Source: an uncultured Fodinibius sp. (GTDB lineage: Bacteria > Bacteroidota > Rhodothermia > Balneolales > Balneolaceae). From it: a stretch of 63,487 nt of DNA. Below are positions 1 to 63,487 of the stretch, one piece after another. Location: positions 1 through 63,487 of the forward strand of contig CAJXMW010000009.1 in assembly GCA_913056235.1 (NCBI GenBank), read 5' to 3'. The notes under the pieces were generated by a model, which saw only the letters and a program-made list of their open reading frames with translations, ran no database searches and had not been told where the DNA came from. A program made the translations under genes and the position numbers. The first letter of the stretch is position 1; every line of letters begins with the position of its first letter.

Positions 1-105
1 ACCCAGCCCGACAAGCCTGCCGTCGAGCAGCCCACTCCCGACGTCGACAATCCCGGCTTCAGCACCGAGCAGGAAATGCAGCCTATCGTCGACAAACCCG
101 AATAA
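1..105 (+). CDS. C-terminal tail of a proline-rich acidic protein (partial)
   Basis: An open frame runs from the first base to a TAA at 103-105, giving 34 residues rich in Pro, Asp, Glu and Gln (it begins TQPDKPAVEQ and ends VDKPE). The 5' end lies outside the window. The base composition is more GC-rich than the gene that follows. No domain can be recognised from this fragment. Low-complexity Pro/acidic tails are common in envelope proteins of this lineage, but function cannot be assigned. Confidence 0.55.
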   Translation, partial: TQPDKPAVEQPTPDVDNPGFSTEQEMQPIVDKPE

Positions 106-217
106 TTATTCTTACTCTCGTTTACTCTCATAGGTTTGCTGGAAACAGAATTTAAATTATACTAGGGTCCCTGTTATGTATTAGTTCTACCTACCAAAAT
201 TAACATAGTATTCGTTT

Positions 218-3200
218 ATGTTGCTGTACCTTTTGCTCAGCGTACTTCAAATTTTCGGTTCTGCTAATAACGATTTAGTAAAACAGTCCAAAGAACAGGC
301 TGAATTTTACATCAGCAACATTCAACAAGAGAAACAACTCGATGAGAATCTCTGGGCCTTAACATTAATAACATCTGAACATCCAGAGGTTCATAACTTT
401 GTAGAAGAAAAAGTACAGAACAAGAAGTACACGGGAACAATACTTTCTCAGTTTAGGAATATTGACGAGAAATTCGACAGCCAACTGGAAAAAGTCGTAT
501 TTACTTCCGGTTCTTCTGACTTGTTGATTGCCCTTCTTTTAGAAAAAGAGACCCAGAAAAAGAAAAAAGATACATACCACAGATTCCAATCAATATTTGA
601 CCATAGTCCGAGTAGTAGTATAGATTACCATACACTCTGTAAAAAGATTATTGAGGGCAAAAAGGTTGGGGCAAGCGAATTACCTGTAAAATCATTCCAC
701 CTCCCTCATTTCTTTATCCTTTTTGAATACTCAGACTTTTTGGTAGACAAGTACTTACCAACTATTGCCCAGAAATGGGAACCCAACCCATCTTCTACTC
801 AAGATGTACATAAGACACTTGCCAACGCCAGCCTTCTGCGCGTGATGTACCTGGAAAGCAACTATTCCAGTATAAAACCTCTGTACAGTACGCTTCTAGA
901 AAATAAGCTAATTCCCACCTCTTCCATTAAACTACGTCTCTACCGGTATTTGGATTATTCCATGTACCGGCTGGGTTATTATGACCGCAGCCTAAAAATT
1001 GTTAGGAATTTCACCCTCCCCATCTCAGACTACCTGAATAAAAAAGCAACTAATCTACAGCTCAAGCAGTTGCAGGGCGTGTATTTATATAGCATTGGAA
1101 AAATTAAGGCTGCAGCAACCATCTATCAGGAAGTATTGACCTCTGTAGATAAAAAAAATCCGAAAGTCAGACTTTCATCATTATACGCAAATCTAGCACT
1201 TACATACCACAGACTTGGTAAATACGATCAATTTCTAGATCTACAATTTCAGGCATTACAAATAGCAAAACGTGATGAGAATTATAACCATCAAATCGAA
1301 ATTTTCAGGAATCTATTTATTTATTACAGGAGAAATAATAACAAAAACGAAGCCCTTCAATATTTAGAAAAAGCACAGCAGGTAGCTCAAGAAAAGGGCA
1401 ACTCAAGAGATTTGGGAAGTATATATATCTCTCTTGGTACTACATACCGAAAGTTTGACAACAATTTTGAAAAGGCTCAGTACTACTTCAGTAAAGCTGA
1501 AGAAGTCTTAGATCCCCAAAATAATTTTACTACCTACATAAATCTTTTAAACGAACAGGCTTACGCTTATGAAAAAAAGAGTGAATATAAAAAGGCGATA
1601 AAAAAATATGACCAAATTGATAGCCTATCATCCAATAAGAACAAAAAAGATGAATTAGATGCCTTAATAAATAAGGTAATAAATTACCTGAGAATTGGTG
1701 AAACTAATAAGTCAAAAGAATTGATCACAAAATTTAAACAATATGACCTTAGTCAGTTAGACTTTGAAAAAATTATCAAAGCAAAGACAGTAGAAGCAAA
1801 CTATTTGAAAAGAAATACTCATACGCAAAAAGCGCTCGATATTCTAAATCCAGCTTTAGAACAAGTCGTAGTAAGAGCTAAAAGCAGCGCTGATTTAGAA
1901 TCAGGTTTCTGGCATATTGAGGATGAATACCTGGATGCTTTTGAGTTAGCGGTTTCCATCTACCAAGATATTGGCAAACCGGAGATGGCTATTCAAAAAC
2001 TGGATCAGCTTAAAACGATCAATGATGCCTCCTTGTATCAGAATCCGCTGGTAAAATCGAGCCTGTTGAACGAGTCGGAGCTTACACAGTACAAAAAGCT
2101 GACCGACCAGCTGGATGCCACACGAAAAAAACTACTGACCGCATCAGAGAGCGAAAAGTTTGAGATTAGGCAACAAATCAGTCAGCTCAAACTAAAGAAG
2201 CGCAAACTCGACAAGAAGCTGACCAAAAATATCGACACCAATCCAATTTCAATCCGGCAGATCCAGAACCAGCTCTCTGCCCATGAGCTGGCGATGCATA
2301 TCACCGAGCTTAAAGACAAATATTACATTGCTCACATATCGCGCTCCAACGTACACATGAAGAGCATTGCGCTTGACTCCACAAAACGAAAATTACTTTC
2401 CGGGGCCGTGCAGCAAGTGGCCACACACAAGACAAATTTGGATTCCCTTTATAAAATTACCCAGATGCTTGGACTAAAGGATATTCCCAGCCGTATTGAG
2501 CAAGTTACGCTCATCCCGGACAGCTACTTCTATCAGCTACCCATCGATATTCTGCCCCTTGAAGAACCCACCCACAGCTATAGTTACGGGCAAGCAAAAT
2601 ATGTTATCGAAGAATTCAGAACCCAATACCTAACCTCACTCGAGGATTTTCAAAATCCCAGGAAGAAAGTTAGCACCAATAACCCATTGAGCTACGTTGG
2701 ATATGGCGTCTCCAACTTCAGCGGATATCAGAAAAAATCGCTTGTGCCCCTGCCCTACGCTCAAACCGAGATAAACAATATCGCATCCCGGCTGGGGAAC
2801 CTATCCGACATCCAAACCTTTGTTAATGAGCAGTCAACAAAATCAACATTTACCCAAACAGCCCCCAAAGCAAATATTATTCACCTGGCTACGCACAGTG
2901 AGGTATCACTAAACGATCCCATGTTTTCAAGCGTCTATATGAGCAAGACCAGCAGTTCGGCCGATACCAGTACTTTTGATGACCGGATTTTTGCCTACGA
3001 ACTCTTTGAGCTGAATCTTAACAACGAAATGATCATGTTAAACTCTTGTGAGTCAGGCTCAGGATCTTACATTCAGGGCACTGGTGTGATGGGCTTTAGC
3101 CGGGCACTACAATATGCGGGTGCCAAATCACTTATCCTGAACCTTTGGTCGGTCAACGACATGCTGGCCTCCGATTTTGCCACTCACTTTTATGATGAGC

Positions 3201-3442
3201 TAAATCAAGGTAAAAACAAGGCCGAGGCTTTACGCGCTACCAAACAGTACTTTCTGCGCAACAAAAATGCCAGTCCGCACTTCTGGGGACCTTACATGCT
3301 GATCGGTGATGCGCAACCCATCGTTCAGCCTAACAAAGATAAAAATCTGGCCATGGCGGGTGCATTCGTCTTTTATTTTCTACTGATGGTAGGACTCTCT
3401 ATTCTTACTCAGAAAGGCCTCATTTTTCGGAACAGGGAATAA
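218..3442 (+). CDS. TPR-CHAT domain protein, membrane-anchored caspase-like peptidase
   Basis: 1074 residues. A short hydrophobic N-terminus (about 1-15) looks like a signal peptide or anchor. A long helical region with TPR-like repeats spans about 200-620, with a Lys-rich coiled coil at about 626-670. A C-terminal CHAT domain (caspase-like, HetF-associated) covers about 760-1040, with the expected His-Cys dyad at H893 (in LATHS) and C944 (in NSCESG). A final hydrophobic segment at about 1046-1066 is followed by a short basic tail. In this family TPRs sense or bind partners and the CHAT domain cleaves proteins. The topology suggests an extracytoplasmic protease tethered to the membrane, which is an inference. 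The middle third is clearly more AT-rich than the C-terminal half. It converges on a TPR membrane protein (3551-4282) that may be functionally linked. Confidence 0.88.
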   Translation: MLLYLLLSVLQIFGSANNDLVKQSKEQAEFYISNIQQEKQLDENLWALTLITSEHPEVHNFVEEKVQNKKYTGTILSQFRNIDEKFDSQLEKVVFTSGSSDLLIALLLEKETQKKKKDTYHRFQSIFDHSPSSSIDYHTLCKKIIEGKKVGASELPVKSFHLPHFFILFEYSDFLVDKYLPTIAQKWEPNPSSTQDVHKTLANASLLRVMYLESNYSSIKPLYSTLLENKLIPTSSIKLRLYRYLDYSMYRLGYYDRSLKIVRNFTLPISDYLNKKATNLQLKQLQGVYLYSIGKIKAAATIYQEVLTSVDKKNPKVRLSSLYANLALTYHRLGKYDQFLDLQFQALQIAKRDENYNHQIEIFRNLFIYYRRNNNKNEALQYLEKAQQVAQEKGNSRDLGSIYISLGTTYRKFDNNFEKAQYYFSKAEEVLDPQNNFTTYINLLNEQAYAYEKKSEYKKAIKKYDQIDSLSSNKNKKDELDALINKVINYLRIGETNKSKELITKFKQYDLSQLDFEKIIKAKTVEANYLKRNTHTQKALDILNPALEQVVVRAKSSADLESGFWHIEDEYLDAFELAVSIYQDIGKPEMAIQKLDQLKTINDASLYQNPLVKSSLLNESELTQYKKLTDQLDATRKKLLTASESEKFEIRQQISQLKLKKRKLDKKLTKNIDTNPISIRQIQNQLSAHELAMHITELKDKYYIAHISRSNVHMKSIALDSTKRKLLSGAVQQVATHKTNLDSLYKITQMLGLKDIPSRIEQVTLIPDSYFYQLPIDILPLEEPTHSYSYGQAKYVIEEFRTQYLTSLEDFQNPRKKVSTNNPLSYVGYGVSNFSGYQKKSLVPLPYAQTEINNIASRLGNLSDIQTFVNEQSTKSTFTQTAPKANIIHLATHSEVSLNDPMFSSVYMSKTSSSADTSTFDDRIFAYELFELNLNNEMIMLNSCESGSGSYIQGTGVMGFSRALQYAGAKSLILNLWSVNDMLASDFATHFYDELNQGKNKAEALRATKQYFLRNKNASPHFWGPYMLIGDAQPIVQPNKDKNLAMAGAFVFYFLLMVGLSILTQKGLIFRNRE

Positions 3443-3446
3443 AATA

Positions 3447-3492
3447 AAAGTGTAAGCCTGATATGAGATATATCAAACTTACACTTTGTTTT
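3447..3492. terminator. Bidirectional terminator between convergent genes
   Basis: A perfect 10-bp stem (arms at 3447-3456 and 3478-3487) is flanked by T-rich sequence on both strands. It lies between the stop of the CHAT gene and the end of the minus-strand TPR gene, so it can serve both. Confidence 0.7.
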
Positions 3493-3550
3493 CGCAAATT
3501 CTCTTATTCGAGGAAATTATTTAAACCGATCGACCAACAGTGCTGTATGC

Positions 3551-4282
3551 TTATTCGGCAAGCGCATCGAGATAACTCTTGGCAACACGGCGATATGCCC
3601 CATTAAGTTCATAGGCTTTTTCGATATTGGTCTCCGCTTCAACCAACTTATCCTTATGGAAGAAAGCGTTTCCTACATACCAGTATGCCTTTTCAAGCAT
3701 TAACACATCTACATGCTCTTTATTGGCAATAACATTGCGATAGTATTTGATCGCTTGATCATACTTCGCCTGGTTATAGTAAAGCGATCCCAAATTCAGG
3801 CTCAATTTGGCCACCCATTCTGGTTTAGAAGCCTTTTCAAGTTCAGAGTTGAGCAACGAAATAGCTTCACCAACACGACCGGTATTTGCCAGCTCAATAG
3901 CATCACTAATTATGCCCGACTGTGCATCCGTATCAATCGTTCCATTACCCGAGCGGTAGTAATCCAGCTCTACGCTGGGTACCGGCTGTACCGGGGGAGA
4001 TTGATCTGCGGAATAGTTCATCACACCAATGACGCCAATGAGTAAGGCGATAACGGCAGCCGCAGCATAATACCAATACTGTTTGGTTTGGCTTTTCTTT
4101 CGCTCCTCTCTCCTGCGTTCAACAACTGCTTTCAGATTTGCAGCACTTTTAAGATAATCCAGATGATATCCATCCTGAATTAACTCCGACCATAATTCAT
4201 CGACTTCCTCGGCCGAAAGCTGACCATTAATATACAGGTCAATCTTTTCCTCTAGTTCTTTTTTGTTAAAACTCTCAATCAT
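3551..4282 (-). CDS. Anti-sigma-like single-pass membrane protein with TPR domain
   Basis: 243 residues. The cytoplasmic N-terminus (1-66) has the helical pattern typical of anti-sigma and FecR-like regulators, with a 'YINGQLSAEE' motif, but no zinc-binding His/Cys cluster. One transmembrane segment follows at about 70-89. The extracytoplasmic part (about 132-243) holds two to three TPR-like repeats, with motifs such as NLGSLYYNQAKYDQAIKYY. No sigma factor gene lies in the window. The gene faces the CHAT-TPR gene tail to tail. Proteins of this layout often stand beside CHAT-TPR genes in Balneolota-like genomes, which is family knowledge from memory. A role as a signal-transducing partner is an inference; it could equally be a plain TPR scaffold. 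Confidence 0.6.
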   Translation of the reverse strand: MIESFNKKELEEKIDLYINGQLSAEEVDELWSELIQDGYHLDYLKSAANLKAVVERRREERKKSQTKQYWYYAAAAVIALLIGVIGVMNYSADQSPPVQPVPSVELDYYRSGNGTIDTDAQSGIISDAIELANTGRVGEAISLLNSELEKASKPEWVAKLSLNLGSLYYNQAKYDQAIKYYRNVIANKEHVDVLMLEKAYWYVGNAFFHKDKLVEAETNIEKAYELNGAYRRVAKSYLDALAE

Positions 4283-4561
4283 AGGTTTGAATTCCTGGAT
4301 TTATTTTTTAGATACTTTCTGTCATCAGAAAGCGTATTATTCGCATACTTCTTGATTCAGTCGAAAAGCAAACAGGGCTTACCTGCCTTCTTTTTCCCTG
4401 ACTCATTACGCAAGAGTATCAGAAAAGGGAATTGTTACAAAACATTTACCAAATAAATACCCTTTCGGAATAATTGTATATTAAAGCTCCCTTGTAAGCT
4501 TGCAAGCAACATTTTCGGAACAAATATTAAAAAATTTTAATATTAAATAAATGCCCCCCCC

Positions 4562-6007
4562 ATGCGTCACCTTTCAATTACAGCAATATATTGGTTGATA
4601 ATCATTTTCTTCGCGGGGTGCAACCAACCGCAAAACATAACAATATCCGGGCAGATTGACTATGTGGGATCAGCGGATATATTTATCGACAAACAACCTG
4701 TACATTACAAATATGCTCCCCAAAAACGGTTTCCGCTCTCCATCGATAAGAATGGAGAATTCCAGCAGAAAATACCCATAGACTCAACGCAAATTATTGA
4801 GTTGTTCATCGATGACACCAGCTATCCCATCGTTGCCCAGCCCGGTCGAAATCTTGAACTACAGATTTTTCGTGCGCAATTTCCCGATTCAGTACAAGTT
4901 TCGGGTTATCCCTCTTCATGGGATCGTCTATACAGTCGCTTTTTCGATCAGCAGCAACACCTACTTAAGCAGGCTGATGCCCAGCTCCCGGCTTTCAGGG
5001 AAGGAGAACAAACAGATGTTATCAGTCTATACAAAAAACGCTACCAGCTAGCCCGCGATATTTTCCAGGGCACGCCACTTATAGATCTTTATTATAAAGC
5101 AGTTGGCGAATATCTGGTAAAGCGATTGGAGGAACTTAAATACCAACGCACGAATTCCAGTATATCACCAGAAAAAGTTCGTCAGGATATCCTGGAGGAA
5201 GCCCAGAAGTTAGACTTTTTTAGTTTCCAATCTCTACATGCCCAGCGGGCCGGAATTCGTGATTTTACCAATGCTTATGCCAACACCTTTGGAATAGCCG
5301 ACAGTCTGGAGAAACAATACGGCCAAGAGCTCACCCAGTACGACATCAAACGGCAGGGCTATCAAAGGCTGAACAATGCCCGAACATCTGTACTGAAACA
5401 CATTTCCGGACGCCGGGCCAGAGCCTATGCCCAAATGCACCTTGTGGCAGAACGAATCGGCGAAATGCCGCTAACAATAGCCACTCCCAGCTACGAGCAA
5501 TACTTAAATGAATACAGCGATTTCCCGAAATACACCTCTTTCCTAAAGACATTCTACGAACAAATCGAACGCGTTTCACCCGGTAATCCCGCCATCCCAT
5601 TTACCCTGCCCAATAAAAATCAGGAAATGGTACAAATGAAAGAGTTCCAGGGCAAATATGTACTCTTGGATTTCTGGGCCAGCTGGTGCATTCCCTGCCT
5701 GGATGCTTTTCCCCACATGAAAGAGCTGTATCAAAAATATTCACGCGATACCTTCGAAATTGTGGCTATTTCGATCGAAGAAGACAGCCTGCGATGGCGA
5801 CAAACCATGCAAAAATTTAACAATCCCTGGCCGCAACTGTATGGAGGAAATGGATTTCAACAAGAAACATTTCGAAAATACCGTGGCGGCGGAATCCCAT
5901 TCTATATCCTCGTTGGACCTGAAGGAAACATTCGCCGGTATAACGATATTCGTCCGTCATTTAACTTACCCCAGGTACTTGATAGCCTCATTACGCAATC
6001 CAACTAA
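4562..6007 (+). CDS. Lipoprotein with C-terminal thioredoxin domain (TlpA/ResA-like)
   Basis: 481 residues. The signal peptide ends in a lipobox FAGC, so C20 is the likely lipid-modified residue. Residues about 25-130 look like the beta-rich N-terminal domain (DUF4369-like) that often precedes AhpC/TSA-type thioredoxins in Bacteroidota; residues about 130-330 are helical. The C-terminal thioredoxin fold (about 345-481) carries the redox motif W-C376-I-P-C379 and a cis-proline region 'GGGIPF'. The likely role is extracytoplasmic thiol-disulfide exchange at the outer membrane. A run of C residues lies directly upstream of the ATG. The next gene, also a lipoprotein, begins 25 nt after the stop, so the two are probably co-transcribed. 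Confidence 0.88.
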   Translation: MRHLSITAIYWLIIIFFAGCNQPQNITISGQIDYVGSADIFIDKQPVHYKYAPQKRFPLSIDKNGEFQQKIPIDSTQIIELFIDDTSYPIVAQPGRNLELQIFRAQFPDSVQVSGYPSSWDRLYSRFFDQQQHLLKQADAQLPAFREGEQTDVISLYKKRYQLARDIFQGTPLIDLYYKAVGEYLVKRLEELKYQRTNSSISPEKVRQDILEEAQKLDFFSFQSLHAQRAGIRDFTNAYANTFGIADSLEKQYGQELTQYDIKRQGYQRLNNARTSVLKHISGRRARAYAQMHLVAERIGEMPLTIATPSYEQYLNEYSDFPKYTSFLKTFYEQIERVSPGNPAIPFTLPNKNQEMVQMKEFQGKYVLLDFWASWCIPCLDAFPHMKELYQKYSRDTFEIVAISIEEDSLRWRQTMQKFNNPWPQLYGGNGFQQETFRKYRGGGIPFYILVGPEGNIRRYNDIRPSFNLPQVLDSLITQSN

Positions 6008-6032
6008 GATAATTTCAAACATTATTTTGTTT

Positions 6033-7154
6033 ATGAAACATTTACTTTTTGTCGTCTCTATTATTCTGATGCTTATTTCCGGCACTTCCTGCAGTCAATC
6101 TCAAGCCGATCAAAATGCGGAGGTTCCGCTAGATGTAAAAATTGGCCAGATGCTAAAAATAGGCTTTCGCGGGATGCAGGTAGCCGACACCAACCACATC
6201 ATACGGGATCTGGAAAAGTATCACCTTGGTGGCGTGGTGCTATTTGATTATGATCTCCCCAGGGACACAGCCTATCGCAATATTGAATCGCCGGAACAAG
6301 TAAAAAAGCTAGTTACCGACTTGAAGCAATTAGCCGACAAACCACTTATCGTGGCCATCGATCAGGAGGGCGGCCGGGTAGCACGCCTTAAACCCAAATA
6401 TGGCTTCCCAAAGTCGGTTTCGGCCGAATATTTGGGATCACTCGATAATCCCGACAGTACGCGATATTATGCCCGTCAAACAGCCGAAACGCTCTCGAAA
6501 TTGGGGATTAATGTAAACCTGGCGCCCGTCGTAGATGTGAATGTAAATTCCGATAATCCCGTCATCGGCGGACTGGAGCGCAGCTTTTCGGACAATCCAC
6601 AGACCGTTGCCAAGCACGCACGTATTTACATAAAAACGCTGCATAACCATGATATCCTGACGGTACTTAAACACTTTCCGGGACACGGAAGCTCGGAGGA
6701 GGATTCTCATTTAGGCGTAGTGGATGTCACTGATACCTGGTCTCGAAAGGAACTGATTCCCTACCAGCAGCTTATCGACTCAAGCCTGGTGGATGCCGTG
6801 ATGACGGCCCATATCTTTAATGCCAAACTGGATTCTGCCTACCCGGCTACGCTTTCCAAGCCTACCATTACGGGCATCCTGCGCGACAGCCTTGGCTTTG
6901 ATGGTGTCGTCATTTCTGACGATTTAATGATGGGGGCCATCCGCAAAGAGTACGGACTTAAAACCACCATAAAACAAGCGCTGCTTGCGGGTGTTGACAT
7001 TCTTTCGTTTGCTAATAACTCCATCTATGATCCGGAGATTGTACCTAAGGCCCACAGAATCATAAACGAGCTTATCGAAGAAGGCACAATTAGCAAAGAA
7101 CGTATCGACCGCTCCTACGATCGGATTATGGAGTTCAAAGAACGACTTGATTAA
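6033..7154 (+). CDS. GH3 beta-N-acetylhexosaminidase lipoprotein (NagZ-type)
   Basis: 373 residues from the ATG at 6033. The frame stays open further upstream, but that extension overlaps the previous gene and would bury the signal peptide. The N-terminus is a lipoprotein signal (C20 in GTSC). The NagZ signature KHFPGHG is at 213-219, with H218 as the expected general acid in the GH3 His/Asp dyad. The nucleophile is predicted as D296 in VISDD. The length fits single-domain NagZ enzymes, which cleave GlcNAc from anhydromuropeptides or glycans. E. coli NagZ is cytoplasmic and lacks a signal peptide, so this one is more likely an envelope-facing peptidoglycan or chitooligosaccharide hydrolase. 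Confidence 0.9.
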   Translation: MKHLLFVVSIILMLISGTSCSQSQADQNAEVPLDVKIGQMLKIGFRGMQVADTNHIIRDLEKYHLGGVVLFDYDLPRDTAYRNIESPEQVKKLVTDLKQLADKPLIVAIDQEGGRVARLKPKYGFPKSVSAEYLGSLDNPDSTRYYARQTAETLSKLGINVNLAPVVDVNVNSDNPVIGGLERSFSDNPQTVAKHARIYIKTLHNHDILTVLKHFPGHGSSEEDSHLGVVDVTDTWSRKELIPYQQLIDSSLVDAVMTAHIFNAKLDSAYPATLSKPTITGILRDSLGFDGVVISDDLMMGAIRKEYGLKTTIKQALLAGVDILSFANNSIYDPEIVPKAHRIINELIEEGTISKERIDRSYDRIMEFKERLD

Positions 7155-7216
7155 GAAACTGTTGAAACAGTTTAGCTAATTAGAACTTTGGGTAAACACC
7201 CGGAGTAATCCGGGTA

Positions 7217-9961
7217 TTATTTACCTCTATACGGCACGCCATCGGTAATCCATTTGGGAGCCGGTTCACCGCGTAGATAGTGGTCGAAATACTCTTTCAT
7301 TTTGATGGCATAATCCAAGCGGTTGGAATACTCCTGCAAGTGATGTGGTTCGCCACGATACTGCAGAAAAATGGCATCTTTGTTCAATCGTCGCATAGCC
7401 AGGTACATTTCGATGCCCTGATACCACGGCACGGCAGTATCTTCATCGCCAAACATCATCAGCATAGGTGTGTCAATGCGATCGGCATAGAACACCGGCG
7501 AATTCTCGATATACCGCTCGGGATACTCCCACAAGCTGCCACCAATACGGCTCTGGGTCTGCTCATATTGAAACTGCCGCGCTAATCCTGATCCCCAGCG
7601 AATACCACTATAAGCACTGGTCATGTTGGATACCGGTGCACCGGCAATAGCTGCATCAAAAATATCGGTCTGTGTAACCATAAAAGCCGTCTGGTAACCG
7701 CTCCACGAATGGCCATGAAGACCAAGTTTATCGGGATCGGCAGTGCCCATATCAATCAATTTATTTACCCCGGGCACCAAGCTCTTGGTGGATGCAAAAC
7801 CGGGCGTACCCACTTCAAAGCGGATATCGGGTAGAAACACGACGTATTCATCACTGACCCACTGCGGCAGCGTGGGACGATCATCGTTGGTGATGTTGTT
7901 GAACTCATAGGCACGCTGCGAGAAAAAGCGGTAGTAGTAAATAAGCACCGGATACTTCTTCTCGGGGTCATAATTATCGGGTTTGATTACCGCGCCGCGA
8001 ATGGTCTGCCCGTCATCGATTCCATTCCACTCAATAAGCTCAGCAGAACCCCAATTGTATTTATCATGCAGATTCAGATGGAGATCGGAAATCCGCTCGG
8101 TATCATCAAACGTAATGCCTTCGCTTACCCATAAATTCGGATATTCGTCGTATTTTTCACGGCTGTAAAAGATGCGGTCGGAGTTCTTGAGCTTGGCTAT
8201 AAAATTGTATTTGTGCTGAGTCTCAAGCTGTTGTTTGGTCCCCTGTTCATCCAGCTCAACCGAATAAAAACCATAATACTTTTTGTGATCGTAGTATCCG
8301 CGGACCAGCAATTGCTCGTCTTGACGAAAGGCTTCCTGCTCATCATCAAATTCTTGGATTCGGTAACTGATCTCGCGATTTCTACCGTCCTGGGTAACAT
8401 TTACTGGCTCATTTTTTCCGGTAGAAAATTTCCAAAGATCGTATTTGTCATAGACCAACACGCTTTTGTCGCCTTTTGTCCAACCAGCAACGTCGTAGCC
8501 GGGCGTCGGATAGGGATAATCGTGATCCTCGTTATAAAAAGGGACATCCAGCTCTTCGGTCAAATTCGTGTATAAATCTTTGCGCACGTTATACAAGTGC
8601 CAGTCTTTATCTCGGTAAAACACCACAAACTTACCCTGTGGAGACAGTTCGGCCCCAAAGGGCAGTTTCTTTGCGATGCGCCGGCGCTCTCCATTCTTGA
8701 GATTCACGACATAGTAATCACTGTAAAAGAAATCCCAGGTCATCAGCTGCAGGTATGGCACGCTCGAGCTTCCCAGCGCATAGTTGGGATTTTGCGTCAT
8801 TTCAACTTCCGGCATCTTACGGTCGGCCAGCTGCACCCAGCGGTTCTTTTTCATGTGATACACAGCCCGATAGGTGCGCTCCTTTCGGCGGTTCCAGGTC
8901 TCTTTTTGATGCGGCTTGATGCGCGGATCATTATAGTGCCAAACGTCGACACCCTTTTCCGAAAGGATCTGCTCGCGGTCGTAAATATCCACCGAATCCT
9001 GTTCTTCTTTGTCTTTTTGATCGACCTCCACCATATCACGAGGCATCAGTCCAAAAAACAAACGTTCGCCGTTGTCAGTCCACTCTAGGTCATTATTCGA
9101 TCGCAAAGCCCATCCCTCACTAACCTCAGAGGATTCCACAAGTGTGGTGGTATTATTCTGGGATGCATTCCAAATCTTGAGCTGGGCATCTCCGGTCTCA
9201 AATGTCGTATCCATGGCAGCCTCGGTAAAAGCCAGCCGGGTGGTGTTGTCGTCCCAGCTTAGGTTCGAAAACAGTCCATCTTTTTGGGTGGCAATCGGTT
9301 GCTGTTCAGCGGGATTGTCATCCAGTTCCCGATAGTACAGCCCGTTTGAGGAACTGCCTGTATCCACCACCGAATACGCCAGGTAACTTGAGGTACTATC
9401 AAAAGAAGCTTCCTTCACAAATGGAATGCTATACTCTTGTCCCGAGGATAGATTGCGGAGAACCAATTGAGTACCCAAATGTTTGTTCTTGCTTTTCTTG
9501 TCTTCAATCTCTTTGGATTGATGGTGATGAACTATTAGCCACTGCCCATCATTGGAAAAGGAAAACGACTGCACACTATCTTTCTTGACCGTTGACCCTG
9601 TAGAAGTATTCAACAGCGCAAAACCCGGCTTGGGCTTATTTTTCTTGGCTTTAATCTGTTCGGCAAGCGGGGGTGTCAACTTGGCCCCAACCCATGTTCC
9701 ATCTTTGGTAATTTCAGGGTTATCCCCCAATGCAATCATATGCATCGTTTCGTCATCAGCATTGCGAACCCGCACTTCTCCATCACCGCGATCAGGCCAC
9801 ACATTATAGGCCAACCACTGTCCATTATCAGAAATAGTGGGATTCGAGATGTCTTCCCACTTCATGATGTCTTCAAAGGTAAGCTGACTGTTTTGGGTAA
9901 ATCCAGCTAATGGTAAAAGCCCAACAAACAGGACGGTAAGCAAATGACGAAAGAAACGCAT
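7217..9961 (-). CDS. Secreted S9-family (prolyl oligopeptidase-like) peptidase
   Basis: 914 residues with a Sec signal peptide (about 1-23, ending GFTQ). The N-terminal two thirds form WD-like/beta-propeller repeats. The C-terminal alpha/beta-hydrolase domain (about 660-900) has a nucleophile elbow G-H-S752-W-S-G, an acid candidate D841 in GDEDT and a His pair at 873-874 in EPHH. These fit the Ser-Asp-His triad of S9 dipeptidyl or acylaminoacyl peptidases. A good Shine-Dalgarno sequence (AAAGGAG) precedes the ATG. It is expected to degrade peptides in the periplasm or outside the cell. The gene stands alone, converging on the NagZ-like gene and followed upstream by yihY on the same strand. 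Confidence 0.92.
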   Translation of the reverse strand: MRFFRHLLTVLFVGLLPLAGFTQNSQLTFEDIMKWEDISNPTISDNGQWLAYNVWPDRGDGEVRVRNADDETMHMIALGDNPEITKDGTWVGAKLTPPLAEQIKAKKNKPKPGFALLNTSTGSTVKKDSVQSFSFSNDGQWLIVHHHQSKEIEDKKSKNKHLGTQLVLRNLSSGQEYSIPFVKEASFDSTSSYLAYSVVDTGSSSNGLYYRELDDNPAEQQPIATQKDGLFSNLSWDDNTTRLAFTEAAMDTTFETGDAQLKIWNASQNNTTTLVESSEVSEGWALRSNNDLEWTDNGERLFFGLMPRDMVEVDQKDKEEQDSVDIYDREQILSEKGVDVWHYNDPRIKPHQKETWNRRKERTYRAVYHMKKNRWVQLADRKMPEVEMTQNPNYALGSSSVPYLQLMTWDFFYSDYYVVNLKNGERRRIAKKLPFGAELSPQGKFVVFYRDKDWHLYNVRKDLYTNLTEELDVPFYNEDHDYPYPTPGYDVAGWTKGDKSVLVYDKYDLWKFSTGKNEPVNVTQDGRNREISYRIQEFDDEQEAFRQDEQLLVRGYYDHKKYYGFYSVELDEQGTKQQLETQHKYNFIAKLKNSDRIFYSREKYDEYPNLWVSEGITFDDTERISDLHLNLHDKYNWGSAELIEWNGIDDGQTIRGAVIKPDNYDPEKKYPVLIYYYRFFSQRAYEFNNITNDDRPTLPQWVSDEYVVFLPDIRFEVGTPGFASTKSLVPGVNKLIDMGTADPDKLGLHGHSWSGYQTAFMVTQTDIFDAAIAGAPVSNMTSAYSGIRWGSGLARQFQYEQTQSRIGGSLWEYPERYIENSPVFYADRIDTPMLMMFGDEDTAVPWYQGIEMYLAMRRLNKDAIFLQYRGEPHHLQEYSNRLDYAIKMKEYFDHYLRGEPAPKWITDGVPYRGK

Positions 9962-10075
9962 AGAAACTCCTTTTGTTTAAGGTTCAATCCTAAAAAAGGA
10001 GTATTCGAAATGCGAAACAACTCAAGCGTCTATTTTTTGAAATATTTTACTTCCGGGTTCTATACCACTATCAAC

Positions 10076-10960
10076 TCAGTCACTCTCCAAAATTGCCCCC
10101 CAATAGGGATCGATATCACCGCCGTGACGCAACGTATAGACCCGGGTAAAAATGGCCCCGACCAGCACAACCTGCACATTATAGTAGATCCAAATGAGAA
10201 AAATCACAAATGAACCTGCGGCTTTGTAAGCTGGATGCATTGCCGCTGATCCCAGGTACCAGTCGACCAATGATTTACCGATTAACACTAATATGGTAGT
10301 CACTGCTGCTCCCACTAAAATATCTCGCAGACGCACATCCAGATCAGGCAAAATTCTGAACAAAACTGTAAAAAATGTTAGAGCCAGTAGAATATTGACC
10401 AGCGAACTGCCTATTTGTACGAAAAAGATATTCTCGCTTCCAAAAATGGGCACCAACAAAGTCTCTAAGCCATATAGCATACTTTCTGATACCAGTCCCG
10501 CCAAGAATAGCAAACTTATAGCACCGATAAACAGCAGCCCCACCAGTCGATCCCACAAAAACTGCCAAATTGAATTAATTTTAGGGTTTTTGATTCCCCA
10601 AATCATGTTAAGTGTCTGCTTGATTTGGGACAACAACGTAGTTGCACCGAACAAAAGCGTAATAATAGCAATCAGCGAAGACCAAAAGCCCGATTCTCCC
10701 TGCGTTGTAGAAGCAGCCACATCGTTAATAGCCGATGTCAATTCTTGCCCAAAAACAGACTGCAGTGTTTCCTGAAATTCTACTTCTCCAAGCTGACTGC
10801 CCAACACAATGCTGATAACCCAGACCATGATAATAATCAGCGGTGCCGTTGAGAAAATAGCATAAAAGGCAATGGCAGCTCCATGCAAGGCGATATTGAA
10901 CTCCCAGATGTGATCGTAGGTCTCTTTGATTAAATTCCAGCTATCGGTAAGCAGTTTCAA
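10076..10960 (-). CDS. YihY/UPF0761 family inner-membrane protein
   Basis: 294 residues with about six hydrophobic spans. It starts at TTG (10958-10960) with AGAGG five bases upstream; no early in-frame ATG exists. The N-terminal signature with 'HGAAIAFYAIFSTAPL' and the C-terminal 'FLIWIYYNVQVVLVGA' segment are characteristic of the YihY family, once called ribonuclease BN or BrkB. The biochemical role is unsettled. The C-terminal tail (HGGDIDPYWG) is short, as in Bacteroidota homologues. It lies divergent from the DinB-fold gene. Confidence 0.88.
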   Translation of the reverse strand: MKLLTDSWNLIKETYDHIWEFNIALHGAAIAFYAIFSTAPLIIIMVWVISIVLGSQLGEVEFQETLQSVFGQELTSAINDVAASTTQGESGFWSSLIAIITLLFGATTLLSQIKQTLNMIWGIKNPKINSIWQFLWDRLVGLLFIGAISLLFLAGLVSESMLYGLETLLVPIFGSENIFFVQIGSSLVNILLALTFFTVLFRILPDLDVRLRDILVGAAVTTILVLIGKSLVDWYLGSAAMHPAYKAAGSFVIFLIWIYYNVQVVLVGAIFTRVYTLRHGGDIDPYWGAILESD

Positions 10961-11071
10961 AATGCCTCTAGGTAAATGTTACTTAGTAAATTATAGCTCA
11001 ACTTACAGGAAAGATTGATTGAATGTAAGCAGCAATTCCGTATGTTCAGCTTGGAACAGGATATTAAATTA

Positions 11072-11662
11072 ATGCGTTCTATGGATTCTCAGTACAGTTA
11101 CCAGTGGTATATACAACAGTTTGAAGCAGCAAAAGACACGGCCGAGAAATTTATTTTATCGGTTGATGAGGCCCGATTCCTTCAGCCGCCGGCCGACGAC
11201 CGCTGGTGCATCGCCGAGATATATAGCCATCTTATTAACTACGGCAACTTGTACTTTAACAACTTTGCAACGGCTATCACCAATACGCAAAAAAACACAA
11301 ATGATCTTGAGCAGTCGTTTCAACCGCGATGGCTTGTCCGCAAGTTGGTAAACTTTTTTGAACCTCCCTACAAAATCAAGATGAAAACGATTGATTCCAT
11401 GCAGCCGGATCCGGTTTCGGGCTACAATCGCATGGAGCTGCTGGATGAATATGTGAATTTGCAGGATCGGTTTCTTGCTCAAATAGAAAAAGGACAACAT
11501 CGCCACGTTAATTTAGCGGCTACCAAGATGAAGCATCCTTTTATTTCCTGGATTAATATGACGCTAACGGAATGTCTGGCTCTGGCTGAAGTACATCAAC
11601 GCCGGCACCAATGGCAGGCTGAGCAGGCACTAGAAGCACTCAAAGAAAAGTCTCAGATTTAA
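11072..11662 (+). CDS. DinB/YfiT-fold putative metal-dependent protein
   Basis: 196 residues from the ATG at 11072; in-frame ATGs at 11015 and 11042 would add up to 19 residues, and none has a strong ribosome-binding site. The four-helix DinB fold is suggested by the N-terminal 'SYQWYIQQFEAAKD', the motif DDRWCIAEIYSHL with H53, and the C-terminal HQRRHQW with H175 and H179. These three His match the usual metal triad. Relatives include bacillithiol S-transferases (BstA) and uncharacterised hydrolases, so substrate is unknown. A bacilliredoxin is encoded elsewhere in this window, which makes a thiol-transfer role conceivable but not shown. Its stop codon directly abuts the stop of crtZ. Confidence 0.8.
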   Translation: MRSMDSQYSYQWYIQQFEAAKDTAEKFILSVDEARFLQPPADDRWCIAEIYSHLINYGNLYFNNFATAITNTQKNTNDLEQSFQPRWLVRKLVNFFEPPYKIKMKTIDSMQPDPVSGYNRMELLDEYVNLQDRFLAQIEKGQHRHVNLAATKMKHPFISWINMTLTECLALAEVHQRRHQWQAEQALEALKEKSQI

Positions 11663-12112
11663 TTAATCCTTTTTGTATTTGTCGTAGGAAAACAGAAAAA
11701 GTCCATAGGGTTCCTGTCCGTCTTTTTCGATGGATTGATGATGCCGCTGATGCGCATATCTGATAAGGCGCATGATTCTGCTGTCGCTTTTAAACGGCAT
11801 AAAACGCTTATGGGCAAACAGGTCATGAATAATAAAATAGAGCACTCCGTAGGTTGCGATGCCTGTCCCAATTCCAAAAGCTTTTGATTCGAGTGGCGTT
11901 TCCATCCCCAGATACATTAGATAGATCGATATCGCGGCAAAGAAAACCGAAAAAAGGTCATTCAATTCAAACAATCCATGGTTGGGCTCGTGGTGTGATC
12001 GATGAATATCCCATAAAAAGCCATGAAAAATAAACCGGTGCACCAAGTACGAAATAACCTCCATCCCGGCAAAACCGAGCAATAGCCAGCCTATAAATAC
12101 TAATATCTGCAT
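11663..12112 (-). CDS. crtZ: Beta-carotene hydroxylase / fatty acid hydroxylase superfamily (CrtZ-like)
   Basis: 149 residues from an ATG at 12110-12112; a GTG nine bases upstream would add three residues. Four transmembrane stretches and the full set of di-iron histidine motifs are present: H25-x4-H30, H37-x2-H40-H41, H96-x4-H101 and H121-x2-H124-H125. The length and spacing match CrtZ, which adds the 3 and 3' hydroxyls to beta-ionone rings, giving zeaxanthin-type carotenoids. A CrtI-type desaturase at 41026-42513 supports carotenoid synthesis in this organism, although the genes are about 29 kb apart. The stop abuts that of the convergent DinB gene with zero spacing. Confidence 0.88.
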   Translation of the reverse strand: MQILVFIGWLLLGFAGMEVISYLVHRFIFHGFLWDIHRSHHEPNHGLFELNDLFSVFFAAISIYLMYLGMETPLESKAFGIGTGIATYGVLYFIIHDLFAHKRFMPFKSDSRIMRLIRYAHQRHHQSIEKDGQEPYGLFLFSYDKYKKD

Positions 12113-12317
12113 AAAAACCACTGATTTTATTGGATCTTAAATATCAAATTGGGGACTTAAATCCAAGTTAAGCTTGTTAGAAGAGTGGAATTCGACAAGA
12201 CTGAATCATCGACAATTTCGATTACGTAGAAACCACTGATTCCTCGACTATATAATGAATCGGCATGCTGTAACGTTTCGTTGTGTTATTAGATAAATAG
12301 AAATTAAATCGGTATCC

Positions 12318-13016
12318 ATGGAGCACTTTGACCCGGAAACGTTCGAATTAAAATTTCAGATTACAGATGCTGCGACGGATCTTTATATAGAGGGCGATGA
12401 ATCTTTCCTGATAAAGGATGTTGCTAAGGAAGTTGATATCGATCCGGCCGAGGTATTTAACTATTTCCCCAATAAGGAATCTATACTGAGATTTTATTAC
12501 GCTGGGCTGGTCTTTCGCTATGAGCTGATGATTGATGAAATTGACGATTTTGACTCCTATACGCTCAGCGAGAAATTTTCGAACTTTGCTTTTGCCAGCT
12601 TTGACATGCTCAGCGAAAAACAGGCCTTTGTAGAGGGTACTTTCGACAAGCTTATTATGCGCAGTTTCGCCAATACCGATTTTGAGGAAGAGATCGAACG
12701 CCTAATCAAGCAATTCCTGGAAGAGGATCAGCGGTTGTCGATGAGTTCTACGGTAGTGTTAAACAGCTACTTTTATACCTTCTTGCGCTGGCAATACCTC
12801 GAGCTCGTACACTTCTGGCTAAACGATTCAAGCGAGGATAAAGAGCTCACCATGGAGCTCGTCGATAAGCTGACCGGGGTACTGCAAGAACTAATGTACA
12901 ACGCCATTCTGGACAAGGGTTTTGACCTGGCCAAGTTCATTGCTTCCAATAGAAAAACATTCTTTACCAATATCCCCATTGTAAAACAGATCTGTTCTAA
13001 AATTGAAATACGATAA
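12318..13016 (+). CDS. TetR/AcrR family transcriptional regulator
   Basis: 232 residues. The N-terminal 60 residues show a TetR-type helix-turn-helix: an A-T-x-L-Y-like first helix, then DVAKEVDIDPAEVFNYFPNKESIL, where the 'Y-F-x-N-K-E' recognition segment is diagnostic. The rest is a helical ligand or dimer domain without close family marks. The gene ends three bases before the ATG of the UbiB-like kinase, so both are almost certainly one transcript. TetR proteins usually repress their own operon, so the natural expectation is autoregulation of the TetR-kinase pair; the ligand is unknown. Confidence 0.85.
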   Translation: MEHFDPETFELKFQITDAATDLYIEGDESFLIKDVAKEVDIDPAEVFNYFPNKESILRFYYAGLVFRYELMIDEIDDFDSYTLSEKFSNFAFASFDMLSEKQAFVEGTFDKLIMRSFANTDFEEEIERLIKQFLEEDQRLSMSSTVVLNSYFYTFLRWQYLELVHFWLNDSSEDKELTMELVDKLTGVLQELMYNAILDKGFDLAKFIASNRKTFFTNIPIVKQICSKIEIR

Positions 13017-13019
13017 CTT

Positions 13020-14351
13020 ATGAGCGACGACTTTCCATCATCAAAACTTGAACGCGGTAAAATTTTTGCTAAAACCGGGCTCAAGGTCGGCACCAACTAC
13101 GCCAAACGATATCTCAAAAAATCGGTAGGCAAAAAAGAGTCGGAGGAAGAAGGGCGACAATTTCACTCCGAAAATGCCCGGCAGGTATTCAACGAATTTA
13201 CCAAGCTTCGTGGTACAGCCCTCAAAATTGCGCAGTCGCTGAGCATGGACGAAGGTATGCTACCCGAAGAGTTTGCCGAGGTGATGAGTGAGGCCCAATA
13301 CAGCGTGCCGCCCATCAACAAAGCGCTGGCGCGCTCCATCATCAAAAAAGAGCTGGGCAACTATCCCGAGCAGCTATTTGCGGACTTTGATTCTGAAGCG
13401 CTCGCTGCCGCTTCCATTGGACAAGTACACCAGGCGCGCCTCGAAGATGGTCGCAAAGTGGCTATCAAAATTCAATATCCCAACGTACGAAATACTATCC
13501 ACTCGGATATGGCGATGGCAAAAACGCTGATCAAGCGTATCGTCAAACGGGGAGCAAGTATAGATGAGTATTTTGATGAGGTTGAAAAAACGCTGATGGA
13601 AGAAACCGATTACGAACAGGAGGGACAATATATCGATTATTTCTATAATCGGTTTGATGATCAACAGATCGTCACGCCGCAGTGGATTGAGGAGCTTTCG
13701 ACCAAGAAAGTACTTACCATGACCTTCGTGGAGGGCCAGCACCTGAAAGAATTTCTGGCTACAAATCCCTCGCAGGAAGAACGCAATCACTTTGGTCAAC
13801 TGCTCTGGGATTTCTTCCACGACCAGGTGGAGCAGCGCGATTTTATTCATGCTGATACCCATCCCGGCAACTTCTTCTTCCGCGATGACGGCAAGTTGGG
13901 CGTAATTGACTTTGGCTGCGTAAAAAAATTCGACGAGGAGTTTACGCGCAACTATATGCAGCTGCTTCCTACGCACCTTAGACAGAATGAGCAGGAAATT
14001 CGCGATCTCTATATCCGGCTGGGGATCGTCAAAGAAAATCCTGATAAGCCAAAGAAAGAGGAAGAATTCTTCCAGTTCTGTAAAAATTACGGCAACACTT
14101 TTGCCCAGCCCTACATGGGTGATGAGTTTGATTTTGGAGATCCAAAATTCAAGCAGAAAATAAATACCTATGCCAAAGAACCACCCATTATGAATGAGCC
14201 CCGCGGGGATAAAAACTTCATTTACAGCACCAAAGTGCACCTTGGGCTTTATAGCATCCTGATGAAGCTAAAAGCTGTAATTGATACCACGCGCAGCAAG
14301 CAAATTACGCAATCGGTGTTGGAAGAGATGAAAAATGGAAACAGTTCGTAA
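13020..14351 (+). CDS. ABC1/UbiB/ADCK family atypical kinase
   Basis: 443 residues. Family marks are in order: a K69-I-A-Q72 motif (the KxGQ segment of UbiB kinases), the Ala-rich nucleotide loop AAASIGQVH at 129-137, the ATP-binding lysine K150 in VAIKIQYP, the catalytic loop H277-A-D279-T-H-P-G-N284 and the metal-binding D297 in VIDFGC. UbiB/ADCK proteins are ATPases linked to isoprenoid quinone or lipid homeostasis. No C-terminal transmembrane pair, as in E. coli UbiB, is apparent, so it resembles the soluble AarF-like group. It follows the TetR gene by 3 nt. A strong terminator stands just downstream. Confidence 0.9.
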   Translation: MSDDFPSSKLERGKIFAKTGLKVGTNYAKRYLKKSVGKKESEEEGRQFHSENARQVFNEFTKLRGTALKIAQSLSMDEGMLPEEFAEVMSEAQYSVPPINKALARSIIKKELGNYPEQLFADFDSEALAAASIGQVHQARLEDGRKVAIKIQYPNVRNTIHSDMAMAKTLIKRIVKRGASIDEYFDEVEKTLMEETDYEQEGQYIDYFYNRFDDQQIVTPQWIEELSTKKVLTMTFVEGQHLKEFLATNPSQEERNHFGQLLWDFFHDQVEQRDFIHADTHPGNFFFRDDGKLGVIDFGCVKKFDEEFTRNYMQLLPTHLRQNEQEIRDLYIRLGIVKENPDKPKKEEEFFQFCKNYGNTFAQPYMGDEFDFGDPKFKQKINTYAKEPPIMNEPRGDKNFIYSTKVHLGLYSILMKLKAVIDTTRSKQITQSVLEEMKNGNSS

Positions 14352-14370
14352 CTTACTATTTACTAATAAA

Positions 14371-14403
14371 AAACCCGCAAAGCCTCTCTGACTTTGCGGG
14401 TTT
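14371..14403 (+). terminator. Rho-independent terminator after the UbiB-like kinase
   Basis: A 12-bp GC-rich stem (AAACCCGCAAAG paired with CTTTGCGGGTTT) with a 9-nt loop is followed by an AT-rich stretch. It is also A-rich on its left side, so it may work weakly for the minus strand (hflC). Confidence 0.85.
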
Positions 14404-14420
14404 AATTATTTTAGAAAAGT

Positions 14421-14453
14421 AGATACTGAAACAAGTTCAGCATGACACTTGTT
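14421..14453. repeat. Short palindromic intergenic repeat, copy 1
   Basis: The core is CTGAA-acaag-TTCAG followed by CATGACAC. The same unit recurs at 29392-29424 with few differences (AGATCCTGAA, TTCAGGATGACA). It resembles the widespread 'CCTGAA...TTCAGGATGACA' intergenic repeat seen in many genomes. It lies just after hflC. Confidence 0.6.
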
Positions 14454-14456
14454 AGA

Positions 14457-15404
14457 TCAGTTTTCAAAGTCCTGTAGGAATTTATAGAAGTCGCTTTCCG
14501 TCGAAAGGATAATCGATGTTTGGTTATCGAATACCTTACCATACGATTCCATTGTTCGCGTAAATTCATACAGCTTCCGCGCTGAAGACGACTGGTTATA
14601 GGCATTAGCATAAATAGCCGTAGCCTTGGCATCGGCCTCACCACGAATTTCTTCTGCTTTACGAAACGCCTGAGACTGGATGGTATTCAACTCACGCTCC
14701 TTTTCACCGTTGATACGCGCCGCCTCTCCTTCACCTTCAGAACGAAACTTGTCGGCGATACGATTGCGTTCACTAATCATTCGGTCGTAGACCGTCTGAC
14801 GGACGTCCTCTACATAGTTAATCCGTTTGAAGCGGAAATCAAGAATTTTGATACCAAGATCTTCTGCCCGCTTATTACCCAGCTGCTGGATCTGTGTCTG
14901 CAGCGAATCACGTCCCACCGAAATATCTTCAAGGGAATCTTCGACTACGTCTGTAATCGTAGCGCCCGATTTAGGATCGCGATTTGATGATCGTACTACT
15001 TCTACCAGATCCCGTGAAGCAACCGCATTACGGGTTTCTCCATCAAGGATATCGTCGAGCCGCGATTGTGCACCGCGTTCGTCCCGCAATCGTTTAAAAA
15101 ACTGCAGCGGATCAGTAATCTGCCAGCGTGCATAGGTATCAACAAAGATAAACTTTTTGTCTTTAGTAGGTACCTGATTGCGATCGCCATCCCATTCTAA
15201 ATAACGCTCATCAAAATAATTCGCCGTTTGGGCAAACGGTATTTTGAACTTTAATCCCGGATCAGTAATAGCTTCGCCAACGGGATCACCAAACTGTGTA
15301 ATGATAACCTGCTCCGTTTCATCAACGATGTAGAAACCGTCGAGTCCAACAAGGATGATAATTGCAATGAGTGCAAGTAGTGAAATATTCTTCCAATTTT
15401 TCAT
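14457..15404 (-). CDS. hflC: HflC, SPFH/band 7 protease modulator
   Basis: 315 residues: one N-terminal membrane anchor (about 6-26), then an SPFH/band-7 domain (about 28-190) and a long helical coiled region (about 190-280) with AEEIRGEADAKATAIYANAY typical of HflC. The 'VDETEQVIITQFG' start of the band-7 domain is also diagnostic. HflC and HflK form a large membrane-bound complex that surrounds and modulates the FtsH protease. The gene begins two bases after hflK ends, so translation is probably coupled. Confidence 0.95.
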   Translation of the reverse strand: MKNWKNISLLALIAIIILVGLDGFYIVDETEQVIITQFGDPVGEAITDPGLKFKIPFAQTANYFDERYLEWDGDRNQVPTKDKKFIFVDTYARWQITDPLQFFKRLRDERGAQSRLDDILDGETRNAVASRDLVEVVRSSNRDPKSGATITDVVEDSLEDISVGRDSLQTQIQQLGNKRAEDLGIKILDFRFKRINYVEDVRQTVYDRMISERNRIADKFRSEGEGEAARINGEKERELNTIQSQAFRKAEEIRGEADAKATAIYANAYNQSSSARKLYEFTRTMESYGKVFDNQTSIILSTESDFYKFLQDFEN

Positions 15405-15406
15405 AC

Positions 15407-16429
15407 TTAATTCCCCTGTGAATTTGAACTACTCGAATTCGACTGATTTATCTTCTTAACGCCATCCATCTGCATTTGCAGCAATGGCAACACACTGTTG
15501 CCATTCTGATCAGTCACAATTTTATTACCGATTTTAGGAAGTATGGTCTCCAGTGTTTCCAGGTATATACGACGCTTGGTAACCTCCGGCGCCTTCACAT
15601 ATTCGCGGTAAAGCTGATTAAAACGAGAAGCCTCACCTTCGGCCCTGTTTATACGATTAATGGCATAACCTTCAGCCCGCTGTATCGTTTCCTCGGCCTC
15701 CCCTTTTGCCCGGGGAACAACCTTGTTATACTCAGATTTTGCCTGGTTAATTAACGTCTCTTTCTGCTGCTGAGCTTCATTCACCGCATTAAACGATGCT
15801 TTTACCGGATCGGGGGGATTTACATCCTGCAGTACTACCTGCTCGATATTTATGCCCGACTCATATTCATCGGCCAGTTCTTGAACGAGCTCCTGCACAC
15901 GTTGTGTCACTTCCGCACGTCCCACGGTAAGTACCTCATTAACAGTTCGATCACCCACAACCTGTCGCATGGCCGCTTCGGACATATCGCGGAGTGTTTC
16001 CTCGGGATTTCGAATCTTAAACAGAAATTTATAGGGATCGATCACCCTGTACTGCACCACCCACTCAACGTCAGCAAGGTTGAGGTCACCCGTCAACATC
16101 AACGATTCATCAGTGTATCCCTGTTTTTGATAGCTGGATCGAACGCCCGCGCTGGTTGTTCGATAGCCAAATTCGTGTTTCAACTGACGCTGTATCGGCA
16201 CATAACGTACCTCTTCGACAAACGGAATTTTATAGTTCAAGCCCGGTTGGGCCGTTCTGGTAAATTCACCAAACCGCATTACAATCCCCACTTCTTCGGG
16301 ATTAACCGTAAAGAAAGAAGCAAATGCCACTACAAATATCAGTACCCCCAGTATGATATACCGGAGATTTTTACTCAAACTCTTGAGCTGTGGCGGCACA
16401 TTCAAGCCAGAAAAATTATCTTGAGCCAT
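15407..16429 (-). CDS. hflK: HflK, SPFH/band 7 protease modulator
   Basis: 340 residues. An N-terminal cytosolic segment of about 22 residues precedes one membrane span (about 24-43), followed by the band-7 domain beginning NPEEVGIVMRFGEF and a coiled-coil region with AEGYAINRINRAEGEA. It lacks the long Gly-rich N-terminus of the E. coli protein, as is usual outside Gammaproteobacteria. The C-terminal Ser/Asn-rich tail is low complexity. It partners HflC directly downstream in controlling FtsH. It is 67 nt downstream of the SpoIIE-type phosphatase on the same strand. Confidence 0.95.
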   Translation of the reverse strand: MAQDNFSGLNVPPQLKSLSKNLRYIILGVLIFVVAFASFFTVNPEEVGIVMRFGEFTRTAQPGLNYKIPFVEEVRYVPIQRQLKHEFGYRTTSAGVRSSYQKQGYTDESLMLTGDLNLADVEWVVQYRVIDPYKFLFKIRNPEETLRDMSEAAMRQVVGDRTVNEVLTVGRAEVTQRVQELVQELADEYESGINIEQVVLQDVNPPDPVKASFNAVNEAQQQKETLINQAKSEYNKVVPRAKGEAEETIQRAEGYAINRINRAEGEASRFNQLYREYVKAPEVTKRRIYLETLETILPKIGNKIVTDQNGNSVLPLLQMQMDGVKKINQSNSSSSNSQGN

Positions 16430-16496
16430 TTGTTATTATGTTCTTGTTAGAAATAAAAAGATGTGATTAAAATGCGTCGAACGTACATATAGAATG

Positions 16497-19028
16497 TTAA
16501 ACCTTAAGGCATATGATAGTAGTATCATCGGCCAATTGATAGTCGCTAAACTTTTGAACACGTCGCTTGATGTCAATCGAAATTTCATTGCTGGGTCGGC
16601 TTTCAGTATCCAGTGTTTCGACGAGTGAAATCATATTCTCAAATCCGAAGCGTTCACCTTCGGGATTAACTGCTTCGGGAAGTCCATCCGAATAAAGCAG
16701 CAGAAAATCGCCCTCCTGGAGTTGAACCTCCATCGGCTCATAGTTGACTGCATTCCGCACGCCCAGCGGATACTTTGGTGCGGGTGTGTGGATGAACTGG
16801 GCCTTACCCTCGCGTTTGAGTATGGGCAAACAATGGCCGGCATTGGCCACCTTAAGCTTTCGACTGTCAATGTGATACTGTGCGATAATACAGGTAATAA
16901 ATGTCTGTGGATCGGTACGTGTAAAGAGCGTGGGCGTAATCTCCCTGAGAATGGATTCCGGAGCATCTCGATGCAGCCGCGAAAGTAAGAGCCCACTGGT
17001 AAATACAGCGTGCATTGCCGCCTTCATGGCCTTTCCTGATACGTCAGCAATCGTCATGTTCAGCACCTGGCTGTTGGCCGATCCGTTGCTACCAACGATA
17101 TAATCAAAATAATCGCCGCCAACCTCGAACGACGGCATAAAGAAACCGTACACATCTACTCCTTCTACTGATGGAGGCTGTAGCGGCATCAGCTTGAACT
17201 GGCTTTCGCGTGCAATTTCGATCTCTTTCTCTACGCGCAAATGATTAGCCATCCGCTCTTGGTATTCGGGGATGTAACCGCCCATTTCTGAAACGGAATC
17301 CCCATAGCGGAAAGCAATGAAACCATAGATCAATGGCACGCCCAGAATGAAAAACTGAACCCATGATACATACGCCACATCCAAGCTCGGGGATCCCCAG
17401 TAAGGCATGACCATCAGGATAATGGTAAACACCCACCAGCTTGTGGAAAACGTTAGCAGTCCACTGACCTCCATGGCATAAATGATAACCACAGCCAGTA
17501 AGCTAAAGATGGCAAAATCATACCACTCGGTACCCACGATTTCAAACAGCGGACCCGTACCGGCCAACAGAAACCCCAGCAACAAAAATCCGACGCCATA
17601 ATACAGCCATTTATTTTTCAACCATGATTCTAACAAACCCAGCGTAACGCCTACGTGGCCCAGCGCCACCAGCCACACATTGATCCAAACCGCCATATTG
17701 ATGGTAAGCAGTTTGGGATTCATGCTGGCTTCAGTAAAGCCATACTGGCTGTCAGATTGATAGTATTCGGTACCCATAAGGTAGAGCGCCACCGCAAATA
17801 GTCCCAGCATTACCCCAGCCAATGCGTATCCCCTTAATAGTCCTTCACCGGTCTCCCGAAAGAAAAATCGCTTACGCCAAAACGCATCAAGCAAATGCAG
17901 TTGCTCTTGATCTCGTGATCGGGCCGAGGCCTCCCAACCGATATACGCCAGGGCTCCATAAAGACCTATAGCAGCAGCAAAAATCAGCGTATTCAGTATG
18001 TATATTGCTTCGCTGGTTTGATTTAGGAACCCACTCATGGTGCTTATCAAATAAAAAGCACGCCAGCCCAGTACGCCCAGAATAATACAGACAAGAACAA
18101 TAATAGCCCGGCGCCACTCGACCTGTCCTTTGTTGATATGCTTAATTCCCAAAAAGAAAATCAGCACCACCAATAGGCCTAGCGAACCAAAAGTAGTAAA
18201 GAGACTAAAGTTGGAAATCGCCTTTTCGCGATCCAGCTGTTCGGGTTCATACTTGTCGAGCGCTTCGAAGTTTTCGATGGAGACCCCATATCTGATATTG
18301 GCCATTGTAGGAGTATTGGTCTCGCGAATCATCGGCTTAACTTCCAGCGAAATCTCTGCAGGACCTGAAATATCAGGATTTCTCTTCGACCAGCTGAAAA
18401 TCATATTGTTGCCCACGCTCTTGTCCGAAAGATTCAGCGGCTGCTGATTATGTCCGGGCTCGGTGGACGTAAGCAATGTATCCTTGAAATCCACAAAATT
18501 AAGCTGATAATCATCAAGGTTGTATCGTAAGATATCACCTACTATATGTGTGGCGATAGCAAATAGCGAATCCCCAGCAACAAAGGTAGGATTTTCATTT
18601 CCAGCATAGGTAGAAATGCGGCGCAACCGTCCCTGCTGATCATATCGCAGGTCCAGACGCCCCAGATTGTCCATATAGTTCTCTTGTGAAAAACCGTCTT
18701 CTTCATCCTGGGCCGTTCCAATATTTACTTTCCAGCCATTAAGATTTACGCCCCGGCTATTCAGGGTAGCCATTGAAGGCAGTTTTTCTTTAGCCGAATC
18801 TTTGAGAGCCTTATAATAATTAAGATGCTGAGTTCGTACTGTCTTTAACTGTAGGCTATCGAGCGAAAATCCAAGGTTTTGGGTAAGCTGGGCCGTCTTA
18901 TTCTCAATCGACGAACGGCTTTCTTTGATAGGCGCATCGGCATTAAACGCAATAGATGAGTGCAACAAAAAGAAAGCTGCAAACCCTATAACACCTAAGA
19001 AGATCCAGTATGATAAACGTTGCCCCAT
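16497..19028 (-). CDS. Multi-span membrane PP2C/SpoIIE-type phosphatase
   Basis: 843 residues. Layout: a first membrane span (about 7-27), a large extracytoplasmic region (about 28-275), eight to ten further hydrophobic spans (about 276-575), and a cytoplasmic SpoIIE/PP2C domain (about 610-843). Metal-binding and fold motifs are present: EVGGDYFDY, ADVSGKAMKAAM, YSDGLPEAVN and the terminal ADDTTIICLKV. Such phosphatases usually dephosphorylate STAS-domain anti-anti-sigma factors or related switches. No STAS or RsbW-like gene is in the window. The N-terminal region likely senses an envelope signal, an inference from topology. It is probably transcribed with, or ahead of, hflK-hflC. Confidence 0.88.
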   Translation of the reverse strand: MGQRLSYWIFLGVIGFAAFFLLHSSIAFNADAPIKESRSSIENKTAQLTQNLGFSLDSLQLKTVRTQHLNYYKALKDSAKEKLPSMATLNSRGVNLNGWKVNIGTAQDEEDGFSQENYMDNLGRLDLRYDQQGRLRRISTYAGNENPTFVAGDSLFAIATHIVGDILRYNLDDYQLNFVDFKDTLLTSTEPGHNQQPLNLSDKSVGNNMIFSWSKRNPDISGPAEISLEVKPMIRETNTPTMANIRYGVSIENFEALDKYEPEQLDREKAISNFSLFTTFGSLGLLVVLIFFLGIKHINKGQVEWRRAIIVLVCIILGVLGWRAFYLISTMSGFLNQTSEAIYILNTLIFAAAIGLYGALAYIGWEASARSRDQEQLHLLDAFWRKRFFFRETGEGLLRGYALAGVMLGLFAVALYLMGTEYYQSDSQYGFTEASMNPKLLTINMAVWINVWLVALGHVGVTLGLLESWLKNKWLYYGVGFLLLGFLLAGTGPLFEIVGTEWYDFAIFSLLAVVIIYAMEVSGLLTFSTSWWVFTIILMVMPYWGSPSLDVAYVSWVQFFILGVPLIYGFIAFRYGDSVSEMGGYIPEYQERMANHLRVEKEIEIARESQFKLMPLQPPSVEGVDVYGFFMPSFEVGGDYFDYIVGSNGSANSQVLNMTIADVSGKAMKAAMHAVFTSGLLLSRLHRDAPESILREITPTLFTRTDPQTFITCIIAQYHIDSRKLKVANAGHCLPILKREGKAQFIHTPAPKYPLGVRNAVNYEPMEVQLQEGDFLLLYSDGLPEAVNPEGERFGFENMISLVETLDTESRPSNEISIDIKRRVQKFSDYQLADDTTIICLKV

Positions 19029-19386
19029 CCCTTTTATATTTTTCGATTTTTCTATTGGTTCACCATTACAGACGAAATACTGTTGAATGATGAATCAACA
19101 TCGGCTTGGTTTTATTTCAAATTACAAATCAAGCCCTCAATATACCATGTTCAGCAGAATAACCCTACGTAATTCCTGTGCAGTTGTTTCTTTTATTTTA
19201 TGTAAGATCCATTAATTACCGGCACCTTTGACCGACAATCACCTCTACCTCTATAGTTGTGGGACGACAGGCCACAGCAAAAAGTTTTACTTAACCTCAT
19301 GACTAACTGCACAATAATATAAAATCAGTGATCGGATGGAGTTTGTAAGTAGGACTAGCAAACCGGCCTACAATAATCCAATAAAA
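19029..19386. other. Intergenic region, nothing recognisable
   Basis: About 360 bases between the start of the phosphatase gene and the terminator of the bacilliredoxin gene. Only very short open frames occur. It should hold the phosphatase promoter. The stretch CAGTGATCGGATG near 19327 resembles the arm of the hairpin at 22463-22495, but no paired arm is present here. Confidence 0.4.
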
Positions 19387-19414
19387 AAGCCGATGGACCT
19401 TCATCCATCGGCTT
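19387..19414 (-). terminator. Terminator of the bacilliredoxin gene
   Basis: A perfect 11-bp stem (AAGCCGATGGA / TCCATCGGCTT) with a 6-nt loop, followed on the minus strand by a run of six T. It lies 28 nt beyond the stop of the minus-strand gene. Confidence 0.9.
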
Positions 19415-19442
19415 GCACAATTAATTCTATATAAAAAGAAGC

Positions 19443-19904
19443 TTAGCTTTCCTGCTCTTCAGCTTCCTCTTCGCCATCAAATGCCTTGAAAACCATTTTC
19501 AGGTCATCGGCGATATCTACTTTGGTACGTCCTTCAATACGGTGACGCGGAATCATGGCTTTAATTTCGCCATCCTTAAAATAGGCAAAGGCCGGTGACG
19601 AAGGTGGATACTCACTAAAGTATTCACGAGCCCGTTCCGTTGCTTCTTTATCCTGGCCGGCAAATACAGTCACCATGTGATCAGGCTTAATCTCAGACTC
19701 ATCAAGAGCCAGTTTTACGCCCGGCCGAGCATTACCGGCTGCGCATCCACACACCGAGTTAATAACCATCAGCATCGTGCCCTCATCATACTCATCCATG
19801 GCACGATCCACATCATCTACTGTCTTAAGTTCTTCTATACCGAGCTCGGTTAATTCCTCACGCATCCACGAGACATCGGGTCCTGCTCCTAATCCAAATT
19901 GCAT
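19443..19904 (-). CDS. BrxA/BrxB family bacilliredoxin
   Basis: 153 residues. Thioredoxin-like fold with the family-defining C52-G-C54 motif in NSVCGCAAG, plus the conserved GNARPG and the HRIEG segment near the C-terminus. These proteins (YphP/YqiW in Bacillus) remove bacillithiol from S-bacillithiolated proteins. Their presence suggests the organism makes bacillithiol, as many Bacteroidota and Balneolota do. The C-terminal tail is very acidic. It has its own terminator and sits upstream of a superoxide dismutase and a transhydrogenase, forming a redox-defence neighbourhood. Confidence 0.92.
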   Translation of the reverse strand: MQFGLGAGPDVSWMREELTELGIEELKTVDDVDRAMDEYDEGTMLMVINSVCGCAAGNARPGVKLALDESEIKPDHMVTVFAGQDKEATERAREYFSEYPPSSPAFAYFKDGEIKAMIPRHRIEGRTKVDIADDLKMVFKAFDGEEEAEEQES

Positions 19905-19978
19905 AACTAATTCCTTTTATTTCCGCTTTTAGATTAAAACACTCAACTTAACAAGTTATTATGAAGTATTGAAGAAGA

Positions 19979-20012
19979 AAAAGCACTCCGTATCAATGTA
20001 CGAAGTGCTTTT
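19979..20012 (-). terminator. Terminator of sodA
   Basis: A 13-14 bp stem with one mismatch (AAAAGCACT-C-CGTA / TACG-A-AGTGCTTTT) and a 6-nt loop. It is followed by a T/C-rich tract on the minus strand, 29 nt after the stop of the dismutase gene. Confidence 0.8.
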
Positions 20013-20040
20013 CCCTTTGTAAACAATCACGAGCGCTATT

Positions 20041-20649
20041 TTAGGTAGCGTTGTTGTAATATTCATTCACTTGATCCCAGTTGACCAAGTTCCAGAAGTT
20101 ATTAACGTACTTGCCACGCTCGTTTTGATAATGCAGATAATAAGCGTGTTCCCAAACGTCCACTCCAAGAATAGGCGTCAACCCATTCATGTATGGACTG
20201 TTTTGGTTAGCCGTTGACAGTACTTCCAGACGACCGTCGTTGGTTACGCACAACCAGCCCCAGCCTGAACCAAACTGACCAGTGGCTGCATTGTTGAATG
20301 CTTCTTGAAAGTCGTCGAAACTGCCAAACTCTTCATCAATAGCACCGGCAATATCTCCTGAAGGATCTCCGCCTCCATTTGGAGAAAGGATTGTCCAGAA
20401 TAGTTTGTGGTTGGCATATCCTCCGCCGTTATTGATAACGGCCTGACGAATATTTTCCGGTACTTCTGTAATACGTTTCAGAACATCTTCAATCGGCAGA
20501 TTCGCAAAGTCAGTCCCTTCCAACGCAGCATTCACCTTGTCAGTGTATCCCTGGTGGTGCTTGGTGTGGTGGATCTTCATCGTGCGCTCGTCGATATGCG
20601 GTTCAAGCGCATCATAATCGTAAGGTAAATCAGGTAGTTCGTAAGCCAT
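20041..20649 (-). CDS. sodA: Superoxide dismutase, Mn-type of the Fe/Mn family
   Basis: 202 residues, normal length. Metal ligands are H27, H81, D164 and H168 (DVWEHAYYL). Residues that separate Mn from Fe enzymes point to Mn: the [13 protein letters not shown] segment with Gly in place of the Fe-type Gln, and Q149 in STANQNS. No signal peptide, so it acts in the cytoplasm. It converts superoxide to peroxide and oxygen. The upstream spacer (20650-20888) is shared with the divergent sthA-like gene and contains a TTGACA-like box, though no confident promoter was assigned. Metal choice by sequence is a prediction; cambialistic enzymes exist. Confidence 0.95.
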
Positions 20650-20888
20650 AATTATTTCTATTTTAAATTCGAAATAGTTATTAATAATGTGTCAATGAAT
20701 ATAAGAACCCGCTAGGGTGCAAGTTATTTAAAATCGGCACCTTAGCTCACACTTCCAATCAAAAATATATAGATTATCGTTCCATTTTCGATTCTTTACA
20801 AAAGGATAATGAAAAATGGAGAAATGATCCTCAAATTCTTCTATTTTAACATTCGAATAACAATCATCGGTAGTTTTTAAGAAATATT

Positions 20889-22349
20889 ATGAGTCGAGAT
20901 TACGACGTAATTATTATTGGCAGCGGTCCTGCTGGCTTTTCGTGTGCCATGCAGAGTTCCAAGTTTGACAAGAAAGCTCTAGTTATTGAATCACACAAAG
21001 ATTACCTGGGCGGCACCTGGATCAATACGGGTACTGTACCCAGCAAAGCCTTGCGCGAAGCTGCCAAAACCATTCTGGAGTTCAACGAACAGTTTGGAGA
21101 TCAAGAGAACAGAAAACCCTACGAACGATTCCAGATGGCCGACCTGCTCAAATACAAGCAGGAAATACTGGAAAAGGAAAATCGGAAGGTCAAAAACGAT
21201 TTTATCAAAAATCGCGTGGATGTAGCCCGCGGCTATGGACAGCTTGTGGATGAACATACCGTGGAAGTAAAAACACACTTTGGGTCCACTGAAACATATA
21301 CAGGCGATTATATCTTGGTATGTACCGGCAGCAGCCCTACCGCACCAACTGAATTTGATATTGATAATGATCGAATACTCGACTATAAATCGATTCTGGA
21401 AATTACGCACATCCCAAAACGATTGGCCATCATCGGCGGCGGGGTTAATGCTATCGAGTATGCTACAACATTTGCCGCCCTGGGTACGCGCGTAACGGTA
21501 CTCAGTGACCGTGATGACTACCTAACATTCCTTGATCACGAAATTAAGAATGAACTCCAAAAGTCCTTCCGAAAGAAGGGAATCAATATCAAGACCGGTT
21601 TAAAAATACGGGATGTCGATTTTAATCCCCTCCGTAACTACACTGAGGTGAAATTTACCGCCAAATCTGACAAAGACCGACTGCAGGTTCTCGAAACTGA
21701 GCACGTTCTGTACTTGGGCGGCAGAAAACCCAATATTGATAATCTTGATTTGGACAAAGTTGGTGTTGAAACAGACAGCAAAGACCTTGTGAAAGTAGAT
21801 AGCACCTTCAAAACCAATGTGGACAGTGTGTATGCTGCCGGCGATGTTATCGGCTTTCCACGACTGGCATCGGCATCATTCACGCAGGGACGGCTGGCTG
21901 CCTGTAATATGTTCGGTATTCCGGCCCTGGAAGTCCCCGACAGAATTCCTTACGGTATTTATGCCATCCCTGAAATCTCAAATATCGGCATTACGGAAAA
22001 GCAAGCCGAGGATATGGGATTGGATGTAACCGTGGGACGAGCGTACTTTGAAAACATCGCTAAAGCCGATATGACCAACCACGATGAGGGCATGTTGAAG
22101 CTGGTGTTTAGCTCTGAATCACTGAAACTGCTAGGTGTACATATCGTGGGCGATGAGGCTGCCAATCTCATCCACCTGGGACAAGCCGTGATGTCATTCG
22201 ACGGTGATATTCGTTATTTCATCCAGCACGTGATGAACTATCCAACGATGAGCGAAGCCTATCGCATTGCAGCCTTTAATGGCGTGAATCGCGTTTATCA
22301 AGCGGGCGTTAAATACAAAAATATTCTCGAGGATAAAGAGGAAGAATAG
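20889..22349 (+). CDS. sthA: Soluble pyridine nucleotide transhydrogenase (SthA-like)
   Basis: 486 residues of the FAD-dependent disulfide-reductase superfamily. The dinucleotide-binding GSGPAG is at 11-16, a second NAD(P)-binding GGGVNAIEY near 185, and an FAD 'YAAGDVIG' segment near 318. The redox-active cysteine pair is absent: the segment reads GGTWINTGTVPSKAL, with W44 and T49 at the two Cys positions. E. coli SthA keeps the first Cys but also lacks the second. This rules out lipoamide dehydrogenase or glutathione reductase chemistry and favours a transhydrogenase moving hydride between NADPH and NAD. It is divergent from sodA. Confidence 0.87.
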   Translation: MSRDYDVIIIGSGPAGFSCAMQSSKFDKKALVIESHKDYLGGTWINTGTVPSKALREAAKTILEFNEQFGDQENRKPYERFQMADLLKYKQEILEKENRKVKNDFIKNRVDVARGYGQLVDEHTVEVKTHFGSTETYTGDYILVCTGSSPTAPTEFDIDNDRILDYKSILEITHIPKRLAIIGGGVNAIEYATTFAALGTRVTVLSDRDDYLTFLDHEIKNELQKSFRKKGINIKTGLKIRDVDFNPLRNYTEVKFTAKSDKDRLQVLETEHVLYLGGRKPNIDNLDLDKVGVETDSKDLVKVDSTFKTNVDSVYAAGDVIGFPRLASASFTQGRLAACNMFGIPALEVPDRIPYGIYAIPEISNIGITEKQAEDMGLDVTVGRAYFENIAKADMTNHDEGMLKLVFSSESLKLLGVHIVGDEAANLIHLGQAVMSFDGDIRYFIQHVMNYPTMSEAYRIAAFNGVNRVYQAGVKYKNILEDKEEE

Positions 22350-22413
22350 CAATATCCGCTTCTGACTGTTCTTGCTGTTTGAAGCACCCACACCTCAAAC
22401 AGTTTTTAGCTAA

Positions 22414-22435
22414 ACTGAAGTCTAAAGACTTCAGT
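22414..22435. repeat. Perfect 9-bp inverted repeat
   Basis: ACTGAAGTC and GACTTCAGT flank a 4-nt TAAA loop. It lies 65 nt after sthA on the plus strand. It lacks a T-run, so it may be a weak terminator, an mRNA end-protecting hairpin or an intergenic repeat. Confidence 0.6.
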
Positions 22436-22462
22436 CAGCACATGGGAAACGGAGACGTTCCA

Positions 22463-22495
22463 TTCATCAGATCACAAAAGCAGTGATCCGATGAA
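22463..22495. repeat. 13-bp hairpin between sthA and DUF429 genes
   Basis: Arms TTCATCAGATCAC and GTGATCCGATGAA pair over 13 bp with one mismatch around a 7-nt loop. It ends one base before the DUF429 stop codon. The TCATC..GATGA arms recall those in the 29.5-kb repeat cluster. Confidence 0.65.
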
Positions 22496-22496
22496 G

Positions 22497-23207
22497 TTAC
22501 ACATAGTGGATGGCCATTTTCTGACCCGTTGAATCGGTGGGAGGATCTTCTGGCAACGTCTTCATCTCCTGATCGACCGAGCGGAGCGCAAACAGTGCCA
22601 GCGCCATCGCATCCACTATGTCATCTTCATCCACCTGGTTGCGACGGTACTCTTCCTTGATGTCGCGGAAAAAGTCATCGGCATACTTGCTCTGTTCTTT
22701 GATCAGCTTCAACCGGTGACGCAATCCTTTCTTGGTGGCTTTCTTTTGCAGGATGGAATTGTTGCCATTTAAAATACGAAACAGCAGTTCGGGATGACTC
22801 TCAAACACCTTGTCGCGGAGCTCTTCGTTATCCTGCAGATATTGATCTACCAACTTAATATTAGGGGTAATATTCCAGGCCTGCGTAGAGATTTTCTTGC
22901 CCGTAATCTCATAGCTGGTCATTGACGCCTCGGCATAGGTGGGGGCACAGAGCGCCGGCCGAATGGGCGGATTGAACACGCTGGCCTGATAATCTGGGCC
23001 CAGGACATCACGCAATTCATCATCGCACTGACGAACGTACTCTTCCTCAGTAAGACCAATAGGTACATCAATAAAGATGCGATCAAACTCCTCAAAATAT
23101 TCACCTAATTCTTCGTCGGATTCCAACAGCCAATAACCGGCATTCTCGTCATCCAAGCTTATAGCAATCCAACCTGCTCTGCAGCCGTCAACTCCCAGTG
23201 TTTTCAA
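22497..23207 (-). CDS. DUF429 protein, predicted RNase H-like nuclease
   Basis: 236 residues starting at TTG (23205-23207), with GAGG four bases upstream. Family marks: GVDGCRAGW at 5-13, FIDVPIGL, ESHPELLF and DDIVDAMALA near the C-terminus. The spaced acidic residues resemble an RNase H fold active site, and the family is annotated as predicted nuclease without a proven substrate. It begins 28 nt downstream of aspS on the same strand, so it is probably the second gene of that operon. Confidence 0.88.
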   Translation of the reverse strand: MKTLGVDGCRAGWIAISLDDENAGYWLLESDEELGEYFEEFDRIFIDVPIGLTEEEYVRQCDDELRDVLGPDYQASVFNPPIRPALCAPTYAEASMTSYEITGKKISTQAWNITPNIKLVDQYLQDNEELRDKVFESHPELLFRILNGNNSILQKKATKKGLRHRLKLIKEQSKYADDFFRDIKEEYRRNQVDEDDIVDAMALALFALRSVDQEMKTLPEDPPTDSTGQKMAIHYV

Positions 23208-23235
23208 TGTGCCTCAATATTTTTCTTAGAAATTA

Positions 23236-25023
23236 CTATTCATCTAATTTGTTTATGTCTTTCTTGAGCTCGATATGCAACTCGTCGAGCTGCTCCTGAT
23301 CCACATAGTCGGGACTATTATCCATCAGGCTCTGGGCCTTCTGGTTTTTTGGGAACGCAATCACATCACGCAGACTTATACCGCCTGCGAGAATCATCAC
23401 AATACGATCAACCCCAAGCGCAATGCCTCCATGTGGCGGAGCGCCATATTTAAAGGCATCCAACAAGAAACCAAAACGCTTCTGCGCTTCCTCTTGGTCA
23501 ATGCCTAATAACCCAAACATACGGGTCTGTAGTTCCCGATTATGGATACGGATCGAGCCACCGCCAATTTCATAGCCGTTGAGCACAAGATCGTAAGCAC
23601 GGGATCGAACCTCTTCCGGCTCATCGTCCAGCTTGTCCAAATCATCGGGATGTGGCGCTGTAAACGGATGGTGCAGCGCATGATAACGGTGATCCTCCTT
23701 GCTGTATTCCACCAGTGGAAAGTCGGTTACCCACAAGAAGTTGTAAGCATCCTGATCGATGAGGTCGTGCTCTTTACCCATCATCAATCGCAGCTTGCCC
23801 ATTTGTTCGTACACATCCGGGGACGGACCCGCAAGAATAAGCACCAAGTCGCCCATCTCGGCATCGGCCGTTTCCACCATGGCATCGACCGTCTCTTCGG
23901 TAAGAAACTTCTCAACGCTGCATTTGACGCCGTCCTCTTCATTCAACTTGATGTAAATCAGTCCCGCAGCACCCGTCTCCTGTTTGACGCGTTCGGTCAG
24001 GCGGTCAATGGCACCACGCCCCATATCGCCCTGTCCGGGAACCGTAATGCCGAGAACCGCACCGCCCTTTTCAACAGTGTTTGAGAAAATTTTAAATTCT
24101 GAATCTTTGACGTGATCGGAAAAATCAGCAAATTCGAGACCAAAACGCGTATCCGGCTTGTCAGTGCCATAGGTTTTTATCGCTTCTTCGTAGGTCAGGC
24201 GTTCGAAGGGCGCCTCGATGTCCTCATCAACCGTATCCTTCATTAACTTTTTCATGAGTCCCTCGGTGGATGCCATCACGTCTTCTTCATCCACAAACGA
24301 CATCTCAACATCAATCTGGGTAAATTCAGGCTGACGGTCGGCGCGCAGATCCTCATCGCGAAAACACTTTACAATCTGGAAGTAGCGATCAAATCCGGAG
24401 ACCATCAAAAGCTGTTTGTAGGTCTGTGGACTCTGTGGAAGTGCAAAAAATTTGCCAGGATTGACACGGCTGGGCACTAAATAGTCGCGCGCTCCTTCCG
24501 GCGTGCTTTTCATCAGCACCGGTGTTTCCACTTCCAGGAAATCGTTCTCATGATAGTAATCCCTCGTCGATTTATAAAAATCAGAGCGCAACACAAGATT
24601 TTCCTGAACATCAGGGCGACGCAGATCCAGGTAGCGATATTTCAGGCGTAGCTCTTCGGAGGTGCCAATTCCTTCTTTAATTTCAAAAGGCGTGGTTTCA
24701 GCTTCTGAATAAATTTTGAGATCCTCCACCCGGATCTCAATACGTCCGGTCGAGACCTCATCATTAATATTTTCCTCACCACGTTCTTCAACAATGCCCT
24801 TAATAGCAATCACATATTCCCTGCGCAGTTGCTCGGCTAGCTGGTGTAGATTCTCATCAGTCTCATAAAACACAATCTGGGTAATTCCATAACGATCACG
24901 GAGATCGATGAAAATCACGCCTCCCAGATCCCGACGCGTATCTACCCATCCTTTCAGGACGACTTCATCGCCGGTATTCTCAGTTGTTAATTCGCTGCAG
25001 TTGTGGGTTCTTTTCCACTCCAT
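23236..25023 (-). CDS. aspS: Aspartyl-tRNA synthetase, bacterial type
   Basis: 595 residues. N-terminal OB-fold anticodon domain (about 1-110), class II catalytic domain with motif 2 FRDEDLRADRQPEFTQ, an inserted bacterial GAD domain (about 295-415), and motif 3 GVDRIVMILAG near 545. The length and GAD insert mark the bacterial AspRS rather than the shorter archaeal type. Charges tRNA-Asp. Whether it is discriminating or also charges tRNA-Asn cannot be told from the window, since no gatCAB genes are present. DUF429 follows. Confidence 0.97.
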   Translation of the reverse strand: MEWKRTHNCSELTTENTGDEVVLKGWVDTRRDLGGVIFIDLRDRYGITQIVFYETDENLHQLAEQLRREYVIAIKGIVEERGEENINDEVSTGRIEIRVEDLKIYSEAETTPFEIKEGIGTSEELRLKYRYLDLRRPDVQENLVLRSDFYKSTRDYYHENDFLEVETPVLMKSTPEGARDYLVPSRVNPGKFFALPQSPQTYKQLLMVSGFDRYFQIVKCFRDEDLRADRQPEFTQIDVEMSFVDEEDVMASTEGLMKKLMKDTVDEDIEAPFERLTYEEAIKTYGTDKPDTRFGLEFADFSDHVKDSEFKIFSNTVEKGGAVLGITVPGQGDMGRGAIDRLTERVKQETGAAGLIYIKLNEEDGVKCSVEKFLTEETVDAMVETADAEMGDLVLILAGPSPDVYEQMGKLRLMMGKEHDLIDQDAYNFLWVTDFPLVEYSKEDHRYHALHHPFTAPHPDDLDKLDDEPEEVRSRAYDLVLNGYEIGGGSIRIHNRELQTRMFGLLGIDQEEAQKRFGFLLDAFKYGAPPHGGIALGVDRIVMILAGGISLRDVIAFPKNQKAQSLMDNSPDYVDQEQLDELHIELKKDINKLDE

Positions 25024-25120
25024 ATAATATTATAGCTGTAAAAAATTCGAAATCCATTTTCAGAAGCTTTGAAAATAAGTATTATGAGAACCAATCGCTT
25101 ACCGATATTGATGATTTGTT

Positions 25121-25549
25121 ATGTTTGAGTGGATATTGATTGCCAATATTTTTACCACCCTCTTTATGACGGGGGTCATTTGGTTCGTGCAGGTAGTTCA
25201 GTACCCGGGATTTCGCGAGATTTCCTCTTCTTCCAATTTCCGAGACTTTCACCAGTTCCACATCTTCCGGATCGGACTCATTGTCATCGCCCCGATGATT
25301 GTTGAGCTGGTCACTTCCATCTGGCTCGTCGCTGGATTTGTTCAATTCTGGATGCTCAATACAGTTGGACTGGGCCTTGTCATTTGTATCTGGATATCAA
25401 CTTTTGCCATACAGCTCCCAATTCATCAGACTTTACAGAAAGGTGCCTTTAAAAATATTCCTATCCTCATTACCACCAACTGGATTCGCACCATCTTGTG
25501 GTCGGCCAAAGCCATTCTAAGTTTCTATTTATTGTTTATCCTCACATGA
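25121..25549 (+). CDS. Small four-span integral membrane protein (DUF1772-like)
   Basis: 142 residues, four hydrophobic spans (about 3-25, 52-72, 80-100, 120-141). The first span carries the pattern TGVIWFVQVVQYPGF, followed by a loop with HQFH. Small membrane proteins with this pattern are frequent in Bacteroidota and related to the DUF1772 group; assignment rests on memory of the pattern, not a search. Function unknown. It is divergent from aspS and stands upstream of a response regulator, without obvious coupling (102-nt gap). Confidence 0.7.
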   Translation: MFEWILIANIFTTLFMTGVIWFVQVVQYPGFREISSSSNFRDFHQFHIFRIGLIVIAPMIVELVTSIWLVAGFVQFWMLNTVGLGLVICIWISTFAIQLPIHQTLQKGAFKNIPILITTNWIRTILWSAKAILSFYLLFILT

Positions 25550-25651
25550 TCCACATTGTACTTCTTTATTTGCCTAGCTTTAGTTAATTTGCTTTTAAAT
25601 AAAGTATATATGGCGATTTCATTAAACTGAGAGCATTAATCACAGGACTCT

Positions 25652-26305
25652 ATGACAACGACCTCAGTCCTCATTGCTGATGATCATGAAATTGTGCGAT
25701 ATGGTATCAGCACGTACTTATCTTCTTCTGAAGATATCCAGATCGTTGGCGAAGCTTCAACAGGGGAAGAGTGTATCCAGTTGTTCAAGGAAACAGATCC
25801 TGATATTTGTTTGCTTGATATTGGAATGCCCAACAAAAATGGTATTGAAACGGCGAAAACCATTCGCGAACTGAATCGCGATACCAAAATCCTGATCCTG
25901 TCGATGCATATTAACAAGCAAATTCTGAGCGAAGCACTTGAGGCCGGTATCAACGGTTATTTGCTGAAGAGTACTGATAAAGCGGATCTGCTCACCGGAA
26001 TACGCGCCGTAATGAAAGGACAACAAGTATTCAGCGACCCGATTTCTGACCTGATCAAAGAGTCGTTCCTGAGTAACAATTTCAGAGATGAAGCTAAATC
26101 CTATAACCAGATTACCAAGCGTGAACATGAAATTCTTCAGCTCATCGTTGACGGGCACACCAGCAAAGAAATTGCTGAAAAATTATATATCAGTCCCCGT
26201 ACAGTAGATACGCACCGGGCTAATCTAATGCAGAAACTTGAACTCAATAATATTGCAGAATTGGTGCGGTATGCCATTGAAAACGATATGGTTTCGAACA
26301 GTTAA
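25652..26305 (+). CDS. NarL/FixJ-family response regulator
   Basis: 217 residues. Receiver domain (about 5-120) with acidic D10/D11, phospho-acceptor D56 (LLDIGMP) and the conserved Lys in GYLLKS. A LuxR-type helix-turn-helix (about 148-212) follows, with REHEILQLIVDGHTSKEIAEKL and SPRTVDTHRANLMQKL. It activates or represses transcription once phosphorylated by a histidine kinase. No kinase gene is adjacent, so it is an orphan in this window. A strong terminator lies downstream and reaches into the stop codon of the convergent ABC gene. Confidence 0.93.
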   Translation: MTTTSVLIADDHEIVRYGISTYLSSSEDIQIVGEASTGEECIQLFKETDPDICLLDIGMPNKNGIETAKTIRELNRDTKILILSMHINKQILSEALEAGINGYLLKSTDKADLLTGIRAVMKGQQVFSDPISDLIKESFLSNNFRDEAKSYNQITKREHEILQLIVDGHTSKEIAEKLYISPRTVDTHRANLMQKLELNNIAELVRYAIENDMVSNS

Positions 26306-26420
26306 TTTATAAATACGTAATTTTACGGATACAAAATACCAACTAATAGCTATTGATGATCATGTCCCCTTGAACTAACTTATAATTGCAAATGGGGTAA
26401 TAGCCGTCTGTAGATGATAT

Positions 26421-26458
26421 TTAGCAGCTATCTGTGACAGGATAGCTGCTAATTTTTT
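26421..26458 (+). terminator. Terminator of the response regulator, overlapping the ABC gene stop
   Basis: A perfect 12-bp stem (TTAGCAGCTATC / GATAGCTGCTAA) with an 8-nt loop and six T after it on the plus strand. Its right arm covers the minus-strand stop codon at 26449-26451. Confidence 0.88.
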
Positions 26459-28251
26459 ATCCCCTCGTCCATGATTTCAGCTTCTTTATCACGGAATTGG
26501 AGATCGTACAAATGTTTATACAGTCCCCCTGTATTAATTAGCTCATCATGAGTTCCCTCTTGCACAATTTTTCCCTCGTCCATGACTAAAATTCGATCTG
26601 CATCTTGCACCGTTGACAGGCGATGAGCAATCACAAATGACGTTCGATTTTTCATCAGCCGTTCCAGCGCTTGCTGTACCTCGGCTTCGGATTCGGAATC
26701 CAGCGACGAAGTGGCTTCATCCAACAGCAAAATTCGTGGATCCTTCAGGATGGCACGCGCAATAGCCAGCCTCTGGCGCTGCCCTCCGCTGAGCTTGACG
26801 CCCTTTTCGCCGACCAGCGCATCCAGCCCCTGTGGAAGTTCATGAATAAATTCCCAGGCATTGGCATCGCGTGCTGCTTGCTCAATATCGCTGTCGGTAG
26901 CTTCCAACCTGCCATACGCAACATTTTCTCGTATAGAACTGCCAAACAGGTGCACCTCTTGCGGTACAATAGCAATTTGCTGACGCAGGCTCTTTTTCTG
27001 TACCGTTTTAATGTCAATCCCATCTATGCCAATGTGTCCTTCCTGCGGATCAAAAAAGCGGGGAATCAAATTAACGAGTGTCGTTTTACCTGCCCCACTG
27101 GGACCAACCACCGCAATGGTCTGGCCGGCTTTAGCTTCAAAAGAAATATCTTTTAAGACATTGCGATTATCTTCATAGGCAAAGGTCACGTCCCGAAATT
27201 TTACATTGCCATCCACTGGCGGCAACGGTTTCGCTCCCGGCTGATCCTGAACCTCCGGCATCTCTTCAAGTAGATCAAAAATTCGATCTGAAGCGCCCAC
27301 GGCGGAATTAATCGAGGTATAAAGCCGCGAAATCTGGCTGATGGATCGGGCAATGGAGAAAGCATAAAAGATAAAAGCCACCAAATCACCCGGTGTCAGC
27401 CGCCCGGCCAATACCTCGCGTCCCCCGTACCAGAAGATGACTACCAATGTCGTCATAAACAGCATGCTGATGCACGACCAGAATAAACTGCTCAACAAAA
27501 TTTTACGTCGTGATCTTTCAAATAATCGTTCCACGGCCTTCGAATACCGACCTACCTCAAACACCTCCCGCGCAAACGCTTTAACGATGCGGATGGCTCC
27601 CAGCGCATCCTCGGCAATAGCAGTAGAATCGGCCAGATCATCCTGCACGTCACGCGCCAGCTTGCGGATTTTATTTCCAAAATACCGTGTCAGAAACGTC
27701 ACAAACGGCACCGTAATAAAAACAATAAGACTCAGCCGCCAGTTGAGCAACATCATCAGCAGCACAGCGCCCAGCAGTGAAAATGTGGTGGTTATCGAAT
27801 TGGGAACGGCATCGGTGAGTGCCGTGCGAATGGAGGCTACATCGTTGGTCAGACGGGAAGTAATTTCGCCCAGTCGTCGATTGGCAAAGAATCGAAATCC
27901 CAGGCGGTGCAGATGCTCATAGAGTTGCTTGCGCAGGTCAGTCACCACGCGTTCGCCTACCCACTCCAGCCAGTACGAACTGCCAAATGACAGGAATGCC
28001 TGCAGGATAAATAATCCCAACAAAACCAGCGCAATAAGATTGAGCAGTGCCATGTCACCGGTCTGGAAGACCGCATCAAGCAGCGCTTTCAATCCCAGCG
28101 GTACCGACAGTCCCACAGCAGATGCGACCAACGCCAACACCGTAGCCACATAGAACCGCGTACGATAGGGCTTACTCAGCCGAAATATTCGTTTAAGAGA
28201 TCTCCAGAGCGAATCGCTGGTTTGATCTCTGCTTTCAGTATCAGAGTTCAT
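26449..28251 (-). CDS. MsbA-like ABC exporter (fused permease and ATPase)
   Basis: 600 residues. Transmembrane domain with six spans (about 30-315), then a nucleotide-binding domain (about 345-590) with Walker A GPSGAGKTTL (K389), signature LSGGQRQRLAIARA, Walker B ILLLDEATSS and the H-loop IAHRLST. A half-transporter of this layout works as a homodimer exporting lipids, drugs or peptides. Resemblance to MsbA-type lipid flippases is general; the substrate is not set by sequence. It stands alone between two plus-strand genes. The N-terminus has a short Ser/Thr-rich cytoplasmic extension. Confidence 0.93.
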   Translation of the reverse strand: MNSDTESRDQTSDSLWRSLKRIFRLSKPYRTRFYVATVLALVASAVGLSVPLGLKALLDAVFQTGDMALLNLIALVLLGLFILQAFLSFGSSYWLEWVGERVVTDLRKQLYEHLHRLGFRFFANRRLGEITSRLTNDVASIRTALTDAVPNSITTTFSLLGAVLLMMLLNWRLSLIVFITVPFVTFLTRYFGNKIRKLARDVQDDLADSTAIAEDALGAIRIVKAFAREVFEVGRYSKAVERLFERSRRKILLSSLFWSCISMLFMTTLVVIFWYGGREVLAGRLTPGDLVAFIFYAFSIARSISQISRLYTSINSAVGASDRIFDLLEEMPEVQDQPGAKPLPPVDGNVKFRDVTFAYEDNRNVLKDISFEAKAGQTIAVVGPSGAGKTTLVNLIPRFFDPQEGHIGIDGIDIKTVQKKSLRQQIAIVPQEVHLFGSSIRENVAYGRLEATDSDIEQAARDANAWEFIHELPQGLDALVGEKGVKLSGGQRQRLAIARAILKDPRILLLDEATSSLDSESEAEVQQALERLMKNRTSFVIAHRLSTVQDADRILVMDEGKIVQEGTHDELINTGGLYKHLYDLQFRDKEAEIMDEGIKN

Positions 28252-28426
28252 AGATATTAATTATCCGCAATCAAGTGTATGCAAACTAATCATTTTTGCT
28301 TATAAATCATTCAATCTACTTATACATGTCCCACCGAAAGTTGAAGCGTAACACACAGAAGTTCAGCTCGTATTCGTGTCACTAATTATCCTAAGGACTA
28401 ATCAGCTAATCTGAAATACAGCACTT

Positions 28427-29065
28427 ATGTATTCAACTAAAAAGAATCTGACGGCACTTGCTGGATTTTTAGCCCTTGCACTCATTGTGTTTTTGGTGCC
28501 TACCGAAGCCGAAGCACAGTACGGGCTTCAACTGGAAGACGACACCCTTACGAAAATGGTGTTGATCCATCCTGTTATCGAGACTGGTGAAGACCAATAT
28601 CTAAATACAAGAGAACACACCTATCGCTCCCAATTGCGTAAAGGTGATCAACTGGCACGTGATTTTATGGTTGCCGCCACTAACGAGCATGGAATACTGG
28701 AGTTTTACAGAAAAAACGGGCAATACAACGAAGATTACTATGGCTGGAAAAAGAACGTAATGGCTCCTGTTGACGCAAAAGTCACACGCATTAACGAGGC
28801 CGACTCCACCAATAAACCGGGTAAAATGAACGGCGATGTTCGGCCGGGTCTTATTTTCTTCGAAAAGGATAACGGACTGACGGTGATCTATGCCCACGTT
28901 CGAGATATTAATATTGAAGAAGGAGACCGGGTTAAGGCTGGAGACATCGTAGCCAAGGTGGGCAATAACGGCAACTCCAGAGCTCCCCATGTACACGTAG
29001 GCGCCTGGAAAGATGATACGCCCCTGCAAATCCAAGTGGATTTATATGCGGAGCAAAGAGAATAG
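28427..29065 (+). CDS. Secreted M23-fold protein with an incomplete zinc site
   Basis: 212 residues with a signal peptide (cleavage likely after AEA, about residue 30). The C-terminal half (about 105-195) is a LytM/M23 peptidase fold: VMAPVDAKV, YAHV with H157, GDRVKAGDIVAKVGNNG, and the HxH pair H188-V-H190. The first zinc motif HxxxD seems altered: D103 is kept in NEDYYGW, but the position four residues before it is Q99 rather than His. It may be a non-catalytic peptidoglycan-binding or activator protein, like EnvC-type LytM factors. An unusual alignment shift is the alternative. Confidence 0.8.
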   Translation: MYSTKKNLTALAGFLALALIVFLVPTEAEAQYGLQLEDDTLTKMVLIHPVIETGEDQYLNTREHTYRSQLRKGDQLARDFMVAATNEHGILEFYRKNGQYNEDYYGWKKNVMAPVDAKVTRINEADSTNKPGKMNGDVRPGLIFFEKDNGLTVIYAHVRDINIEEGDRVKAGDIVAKVGNNGNSRAPHVHVGAWKDDTPLQIQVDLYAEQRE

Positions 29066-29086
29066 GATAGAAGACCCGAAAATAAA

Positions 29087-29125
29087 AAAAGTCCCGAGGC
29101 CTCTATTTAAAACCTTGGGACTTTT
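29087..29125. terminator. Bidirectional terminator between the M23 gene and tRNA-Met
   Basis: A 13-bp stem (AAAAGTCCCGAGG / CCTTGGGACTTTT, one G-T pair) with a 13-nt loop. Seven T follow on the minus strand (end of tRNA-Met) and a shorter CTTTTA run is on the plus strand. Confidence 0.85.
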
Positions 29126-29131
29126 ACTTTG

Positions 29132-29205
29132 TAGCGTGGGACGGAATCGAACCGTCGACCTCCGGGTTATGAATCCGACGCTCTCACCAACTGAGCTACC
29201 ACGCC
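29132..29205 (-). tRNA. tRNA-Met (CAT)
   Basis: 74 nt without encoded CCA. Acceptor GGCGTGG pairs with CCACGCT (the first pair is G-T), D arm GCTCAGTTGGTGAGAGC, anticodon loop TTCATAA with CAT at 29169-29171, T arm GACGG-TTCGATT-CCGTC, discriminator A. It lacks the GGG/CCC initiator stem, so an elongator Met tRNA is more likely; tRNA-Ile2 with a modified C is less likely. Confidence 0.92.
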
Positions 29206-29391
29206 ATAGTCAATATGTATGCTTGATGTGACTTGAAATTCAGCGCAAGCGAGGATCAGATAGAAATAGCTTGCCACGCCAATTCTCATCAAATCAAGAG
29301 TTGCCAAATATAAGGCAATTCTAACTAAATATTAAGTGGCTTGAGCAATTTTTTGCAGCCAGATAATGATTGGGCAATAGAAGATCCTGAA

Positions 29392-29424
29392 ATAAGTTCA
29401 GGATGACACGTTGTTTATTCCTTT
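29392..29424. repeat. Short palindromic intergenic repeat, copy 2
   Basis: The core TCCTGAA-ataag-TTCAGGA is a perfect 7-bp palindrome followed by TGACAC. It matches the unit at 14421-14453 with few changes. Confidence 0.65.
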
Positions 29425-29478
29425 TATAGATTAGCATTCATCAAGAGACAAGCCCATTCACCCGATGAAGCGTTGCTC

Positions 29479-29511
29479 CTCATCCGAGTTCTGGGGTCGT
29501 AGTCGGATGAG
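29479..29511. repeat. Hairpin repeat unit A
   Basis: Arms CTCATCCGA and TCGGATGAG form a perfect 9-bp stem around a TTCTGGGG-containing loop. Unit B at 29538-29570 is a diverged direct copy. Confidence 0.65.
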
Positions 29512-29537
29512 TAAAAGGATAGACAATGCTCTTTTTA

Positions 29538-29570
29538 TTCATCTGGGTTCTGGGTTTGAAGCCTGATGAG
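29538..29570. repeat. Hairpin repeat unit B
   Basis: TTCATCTGGGTTCTGGG... GATGAG aligns over its whole 33-nt length with unit A with about eight differences. The stem is weakened but several changes keep G-T pairing. Confidence 0.55.
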
Positions 29571-29585
29571 TAGTAAAGCTAATTT

Positions 29586-29690
29586 ACTCATCAGACGACC
29601 TGTCCTCCAAAGCTAATCCTTAAAATTACATCTGGAAAAATTGACTCATATTGTACAGCGGAGGTGGACAAGCACAGTCGTCAGATGAAT
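29586..29690. repeat. 105-bp imperfect inverted repeat
   Basis: Outer arms ACTCATCAGACGAC (29586-29599) and GTCGTCAGATGAAT (29677-29690) pair at 12 of 14 positions. Inner segments CTGTCCTCC and GGAGGTGGACAAG extend the pairing. It is similar in size to the folded region at 42513-42624. Confidence 0.5.
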
Positions 29691-29781
29691 CATAGGTAAA
29701 CTTTTTTTGAGGGTCCTTCAAATCACCTTATTTTCCAGCTTGTCATTTTAAAACCCAATATTTCCAATTTTACTAGTTCTC

Positions 29782-31251
29782 ATGGCTAAGAAAATCACCG
29801 AACGAGACGAAGACTTTTCCCAATGGTATCAAGATGTAATTCGCGAAGGCAAGCTAGCCGACCACTCTCCGGTGCGGGGCTGCATGGTGATACGTCCGAA
29901 TGGCTATGCCCTCTGGGAAAACATGCAGGATGCGCTCGACCAGATGTTCAAAGATACTGGCCATGAGAACGCCTACTTCCCGCTTTTTATCCCGAAATCA
30001 TTTCTGTCGAAGGAAGCCGAGCATGTCGAAGGCTTTGCTAAAGAGTGCGCGGTGGTTACCCACAGCCGCCTACAGAATTCTGATGACGGCGGCGTGGAAG
30101 TGGATCCAGAGTCGCGCTTGGAAGAAGAGTTGATTGTGCGTCCGACTTCCGAGACCATCATCTGGAACTCCTACCGCGACTGGATTCAGTCGTATCGCGA
30201 CCTACCCATCCTGATTAACCAGTGGGCCAACGTCGTGCGCTGGGAAATGCGCACGCGGCTCTTCCTACGAACCATGGAATTCCTCTGGCAGGAAGGTCAC
30301 ACGGCGCACGCCACCAAAGAAGAGGCTGTGGACGAAACCAAGCAGATGCTGGAAGTTTACCGCACCTTTGCCGAAGAATATATGGCCATGCCGGTAAAGA
30401 CGGGTGTCAAAACGGAGTCTGAGCGATTTGCCGGAGCTGTCGAAACCTACTGCATAGAAACACTCTTGCAGGATAATAAAGCCCTGCAGGCCGGCACTTC
30501 CCACTTTCTGGGACAGAACTTTGCCAAGGCGTTTGATGTCAAATTCCAGAGCTCCGAAGGTCAGCACGAATACGTATGGGCGACCAGTTGGGGCGTTTCC
30601 ACGCGGCTTATCGGTGGACTAATTATGACGCACTCTGACGACCAGGGGCTGGTAATCCCGCCAAAGCTGGCGCCTAACCAAATTGTGATTGTGCCTATCT
30701 GGAAAAGCGATGAGCAAAAAGAAAAAGTGCTCGATTATTGCGATGAAATTATTGGTGAACTCAAGGATCTCGATATCCGCGTAAAGCTAGACGATCGCGA
30801 AAACATGAGTCCCGGCTGGAAATTTAACGAGCACGAAGCGGCCGGCATCCCGCTGCGGCTGACCATTGGTCCACGTGACCTCGAAAACAACAACGTAGAA
30901 GTAGCTCGTCGTGATACGGGCAACAAAAACATCGAGAGCCGCGAAGGCATTGCTCAAAAAGCCAGTGGCCTACTCGATACCATCCAGGATTCGCTCTTCA
31001 ATACTGCCAAAGAACGCATCGAAGAAAATACGCAACACGTGGACTCTTACGACGAGTTCAAAGAAGTGATGGAAAACGAAGGCGGCTTTGTGTACGCCCA
31101 CTGGGACGGGACGGCAGAGACCGAAGAAAAAATTAAAGACGAAACCAAGGCGACGATCCGTTGTATCCCCTTGGAAGACGGCGAAGAAGGAGAATGCATG
31201 GTAACGGGCAAACCTTCCAAGCAAAAAGTACTGTTTGCACAAGCGTATTAA
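29782..31251 (+). CDS. proS: Prolyl-tRNA synthetase, archaeal/eukaryal-like type (ProS type 3)
   Basis: 489 residues. Class II synthetase without the bacterial INS editing insert. Motif 1/2 areas include [28 protein letters not shown], and [24 protein letters not shown]. It is followed by the anticodon domain and a C-terminal zinc-domain-like region ending LFAQAY, typical of the short archaeal-type ProRS found in many Bacteroidota and Firmicutes. Charges tRNA-Pro. The PAP2 gene begins 12 nt later, so this heads a probable operon with PAP2, nnr and vanZ. Confidence 0.97.
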
Positions 31252-31263
31252 AACGCAGCCAAT

Positions 31264-31941
31264 ATGGCACAGTCATCGGTTGACAGTTCGCTAAACGTAT
31301 TTAAACGGTTTGCCGAGGAAGGGGTAGCACGTCTTATCTCAGACCTCGGCAATCCTTTATTTATGCCGCCCTTGGTTATCGGCATTAGTTGTCTGCTGCT
31401 GGGCGAAACGCTGGAAATCACGGCCCTGCTTCTTGTTGTTTCTGTCATCTGTTATACCATTCTACCCTTTACCCTCACCTTCTATCTATTTAAACAGGGA
31501 ATAATCACCTCCATGGACTTGCCCATCCGTAAGACCCGAACAAGTCTCTACGCCTTTTCCATTGCCACCGCAGCCGTGGCTTCCTTTTTGATATACCTGC
31601 TGATTCCTGCCGCTCATCCTTTTCTTCTAATGCTCTCTTTCGTGTTTCTAATAAACCTAAGTATTGCTTTTATCCTTAATCTGAAATGGAAGATCAGCGT
31701 ACATTCGGCCTCGGTAGCTGTTGCAGGCACGGTCTATGCGGTCATATACTTTTGGGGAATTTCGGAGTTTGCCACTCTCACAATTATTTTATCATTGCTC
31801 CACCTTTTGGTACTTTTACCTATAATGATTTGGGGGCGCTATCATCTGAAAGCTCACTCGGCAGGTGAACTCATTGGCGGATCGTCCTCCGGCATATTTC
31901 TGACGATACTTGAGATCATGATTATCCAATACTTATGGTAA
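31264..31941 (+). CDS. PAP2-superfamily membrane protein
   Basis: 225 residues with six hydrophobic spans. Three PAP2-like sites are visible: LPIRKTR in the first conserved loop, LKWKISVHSA (the S-x-H core), and GRYHLKAHSAGELIGG with the R and H of the third motif. The acidic residue after the last His is Glu rather than Asp, and the overall match is the relaxed type common in Bacteroidota. Probable role: lipid phosphate dephosphorylation, for instance undecaprenyl pyrophosphate or another lipid at the membrane. It overlaps the start of nnr by 7 nt, implying translational coupling. Confidence 0.78.
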   Translation: MAQSSVDSSLNVFKRFAEEGVARLISDLGNPLFMPPLVIGISCLLLGETLEITALLLVVSVICYTILPFTLTFYLFKQGIITSMDLPIRKTRTSLYAFSIATAAVASFLIYLLIPAAHPFLLMLSFVFLINLSIAFILNLKWKISVHSASVAVAGTVYAVIYFWGISEFATLTIILSLLHLLVLLPIMIWGRYHLKAHSAGELIGGSSSGIFLTILEIMIIQYLW

Positions 31942-33455
31942 CTTCATCACTTTCTGCTCCTTACGATTATTATCTGTTGGATGCCGATCTGAGCCAGGAA
32001 ATCGATCGCCGCACCATCGACGAGATGGGTATCGATGGTTTTACCCTGATGGAAATTGCCGGCTCGTCGGCTGCAAAAAAACTGTTGGCTGAAATACCCC
32101 AGGATGCGCATAGCATTTATCTTTGCGGCAAGGGCAACAATGGCGGAGACGCTCTGGTCATCGCCCGATACCTCGTCCAGCATAATATTTCAGCCACCGT
32201 CGTCTTTTTAAGCGGCACTGATGATCTTTCCCCTGATGCCGACAAGAACCTGGAGCTACTTAAAAAATTTGATACCCAAGACTTCGTTACCATCGTCGAA
32301 AGTTGGGAAGGTTTTGAGCCATTAGAAGATTACGATTTCGTTATCGACGGGATGCTGGGCACCGGTCTGGATAGCGATGTCCGCGGGGACTATATCCAAG
32401 CGGTAAACTGGACCAACGAGCAAAGCAGACCTGTTTATGCTATTGACATCCCCACCGGCCTCCATGCAAATTCGGGATTAATTATGAGCTGCGCTATTCA
32501 AGCCGACCAGACCTTTGCTTTCGGCGGCCGTAAACAAGGTTTTTATCTGAATGACGGTCCTGATCTTACAGGTAGTGTTGAATATTGCGAACTCCCTTTC
32601 CCCAATAAGTACAGAGAAAACTGCCAAACGTTTTTACTGGATGAAAGCTGGATCTCAATCCCCGAACAAACACCGGGACGCCATAAATACGATGCCGGCG
32701 TACTATATATTATTGCGGGATCCGAAGGACTTACCGGGGCGGCAATGATGGCAGCCCAAAGCGCCTGGGCCGAGGGATTGGGGGCCGTAATCTTAATTTG
32801 TCCGCACGGCATTCTACCAATCTATGAACAAGGTTTGCCATCCATCATCAAAAAACCAGTGGGAACACGTGATGATTTCTTTTTCACGCAACAGCACGTT
32901 AATGATGTGCTGGAAATCATCGAGGAAAAGAATGGCAAGGTCTTGCTTGGACCTGGTCTTGGCCGTGATGAAAAAACTGTCACCTTTGTCGGCCAATTGT
33001 TATCAAACAACAGCGCCGATACCGTCATCGATGCTGATGGCCTCTGGGCGCTATCCCAGCTTTCGTCTTGGAATAAACCCGACGAAAGCCACTGGATTCT
33101 CACCCCACACCCCGGGGAATTACAACGGCTGAGGGGAGAACCTTTTACAGGAGACAATGAGAGGCTAGAAATCATTCGCGGCTTCGCAACAGACCATAAT
33201 ATCACCATGTTATCCAAGGGGATGCCAGGAATTGTGGGAACACCAGCCGGCCATTGCTATCTAACAAACTACGATACCCGCTACTTCGCGCGCGCCGGTA
33301 GTGGTGATGTCCTGGCCGGAAAAGTGAGTGCTTTTTTATGCCTGGGTAACACACCTGATCAAAGCTGCGCAATGGGGTTATTGAACGGGAAACAAAAACT
33401 TGATAACTACTTGCAAAACCCGAAGGGGCTGCCTGAACCAAAAGATTTTATATGA
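31935..33455 (+). CDS. nnr: Bifunctional NAD(P)H-hydrate epimerase/dehydratase
   Basis: 506 residues, two domains. N-terminal YjeF epimerase domain (about 10-225) with the cofactor loop CGKGNNGGDALVIARYL and VIDGMLGTG. C-terminal YjeF/CARKD kinase-like domain (about 230-500) with TPHPGELQRL and ARAGSGDVLAGK, where D458 is the expected catalytic base. Repairs hydrated NADH and NADPH (NADHX, NADPHX) using ADP. Domain order and length match bacterial Nnr. It overlaps PAP2 upstream by 7 nt and vanZ downstream by 4 nt. Confidence 0.95.
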   Translation: MVTSSLSAPYDYYLLDADLSQEIDRRTIDEMGIDGFTLMEIAGSSAAKKLLAEIPQDAHSIYLCGKGNNGGDALVIARYLVQHNISATVVFLSGTDDLSPDADKNLELLKKFDTQDFVTIVESWEGFEPLEDYDFVIDGMLGTGLDSDVRGDYIQAVNWTNEQSRPVYAIDIPTGLHANSGLIMSCAIQADQTFAFGGRKQGFYLNDGPDLTGSVEYCELPFPNKYRENCQTFLLDESWISIPEQTPGRHKYDAGVLYIIAGSEGLTGAAMMAAQSAWAEGLGAVILICPHGILPIYEQGLPSIIKKPVGTRDDFFFTQQHVNDVLEIIEEKNGKVLLGPGLGRDEKTVTFVGQLLSNNSADTVIDADGLWALSQLSSWNKPDESHWILTPHPGELQRLRGEPFTGDNERLEIIRGFATDHNITMLSKGMPGIVGTPAGHCYLTNYDTRYFARAGSGDVLAGKVSAFLCLGNTPDQSCAMGLLNGKQKLDNYLQNPKGLPEPKDFI

Positions 33456-33862
33456 AACTCGTTTCATCGCTGTATTCTTTCTTATCTGACAATCAATACC
33501 TGCTGCCACTAGGTATCATAGGCCTTACACTGCTAATGTTGTTGCTTACTCTTATGCCCTCTGATGTTCTGGGCAAAAGTAGTATCTGGAGTTACGACAA
33601 GCTTGGCCATATGATTCTTTTCGGAAGCTGGTGCTTTACGGTGGGCCTGTATTATCAAATCAACAATCCCCCCGCTAAAATCTGGGCTATCTTTGCAAGC
33701 GGTGTCGTTTTTGGGCTCTTCATTGAGGCACTGCAATATGCCTTGCCCTTTAAACGTCATGCTGATCCCTATGATTTTGCCTTTGACGTCTTGGGCTGCT
33801 TGGTCGCAGTCTGGCTGTTAAAAAGGATGAGCCCGGAAAAGCTTGACAACCCGACCCCCTAG
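33452..33862 (+). CDS. VanZ-family membrane protein
   Basis: 136 residues, four hydrophobic spans. The VanZ pattern is clear: YDKLGHMILFGSWCF in the second span, then GLFIEALQYALPFKRHADPYDFAFDVLGC. VanZ confers low-level teicoplanin resistance in enterococci, but most VanZ-like proteins have no known role. The ATG overlaps the nnr stop (ATGA). It ends the probable proS operon; no clear terminator was seen before the tonB remnants. Confidence 0.85.
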   Translation: MKLVSSLYSFLSDNQYLLPLGIIGLTLLMLLLTLMPSDVLGKSSIWSYDKLGHMILFGSWCFTVGLYYQINNPPAKIWAIFASGVVFGLFIEALQYALPFKRHADPYDFAFDVLGCLVAVWLLKRMSPEKLDNPTP

Positions 33863-33915
33863 CCTCATTTGGTATCATGTATTTATTACTGTAGACGGAT
33901 AAACTAAAACATTGA

Positions 33916-34167
33916 ATACTGCCCCTTCCTCAACCTCCAGTTCCCATTGAAGCCCCAATGCAGAAAAAGGAACAAGAGGAAGATTTCCTTATTGCCTTTG
34001 AACACATGCCCGACCTTGCTGAACTACAGCGAAGCATTGAATATCCTGAAATGACACTCTGGGGCGGTATAAAAGACAAAATAATAGTACAATTTATTGT
34101 TACTCACCAATTTGAGCTATATGAACGCTATATGCCTTTTTTAGGCCCCAAAAATTTTATGGAATAA
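33916..34167 (+). pseudogene. Decayed tonB copy (proline linker and part of the C-terminal domain)
   Basis: The frame from 33916 has no start codon before the ATG at 33958, yet upstream codons still encode the linker LPLPQPPVPIEAP. Downstream, EQEEDFLIAFEHMPDL, YPEMTLWGGI and IIVQFIV align with the intact TonB (34272-34925) segments EEEEDFFMAVENMPEL, YPEMARKAGI and VNVQFIV. The N-terminal membrane anchor is lost, and after VQFIV the reading frame diverges and ends early. This is a truncated, probably non-functional tonB paralogue. A small expressed protein from 33958 (69 residues) cannot be excluded. Confidence 0.75.
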
Positions 34168-34271
34168 AATTACGTTTTTTTCCGTTAAAAGGTTGGAAGT
34201 TAAACAGAAAAATTTGTTTACTTAGAAAACTAAAATGAATCTTTTTTACAAACCACAACGCGGAGGCGATT

Positions 34272-34925
34272 ATGCGTTCAGATAGGAAAAAGCCAGAAGC
34301 TGATCTCAGGCAGTATTATACAGTCTTTTTACAGCTAGGTATGGTAGTAGTTCTTCTACTTTTTATTGTGGCGATGAAGGTAGAGTTCGTTTCAGATAAA
34401 TCCAATGTCAACTTGAGTGAGGAACAAGAGGTTGTCAAAATGGAGGATGTCACTCAAACTAAACAGGAAGAAAAGCCACCACCTCCTCCTCGTCCACAGG
34501 TACCAGTTGAGGTTCCCAATGATGAAATTATCGAGGATCAAAGCATTGATCTCGATGCAGAGATGAACATGGACGAACCACTGGACATGCCGCCACCACC
34601 TGAAGAGGAAGAGGAAGAAGAAGATTTCTTTATGGCCGTCGAAAATATGCCCGAACTTAAGGGAGGCTTGGCCAAGCTACAAAAGTGCGTAAATTATCCT
34701 GAAATGGCACGGAAAGCTGGCATTGAAGGTACCGTAAACGTACAATTTATTGTTAACAAGGAAGGCAAAGTTGAAGACCCTAAGATACTGCGAGGAATTG
34801 GCGGCGGTGCAGACGAAGAAGCATTACGATGCGTAAAACAGGCTGAATTTAAACCGGGACGGCAGCGCGGAAAACCGGTTCGAGTTCAATACAGCTTGCC
34901 TGTCAGATTCCAGCTTCAAAACTAA
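34272..34925 (+). CDS. TonB-family energy transducer
   Basis: 217 residues. Membrane anchor about 20-36, Lys/Pro-rich periplasmic linker (poly-Pro at 69-73), a run of acidic residues at 111-118, and a TonB C-terminal domain (about 120-217) with YPEMARKAGIEGTVNVQFIV and KPVRVQYSLPVRF. A strong GGAGG precedes the ATG. It passes proton-motive force energy from ExbB/ExbD to outer-membrane receptors. No exbB/exbD gene or receptor is in the window. It is flanked on both sides by degenerate copies of itself and followed by a strong terminator. Confidence 0.93.
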   Translation: MRSDRKKPEADLRQYYTVFLQLGMVVVLLLFIVAMKVEFVSDKSNVNLSEEQEVVKMEDVTQTKQEEKPPPPPRPQVPVEVPNDEIIEDQSIDLDAEMNMDEPLDMPPPPEEEEEEEDFFMAVENMPELKGGLAKLQKCVNYPEMARKAGIEGTVNVQFIVNKEGKVEDPKILRGIGGGADEEALRCVKQAEFKPGRQRGKPVRVQYSLPVRFQLQN

Positions 34926-34952
34926 CCTTTTCCGAAACAATTCTTTCAATGA

Positions 34953-34984
34953 GGGTGCGTCTAACAAAGACGCACCCTTTTTTG
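34953..34984 (+). terminator. Terminator of tonB
   Basis: A perfect 9-bp stem (GGGTGCGTC / GACGCACCC) with a 7-nt loop and a run of T. Nothing else lies between it and the tonB stop. Confidence 0.93.
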
Positions 34985-35057
34985 TTTATATCAAAAAGGA
35001 GACGTTATGATCTGACTTATTTGATCATGGTTACTGAAATCAAAAAAGACAGAAACC

Positions 35058-35432
35058 ATGAGACCACCTAACAAAACGCCCTTTCCCGATCTCAAACAGG
35101 ACTATCTGATTTATTTCGAGAGTTGCCTTATCCTATCACTGACAATATTTATCGTGCTGTTTAAAGGCCAGTAACCGTCGCATCTCAAGTTCTTCCGCTC
35201 CTGATTGGTGGTACCACCGGACTACAAAAAAGGATCAATTTAAGTCAAGGCTGTTAAGTATAAAGTGGAAAGCCGGATAATAATACAGTTTATTATTGAC
35301 AAAAAAGGAAAGTACGTAATCCCAAAGTAATCAAGGGCGTGGAAAACGATTTAAATAATGAGGCAATTCAAACAGTTGCAAAATTTCAGTTCCGCCCTTG
35401 CCCAGCTGGATGGGAAAACCATTCCAGTCTAG
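35058..35432 (+). pseudogene. Decayed tonB copy with anchor and frameshifted C-terminal domain
   Basis: A 38-codon ORF (35058-35174) encodes an N-terminus like that of TonB: PDLKQDYLIYFE then a hydrophobic span LILSLTIFIVLF, ending at TAA. Further on (about 35259-35333) another frame reads KVESRIIIQFIIDKKGKYVIPK then stops. Shifting frame continues KGVENDLNNEAIQTVAKFQF and a further shift gives QLDGKTIPV. Together these follow the whole TonB C-terminal domain. At least two frameshifts and a missing linker show a dead gene. Compared with the 5' remnant it retains different portions, so the copies decayed independently. Confidence 0.8.
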
Positions 35433-35468
35433 CATGTGCTACATATACTCTTTACAATTGAATACAAA

Positions 35469-35909
35469 TCACGAGTTCTTCTGGTGGAGCCGCTCAAAAG
35501 AAGTAAGTACATCAACCAGATTCTCATAACCCACACGGGTTTTTGCTTCTTGTAAAGAAACCCACTCTACTTCTTCGATGCCTTCTTGCTTCTGGGGCTT
35601 AAAACCACTCACCGGATCGGTGGTAAGCCTCATGGCGAACCAATGCGTCGTTTTACCATAATGAACTCCGCCTTGATCATATTCGTGATAAGTATCATCA
35701 AGCGTATGAGTAATTTCCGGGTGTTTCTCAATACCAACCTCTTCAGCGACTTCCCGGACTGCACATTCCCGAATGGTCTCTCCATCTTCCAGTTTTCCTT
35801 TGGGAAGATCCCACACACCCCAGCGAAAGATCAACAACACTTTGGGGTGGTGGGTCTCATTCTTATACACAACACCACCCGCAGCAGTAACCGGTTTTGT
35901 TTTAGCCAT
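35469..35909 (-). CDS. NUDIX hydrolase
   Basis: 146 residues. A complete Nudix box GX5EX7REUXEEXGU: G38, E44, R52, E53, E56, E57, G59. The N-terminus AAGGVVYK and mid-region WDLPKGKLEDGE match the (di)nucleoside polyphosphate / MutT-like group. It hydrolyses a nucleoside diphosphate linked to another moiety; substrate not defined. Start ATG 35907-35909 overlaps the end of the DUF1844 gene by one base, so the two are co-transcribed. Confidence 0.93.
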   Translation of the reverse strand: MAKTKPVTAAGGVVYKNETHHPKVLLIFRWGVWDLPKGKLEDGETIRECAVREVAEEVGIEKHPEITHTLDDTYHEYDQGGVHYGKTTHWFAMRLTTDPVSGFKPQKQEGIEEVEWVSLQEAKTRVGYENLVDVLTSFERLHQKNS

Positions 35910-36232
35910 TACTCTTCCTGACCTTCGCCAGATTCCTCATCTTTTTCTTTCTCCTCAGCATAGCTAACGCGAAGATTATTCAGTGTTTCCTTCAGATAAT
36001 TCTGCAGCTTATCGGGCAAGTTACCCTCGGTATATTCTTTGAGCATCAGGAGCGTATCAATAGCAAACTTCGCTGATTTGAGCTCTCGTTCTGTTTCGCC
36101 GGTGTTGGGATTCTCGGTCTTGCCCAATCCCATCATTGCAATTTGCTGATGCTGTTGCACAAGCATCATAAAAAGCAATTGCTGCTGTTCATCGTCAGAA
36201 AGATTATCTCCGTTGAAGTTCATTTGATCCAT
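35909..36232 (-). CDS. DUF1844 domain protein
   Basis: 107 residues, helical and acidic. The core matches DUF1844: LLFMMLVQQHQQIAMMGLGK, then SAKFAIDTLLMLKEYTEGNL. The Met/Gln-rich first helix and an acidic C-terminal tail are typical. Family function unknown. It leads a two-gene unit with the NUDIX hydrolase (1-nt overlap). Confidence 0.88.
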   Translation of the reverse strand: MDQMNFNGDNLSDDEQQQLLFMMLVQQHQQIAMMGLGKTENPNTGETERELKSAKFAIDTLLMLKEYTEGNLPDKLQNYLKETLNNLRVSYAEEKEKDEESGEGQEE

Positions 36233-36397
36233 ACTAAATATTTTTGTTTGAAATTGACCTTAAGATAAGGTCTTTATTTGAAAGAATTAATTATTAGCAA
36301 CCTTCGAAATTTTTAAAAAAAGTCTTTAAATATTGTCAACATCCAAGTACCTTAGAAAGCTTCATTTAGAACTAATTTCTGCATATTACTTTCACAA

Positions 36398-37606
36398 ATG
36401 GCCATTTTACATCCCTTCAAAGCCTGGCGCCCGAACCCCGAAAACGTAGAAGAAATAGCATGTGTTCCATATGACGTGGTAAGCGTTGATGAGGCCCGTT
36501 CGCTGGCTGAAGGCAAGCCCAAAAGCTTTCTACATGTTGTTCGCCCAGAAATTGATCTCCCGGAAGGTACCGATCCCCATGATGACAGCGTATATACGAA
36601 AGGAGCTGAGAATCTTAACCAATTTCTGAGCGACGGTACCCTTGAACAGGAGGATGAAGAACAGATTTACGTCTATCAACTGATCCGCAACGGACGTCCA
36701 CAGACCGGCATTTTTGCCTGCGTTTCTGTTGAAGATTACGATAACGAGGTCATACTCAAGCACGAACTCACACGACCGGAAAAGGAAGATGACCGCACGC
36801 GTCACATCCTCACACAGGATGCCCACGCCGAACCGGTGATGATGACCTACAAAGATGACGAACGCACCGACGAACTGATTGAGCAGACGACTCGGCAAGA
36901 GCCTATTTTTAACTTTACAGCTCCTGATGGTGTGCTACATAAAATATGGAAGGCCGAACAGACGGAGGAGTTTGTTGAAGCTTTTGACGAGATTTCGAAC
37001 CTTTACATTGCCGACGGCCATCATCGCTGCAAGAGTGCTTCGCGGGCTGCCGCACAAAAACGCAAGAACAATGCTGATCACACCGGTGATGAAGAATATA
37101 ACTTCTTCCCCGCAGTAATCTTCCCGATGTCAAATATGAATATTCTGGCCTATAATCGGGCGATCCATTCCATCCCCAACGGCTTTCTGGATATACTAAA
37201 AGAGAAATTTAAACTTACGGCCGGGGCTGATCCCAAACCTTCCAAGAAAGGAACAATCAGCTTATATATCGATAGCAAATGGTATGGTATGGACTTGCCC
37301 CTGGCTCAGAATCCCAATAGTGTTGAAAAGCTGGATGTGTATCGACTGCAAGAATACCTGCTGTCTCCCTTGCTGGATATTACTGATCCACGACGGAACG
37401 ACAACATCTCGTTTGTAGGTGGTATCCGTGGCACTAATGAACTGGAAAAGCTGGTCGACAGCGGTGAGGTGGATTTAACCATCAGCATGTATCCAACCAG
37501 TATTGAAGAGCTGGTCGAAGTGTCTGACGAAGGATTGCTGATGCCTCCTAAATCAACATGGTTTGAACCAAAATTACGATCTGGACTTCTTGTTCACACT
37601 TTTTAA
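36398..37606 (+). CDS. DUF1015 family protein
   Basis: 402 residues. Family marks: N-terminal HPFKAWRP and VPYDVV, a central 'HELTRPEKEDDRTRHI', and YIADGHHRCKSA near residue 205. No catalytic role is firmly established. The gene precedes serC by 27 nt on the same strand; DUF1015 genes next to phosphoserine-pathway genes are common in many phyla (family knowledge), which suggests a role in serine metabolism. No serA or serB is in the window. Confidence 0.88.
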   Translation: MAILHPFKAWRPNPENVEEIACVPYDVVSVDEARSLAEGKPKSFLHVVRPEIDLPEGTDPHDDSVYTKGAENLNQFLSDGTLEQEDEEQIYVYQLIRNGRPQTGIFACVSVEDYDNEVILKHELTRPEKEDDRTRHILTQDAHAEPVMMTYKDDERTDELIEQTTRQEPIFNFTAPDGVLHKIWKAEQTEEFVEAFDEISNLYIADGHHRCKSASRAAAQKRKNNADHTGDEEYNFFPAVIFPMSNMNILAYNRAIHSIPNGFLDILKEKFKLTAGADPKPSKKGTISLYIDSKWYGMDLPLAQNPNSVEKLDVYRLQEYLLSPLLDITDPRRNDNISFVGGIRGTNELEKLVDSGEVDLTISMYPTSIEELVEVSDEGLLMPPKSTWFEPKLRSGLLVHTF

Positions 37607-37633
37607 TTCCAACATCCTAATATCAAAATTCCT

Positions 37634-38713
37634 ATGAAACGCGTTCATAACTTTAGTGCTGGACCTGCTACACTGCCTCTCGAAGTTTTAAAGAAAGCAC
37701 AAGAAGAGCTCACCAACTTCCAGGATATGGGGCGCTCCGTGATGGAGATTAGCCACCGCAGTGCCCAGTACACCGAAATTGACCACCAAGCCAAATCTCG
37801 GCTGCGTGATCTGCTCAACCTGGGAACCGACTTTGAAATTATGTTTCTGCAGGGCGGCGCCAGCTCACAATTTATGATGGCACCCTATAATTTTCTCAGT
37901 GAAAACCAAACCGCCGATTATATTGATACCGGGCGCTGGTCGAACAAAGCCATCAGAGAAGCCAAAATATTCGGTAACGTCCATCGTCCCTACAGCAGCG
38001 CTGACTCGGGCTATGATCGCGTTCCAACGGATGATGAGCTGGAATTCAGTGACAATCCTGCCTACGTGCACTTTACATCCAACAACACGGTAGCAGGTAC
38101 ACAATTCCCCACTGAACCCGAAACCAATGGCGTGCCACTTGTCTGTGATGCTTCATCAGATTTTCTATCCAAACCGATTGACGCTTCGAGATACGGTATT
38201 ATCTATGCAGGCGCCCAGAAAAATGTGGGACCAGCAGGTGTTACGATTGTTATCGTCAAAAAGGATTTTCTGGCTAAAGCCAATACAGATAACGTACCTA
38301 CTATACTGCAATATCAGACGCATGCTGAGAAAATCTTTAACACGCCTCCGACTTTTAATGTGTACATGGTAAATCTTGTACTGGAGTGGATTCAAGACAA
38401 AGGCGGGCTGGACTATTTTAAAAAGTTTAACGAAGAAAAAGCGGCATTGCTGTACGACGAGATCGATCGCGATGACTTTTACCGTGGTGCAGTTGAAAAA
38501 GATTCTCGTTCTCTGATGAATGCGACCTTCCGTCTTCTCTCTGAAGAGCTAGAGGAAAAGTTCTTGTCTGAAGCTGTCGAACACGATCTTTACACACTCA
38601 AGGGGCACCGAAGCGTGGGCGGTATCCGTGCCAGTATGTATAACGCCTGCCCTATGGAAAGCGTTGAGGCGCTGGTCAACTTTATGAAAGACTTCCGCAA
38701 GAATAACGGATAA
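37634..38713 (+). CDS. serC: Phosphoserine aminotransferase
   Basis: 359 residues, normal length. PLP fold with the N-terminal HNFSAGPATLPLEVL, substrate-binding SHRS, and K196 in YAGAQKNVGPAG as the Schiff-base lysine; the C-terminal segment HRSVGGIRASMYNA is conserved. Converts 3-phosphohydroxypyruvate and glutamate to phosphoserine in serine synthesis and can act in pyridoxal phosphate synthesis. Probably co-transcribed with the DUF1015 gene. Confidence 0.97.
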   Translation: MKRVHNFSAGPATLPLEVLKKAQEELTNFQDMGRSVMEISHRSAQYTEIDHQAKSRLRDLLNLGTDFEIMFLQGGASSQFMMAPYNFLSENQTADYIDTGRWSNKAIREAKIFGNVHRPYSSADSGYDRVPTDDELEFSDNPAYVHFTSNNTVAGTQFPTEPETNGVPLVCDASSDFLSKPIDASRYGIIYAGAQKNVGPAGVTIVIVKKDFLAKANTDNVPTILQYQTHAEKIFNTPPTFNVYMVNLVLEWIQDKGGLDYFKKFNEEKAALLYDEIDRDDFYRGAVEKDSRSLMNATFRLLSEELEEKFLSEAVEHDLYTLKGHRSVGGIRASMYNACPMESVEALVNFMKDFRKNNG

Positions 38714-38785
38714 CGTAGAATTCTGGCAAAACGAATCGGGCAGATTTCCAATGTTATGTATCTTTGGGAGTCTGCTCTATTCGCC

Positions 38786-39403
38786 TTATATCATTCCAAA
38801 TACGGTCAGAATGTGGTCGATCGTATTCGGCACAAACAGCAACAAATACACAATACCCCACAATGCACCGGCAACATGCGCCTCGTGGTTAATTTTGCCA
38901 CGAGCCTGCTTGCTGGCATACATGCTGTAGATCAGATATAGGATGGCAAAGACAAAAGCTGGAATCGGTATCGGGATAAGCATCAGGTAAATACTTTCCA
39001 TTGGAAAGAGAAAAATAAAAGCAAACAACACGGATCCCACCGCACCGGAAGCGCCAAGTGTAGCATAGTTCGGATCATCCTTAAATTTGATTACCGATGG
39101 AATGCCAGCTACAATTAGTCCGGTAAGATAAAGTCCCAGAAAGTATTTGCCTCCAAGGACCTGCTCCATTACAGGACCAAAAAAGTAGAGCGTGAACATA
39201 TTCACAAACAGGTGTCCCAAGTTGGCATGCAGAAATCCGGAGGTCAAAAGCTCGTACCAGGTTTTATCGCGAACGGTACGATGCGGTTTCAGATAGCCCA
39301 CCTCAATAAGCGGAGGATACAGATACAGCGCCGCCAGTGAGATCAACACATTCGCGGCAACGAGATAAAATGTGACGGGATTGTTGGCTAAATAATTCTC
39401 CAT
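38786..39403 (-). CDS. Rhomboid-family intramembrane serine protease
   Basis: 205 residues from the ATG at 39401-39403; a GTG 18 nt upstream could add six residues. Six hydrophobic spans. The catalytic Ser is S119 in GASGAVG and the His is H176 in HEAHVAGALWG; the conserved SGFLHANLGHLFVNM stands in the second span. Cleaves membrane proteins within the bilayer; bacterial substrates are mostly unknown. It is convergent with serC and divergent from tRNA-Thr. Confidence 0.93.
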   Translation of the reverse strand: MENYLANNPVTFYLVAANVLISLAALYLYPPLIEVGYLKPHRTVRDKTWYELLTSGFLHANLGHLFVNMFTLYFFGPVMEQVLGGKYFLGLYLTGLIVAGIPSVIKFKDDPNYATLGASGAVGSVLFAFIFLFPMESIYLMLIPIPIPAFVFAILYLIYSMYASKQARGKINHEAHVAGALWGIVYLLLFVPNTIDHILTVFGMI

Positions 39404-39486
39404 AATACTAAATTTAGTCACTGAAAATAGACAAGAGCAGCTTCGAACGCCAATTTTTTTACCGATGCTTAAAACTTCTTCACATA

Positions 39487-39519
39487 TTTGCTAAGGGATA
39501 ACGATACTGCTTATATTTG
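39487..39519 (+). promoter_or_regulatory. Bacteroidota-type promoter for tRNA-Thr
   Basis: TTTG at 39487-39490 and TATATTTG at 39512-39519 match the -33 (TTTG) and -7 (TAnnTTTG) boxes of the Bacteroidota primary sigma factor. The gap is 21 nt and the tRNA 5' end lies 16 nt downstream. Confidence 0.75.
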
Positions 39520-39534
39520 ACCACTTCTTGACAA

Positions 39535-39606
39535 GCCGATGTAGCTCAGGGGTAGAGCGATTCTCTCGTAAAGAATAGGTCGCTGGTTCGAATCCAGTCA
39601 TCGGCT
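39535..39606 (+). tRNA. tRNA-Thr (CGT)
   Basis: 72 nt without encoded CCA. Acceptor GCCGATG / CATCGGC, D arm GCTCAGGGGTAGAGC, anticodon stem ATTCT / AGAAT with loop CTCGTAA (anticodon CGT, reads ACG), T arm CTGG-TTCGAAT-CCAG, discriminator T. Preceded by a consensus promoter and followed by a degenerate copy of its 3' half. Confidence 0.95.
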
Positions 39607-39612
39607 CATACT

Positions 39613-39661
39613 TTCTCGGGATAAAGAATAGGTCGCCCCGAATAATCGGGGTCATCGGCTC
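39613..39661 (+). repeat. Degenerate copy of the tRNA-Thr 3' half
   Basis: TTCTCGGGAT then AAAGAATAGGTCG repeats the tRNA anticodon-arm and variable-loop sequence exactly over 13 nt. The T arm is replaced by another perfect hairpin (CCCCGA-ATAA-TCGGGG), and TCATCGGCTC repeats the acceptor end. A T-run follows, so it may also act as a terminator of the tRNA transcript. A third weaker echo (CTCGGGATCATCG) begins near 39682. Confidence 0.8.
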
Positions 39662-39718
39662 TTTTTTATAAATGCGCTCCGACTCTCGGGATCATCGCTT
39701 CACTCCCCCCTACTTATT

Positions 39719-40144
39719 ATGTGTCCATCCAACACCAACGAACACTTGTTTGTATATGGCACCCTACGTAAAGAGGTAGACCATCCTATGTCAGATATAC
39801 TGCAAAAATATTCTGAAAGTATAGACCGGGGATCTTTTAGCGGAAAGCTGTTTGATGTAGGATCCTATCCGGCTGCCATTATCAATGGTGAAGACGGTGG
39901 ACGAGTCTATGGAGAACTATATAAACTGACAAATCCCGACGCGCTTTTCCATCATCTAGATCCCTACGAAGGATTTGACGCCGACGAGCCCTCTAAAAGC
40001 TTATATCTCAGGAAGAAAGTGACCGTCAAAACTGAGGACGGAAATCAATTGACCGCCTGGACGTATCTCTATAATCGGCCGGTAGAATGTCTGTCCCATA
40101 TCCCCAATGGCGATTATCTTAACTATTTGAAAAGCAAGCCATGA
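39719..40144 (+). CDS. Gamma-glutamylcyclotransferase-like protein (AIG2/GGCT fold)
   Basis: 141 residues. N-terminal FVYGTLR (YGTLR at 13-17) forms the substrate-binding loop, and E84 in LDPYEGF is the expected catalytic acid. The region GRVYGELYKL fits the fold. Related enzymes act on gamma-glutamyl amines or peptides; the precise substrate is unknown. It stands alone between tRNA-Thr and rlpA. Confidence 0.9.
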   Translation: MCPSNTNEHLFVYGTLRKEVDHPMSDILQKYSESIDRGSFSGKLFDVGSYPAAIINGEDGGRVYGELYKLTNPDALFHHLDPYEGFDADEPSKSLYLRKKVTVKTEDGNQLTAWTYLYNRPVECLSHIPNGDYLNYLKSKP

Positions 40145-40283
40145 TGATCTGATTCGATCGATTCCTGAAACAAACTCATAGGTTAGCCGGTTAAACATTT
40201 TCTGTTAATCCATGGTGGCTATGGATTTTCTTCCGGCTCCAAAATATATTATGGCGTAAATAATAATTTCAGCCCAAACGATC

Positions 40284-40946
40284 TTGCGATACCTTCTGAT
40301 CCTTGTTGCTTTTAGCTTGTTCGTCAGCTCATGCGGTACTACTTCGCGCATGGGTGAAGAGACCTCTGAAAAAGAGATTCCAATGGAGACTGGTAAAAAA
40401 ATTGAGGAAGGTATCGCCAGCTGGTATGGGCCTAATTTTCACGGCAAGTTAACGGCTAATGGCGAAAAATACGATATGAATGGATTAACCGCTGCCCACC
40501 GAACCCTGCCCTTCAACTCGGTGATTAAAGTGAAGAACCTGGAAAATGGCCAATCGGTGCAGGTCCGCATTAATGATCGTGGTCCTTACGCCAAAAACAG
40601 AATTATTGATCTATCAAAAAAAGCAGCCAAAGAAATTGATATGCTTGGGCCCGGCACTGCTCATGTTGCACTTATCTTGATGAAAGGCGACCTGGAAAAC
40701 TCCAGAGTCACCGACCTAAAAATGCCAACTTATACCGTTCAATTAGCCTCTTTCGATAATGAAACAAAGGCGTTCGATCATTCCCGTAAGATACGCGGTT
40801 CACGTGTTGAAAAAATTAACATGGAGGGTAAAACGGTTTACCGTGTTTATTACGGCAACTATATTGATGAAGACAAAGCCAAAGCCCAAAAGCAGAAACT
40901 GGAACGACGTGGATATGATGGGTATGTAAAACAAATCCAGAACTAA
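40284..40946 (+). CDS. rlpA: RlpA lipoprotein with SPOR domain
   Basis: 220 residues starting at TTG (40284); an in-frame stop 27 nt upstream with no ATG between forces this choice. Lipoprotein signal ends VSSC (C17). Double-psi beta-barrel (about 43-133) has ASWYGPNFHG and INDRGPY with likely active residues E61, H72 and D98. The C-terminal SPOR domain (about 148-220) binds denuded septal peptidoglycan. RlpA can be a lytic transglycosylase acting on naked glycans in cell division, shown in Pseudomonas; many homologues lack activity. Confidence 0.92.
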   Translation: MRYLLILVAFSLFVSSCGTTSRMGEETSEKEIPMETGKKIEEGIASWYGPNFHGKLTANGEKYDMNGLTAAHRTLPFNSVIKVKNLENGQSVQVRINDRGPYAKNRIIDLSKKAAKEIDMLGPGTAHVALILMKGDLENSRVTDLKMPTYTVQLASFDNETKAFDHSRKIRGSRVEKINMEGKTVYRVYYGNYIDEDKAKAQKQKLERRGYDGYVKQIQN

Positions 40947-41025
40947 CCAATAAACTTCTACTTCTGGGAATGCACAGCCCACCTTTTTTGGTTTAGGCAC
41001 CTGCAAAAACCAATATATTATTTAT

Positions 41026-42513
41026 ATGAAGAAAAAAATTATTGTAATCGGCAGTGGCTTCGGGGGACTCGCTACGGCTTCGCGACTGCTTTCGCAGGGA
41101 CATGACGTTGAAATTTTTGAAAAACGTGACAAGCCCGGTGGTCGGGCATATGTGTACGAGATGGATGGTTTCAAATTCGATGGCGGCCCGACGGTCATTA
41201 CGGCTCCTTTTTTGTTTGATGAAATTTTTGAAGCGGCCGGCAAAAGTCGGGAGGACTACTTTGAGCTTGTGCCCTGCGATCCATTTTACCGAATTTTTAA
41301 TGCTGAGGGTGAAAAGTTCGATTACAACGGCGATCACGATTTTGTATTAAATGAGATTGAAAAATGGAATCCCGCCGACAAGGAAGGCTATACCAAGTTT
41401 CTTAAATCAACTAAAGCGATCTTTAACAAGGGATTTGTGGAGCTGGCAGACCAGCCTTTTTTAAGTCTCTGGGATATGCTCAAAGTGGTGCCCGACCTGA
41501 TTAAGCTGCAATCGCACCAGACCGTTTTTAAGTACATCTCAAAATATATCGAGGATGATTTCCTGCGCAAAGTGTTCTCATTTCATCCCCTGCTAGTAGG
41601 CGGTAATCCTTTTGATACCACCTCTATCTATGCGATGATCCACTACCTGGAGCGCGAATGGGGCGTGCATTATGCCATGGGCGGGACCGGAGCCATCGTT
41701 GAATCGCTGCAAAAACTTATCGAAGAGCAAGGCGGTACTTTTCATTACAATGCCGAGGTGGATGAGATTACGATTGAACATGGCAAAGCAACCGGCATCC
41801 GTCTAAAGGACAGCAGCACCCATAAGGCTGATCAAGTGGTTTCCAACGCGGATGTAGCGTTTACGTATCGGCACATGATTCCTGAAAAAGAGCGCTCTAC
41901 CTGGACGAATCGAAAGATTGAGCGCACCAAATACAGCATGTCACTTTTCGTGATCTATTTTGGCACCAAGCGACGCTACCTTGATTCGGAACTCGAACAT
42001 CATAACATCATCCTGGGCGAACGATACGAAGAGTTACTGGCGGACATTTTCCACGACAAAAAACTGACTGATGACTTCTCGCTCTACCTGCACATGCCCA
42101 CCAAAACGGACCCATCGCTGGCGCCTGATGGCTGCGAAGGATTTTACGTGCTATCCCCGGTGCCCCATTTAGACAGCGGTACCGACTGGGAGCAAAAAGC
42201 CAAGCCGTACCGTGATGCGATTATCAGCTTTTTGGAAGAAAACTACCTGCCCAACCTGGAAGAAAACATTGTATTTGAGCACCATATTGATCCGCTGCAC
42301 TTTCAGCAGACACTGAACAGCTACAAAGGATCGGCTTTTTCGGTGGAACCTATTTTGACACAGTCGGCCTGGTTTCGTCCACACAATAAATCCGAGGATG
42401 TTGATGACCTATTCTTTGTAGGTGCAGGCACGCATCCGGGTGCGGGGCTGCCGGGCGTGCTGTCCTCGGCTAAGATTGCTGAGGATTTGATTTGTGATAA
42501 CGATCGTGACTGA
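41026..42513 (+). CDS. crtI: CrtI-type phytoene desaturase
   Basis: 495 residues. N-terminal FAD-binding motif [15 protein letters not shown] followed by [12 protein letters not shown]-terminal amine-oxidase-like signature [23 protein letters not shown]. The length and the C-terminal signature mark the bacterial phytoene desaturase family. It introduces double bases of conjugation into phytoene to give neurosporene or lycopene. A related desaturase/ketolase (CrtN/CrtO type) is less likely. crtB, normally adjacent, is not present here, while the hydroxylase crtZ lies 29 kb away. Confidence 0.9.
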
Positions 42514-42624
42514 CCAATCTATTTATCCATGAGTCTGGTCGCAACACAGAGTAGAGCGACCAGATGATCCATCTATTCTATCTCTGAACTTGATCATAAC
42601 GCGAAACATCGTGACCAGATTGGT
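42513..42624. repeat. Folded intergenic element after crtI
   Basis: Outer arms ACCAATCT (42513-42520) and AGATTGGT (42617-42624) enclose an inner hairpin TCTGGTCGC (42534-42542) / GCGACCAGA (42556-42564). A further TGACCAGA is near 42612. About 112 bp, similar in size and layout to the element at 29586-29690, but with different arm sequence. The outer arm begins at the crtI stop. Confidence 0.5.
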
Positions 42625-42630
42625 TGATAA

Positions 42631-42661
42631 TATCCCCGGCACTTTTGAAGTGGCGGGGATA
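42631..42661 (+). terminator. Terminator-like hairpin downstream of crtI
   Basis: Stem TATCCCCGGCACTT / AAGTGGCGGGGATA (one G-G mismatch) with a 3-nt loop, then a T/C-rich stretch. It is the likely end of the crtI transcript. Confidence 0.7.
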
Positions 42662-42787
42662 TACTCTTTTCTTACTTGATTTACTTGATGGAATAAACCT
42701 GAAAATGGCACCCCGAGCCCGGCCAACCAGCTATTTATTGAGAGTGAGCTAATGCGTAATTACCACTTCAGTTCTTATAAAAATAAA

Positions 42788-42815
42788 AAGCCCGACACCA
42801 AAGGGTGGCGGGCTT
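42788..42815 (-). terminator. Terminator of the transaldolase gene
   Basis: Stem AAGCCCG-A-CACC / GGTG-G-CGGGCTT with a 4-nt loop and TTTTTATTTTT following on the minus strand, 27 nt after the stop. Confidence 0.88.
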
Positions 42816-42841
42816 AAAATTCAAGACGAAACTAGAATGCA

Positions 42842-43504
42842 CTACTTGTTTTCGACCTCTTCTTGCAGCGAATCCCAGTCGGCCAAAAACTTCTCGAGAC
42901 CCCGATCGGTAAGTGGATGCTCTAACAGCTGGTCGATTACATTCAGCGGCATTGTAGCCACATCAGCTCCCAAACGAGCTGCTTCAAGTACGTGCATTGG
43001 GTGACGGATGCTTGCGGCCAGTACTTCGGTCTCGAAGCCGTAATTGTCGTAGATATTTACGACGTCTTCAATCAACTGCATGCCATCGCTTGAAATATCA
43101 TCGATGCGGCCAATAAAAGGTGATATATAAGTTGCACCCGCCTTGGCAGCCAGCATAGCCTGTGTTGCGGAGAAGCAGAGCGTGCAGTTAGTGCGAATCC
43201 CTTCATCCGAAAGACTTTTAATGGCTTTAATGCCGTCTTTGATCAATGGTACTTTGACGACAACGTTGTCGGCGATTTTTGCCAGATGCCGAGCCTCCGA
43301 CATAATCTCATCATACTCGGTGGAAACAACTTCGGCAGACACATCTCCTTCAATCATGTTACAAATTTTGGCAATATGGCCTTCGAAATCTGCAACACCG
43401 ATTTTGGCGCATAAACTTGGATTGGTTGTTACTCCATCTAGTACACCTAATTCGTGGGCTTCTTGAATTTCGTCAAGATCAGCGGTGTCAATAAAAAATT
43501 TCAT
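42842..43504 (-). CDS. Small transaldolase / fructose-6-phosphate aldolase-type
   Basis: 220 residues, matching the short TalC/FsaA-like transaldolase subfamily. N-terminal [22 protein letters not shown] and Schiff-base lysine K84 in VVVKVPL. Also conserved: [12 protein letters not shown] and SPFIGRIDD. In most bacteria this subfamily acts as true transaldolase in the pentose phosphate pathway; a few act as fructose-6-phosphate aldolases. The gene is monocistronic with its own terminator. Confidence 0.92.
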
Positions 43505-43679
43505 ATTTGGCTTGGTGGCTTTAGTGGTTATTTTTGCTTGATTTAAAATATGAAATTTTAATTCTCTTTCTTAATCTGGCCCCCATTTTTAAATATCTGC
43601 CAGCCAAAAATTAAATTATCTTTAGGCTGTTGTAAAAAATCTTTAAATAAGTTCATTTATCAGATTTCTTCACGATTTC

Positions 43680-44990
43680 GTGAATCATTACACTCGCAAG
43701 CTCGTAATGGGATTGTTGCTCAAATTACCATCAAAATTCAAGCAAGTGAAATATTTACCGCATTATTCCTTTGTTTTATTCATCCTTTTCATTGTACAAG
43801 CCTGTGGTGATTCTCCCAATGGGAAATCTGGCAAGGCCGGACCATCTTCCCCGCCGGAAGACCCGGGCACCAGTGTCGAAACCATTACAGCAAAGACCAG
43901 CGATATATCTCAGCAAATTAAATCATTTGGCAACATCCGTGCTCAAGAAATCGTGCAGGTAACGCCACAGGTCTCGAACCGCGTGACCCGAATTTATGCG
44001 GATCTGGGTGATACGGTAAAACAGGGCGAAGTACTTGCCAAAATATATGATGCCCCATACCGAGATCAATATCAGCAAGCCCAGGCATCACTGGAACAGA
44101 GCCGCACTTCTTATGTGCGCGACAGCCTGAATTTTCAACGCCAAAAAGAACTTTATCGGCAAGATTTAATTAGTGCTTCGGAATTTGATGATGCCAAAGC
44201 CACGTTCCAGAACAGCAGGGCCCAGCTTCGTTCGTCGAAGGCCAGCCTTACCGAGAGCAGAGAGAACCTAAACAACACGAAGATTACCTCTCCTGTTGAT
44301 GGGGTCGTCTTAAGCCGTGATATTTCTGAAGGCGATGTAGCCAGCACCGGTCAGGTAGCTTATGAAATAGCCAATACCATTGGGTATCAGGCACGTGTTT
44401 ATCTACCGCTGGATGAGTGGCGTAATGTTGAGATCGGCCAGAAAGTAAAATTTCGGGTTTCCAACCAGCCGGACATCAGCGGGCGCGGACGCGTCACTCA
44501 AATTAGTCCACGGCTGAACCCCAAAACTGGCCTAGGTGAAGTCGTCATTAGCCTGACACAGGACGGTCAAGCTATCTATCAGGGCGTGCTGGTTGAAGCT
44601 AATATTAATGTAGAGACCCACCCCAACGCGGTGGTTATTCCACGTGCAGCTCTCGTTGAAAATGTTCAAACTTTGATTGAGCCCGAATCGAATACGATCC
44701 AGCTTGAACGCAGCTACTCGGCTTTTACTGTGCAAGGGGATTCACTTGCCATCCAGCGCGATCTGAAACTAGGCATTGAGCAGGGGGATCAGATTGAAGT
44801 GCTACAGGGCATTCAGCCCGGTGATGAGCTGGTGATAACGGGCCAGAGCGGATTGTCTGACAGCACCAAGGTGCGCGTGGCTGGACAGAGCAAGTTTCAG
44901 GAATCGGCCGAGGTCCCCATCGAAAGTACCAGTAACAAACAACCTGACCAATCCAGCAACGCATCGAAAGACACAAGCTCAACCTCCTAA
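43680..44990 (+). CDS. RND efflux periplasmic adaptor (membrane fusion protein)
   Basis: 436 residues from a GTG at 43680; an ATG at 43707 in frame is an equally possible start. Lipoprotein-like signal ending VQAC (C42 from the GTG). Lipoyl/barrel-sandwich halves flank a helical hairpin (about 115-205), then beta-barrel and membrane-proximal domains. Motifs such as VTPQVSNRVTRIYADLGDTVKQGEVLAKI and ITSPVDGVVLSRDISEGDVAS are family-typical. The Ser/Asn-rich C-terminal tail is low complexity. It links the inner-membrane pumps encoded by the next two genes with an outer-membrane channel, not encoded here. The gap to the first pump gene is 19 nt. Confidence 0.93.
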   Translation: MNHYTRKLVMGLLLKLPSKFKQVKYLPHYSFVLFILFIVQACGDSPNGKSGKAGPSSPPEDPGTSVETITAKTSDISQQIKSFGNIRAQEIVQVTPQVSNRVTRIYADLGDTVKQGEVLAKIYDAPYRDQYQQAQASLEQSRTSYVRDSLNFQRQKELYRQDLISASEFDDAKATFQNSRAQLRSSKASLTESRENLNNTKITSPVDGVVLSRDISEGDVASTGQVAYEIANTIGYQARVYLPLDEWRNVEIGQKVKFRVSNQPDISGRGRVTQISPRLNPKTGLGEVVISLTQDGQAIYQGVLVEANINVETHPNAVVIPRAALVENVQTLIEPESNTIQLERSYSAFTVQGDSLAIQRDLKLGIEQGDQIEVLQGIQPGDELVITGQSGLSDSTKVRVAGQSKFQESAEVPIESTSNKQPDQSSNASKDTSSTS

Positions 44991-45009
44991 ACACAGATTC
45001 TGATTATTT

Positions 45010-48000
45010 ATGAAAGCTCTAGCTAGAAAAGCGGTTGAGCGCCCGGTAACATTTTTTATGACCGCCCTGATTGTGATTGGATTTGGGCTGTTTGGCCTGT
45101 CCAATTTGCGGCTCAACCTCTATCCCGACGTTTCATTTCCCACCATCACTATCTACACCACCTACGAGGGCGTTGCCCCCGGCGATATGGAAACGCTGAT
45201 TACCCGCCGGATCGAGGAGTCGGTCGGCAGCATCAGCGGTGTCCGTGAAGTGCGCTCGTCATCGAAGCAGGGCGCCTCGGTCGTCAAACTCAAGTTTAAC
45301 TGGGGTACAAATCTGTATATTGCTGAGTCGGATGTACGTAAAGAGCTGGATTCAGTGCGGCGGATGATCCCCGACGACGCCGAGCAACCGATTGTGTTTT
45401 CCTATGATCCCAATCAGGAACCCATCATGGTGCTTACGCTCACCTCGGATATCAGAAGCCCGCGGGAGCTCCGTACCGTGGCCAAGCAGGACCTTGAACA
45501 ACGACTGGAACGTATTCCCGGGGTAGCCTCTAGCCAGACCGCCGGCGGCTATGAACGGCAGATCAGCATTGATATCAGCAATGAACAGATGCGGACATAT
45601 GATATCAGCATCTCGACCATCGCCAGCAAATTACAGCAGGAGAACATCCAAATACCGGCCGGTGAGCTTGTGGAGGGCCGAACCATTTACTCGCTTCGCA
45701 CCATTGGCGAATTCAAGAATGTCGATCAAATCAGGAATACAATTATCGCAACGCGCGATGAAGAGCCCATTAAGTTGGATGATGTTGCCAATGTTCAGGA
45801 TGGGGTTGCCCAACCAATTGGCAATGTCCATGTGGATGGGCAGAATGGCGTAATCATGAACGTGTATCGCCAAAGTGACGCCAATGTAGTAACTACAGCC
45901 AATTCAGTTACTAAAAAACTGAGTGATTTCAAAAATGTCTTGCCCAAGGATGTAAAAATTGATGTGCTTACCAACAAGGCAGAGTTTATCGAGAGTTCTA
46001 TCAATAACCTGCTTTGGACGGGTTTACAGGCCGTTATCCTGGTCGTGCTTATTCTGCTTGCCTTTCTGCGTAGCGGCCGCTCTGCCCTGATTATTGCCAT
46101 TTCCATACCGGTATCCATTATCTCCACGTTCAGCATTATGGACTGGTCGAACCTCAGCCTCAATATCATATCCCTGTCCGGACTTACACTAGCCGTAGGT
46201 ATGGTAGTGGATGATGCCGTTGTAGTGCTGGAGAATATCTTCCGATTTAAAGAAGAAGGGCATAATCGCAAAGAGGCCTCTGTTTTCGGAGCCCAGGAGG
46301 TGGCTGTACCTGTGGTCATATCAACCCTTACCACACTCGTCGTTTTCATTCCCATCCTTTTTGTACCGGGCATTGCCGGATTTCTCTTTCGTGACCTGGC
46401 GCTGACTATCTCCTTTGCGTTGGCGGTATCTTCAATTGTAGCACTCTCACTCATCCCGATGATGAGTTCACAAATTCTTGATACCAACGAGGATAACGAA
46501 GAAGAGGGTAGCTCTTATCTCAAGCAACTGCTCGACTGGAGTCGCGGCAATATATACAAACGTATTATGGCCTCTCCGCTGTTGCTGCTGGGCGCCATTG
46601 TGTATCCCATCATTTGGTTCTTCCGATATGTCTTTCGCAAAAGTGGCGCTTTTTTCAGCAACAAGGTTGGACCGGTCATCAGCAATTTCCTGGATCGCAT
46701 AGAAAACCGCTATCGAAATATGCTGGATCACTACTTGAAGAACAGCAGCACGGTAGTTGTGTCGGCGATTATCCTCTTTCTTGTTACCCTGCCCTTGTAC
46801 GGCCTGTTGGGGGGTACCTTTTTCCCAAAGGTGGATGACAATTCCTTTATCCTGGATGTACAGCGCGATCCGGGAGTAAGTCTGCTTGAACTCGAACGAA
46901 GTATCTCGAATGTAGAATCGATTATAAAAAAAGAAGTGCCCGAAGCTAAGCTGATGGTTTCTGATTTCGGCGACAAACAGGGCGTAGAAGGCGCAGACAA
47001 TCCCGGGGGATACCAAGGCACAATTCGCGTGGAACTTGTCCCACAGGATCAACGTGAGCGAAGCGAATCACAGATTGTATCCAGTCTGCTTAGCGAATTA
47101 GAGATTGTAGCCGGCACCAGCATCAAGGAAATTCAACAGGATCCCTTGAGCCCGGAGGGTGAAAGCGGCCTCGTCATTCAGATTTTTGGATACGAAGCTC
47201 AACAGAAAGAGCAGCTTGCCGACGGCATCAAAAACCGACTGCGTAATGTCGATGGCATTATCAACGTTTTTAGTACGGCTGATCAGGGGCGTCCTGAATT
47301 GCGCGTCAAGATGGACCGAGAACGAATCTCCCGCCTCGGCATGTCAACCTCTGACGTGGCCAATGCGCTGAGCGATGCTGTAAAAGGAAATCTTGCCACC
47401 AACTATGTGGACAAAGGCGTTGAGTTTGAAGTAATGGTGCAACTGGAAGAATCAGAGAAGACGACTGTCTCAGACTTGCGCAACCTTCAGATACAAAGCC
47501 CTTCGGGCGACTGGATACCACTGGGAAACCTGGCTCGCATTGAGCGGTACAGCGGTCCCACGAATATCCTGAGGATCAACCAAGAACGCGTGACCGAGGT
47601 AACAGCTGACCTCTCAGGAATTGACCTGCAAACCGCAACATCAAAGGCACGTGCCCAGCTTAACCAGATCAACTGGCCCGAGGGCTATCGTTACGAAATC
47701 GCGGGTTCTGCCGAAGATCAACAGGCATCGTTCTACTATCTGGTTATCGCCTTTATCATTGCTGGCATTCTTACCTATATGGTGATGGCTTCGCAGTTTG
47801 AAAGTCTGGTTGAACCCTTCATCATTATTCTGACGATTCCCCTTGCCCTAACTGGTGTCTTAGTCATGTTGTCCGCTACTGGCACCGCCATCAGCGTGAC
47901 CTCAATGGTAGGATTAATCTTGCTCTCAGGTATAGTTGTGAATAACGGTATCGTCATGATCGACTATATCAAAATTCTGCAAGCGCGCGAATATACACGC

Positions 48001-48291
48001 CACGAAGCTATTGTTGAAGGTGCTACGCGGAGGCTGCGTCCCATCCTGATGACAGCCTTGACGACGATTCTGTCGATGGTGCCCCTGGCGCTGGAAATTG
48101 GATCAGGTTCCGAAACCTGGAGCCCCATGGCTCGAACGGTCATTGGTGGCCTGACCATGTCTACCCTGTTGATGCTGTTCGTTGTACCGTGTCTGTATAA
48201 TCTGATTAATACCATGGTTGAAAACTTAGGATTCGACTCAGTACACAAACAAGATCCTCTGTTGCAATCAGAAGTTGTTAACGCTGAATAA
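45010..48291 (+). CDS. RND multidrug/hydrophobe efflux pump subunit, first of pair
   Basis: 1093 residues, twelve membrane spans with two large periplasmic loops. The fourth-span proton-relay pair is present as V-D401-D402-A in VGMVVDDAVVVLEN. In the tenth span the AcrB lysine position is Asn (VVNNGIVMIDY), as in a broad non-AcrB group. An insert after the sixth span (about 498-600) with extra hydrophobic segments makes it longer than typical 1020-1050-residue pumps. It works as a trimer with the adaptor. The ATG of the second pump gene is 2 nt past its stop. Confidence 0.95.
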   Translation: MKALARKAVERPVTFFMTALIVIGFGLFGLSNLRLNLYPDVSFPTITIYTTYEGVAPGDMETLITRRIEESVGSISGVREVRSSSKQGASVVKLKFNWGTNLYIAESDVRKELDSVRRMIPDDAEQPIVFSYDPNQEPIMVLTLTSDIRSPRELRTVAKQDLEQRLERIPGVASSQTAGGYERQISIDISNEQMRTYDISISTIASKLQQENIQIPAGELVEGRTIYSLRTIGEFKNVDQIRNTIIATRDEEPIKLDDVANVQDGVAQPIGNVHVDGQNGVIMNVYRQSDANVVTTANSVTKKLSDFKNVLPKDVKIDVLTNKAEFIESSINNLLWTGLQAVILVVLILLAFLRSGRSALIIAISIPVSIISTFSIMDWSNLSLNIISLSGLTLAVGMVVDDAVVVLENIFRFKEEGHNRKEASVFGAQEVAVPVVISTLTTLVVFIPILFVPGIAGFLFRDLALTISFALAVSSIVALSLIPMMSSQILDTNEDNEEEGSSYLKQLLDWSRGNIYKRIMASPLLLLGAIVYPIIWFFRYVFRKSGAFFSNKVGPVISNFLDRIENRYRNMLDHYLKNSSTVVVSAIILFLVTLPLYGLLGGTFFPKVDDNSFILDVQRDPGVSLLELERSISNVESIIKKEVPEAKLMVSDFGDKQGVEGADNPGGYQGTIRVELVPQDQRERSESQIVSSLLSELEIVAGTSIKEIQQDPLSPEGESGLVIQIFGYEAQQKEQLADGIKNRLRNVDGIINVFSTADQGRPELRVKMDRERISRLGMSTSDVANALSDAVKGNLATNYVDKGVEFEVMVQLEESEKTTVSDLRNLQIQSPSGDWIPLGNLARIERYSGPTNILRINQERVTEVTADLSGIDLQTATSKARAQLNQINWPEGYRYEIAGSAEDQQASFYYLVIAFIIAGILTYMVMASQFESLVEPFIIILTIPLALTGVLVMLSATGTAISVTSMVGLILLSGIVVNNGIVMIDYIKILQAREYTRHEAIVEGATRRLRPILMTALTTILSMVPLALEIGSGSETWSPMARTVIGGLTMSTLLMLFVVPCLYNLINTMVENLGFDSVHKQDPLLQSEVVNAE

Positions 48292-48293
48292 TT

Positions 48294-51200
48294 ATGAAGA
48301 AGTTTACCGTTGCGGGACGTGTTCTACGACGTCCCATCTCCGTGATAATGATCACCATTGTTGTAATTGGGTTTGGCGTATTTTCGCTGGGGAACCTTAA
48401 GATCACCATGTATCCATCCTTTAACATTCCGGTGGTAGCTATTCAGACCTCTTATCCTGGCGTAGCCCCAGAAGATATGCAGCATCTGGTTGTTGAGCCT
48501 ATCGAGAGTGCCGTCTCATCCATTCAAGGCATCGATGAGCTGAATGCGAGCATCAGCAAAGGAAGCGCATTTATCATCATGCGCATGCAGGGAGGGACAG
48601 ACCTAAGACATACGGTTCGTAAAGTACGCGAAGAGATTTCACGCATTCGCAACGAACTGCCTAATGAGGCCTTAGAGCCACAAATCTTTCAGTTTGATCC
48701 GGAAAGTATTCCGATAATGCGGCTTAGCCTCAAAGCTGATAACAAAGGATTAGATGAACTACGACGGATTAGTGTAGACTTTATTGAACAACGCATTGAA
48801 CGGCTGCCCGGCGTTGCCTCCGCCGACACTCGTGGTGGACTTGAACGTAAGGTTTTTGTCAATGTAGATCCGATGTCACTTGCTCAACACCAGCTAATGC
48901 CCTCTGATATCGAATCTGCGTTAAGCTCCAATAATCAGCAGGTTCCTGTGGGTAGCATCCGTACCGGAAAGCACAGCTACAGCGTGCGTGCACAATCGAT
49001 GTACGACAAAGTTGAAGAAATACGTCAAACAATTATCAAAGTCACAGACGAGGGAGTACCCATTCGGGTTCGGGATGTGGCAAACGTAAAAGACAGTTTC
49101 CAGGAGATCTCTACCCTCGTTGAAATTAATGGCAAGAACAGTGTAAGCCTGAGTATCCAAAAAAAATCGGATGCTAATACCGTAGAAGTGGCCGATGCCG
49201 TTAAAAAAGAGCTGGATTCGATCAACCAACAAATTCCAGCTGGTGTTAGCCTGGAAGTACTTACCGACAGGGCTAAAAATGTACAACAATCCATTAATAA
49301 TCTCACACAATCTGCATTAGCAGCCTTGGTGGTTGTCATTATTGTGCTTCTGATTTTCTTGGGTGGATGGCGTATTTCACTGGTTGTGGCAGCTACCATC
49401 CCAGTCTCTGTCACCGCTAGCTTTGCCGCAATGTATGCGGCCGGACTCACGCTTAATATTCTAACGATTACTGCCCTGGCCCTGGCTATTGGTCTGCTCG
49501 TGGACAATGCAATTGTTGTCTCTGAAAGTGTAGCTCGTAAACTGGAAGAGGGAATACCTAAAATGCAAGCCGTCCTTGAAGGTACCAATGAAGTAATTGG
49601 AGCACTCCTTGGGGCAACACTTACCACATTAGGCGTTTTTGTACCAATTATTGGGCTTTCAGGTATGATGGGGCAGTTCTTCACCCAATTTGCGGTCACC
49701 ATCAGCATTGCTATAACGATTTCTTTCATTGCTTCGATTATACTGGTACCGGTGTTGTCGTTGCTATTTTTGGATGGTGACAAATTCCAATTGCAAAGTG
49801 GATCGTTCTCGGCACTCCACAAACTTGAAAACTTCTATGAGCGAACACTTCGGTGGGTTATGTTCCGAAAATGGACGGTTGTCGTATTTGTGGGCTTAAT
49901 ACTTGGTGGGACCTATTTCTTGTTCAATAATCTCAACTCTGAGATGGTACCGGAAACAGATTCCGGGCGTGTAAATATTGATGTAGAACTTCCGTCGGGG
50001 ACCAAGTTAGTGCGTACAGCCCAGGTTATCCGGAACTTCAGCGATAGCCTTGGGAAGAAGAAAGAGGTTAAAGATGTTATTACCCAAATTGGGCAACAGG
50101 GATTTCGAACCCGCACAAACACCGGAGAAATCAACATTGAACTTGTTGATGCAAACAAGCGAAATATCAGTACTAAAAAGTTCTCTGCAAATCTACGGCA
50201 AGAACTCTCTGCACCTGGTGTGGAGCTAGATATTAGTGGAGAAGGCGGTTTTAGTGGTTTCTCTCAAAACATTCGCCTTACGCTTGTGGGACCTGAGATT
50301 GAAGTATTACAGGCCATATCGAACAAAATTGAGAACGTGATGCTGGCTGACTCGAATGTCATTTCTGTAAACAATGGTAGGACAAACCCCACACCTGAAC
50401 TACAATATCACGTAGATAGGCAGCGCATAAATCGGATGGGCAGCTCGCTGCAAGAAGTTGCGCGATCCCTAAAAACACAGGTGCAGGGTACCCGTGTAGG
50501 TTTTCTGCGGCAAGAAGGACGTGAAGTGCCCATCGAAGTACAATCAAATAAAAATCAGTTGACCAGCCGCGAGCAGCTCTTTGATCTGGAACTAGCGCAA
50601 GTAGACAGCCAACGTGTAACTGTGGCAGCACTCGGGAACTTTCAAAGTGTGAAAGGCGTAGATGAAATAGATCGCCGGGATGGGGAAACTATCCTTGATG
50701 TAAACGTCGAGGTGAACGGTAATGCCAATAAATACCGGGAAAAAATTATTGATGTAATTAAAAGGGAAGTAGTACTACCCGATGGGTATCGTTATGAATT
50801 CACGGGAAGCACCCGGGACAACCAGGAAAGTACTAATGAAATCCTTTGGTCACTACTGTTTGCTGTCGTACTCACCTATATGGTGATGGCCTCACAATTT
50901 GAGAATTTCCGTGATCCCTTCATCATTTGGTTCTCCATACCACTAGCGTTCTTTGGCGCACTCGTTGGCCTTTGGGGAACCGGAACAGCAATGGGTATTA
51001 CCGCCTTCATCGGAATGTTTATGCTTGTGGGAATCATCGTCAACAATGGAATTGTACTTGTTGATTACATGCACCTTTATTCGGAGGGTAACGAACACTC
51101 CGATTCGTTGTTCAACAACGTTATTGAAGCCTGCAAACGACGAATGCGTCCCATACTCCTTACAGCACTTACCACTATCTGCTCTATGATTCCACTCTCG

Positions 51201-51359
51201 TTGGCAATAGGATCAGGTGGCGAGATTTGGGCTCCGTTAGCCCGTGCAGTAATCGGCGGACTCTTTTTCGGATCCATACTTACGCTCTATGTTGTGCCAG
51301 TATTTGTAATGGGCATAACTAAAAAACGAAGAGAGGCTATTAAAAACGAAAACAACTGA
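48294..51359 (+). CDS. RND efflux pump subunit, second of pair
   Basis: 1021 residues, standard RND layout. The fourth-span motif is V-D404-N405-A (GLLVDNAIVVSES), so only one Asp of the usual pair is kept. The tenth span reads GIIVNNGIVLVDY. It is clearly diverged from the first pump, so the pair is not a recent tandem duplication. Two pumps behind one adaptor recall MdtB-MdtC, which form a mixed trimer in which one subunit carries proton flow; whether that holds here is an inference. Spacing of 2 nt to the upstream gene favours matched expression. Confidence 0.94.
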   Translation: MKKFTVAGRVLRRPISVIMITIVVIGFGVFSLGNLKITMYPSFNIPVVAIQTSYPGVAPEDMQHLVVEPIESAVSSIQGIDELNASISKGSAFIIMRMQGGTDLRHTVRKVREEISRIRNELPNEALEPQIFQFDPESIPIMRLSLKADNKGLDELRRISVDFIEQRIERLPGVASADTRGGLERKVFVNVDPMSLAQHQLMPSDIESALSSNNQQVPVGSIRTGKHSYSVRAQSMYDKVEEIRQTIIKVTDEGVPIRVRDVANVKDSFQEISTLVEINGKNSVSLSIQKKSDANTVEVADAVKKELDSINQQIPAGVSLEVLTDRAKNVQQSINNLTQSALAALVVVIIVLLIFLGGWRISLVVAATIPVSVTASFAAMYAAGLTLNILTITALALAIGLLVDNAIVVSESVARKLEEGIPKMQAVLEGTNEVIGALLGATLTTLGVFVPIIGLSGMMGQFFTQFAVTISIAITISFIASIILVPVLSLLFLDGDKFQLQSGSFSALHKLENFYERTLRWVMFRKWTVVVFVGLILGGTYFLFNNLNSEMVPETDSGRVNIDVELPSGTKLVRTAQVIRNFSDSLGKKKEVKDVITQIGQQGFRTRTNTGEINIELVDANKRNISTKKFSANLRQELSAPGVELDISGEGGFSGFSQNIRLTLVGPEIEVLQAISNKIENVMLADSNVISVNNGRTNPTPELQYHVDRQRINRMGSSLQEVARSLKTQVQGTRVGFLRQEGREVPIEVQSNKNQLTSREQLFDLELAQVDSQRVTVAALGNFQSVKGVDEIDRRDGETILDVNVEVNGNANKYREKIIDVIKREVVLPDGYRYEFTGSTRDNQESTNEILWSLLFAVVLTYMVMASQFENFRDPFIIWFSIPLAFFGALVGLWGTGTAMGITAFIGMFMLVGIIVNNGIVLVDYMHLYSEGNEHSDSLFNNVIEACKRRMRPILLTALTTICSMIPLSLAIGSGGEIWAPLARAVIGGLFFGSILTLYVVPVFVMGITKKRREAIKNENN

Positions 51360-51556
51360 GAGTATTACAGCCACTAATAGCCGATTAAAATTAACATTTT
51401 ACCGGTTCAAATACTTCAAATATTTGCCTGTAAAATAGGTTAAAATCAAACTCTTATTTTCAAAGAAGTACAGGATATTGCATATTAAAGTGAAAGGAAA
51501 AACGTTAATCAAAAAATATCATCTGAAGTATAGCTACAGAAAAAAGGTGAAATATT

Positions 51557-51895
51557 ATGAGCAGATCTAAAGATTTTACACTCGGTTTATTATCAGGAGC
51601 TTTAGTTGGGTCGGTTGTAGCACTGCTGTATGCACCGGATGAAGGACGCAATACAAGGGATATGCTTTCTTACAGGGTAAGCTCTTATCTTGATGAATTG
51701 AGTCATCTCATAGACCGTCTTTCAGAAGAGAAAGAGTCTATTTCAGAGGCCAAACGGAAAGGCGATCTCGTTGTAGAGGATGCACGTCATCGTGCTGAAG
51801 ATCTAATCCGTGAAGCCGAAGATCTCTTGAATACGATCGAAGATAACAAGGGGGCTGAAAACAACACCTCTGAAAACGAATCTCCGACCTCCTAA
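51557..51895 (+). CDS. YtxH-domain protein
   Basis: 112 residues. N-terminal glycine-rich membrane-associated segment (about 8-27; FTLGLLSGALVGSVVALLYAP) followed by 'DEGRNTRD', the YtxH signature, then a helical acidic tail with Glu/Asp-rich coiled sequence. Linked in some bacteria to general stress response; no defined molecular role. It has its own terminator. Confidence 0.88.
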   Translation: MSRSKDFTLGLLSGALVGSVVALLYAPDEGRNTRDMLSYRVSSYLDELSHLIDRLSEEKESISEAKRKGDLVVEDARHRAEDLIREAEDLLNTIEDNKGAENNTSENESPTS

Positions 51896-51920
51896 AACAC
51901 TATAACCCTTTTATTATTTA

Positions 51921-51950
51921 AGCCCAGACATTGCTGTCTGGGCTTTTTTA
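51921..51950 (+). terminator. Terminator of the YtxH gene
   Basis: Perfect 9-bp GC-rich stem (AGCCCAGAC / GTCTGGGCT) with a 6-nt loop and a run of T. Confidence 0.93.
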
Positions 51951-51988
51951 TTTCCTCCCCCCTTTCTTCTTCTCTTGCCTAAAATAAA

Positions 51989-52020
51989 AAAGCGTCTGGC
52001 AAATTACTGCCAGACGCTTT
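51989..52020 (-). terminator. Terminator of the ribosomal/RNA polymerase operon
   Basis: Perfect 13-bp stem (AAAGCGTCTGGCA / TGCCAGACGCTTT) with a 6-nt loop and a T-run on the minus strand, 31 nt beyond the rpoC stop. Confidence 0.95.
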
Positions 52021-52051
52021 AAATCAGTTACGAAGTAAGAATGAAGAAGAG

Positions 52052-55000
52052 TTATGATTCATCTTCCTCAACATCAGCTTCTGCTGCCTTCTTGGGCTCC
52101 TCTCCTTCACCGTTAGGTTCACCTGATCCACTGAGTTCTTCAAAGACTTTTGCAACTTCTTGCTCTTCCTCATTAAGCTCAGTCTTCTTACCAACGATAA
52201 GATCATCATACTTACGGAGACCCGTACCAGCAGGTACTTTGTGGCCAACAATAACATTTTCTTTGAGACCTTGAAGGGTATCCTTCTTGGCTTCAATAGA
52301 TGCCTGTGTCAACACTTTGGTAGTCTCCTGGAAGGAGGCTGCAGACAACCAGCTTTCGGTTGAGAGTGCAGCACGCGTAATACCAAGCAGGATAGGCTTC
52401 GAAATAGCCGGCTCTGCTTCGCGTGTTTCAATCTCTTCCTTGCCTTCTCTAATCAGATCATTATTGATATCCCGTACTTCGCGACGATCAAGAATAGCAC
52501 CTTGCTTGAGATCACTGCCGCCTGTTTCGGTGACTACATATTTACCAATAAGCTCATCGTTCTTGTTATTAAGCTCGAATCGGTCAACTTTATCACCTTC
52601 GAGATACATTGTATCTCCGGGGTCGGTAACCTCAACTTTCTGCATCATGGTGCGCACAATTGTCTCAATGTGCTTGTCATTAATCTTAACACCCTGCAGA
52701 CGGTAGACTTCCTGAATCTCATTCACGAGATAAGACTGTACCGCATACGGACCGAGAATATTTAGAATCTCTTCGGCCGGTATTGTACCGTCAGAAAGCT
52801 GCTGACCAGCTTCCACATAATCATTTTCCTGCACAAGAATGTGCTTGGAAAGGGAAATGAGATATGTTTTTTCCGTCTTGCCGTCTTTGCTTTCAACAAT
52901 AACTTCCTGCTTACCACGCTTACGTCCACCCATGCGGACGATACCGTCAATTTCGGATACTGCGGCAGGATCGTTTGGCGAACGAGCCTCAAACAGCTCT
53001 GTAACTCGTGGCAGACCCGCGGTAATATCTTTGGATTGACCAGTAGTTCGTGGAATCTTGGCAAGCACCTGACCAGCAGACACTTCCTGCCCGTCATCCA
53101 CAACAATGTGTGTATCAACAGGTAGTGTTTTTTCACGGACGCGATCATCCTCACCTTTAACCAACAAGGTTGGTACCAGTGAGCGATCTTTAGAATCAAT
53201 CACGACCTTCTCGCGATGACCGGTTTGAGAGTCGGTCTCTTCTGAGAAGGTGATATCTTCCATGATATCTTTGTACTCTATGGTACCGTCAATTTCTGCA
53301 TAAATGTTAGCATTGTACGGATCCCAGGTACAAAGTGGTACTCCCTTCGGTATCTCGTCGCCCTCTTCAACCAAGAGCTCAGAACCGTACGGGATATTGT
53401 AAGTTGTAAGAACTTTACCTTCTTCATCTACAATCTTGATTTCACCGGCACGACTCAAGACCACATCGTGGATCTCTTCGCCATCGTCGTATTCAACTAC
53501 GCGGATGTTTTCGAATTCAACCGTACCTTCGAACTTCGCCTTGTGTTGTGATTCAGACTCCATACGAGAAGCTGTACCCCCAACGTGGAATGTTCGAAGT
53601 GTTAGCTGTGTACCGGGCTCACCAATCGACTGAGCAGCAATGACACCTACGGCTTCACCAACCTGCACCATCGTTCCTCGTGCAAGGTCGCGGCCATAAC
53701 ATTTAGAACAAACGCCATGCTCACTTTCACAGGTAAGTACCGAGCGAATTTCAACTTCCTCGATAGAAGTTTCTGCAATACTTTGCGCAACTTCCTCATC
53801 AATGAGTTGGTTTGCTTCGCAAAGCAGCTCATCCGTAATCGGATCGTAAATGTCGTGCAGTGAAACACGGCCGAGGATACGATCTTCAAGACTCTCAATA
53901 ACGTCTTCGTTATCTTTGAGCGCTTTCATCTTAATACCTCGGAGCGTACCACAGTCAATCTCGTTAATGATGATATCCTGAGAAACGTCAACGAGTCGAC
54001 GTGTCAGGTAACCAGCATCAGCGGTCTTCAGCGCAGTATCGGCCAGACCCTTACGAGCACCGTGCGTAGAAATAAAGTATTCAAGAACCGTCAGTCCCTC
54101 TTTAAAGGATGAGAGAATTGGATTCTCAATAACTTCGTTTCCTTCCTGCATGGAACTCTTCTGAGGCTTCGCCATCAGGCCACGCATACCACCAAGCTGT
54201 CGAATCTGCTCTTTGGAACCACGAGCGCCGGAATCAGCCATCATAAAGACCGGATTAAATCCGTCGCGATCTTCAGTCAATGCCTCAAACAGCGATTCCG
54301 ATACACGGTTTGTAGTACTCGTCCACTTGTCAATAACCTGATTATACCGTTCGTTGTCGGTAATGAAACCCATCTCATAACGGTCGGTAATTTCAGAAAC
54401 TTCATCCTGTGCTTTCTGGATGAGCTTTTCTTTTTCATCAGGAATCACAATGTCTTCGAGACTAAATGAGAGTCCACCAACAGTAGCTTGGTCAAAGCCC
54501 ATACGTTTCATCTCATCCAAAAAGGAAGCCGTTCGAGCTGTACCTACTTCATAGTGGATGTCGCCAATGAGCGTACGTAGCTCTTTCTTGCCAAGCGTTC
54601 GGTTGACATAGCCCATCTCCGGCGGCAGGATCTTATTAAACAGAACCCGACCGGTTGTGGTTTTGATAATTTCATACTCTTTCTCTCCGTCTTCATTTTC
54701 AGTAGTAAGACGAAGATTAATCTTCGCATGCATATTAACGCGATCACGATCATATGCAATAAGCACCTCATCCATGTTGGCAAAGGTTTTACCTTCGCCT
54801 TTCTGGTCACTGGCCATCTTGGTCATGTAGTAAATACCCAAGACCATATCCTGTGATGGTACCGCAATGGGTCCACCGTTAGCAGGACTTAAGATGTTGT
54901 GCGATCCAAGCATCAAGACTGATGCTTCAAGGATAGCATCATGACTCAAGGGTACGTGAACAGCCATCTGGTCACCGTCGAAGTCAGCGTTAAACGCTGT

Positions 55001-56401
55001 ACAGGCCAGTGGGTGCAGTCGAATAGCTTTTTCTTCAATCAGTACTGGCTGAAAAGCCTGAATACCAAGTCTGTGCAATGTCGGTGCGCGGTTCAGCAGA
55101 ACTGGATGTCCGTCAATTACATTTTCCAAAACCTCCCAAACAACTTGATCTCTGCGATCTACAACTTTCTTCGCAGATTTGACCGTCTTCACATATCCCC
55201 GCTCAATAAGTCGGCGGATAATGAATGGCTTGTAAAGTTCAACGGCCATTTCTTTAGGCAGGCCGCACTGATTCATCTTCAGCTCTGGTCCTACAACAAT
55301 TACCGAACGACCGGAATAGTCAACACGCTTACCAAGCAGGTTCTGACGGAATCGTCCACTTTTACCTTTCAGCATATCGCTGAGTGATTTCAGTGGCCGG
55401 TTGTTATTCCGTACAGCGTTGGATTTACGCGAGTTGTCATACAGCGAGTCAACCGCTTCCTGCAGCATACGTTTCTCATTACGCAGGATTACATCCGGCG
55501 CCTTAATATCGATCAGACGCTTAAGGCGATTGTTTCGGATGATGACCCGTCGATATAGGTCGTTCAGGTCAGAAGTTGCAAATCGTCCACCTTCGAGCGG
55601 TACCAACGGTCGCAGTTCCGGAGGAATGACCGGGATTACGCTCTGTACCATCCATTCAGGACGGTTTTCGGTATGCTGATTAGCAGCACGGAAGGACTCA
55701 ATAACCTGCAGACGCTTCAGCTTCTTCTTCTTACGCATCTGCGAAGTCTCGTTACGAGCTTCGTAACGCAGACGATAAGCAAGTTCATCAAGATCCTGGG
55801 TCGCCAGTAATTCTTGAATCGCTTCTGCACCTTCTTTGGCGCGAAACTTATCTTCATCCTCGTCATCCATCTCCCACTGATCTTCGGGGAGCTGTTCCTG
55901 GATGTCGTAATATTCTTCTTCAGAAATCAGGTCGCCCTTCTTGTATCCAAGATCACGGGCTACACCTGGATTCATAATTACATACGTCTCGTAATAGACA
56001 ATCTTCTCAAGATTCTTGGAAGAGTATCCAAGGAGGTATGCAAGTTTATTAGGTAGTGATTTGAAGTACCAGATGTGTACGACGGGCACGGTCAGGGAAA
56101 TATGTCCCATACGCTCGCGGCGCACCGCTTTTCGGGTTACTTCTACACCACACCGGTCACAAATAATTCCTTTGTAACGGATTCGTTTGTATTTACCGCA
56201 GTGGCATTCGTAGTCTTTAACCGGACCAAAGATCTTTTCACAGAAAAGACCATCCATCTCCGGTTTAAAGGTACGATAGTTGATTGTTTCGGGCGTCAAG
56301 ACTTCGCCATGCGACCGAGACAAAATTGTCTCTGGTGACGCAAGTGAAATACCAATTTGATCGAAGTCTTTGTTGACTGTTAATGTGTTAGTAGTCGGCA
56401 A
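52052..56401 (-). CDS. rpoC: RNA polymerase beta' subunit
   Basis: 1449 residues. N-terminal zinc site C66, C68, C81, C84 (CHCGK... CDRC), catalytic N-A-D473-F-D475-G-D477 binding Mg, the bridge-helix area and trigger loop follow, and the second zinc site [11 protein letters not shown] is present. Start codon is TTG (56399-56401) with GGAGGT six bases upstream; no early ATG exists, and the N-terminal [13 protein letters not shown] leads directly into the conserved region. Acidic C-terminal tail. Second gene of the rpoB-rpoC pair with a 52-nt gap, ending the operon. Confidence 0.98.
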
Positions 56402-56407
56402 GGAAGT

Positions 56408-56413
56408 ACCTCC
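56408..56413 (-). promoter_or_regulatory. Shine-Dalgarno site fixing the rpoC TTG start
   Basis: GGAGGT on the minus strand ends six bases before TTG. It supports the TTG initiation. Confidence 0.8.
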
Positions 56414-56453
56414 GGATTGACTTTATTTAACAGTGTAAATTCTGTTGTTCTAA

Positions 56454-59400
56454 TTAGTCTATGTGGATTTCTAGGCCAAGTCCCATCATCTCGCGCAAGA
56501 GCACCTTGAAGGATTCGGGTACGTCCCCTTCAGGCAAGTTCTCTCCTTTCACGATCGCTTCGTATACGCGTGATCGGCCTTTGACATCATCACTTTTTAC
56601 AGTGAGCATCTCTTTAAGGATGTTTGAAGCACCATATGCATACAGTGCCCAAACCTCCATTTCACCAAGACGCTGTCCACCAAACTGAGCTTTACCACCC
56701 AGCGGCTGTTGCGTAATAAGTGAGTATGGACCAATGGATCGGGCATGCATCTTATCTTCAATCAAGTGATTGAGCTTAAGCATGTAAATGTATCCGACCG
56801 TAGTTTTCTGGTCCAGCGGCTCACCTGTGCGACCGTCGTATAATGTCACACGGCCGTCTTCAGGAAGTCCTGCTTCTCGCAGCTTCTCTTTCACCTGTTC
56901 TTCACTTGCCCCATCAAAAATGGGTGATGCAAATTTAACGCCCAGTTTCTTGGCAGCCCATCCGAGAATGGTCTCATAAATTTGACCAAGGTTCATACGT
57001 GACGGTACACCAAGTGGGTTCAGACAAATGTCAATGGGGGTTCCATCTTCCATATAAGGCATGTCCTCGACGGGCACAACCTTAGCGACAACCCCTTTAT
57101 TACCGTGTCGACCGGCCATCTTGTCGCCAACCTGCATCTTACGCTTCTTGGCAACATAGACTTTTGCTTTTTGAATAATTCCAGGAGGCAGATCGTCTCC
57201 AACCTGAATCTGGTATTTTCTTCGTTTTGCTTCAGTATCAATTTCTCGTCGCAGTTCGCGATAGTTTTTGAAGAGCAGTCGTACGTGTTCTACCAGCTCA
57301 TCGTCGGTAGCCCACTGGATGTTTTCGTTAATATTAACGGGATCCAGCTCTTCAAAATCAGACTTGCGATATTTTTCACCTTTTGGAATAAGTTCAACGC
57401 CATTGAAATCATAAACGCCAGGCGAAGTCTTGTCGCGAAGCAGAGTATACAGCTTGTCAACCATTTTCTCGTTGAGCTCATCAACTTTTTCCTGATGACG
57501 CTCGTTTTCAAGCTCAACCTGCTTCTTCTCTTCTTTGCGTGAAATCTGTTCATCACGCTTGCGGCTAAAGAGCTTCGTATCGATAACCGTTCCGGATACT
57601 CCAGGTGGTACCTTCAACGAGGCATCTTTCACATCACCGGCTTTGTCACCAAAGATTGCTCGCAAGAGCTTCTCTTCTGGCGTCGGATCTGTTTCGCCTT
57701 TTGGTGTAATCTTACCGACCAGAATATCGCCCGGATTAATTTTTGCTCCGGTACGAATGATGCCCTGCTCGTCGAGATCTTTGGTTGAGTCTTCGCTAAC
57801 GTTCGGAATTTCACGGGTCAGTTCTTCCTCACCACGCTTTGTATCCCGAACTTCCTGTTCAAATTCTTCAATGTGGATGGATGTGTAAATATCATCCTGA
57901 ACGATTCGCTCACTCACTACAATGGCATCCTCAAAGTTGTATCCTTTCCAAGGCATGAAACCTACTAAGAGGTTTCGTCCCAAGGCAAGTTCGCCCTGAT
58001 CGGTCGCGCAACCATCGGCCAGAGTCTGCCCTTTAACAACTTCGTCGCCTACTTCAACAATAGGCTTTTGGTTGATAGTGGTATCCTGATTCGTTCGTTC
58101 AAACTTGGAAAGATTATACTTCTTAACGCCTTCATCGAAGTAGCACTGTTGCTCCATCTCCGTACGATCGTACTTCACGTGGATTTCTTCGGAGCTAACG
58201 TAAACCACTTCACCATCCTCTTCGGCCGCAATAATGGCACGAGAGTCTTTGGCAGCACGATGCTCGAGTCCTGTTCCCACAAGGGGGGATTCAGGTCGGA
58301 GCAGTGGTACAGCCTGACGCTGCATATTGGATCCCATAAGTGCACGGTTGGCATCGTTGTGCTCAATAAAGGGAATCAAGGCCGCAGCAATTGATGTAAT
58401 TTGGTTCGTTGAAACGTCCATATATTCTACGTCGTCAGGCTTGGCCAAGCCAACCTCACCATCGCGGAAACGAGAAAATATCTGATCGTTCTTAAATACC
58501 CCTTTCTCATCGAGAGGAGCGTTCGCCTGAGCAATAACAGTTTCATCTTCCTGCTCAGCCGACAGATATTCGATATCCTCGGTTACCTTTCCGTCTTCGA
58601 GCTTGCGGTACGGCGTCTCAAGGAATCCGAAGTCATTAATTTTTGCGTGCACACAGAGCGAGGTAATCAGTCCAATGTTTGGACCCTCTGGTGTCTCAAT
58701 CGGGCACAGACGACCATAGTGGGTATAGTGGACGTCTCGAACCTCGAAACCGGCTCGTTCTCGAGTCAAACCACCCGGTCCAAGTGCCGACATACGACGT
58801 TTGTGTGTCAGTGTCGCAATTGGGTTGGTTTGATCCATAAACTGCGACAACTGGTTGGTCCCAAAGAACGTATTGATTACAGACGAGATGGTACGAGCAT
58901 TAACCAAATCCTGCGGGGTCAGCTGCTCTGCATCTCGAGAGTTCATTCGCTCCTTGATGGTGCGTGACATCCGGGCCAGACCAATAGAAAATTGCTGCCC
59001 CAGCTGCTCACCAATGGTACGAACCCGTCGGTTACTCAAATGGTCAATATCATCCACCTGAGACTTCATATTTTTAAGTCGAATAACTTCCTTAATGATA
59101 CCCACGATATCCTCTTTCACAAGATATCGGATATCCATATCCACGTCCTGCTTCAGTCGCTTGTTCAGACGATACCGGCCTACTTCTCCAAGGTCATATT
59201 TCTTATCACTGAAAAATAACCGCTCAAGTACTTGACGTGCCGTTTCAGGATCCGGCATCTCACCAGTTCGAATCTGTTGGTAAATTTCACCAAGAGCAGA
59301 CTCCTCATCGTGCGTAGGATCTTTTCGGAGCGTATTCATGAAGACATCACGCTCTGAATCTTCAGGTGCCATCTCCTGGATGCGCACCTTTTCGACGCCG

Positions 59401-60287
59401 GCATCTTGCAATACGCCGTAATCGTCCTCTTCCAGCTCGTGGTCTATTTCCAGTACCTTAACACGATTGAGTGCTTCTGTCACTTCTCCGGTCTCATCAT
59501 CAACAACTTCTTCCATTTCTTCTTTGACGACGTCAACCGCAAGCCGCTTACCTACTAGCTCATCATTGAACTGTTTCTTGGATTCCAGCTCCACAACCTT
59601 GGAAAGTTCAAACAGATTGAAAAGTTCTTCATCCGTAGAATATCCAAGCGCACGGAGCAAGGTTGTAAATGGAACCTTTTTCTTGCGATCAATATAGGCC
59701 CATAGTACATCCCGGATATCGGTCGAAAACTCAATCCAAGATCCCTTGAATGGAATCACACGGGCATTGTACAGTTGTGTACCATTGGGGTGTTCGTTAG
59801 TTCCAAAAAAGACACCCGGTGAGCGGTGAAGTTGGCTTACAATAACACGCTCAGCACCGTTAATAATAAAACTACCTTTTTCCGTCATCCAGGGCAGGTC
59901 GCCTAGAAATACCTCCTGCTCAATAGTTTCTGTGGTTTCGTCATCATCATCAACCGCAGAAAGACGTAACTTAGCTTTCAAGGGAACAGCAAAAGAAAGG
60001 CCACGTTCCTGGCATTCTTTCATGCTATACTTTGGAGTATCCACGCTGTAATGCATGAATTCCAAGATATGGGTCTCCCTTGAGTCCTGAATGGGAAAGT
60101 TGTCATTAAAAATTTTCTGAAGCCCTTTGTTTTCTCGGTCTTCAGGAGCAATATCCAGCTGAGTGAATTGCCCAAAAGATTTCAACTGAACATCCAGAAA
60201 GTCCGGATAATCGAGAACATGTTCAGTACTGGCAAAAGTTAAGCGGTCGGTGAAAGGAATTTTATCCATTTTACTCTGTGTACTCAA
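56454..60287 (-). CDS. rpoB: RNA polymerase beta subunit
   Basis: 1277 residues. Rifampicin pocket QLSQFMDQTNP ... HKRRMSALGPGGLTRERAGF is wild-type at the classical positions, so no target resistance is predicted. C-terminal active-site part with KMAGRHGNKGVV, and QPLGGKAQFGGQRLGEMEVWAL near the end. The start is probably TTG at 60285-60287, with GGAGAGG six bases upstream; an ATG six codons later (60269) is the alternative. It follows rplL by 163 nt, a gap holding a hairpin. Confidence 0.98.
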   Translation of the reverse strand: MSTQSKMDKIPFTDRLTFASTEHVLDYPDFLDVQLKSFGQFTQLDIAPEDRENKGLQKIFNDNFPIQDSRETHILEFMHYSVDTPKYSMKECQERGLSFAVPLKAKLRLSAVDDDDETTETIEQEVFLGDLPWMTEKGSFIINGAERVIVSQLHRSPGVFFGTNEHPNGTQLYNARVIPFKGSWIEFSTDIRDVLWAYIDRKKKVPFTTLLRALGYSTDEELFNLFELSKVVELESKKQFNDELVGKRLAVDVVKEEMEEVVDDETGEVTEALNRVKVLEIDHELEEDDYGVLQDAGVEKVRIQEMAPEDSERDVFMNTLRKDPTHDEESALGEIYQQIRTGEMPDPETARQVLERLFFSDKKYDLGEVGRYRLNKRLKQDVDMDIRYLVKEDIVGIIKEVIRLKNMKSQVDDIDHLSNRRVRTIGEQLGQQFSIGLARMSRTIKERMNSRDAEQLTPQDLVNARTISSVINTFFGTNQLSQFMDQTNPIATLTHKRRMSALGPGGLTRERAGFEVRDVHYTHYGRLCPIETPEGPNIGLITSLCVHAKINDFGFLETPYRKLEDGKVTEDIEYLSAEQEDETVIAQANAPLDEKGVFKNDQIFSRFRDGEVGLAKPDDVEYMDVSTNQITSIAAALIPFIEHNDANRALMGSNMQRQAVPLLRPESPLVGTGLEHRAAKDSRAIIAAEEDGEVVYVSSEEIHVKYDRTEMEQQCYFDEGVKKYNLSKFERTNQDTTINQKPIVEVGDEVVKGQTLADGCATDQGELALGRNLLVGFMPWKGYNFEDAIVVSERIVQDDIYTSIHIEEFEQEVRDTKRGEEELTREIPNVSEDSTKDLDEQGIIRTGAKINPGDILVGKITPKGETDPTPEEKLLRAIFGDKAGDVKDASLKVPPGVSGTVIDTKLFSRKRDEQISRKEEKKQVELENERHQEKVDELNEKMVDKLYTLLRDKTSPGVYDFNGVELIPKGEKYRKSDFEELDPVNINENIQWATDDELVEHVRLLFKNYRELRREIDTEAKRRKYQIQVGDDLPPGIIQKAKVYVAKKRKMQVGDKMAGRHGNKGVVAKVVPVEDMPYMEDGTPIDICLNPLGVPSRMNLGQIYETILGWAAKKLGVKFASPIFDGASEEQVKEKLREAGLPEDGRVTLYDGRTGEPLDQKTTVGYIYMLKLNHLIEDKMHARSIGPYSLITQQPLGGKAQFGGQRLGEMEVWALYAYGASNILKEMLTVKSDDVKGRSRVYEAIVKGENLPEGDVPESFKVLLREMMGLGLEIHID

Positions 60288-60293
60288 AAGGAA

Positions 60294-60300
60294 CCTCTCC
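60294..60300 (-). promoter_or_regulatory. Shine-Dalgarno site at the rpoB TTG start
   Basis: GGAGAGG on the minus strand lies six bases before TTG 60285-60287, a better distance than to the ATG at 60269 (24 nt). Confidence 0.7.
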
Positions 60301-60392
60301 TTTTAAATTAATTAGATGGTGATGAGCCGAATTTGCCGCTTCGGATATACACTTGAAAACAAGTGAACTACTAGCATGCAAATAGACGCCAA

Positions 60393-60423
60393 TAGCCAAT
60401 ACCGTATATAACAGTATTGGCTA
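60393..60423 (-). promoter_or_regulatory. Hairpin in the rplL-rpoB spacer (attenuator/processing site candidate)
   Basis: A perfect 10-bp stem (TAGCCAATAC / GTATTGGCTA) with an 11-nt loop starts 28 nt after the rplL stop on the minus strand. It lacks a T-run. In E. coli the same spacer holds a partial terminator and an RNase III site that lower rpoBC expression relative to the ribosomal genes. A comparable role is inferred from position. Confidence 0.65.
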
Positions 60424-60450
60424 GTGACAAATTTTATTGTTGAAGCCTAA

Positions 60451-60822
60451 TTACTTAAGCTCAACTTCAGCGCCTGCTTCTTCAAGCTTAGACTTAAGGT
60501 CCTCAGCTTCTTCCTTAGATACAGCTTCTTTAACAGGGTTTGGCGCATTATCTACCAATTCTTTGGCTTCTTTCAAGCCAAGACCTGTGATGCTGCGAAC
60601 TTCTTTAATGACAGCGATCTTCTTGTCGCCGGCACCATTAAGAACAACATCAAATTCGGTTTGTTCTTCTTCGCCGTCACCTTCACCGCCACCAGCAGCT
60701 ACAACTGCGCCGGCAGATGCGGGTTTGATGTCGTACTCTTCTTCTAGAAAGTTAGCGAGTTCGTTTGCTTCTTTTACAGTTAAGTTGACTAATTGTTCAG
60801 CTAATTCTTTAACGTCAGCCAT
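60451..60822 (-). CDS. rplL: Ribosomal protein bL12 (L7/L12)
   Basis: 123 residues. N-terminal dimerisation helix ([22 protein letters not shown]), an Ala/Gly-rich hinge, and a C-terminal factor-binding domain with [39 protein letters not shown]. Forms the ribosomal stalk with L10 and recruits translation factors. GGAG upstream of ATG. 54 nt after rplJ. Confidence 0.98.
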
Positions 60823-60876
60823 TTGATTATTCTCCGATTGATCTTTGTGAATTGAAATTCGTAGTGTTAGTTGTGA

Positions 60877-61401
60877 TTATTCGTCGCCTTCTTCGGCGAT
60901 TGTTTCAACGGCTCCGGCAATATTCTGACCGGGAGCTTGTAATGCACTCACCACATTGGAAACAGGAGCAAGCAAGAGACCTACAATATCTCCGATTACT
61001 TCGCTCTTCGATTTCATTGCAGCCAAGGTATCCAGCTCATCCTCACCGTAATAATCTCCGTCGATGATTGCAGCCTTGAACTTGGGCTTTTCTGTTTCCT
61101 CGTATAATTTTTGTATCACTTTTGCGGGTGCGGCAAGCTCTTCTTCTACAAAGGCGAAACCATTTTGCTCTGCCAAGTGGGGATACAAATCTTCGTACCC
61201 ACCGACATCTTCCATAGCTCGCTTCATCAAGGTATTCTTATAAACTTTATACTTGATGTCGCCTTCGAAGAATTCGCCACGCATCTTGTTGACTTCTTTT
61301 ACTGACATGCCCGAGTAGTTGGCGATATAAACAGCGCCAGCCCCATTCAGGTCTTCAGTAATTTGTTCAACAGTTGCTTTCTTTTCTGCTAATGTTGCCA
61401 T
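60877..61401 (-). CDS. rplJ: Ribosomal protein uL10
   Basis: 174 residues. N-terminal rRNA-binding domain (KATVEQITEDLNGAGAVYIANYSGMSV and KVYKNTLMKRAM), C-terminal helix for L12 dimers. Only 21 nt separate it from rplA, so a long L10-leader type autoregulatory structure in a spacer, as in E. coli, is not possible here; any control site must lie within rplA or upstream. Confidence 0.97.
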   Translation of the reverse strand: MATLAEKKATVEQITEDLNGAGAVYIANYSGMSVKEVNKMRGEFFEGDIKYKVYKNTLMKRAMEDVGGYEDLYPHLAEQNGFAFVEEELAAPAKVIQKLYEETEKPKFKAAIIDGDYYGEDELDTLAAMKSKSEVIGDIVGLLLAPVSNVVSALQAPGQNIAGAVETIAEEGDE

Positions 61402-61422
61402 GTTATCTTAATTTTAAATCTT

Positions 61423-62121
61423 CTATGCAGAAATTATAGATGAACGACTCAACGGAATACTGGGTCCCATCGTGGAACTCATGAACGCGCTTCGGATATA
61501 CAATCCTTTTGCCGAAGCCGGTCGGAGCCGCATGACGGTTCGCAGAAATTCCAGTGCATTTTCACGAAGTTCGCTGGCATCAAAACTAATCTTGCCAATT
61601 GAAGCGTGCAGAATACCGTACTTGTCTACACGGAAATCAATCTTACCAGATTTTGCTTCTTCAATTGCCTCAGCGACATCGTTCGTAACAGTACCACTTT
61701 TTGGATTAGGCATCAGTCCACGTGGTCCCAAAATAGGTCCAAGCTTTCCGATCTTGCCCATAACATCCGGAGTGGCGACAATTACATCTACGTCAGTCCA
61801 TCCATCTTGAATTTTTTCGATATACTCGTCGAGACCTACATGATCTGCTCCGGCCTCTTCAGCTTCTTCTTGCTTGGCTTCGTTAACCAAAGCCAACACG
61901 CGAATTTCTTTACCCGTGCCATGTGGCAGAGTAACAGAACCACGTACCATCTGATCGGCATGCCGCGGGTCAACGCCCAGGCGGATATCCAAATCGACGG
62001 ATTCATCGAAGTTAGCCGTAGAGGTTTTCTTCACAAGATCACAAGCTTCTTCCAGAGTATATTCCAACTCAGAATCAATGAGCTCTGCGGCCTCTTGGTA
62101 TTTCTTTCCTCGTTGTGCCAT
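61423..62121 (-). CDS. rplA: Ribosomal protein uL1
   Basis: 232 residues with the bacterial L1 pattern: [19 protein letters not shown], GRGxx-like [31 protein letters not shown]. Binds 23S rRNA at the E-site stalk and usually represses its own operon by binding mRNA near the rplK start. 20 nt downstream of rplK. Confidence 0.98.
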
Positions 62122-62141
62122 AAATTATATTTACCTTCTAT

Positions 62142-62573
62142 CTATTTATCTCTTTGCACTCGAAGCCCCATGCTTCTGGCCGTGCCTGCAATCATCTCTG
62201 CAGCACTTTCTATCTCAAAAGCATTGAGATCCTGCATCTTCTGTTCTGCTATCTCTTTACACTGGGTCCAGGTTACCTGACCTACTTTCGTCCGGTTAGG
62301 TTCCCCAGAGCCCGTTTCAATTCCAGCAGCTTGCTTCAGAAGTACTGCAGCAGGTGGAGTCTTAGTTATGAAAGTGAAAGACTTATCCTGATACACTGTA
62401 ATTTCAACCGGGATAATAGTGCCGGCCTTTTCCTGTGTAGCAGCATTAAAAGCCTTACAGAACTCCATAATATTTATTCCAGCCTGACCTAGAGCAGGTC
62501 CAACAGGGGGAGCAGGATTTGCCTGTCCGCCACGAATCTGGAGCTTAAGTACTTGATCTACTTTTTTTGCCAT
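62142..62573 (-). CDS. rplK: Ribosomal protein uL11
   Basis: 143 residues. N-terminal [29 protein letters not shown] and C-terminal domain ending ARSMGLRV. Binds the GTPase-associated centre of 23S rRNA. Located 74 nt after nusG. Confidence 0.98.
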
Positions 62574-62647
62574 TTGAATTTACTGCTTGTACTTATGTGT
62601 TTATTGCCGCGTAATAGCTCACTTTGCATCAAGTGATTGTAATGTGG

Positions 62648-63211
62648 TCAAGTTGCAGGTTCTACCTGGTTCACACCAACTTCAACCGGGGTCTTTCGAC
62701 CGAAAATACTTACAAGAACACGTAATTTGAGTTTATCAGTATTTACCTCTTGTACGGTTCCATCGAAATCTTTGAAAGGTCCATCAATAACTTTTACAAT
62801 ATCTCCTTCATCATAGGGGATTTCAATCTTGCCCCCTTCTTCACCATCCTGCTCTCCTTCTACACGCCCGAGAATACGATCCACTTCAGGCTTGCGAAGC
62901 GGCTTCGGAATATTATCGTTCTTGCCGCTCTTCAGGAATCCAATCGTTGAAGGAGCTCCCTGGATAAGATTATTCACTTCCTCATCGTAGGCTGTTTTCA
63001 ACAGGATATAACCCGGGAAGAAGTTTTTCTCGCGCTGCCGCTTCTTACCGGACCGAATTTCAATAACAGTCTCAGTAGGTATAAGAACTTCGCTAATTTT
63101 GTCTTCCAGCCCTTGCATTTCGATCTCGCGATCCAAATAGCGCTTTACCTTTTTTTCGTGACTGGAAAAAACACGAACTACATACCAATCATGTTGATCT
63201 TTCTGTGTCAT
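62648..63211 (-). CDS. nusG: Transcription elongation/termination factor NusG
   Basis: 187 residues. NGN domain (DWYVVRVFSSHEKKVKRYL ... NFFPGYILLK) and C-terminal KOW domain (DIVKVIDGPFKDFDGTVQEV). Suppresses pausing and links RNA polymerase to Rho or ribosome. The start overlaps the secE stop by 4 nt, implying coupled translation. Confidence 0.98.
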   Translation of the reverse strand: MTQKDQHDWYVVRVFSSHEKKVKRYLDREIEMQGLEDKISEVLIPTETVIEIRSGKKRQREKNFFPGYILLKTAYDEEVNNLIQGAPSTIGFLKSGKNDNIPKPLRKPEVDRILGRVEGEQDGEEGGKIEIPYDEGDIVKVIDGPFKDFDGTVQEVNTDKLKLRVLVSIFGRKTPVEVGVNQVEPAT

Positions 63212-63390
63212 TGATAAATTGCCTCTAATATCGTGCTGTAAACTTGATCTACTGCAAAAATAAATGCAGACAATATGATGGTAAAGACTACTACTACGAT
63301 AGTGTAGTCAATTAATTCTTGTTGGTCCGGCCAGGAAACTTTCTTCATTTCCTTACGGACATCTTCTATGTATTCCTTAATCTTATCCAT
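63208..63390 (-). CDS. secE: Preprotein translocase subunit SecE
   Basis: 60 residues: an amphipathic helix with VRKEMKKVSWPDQQEL (the conserved K-x-x-W-P motif) and one membrane span (about 30-52). The short single-span form is typical of most bacteria outside the Enterobacteria. Stabilises SecY. It heads the visible part of the operon, 25 nt after tRNA-Trp. Confidence 0.96.
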   Translation of the reverse strand: MDKIKEYIEDVRKEMKKVSWPDQQELIDYTIVVVVFTIILSAFIFAVDQVYSTILEAIYQ

Positions 63391-63415
63391 GAATCTAAAT
63401 CATATTACTTACTTG

Positions 63416-63487
<72 letters not shown>

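Follow-up and report, generated by a model that had tools for sequence, protein, structure and literature searches.

A putative CHAT protease gene paired tail to tail with a putative anti-sigma factor gene in Balneolales: part of a candidate ECF sigma factor locus

The DNA analysed here (the window) is a whole contig of 63,487 nucleotides from an uncultured Fodinibius sp., whose left edge cuts through a candidate signalling locus (Table 1). The end of another contig of the same genome, C3, overlaps the window start exactly over 77 bases and holds the lipobox-bearing 5' part of the lipoprotein gene that is cut at the edge. On C3 and in relatives, the left side consists of near-identical lipoproteins of ~60 aa, followed by a divergent ECF sigma factor (sigma_A). 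The order of the module is sigma_A, pointing left, the lipoprotein array and CHAT_A, both pointing right, and ASF_A, pointing left again. Because the contig ends there, the lipoprotein gene and the sigma factor were overlooked in the preliminary description. The inverted repeat between the convergent genes is a possible two-way terminator.

Table 1 Features at the left edge of the window
Feature	Position	Strand	Basis
Lipoprotein gene, 3' end (34 codons + stop), tail ...EMQPIVDKPE	1..105	+	Contig C3 overlap, homologous arrays in relatives
CHAT_A, putative exported TPR-CHAT cysteine protease with C-terminal membrane span	218..3442	+	Pfam, alignment, model, fold matches
CHAT catalytic domain, residues 756-1031; H893 at 2894-2896, C944 at 3047-3049	2483..3310	+	Pfam, alignment
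CHAT_A C-terminal transmembrane helix, residues 1040-1065	3335..3412	+	Hydropathy, model helix
Inverted repeat, arms 3447-3456 and 3478-3487, between convergent genes	3447..3487	.	Read from sequence
ASF_A, N-in one-span protein, putative anti-sigma factor	3551..4282	-	Pfam, model, hydropathy
ASF_A transmembrane span, about residues 69-93	4004..4078	-	Hydropathy
Promoter-like motif TGTAACA-N15-ACTCTTG upstream of ASF_A	4411..4439	-	Motif scans

CHAT_A (1074 aa) matched the CHAT family (PF12770) over its catalytic domain with 180.7 bits (cut-off 24) and TPR families at about residues 321-512. The 11 Pfam families listed for it were CHAT, TPR types, SNAP and Sel1; a PDZ domain or an HtrA-type serine protease was not among them. 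All 34 aligned sequences kept the His-Cys dyad; having both the domain and the dyad of CHAT (clan CD) peptidases, CHAT_A is predicted to be a protease. In 32 of the 34 sequences the N-terminal hydrophobic peak was higher than that of any internal window of 11 residues; two N-termini (L144, L145) were probably mis-started by the start-calling script. A C-terminal span was found in 29 sequences, and the K/R rule at this span gave a clear answer for 19 of the 34, a tie for 10 and the contrary answer for 5. The CHAT domain is thus predicted to be periplasmic, a placement in which export is read from hydropathy only. The structure model (pLDDT 85.9) was closest in fold to Csx29 (Z 25.6), the catalytic domain matched separase (Z 24.0, rmsd 3.5 over 305) and residues 340-1030 matched DdvA (8rot; Z 20.5, rmsd 10.4 over 518), spanning TPR and CHAT parts. 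All three were reached by fold comparison and not by sequence: the CHAT domain alone gave no match in a sequence search against solved structures, and a profile search with the whole protein had TPR proteins among the matches listed (best 60 of 70).

ASF_A (243 aa) comprises N-terminal helices (residues 3-63), one span and a TPR domain (residues 122-242), as judged from Pfam, model and hydropathy. Lysine and arginine were richer on the N side of the span in 39 of 39 aligned sequences, which indicates an N-in/TPR-out topology. The predicted cytoplasmic N-domain and single span fit a membrane anti-sigma factor. Described anti-sigma families were absent from all 18 Pfam families listed for ASF_A and from the best 25 of 41 listed for the 39 members, the NCBIfam anti-sigma score was 12.9 bits (cut-off 100), and a Foldseek search with the model gave no match at E ≤ 0.001, the 50 matches listed being mostly TPR proteins. 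The preliminary description had assigned a signal, TPRs, the dyad and a C-terminal span to CHAT_A and a cytoplasmic helical segment, one span and an outer TPR domain to its partner; both architectures held up, and hydropathy fits its proposal of a CHAT domain outside and an ASF_A N-domain inside the inner membrane. Its further proposals, that CHAT_A cleaves ASF_A and that a shared peptide could connect the two, stay conjectural.

CHAT_A was present in 48 of 58 sampled genomes of the family Balneolaceae, and in 44 of these 48 it lay tail to tail with an ASF gene; the exceptions were G012, G018, G050 and G008. The same arrangement was found in 40 of 41 named loci, L124 being without it. This count combines 36 loci from the script with L123, L134, L137 and L145, where the genes overlap by 2-23 bases, and a weakly matching acidobacterial locus (L149) was excluded beforehand. 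All 10 loci from three further families of the order had it as well; two of these ten (L185, L192) are the same contigs as the named loci L145 and L138. The pairing, which the preliminary description noted at one locus, is far above chance, and the locus and genome tallies are to be read as not independent, since named loci and genomes overlap. Among named loci with 2.5 kb or more of upstream sequence, lipoproteins lay next to CHAT_A in 24 of 25 and a sigma gene was found in 22 of 25 (other families: 9/10 and 8/10). Thirteen named loci were without a lipoprotein, 12 of them with less than 2.5 kb upstream. In Bacteroidota beyond Balneolales, CHAT was found in 67 of 148 genomes, and a narrow profile built from Balneolales sequences gave a sigma match within the stretch for 2 of 20 CHAT loci chosen from these, in one case at a distance of 5.6 kb.

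Sigma_A reached 44.4 bits and sigma_B of the same genome 46.9 bits against the NCBIfam sigma70-ECF model TIGR02937 (cut-off 42.9), which places both among the ECF sigma factors; Pfam matches of sigma_A to Sigma70_r2 and r4 stayed below the cut-offs. Elsewhere in this genome a paralogue of ASF_A lies directly 3' of an ECF sigma gene, and in 17 of 18 loci with such a paralogue an ECF gene comes directly before it (exception L100). The preliminary description had expected a sigma factor near homologues if the pair were regulatory, and the sigma genes at the named loci and on C3 bear this out. Together with a shared upstream motif, they suggest that ASF_A is encoded and regulated with a sigma factor, as anti-sigma factors are. 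Fodinibius sediminis and F. roseus (G132, G134) are without sigma_A, which may be one shared loss, and have kept array, CHAT_A and ASF_A; hence these parts do something without sigma_A.

The motif TGTAACA-N15-ACTCTTG lies upstream of the lipoprotein array and of the ASF gene, not of the CHAT gene; in the window, 128 bases separate it from the ASF_A start codon. TGTAACA was found within 200 bases upstream of 19 of 25 arrays (0.7 on resampling) and 30 of 39 ASF genes (resampled 1.2), but upstream of only 1 of 27 CHAT genes. In a further count over the same distance, 6 of 25 arrays and 8 of 39 ASF genes were without it. From these positions CHAT_A is predicted to be outside the sigma_A regulon. 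The motif occurred in 18 of 22 ASF upstreams versus 1 of 182 other upstreams, a comparison that is partly circular, since the motif was derived from overlapping loci. A less circular scan of 12 Fodinibius genomes yielded 102 sites versus 2 in a reversed control, with sites in 10 of 10 genomes that have sigma_A and in neither of the two without; the second box varies in other families. For the 102 sites, 77 regions were taken. They gave 79 readings of sites, with 73 different proteins encoded downstream; the gene chosen was the longest frame with its start no more than 450 bases away, and one protein of a group was searched against Pfam. Envelope-type genes (M23 peptidase, RND efflux) lay behind other motif sites; recurring groups were an Hpt protein (7 genomes), the M23 peptidase (6) and a receiver protein (5), and 20 of 35 groups were confined to one genome.

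CHAT proteases are widespread in bacteria, and partners are known for few of them. As the best explanation we propose, with about an even chance of being right as a whole, that Balneolales have a chromosomal module for ECF-sigma signalling and that the window carries its right half. The module would act as an envelope-stress sigma/anti-sigma switch in which a periplasmic CHAT protein is the likely site-1 protease and the lipoproteins serve as ligand or substrate. At rest, the N-terminal helical domain of ASF_A would hold sigma_A at the inner face of the membrane, with the TPR domain outside. CHAT_A, once exported and anchored through its C-terminal helix, would cut ASF_A on the outer side of the membrane, and further proteases would then free sigma_A. 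In the weakest step of this scheme, the lipoproteins may bind CHAT_A or a TPR groove via their conserved tail and so set protease activity; they might, for example, signal how lipoprotein traffic to the outer membrane is faring. Free sigma_A would, judging from motif positions, transcribe the lipoprotein array, ASF_A (as feedback) and envelope genes. Weighing against the scheme are the species that keep array, CHAT_A and ASF_A without sigma_A, the four genomes in which the pairing fails, the arrays and ASF genes that lack the motif, the many single-genome groups and the absence of an anti-sigma family match for ASF_A; CHAT_A could also act on the lipoproteins or on other targets.

Alternatively, CHAT_A and ASF_A may share just TPR scaffolding and a neighbourhood, ASF_A being released by a conformational change or another protease while CHAT_A performs unrelated envelope proteolysis. 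The missing motif upstream of CHAT_A would agree with this, as would other flanking genes, such as a TlpA-like gene, that recur beside the locus, but the tail-to-tail placement is kept across four families and CHAT genes are also found near the sigma_B/ASF_B paralogues, so that we regard it as unlikely. A third possibility is an anti-phage or abortive-infection system with a caspase-like executioner, in line with the occurrence of CHAT proteases in immunity and with Csx29 as nearest fold. This defence reading is disfavoured: neither CHAT_A nor ASF_A had a PADLOC match at E ≤ 1, CHAT_A is so widespread in the family that it looks more core-like than mobile defence, motif sites in the genus precede envelope-type genes, and the catalytic domain is, from hydropathy, predicted to be exported. 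We consider it highly improbable.

The array lipoproteins are nearly identical. Their middle is acidic and flexible, and their conserved C-terminal tail usually has [KR]-P. Three members were scanned: two had no Pfam match and one a match of 13.8 bits, and all stayed below the NCBIfam cut-offs (best PG1828_fam_lipo, 20.9 bits vs 50); the locus gives context to a small family whose three scanned members pass no cut-off in either collection. Recognition used a hand-made rule requiring C-A after the lipobox, so that the alanine after the cysteine in 46 of 46 lipoproteins is built in; rule-free, 2 of 9 other-family loci (L189, L191) had serine or threonine there, and eight candidates discarded by the rule look unrelated. 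The 58 family genomes contained 48 lipoprotein matches, in 22 genomes. Forty lay beside CHAT_A on its contig and eight on other contigs, seven of these beside sigma_A (G025:C38, G018:C89, G029:C73) and the last, likewise beside sigma_A, at the end of C3 of the present genome (G000:C3). A [KR]-P pair is a poor site for most proteases, which weighs against a further explanation, namely that the lipoproteins and not ASF_A are the substrate of CHAT_A, their tail being trimmed or released while sigma_A and ASF_A only set lipoprotein amount. The tail-to-tail ASF gene is, moreover, conserved as well as the array. In favour of lipoprotein cleavage, loci that have lost sigma_A (L123, L135) still have the array next to CHAT_A, most family matches lie beside CHAT_A, and the CHAT relative Csx29 cuts a single partner protein, Csx30, according to the passages available from PMC10028731; we rate this explanation as rather doubtful.

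The literature titles listed, with subscription papers outside their coverage, held no paper on this locus, and the envelope-stress switch proposed here is best compared with five described systems. In ECF54, a CHAT protein occurs in the ECF sigma neighbourhood and proteolytic control was proposed; the part of PMC8999054 concerned describes ECF54 without an anti-sigma factor, whereas the present locus encodes the putative anti-sigma factor ASF_A. DdvA of Myxococcus xanthus is a transmembrane anti-sigma factor with DdvS as its ECF partner (excerpts of PMC4374960), but it is one polypeptide, whereas the present locus encodes the anti-sigma-like part and the TPR-CHAT part separately and has lipoproteins in addition. 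Separase has its catalytic-domain fold in common with CHAT_A, while cellular place and partners differ from separase-securin; that the lipoprotein tail could act as a securin-like pseudosubstrate is speculation. In envelope stress, the C-terminus of an envelope protein that is small or mislocalised gates a periplasmic site-1 protease (PMC8545111; for DegS, PMC10028731). DegS/RseA and AlgW (with MucE) would thus follow the same logic of a membrane-bound periplasmic site-1 protease, with the ligand role conjectural in our case, but DegS and AlgW are HtrA serine proteases with PDZ domains, whereas CHAT_A is of the CHAT cysteine type. If the switch is real, a CHAT protease outside the inner membrane would serve an ordinary stress pathway, and a promoter signature would tie it to a sigma factor. 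Finally, Craspase (Csx29-Csx30-CASP-sigma) has a TPR-CHAT protease of the same fold as CHAT_A, and in type III-E a sigma inhibitor is cut, which is modelled to free the sigma factor (as far as the passages of PMC10028731 extend). Unlike Csx29, CHAT_A is predicted to be exported and membrane-tethered, and the putative anti-sigma factor is, unlike in Craspase, a one-span TPR protein with a lipoprotein array added; the locus would then suggest a chromosomal, non-CRISPR counterpart of type III-E sigma control by CHAT proteases.

The window, which spans contig C9 of the 4-Mb genome G000 end to end and has its nearest named relatives in Fodinibius/Aliifodinibius (Balneolaceae), carries genes for CHAT_A, a putative cysteine protease, and ASF_A, a putative anti-sigma factor. 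The catalytic pair H893/C944 named in the preliminary description was right and is invariant in 34/34 aligned CHAT_A sequences. The tail-to-tail pairing described there proved to be conserved as well: with a threshold of 300 bits CHAT_A was present in 48/58 family genomes, and in 44 of these ASF_A lies tail to tail with it (exceptions: G012, G018, G050 and G008). Among 41 named loci (42 minus the weak match L149), 40 have the pair. Where 2.5 kb upstream were available (25 loci), a sigma gene was found in 22 (absent from L123, L135 and L139) and a lipoprotein gene in 24 (exception: L139). Three other families of the order, Balneolales, gave the pair in 10/10 loci, two of which repeat named loci, sigma in 8/10 (in L190 the contig edge is reached, in L194 none was found) and lipoproteins in 9/10. 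CHAT_A matches above 400 bits were confined to the order among 195 genomes of the class, and an ASF profile at E ≤ 1e-15 matched in 42 of 296 genomes of the phylum, all from that order. In L139 and L140, one ASF gene is preceded by two tandem CHAT_A genes, and in L072:6941-10233 (G014) three reading frames make up CHAT_A, by decay or sequencing error.

Features of the CHAT_A/ASF_A locus in the window
Feature	Position	Strand
CHAT_A, TPR-CHAT protein, 1074 aa	218-3442	+
Inverted repeat, possibly a two-way terminator, between the convergent CHAT_A and ASF_A genes	3447-3487	
ASF_A, TPR protein, 243 aa, end to end with CHAT_A	3551-4282	-
Promoter-like motif site	4439-4411	-

In relatives, CHAT_A is preceded by an array of 1–6 small, nearly identical lipoprotein genes and, beyond it, by a divergent sigma gene. 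In G000, this gene (sigma_A, an ECF sigma factor) is close to the end of contig C3, which breaks off within a lipoprotein gene and whose last 77 bases are the first 77 bases of the window; the break suggests that G000 carries at least two lipoprotein copies. The array is likewise split in G025, G018 and G029, with sigma_A and lipoproteins on a different contig from CHAT_A, as expected for a tandem repeat. The 58 genomes gave 48 lipoprotein matches in 22 genomes; 40 adjoin CHAT_A and the remaining eight adjoin sigma_A on another contig. All 32 copies from multi-copy loci have their nearest match at the locus they come from; identities average 0.96 within a locus (23 pairs) and 0.39 between loci. 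The mature parts have 40–52 residues with a mean net charge of -6.5, and 31/39 distinct sequences carry a conserved tail, [IV][IVL]x[KR]P, no more than six residues from the C-terminus (one of the eight others is cut by unknown bases). Related tails, IVIIKPD and VRIRPE, occur in the other families.

CHAT_A has a short hydrophobic N-terminus, whose hydropathy peak exceeds every internal 11-residue window in 32/34 sequences, and a C-terminal span in 29/34; K/R are more frequent after than before this span in 19 sequences, equal in 10 and fewer in five. ASF_A has a single span and is richer in K/R on the N side in 39/39 sequences. From this composition, a periplasmic location is most likely for the CHAT domain and the TPR domain of ASF_A, and a cytoplasmic one for the N-domain of ASF_A.

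The 200 bases preceding the first lipoprotein gene contain the heptamer TGTAACA in 19/25 loci (0.7 in resampled sequence), and those preceding ASF_A in 30/39 (1.2 resampled; 31 counting TGTAACG), vs 1/27 for CHAT_A, 0/20 for later lipoprotein copies and 0/22 for sigma. ACTCTTG, or a near form, usually follows 15 bases further on. A second tally gave 18/22 for ASF_A vs 1/182 for other genes, those of the paralogous locus among them. A scan of 12 Fodinibius genomes revealed 102 full motif sites vs two with the reversed pattern. The ten genomes with sites all carry sigma_A (221–412 bits), and none were found in G132 and G134, which have only a homologue of the paralogous sigma_B (126–133 bits); the motif is therefore tied to sigma_A. 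In the other families, TGTAACA precedes the ASF gene in 10/10 loci and lies in 9/9 readable array intervals, the second box varies, and a gene of ~190–200 aa, receiver-like by eye, stands between TGTAACA and the ASF gene (L185-L194).

Grouped by the downstream gene chosen, 79 motif site readings fell into 35 groups, 15 recurring in at least two genomes and 20 single. An Hpt protein follows the motif in seven genomes, with a holin-like protein behind it in the three cases read (Pfam Phage_holin_4_2 in the one scanned), an M23 peptidase in six, a receiver protein in five, an AraC-type regulator, a subtilase and an HU/DUF4469 protein with patatin behind it in three each, and an AcrB-type pump in two. 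Judged by the motif, the predicted regulon points to an envelope response.

By coordinates, G132 corresponds to L135 (F. sediminis) and G134 to L123 (F. roseus). Both genomes lack sigma_A and keep array, CHAT_A and ASF_A, which shows these three to be tied to one another in their own right. The lipoprotein tails at L123 and L135 are altered (PIITGGPRGGR, PIITDGPGTGGR), and the upstream genes in L135 are presumably of pstB/phoU type.

Computation gave the locus parts, their linkage, the topology signals and the shared motif limited to sigma_A-bearing genomes. Building on these, ASF_A would be the anti-sigma factor, partly because its paralogue follows an ECF gene in 17/18 loci, CHAT_A may act on it as site-1 protease, and the lipoprotein tail could be ligand, pseudosubstrate or substrate.

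A second CHAT/sigma locus is present in G000 (L004:6415-17562, contig C1), with two CHAT genes, M28 and ScpA on the opposite strand, an ECF sigma gene and the ASF paralogue directly after it. A CHAT gene adjoins in 15 of the 18 comparable stretches read. Outside the order, a CHAT gene is convergent with an ECF-like sigma gene in L384:4978-9284 (G298).

The ASF_A model (pLDDT 79, low near the span) has N-terminal helices plus a TPR domain. The CHAT_A model (pLDDT 85.9) matched the Craspase protease Csx29 (Z 25.6, rmsd 8.4 over 576; Z 24.9, rmsd 5.1 over 450), separase (Z 24.0, rmsd 3.5 over 305), DdvA (Z 20.5, rmsd 10.4 over 518) and gingipain RgpB (Z 18.6, rmsd 3.4 over 272). No description of this arrangement was found among the titles of the literature matches listed. 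ECF54 has CHAT neighbours but is described without an anti-sigma factor (PMC8999054). DdvA, of the DdvS/DdvA pair of Myxococcus xanthus (PMC4374960), is a solved anti-sigma factor with a TPR-CHAT fold similar to CHAT_A. The proposed logic of CHAT_A, ASF_A and sigma_A resembles Csx29/Csx30/CASP-sigma (PMC10028731), and also DegS or AlgW, in which a protease is gated by a C-terminus (PMC8545111).
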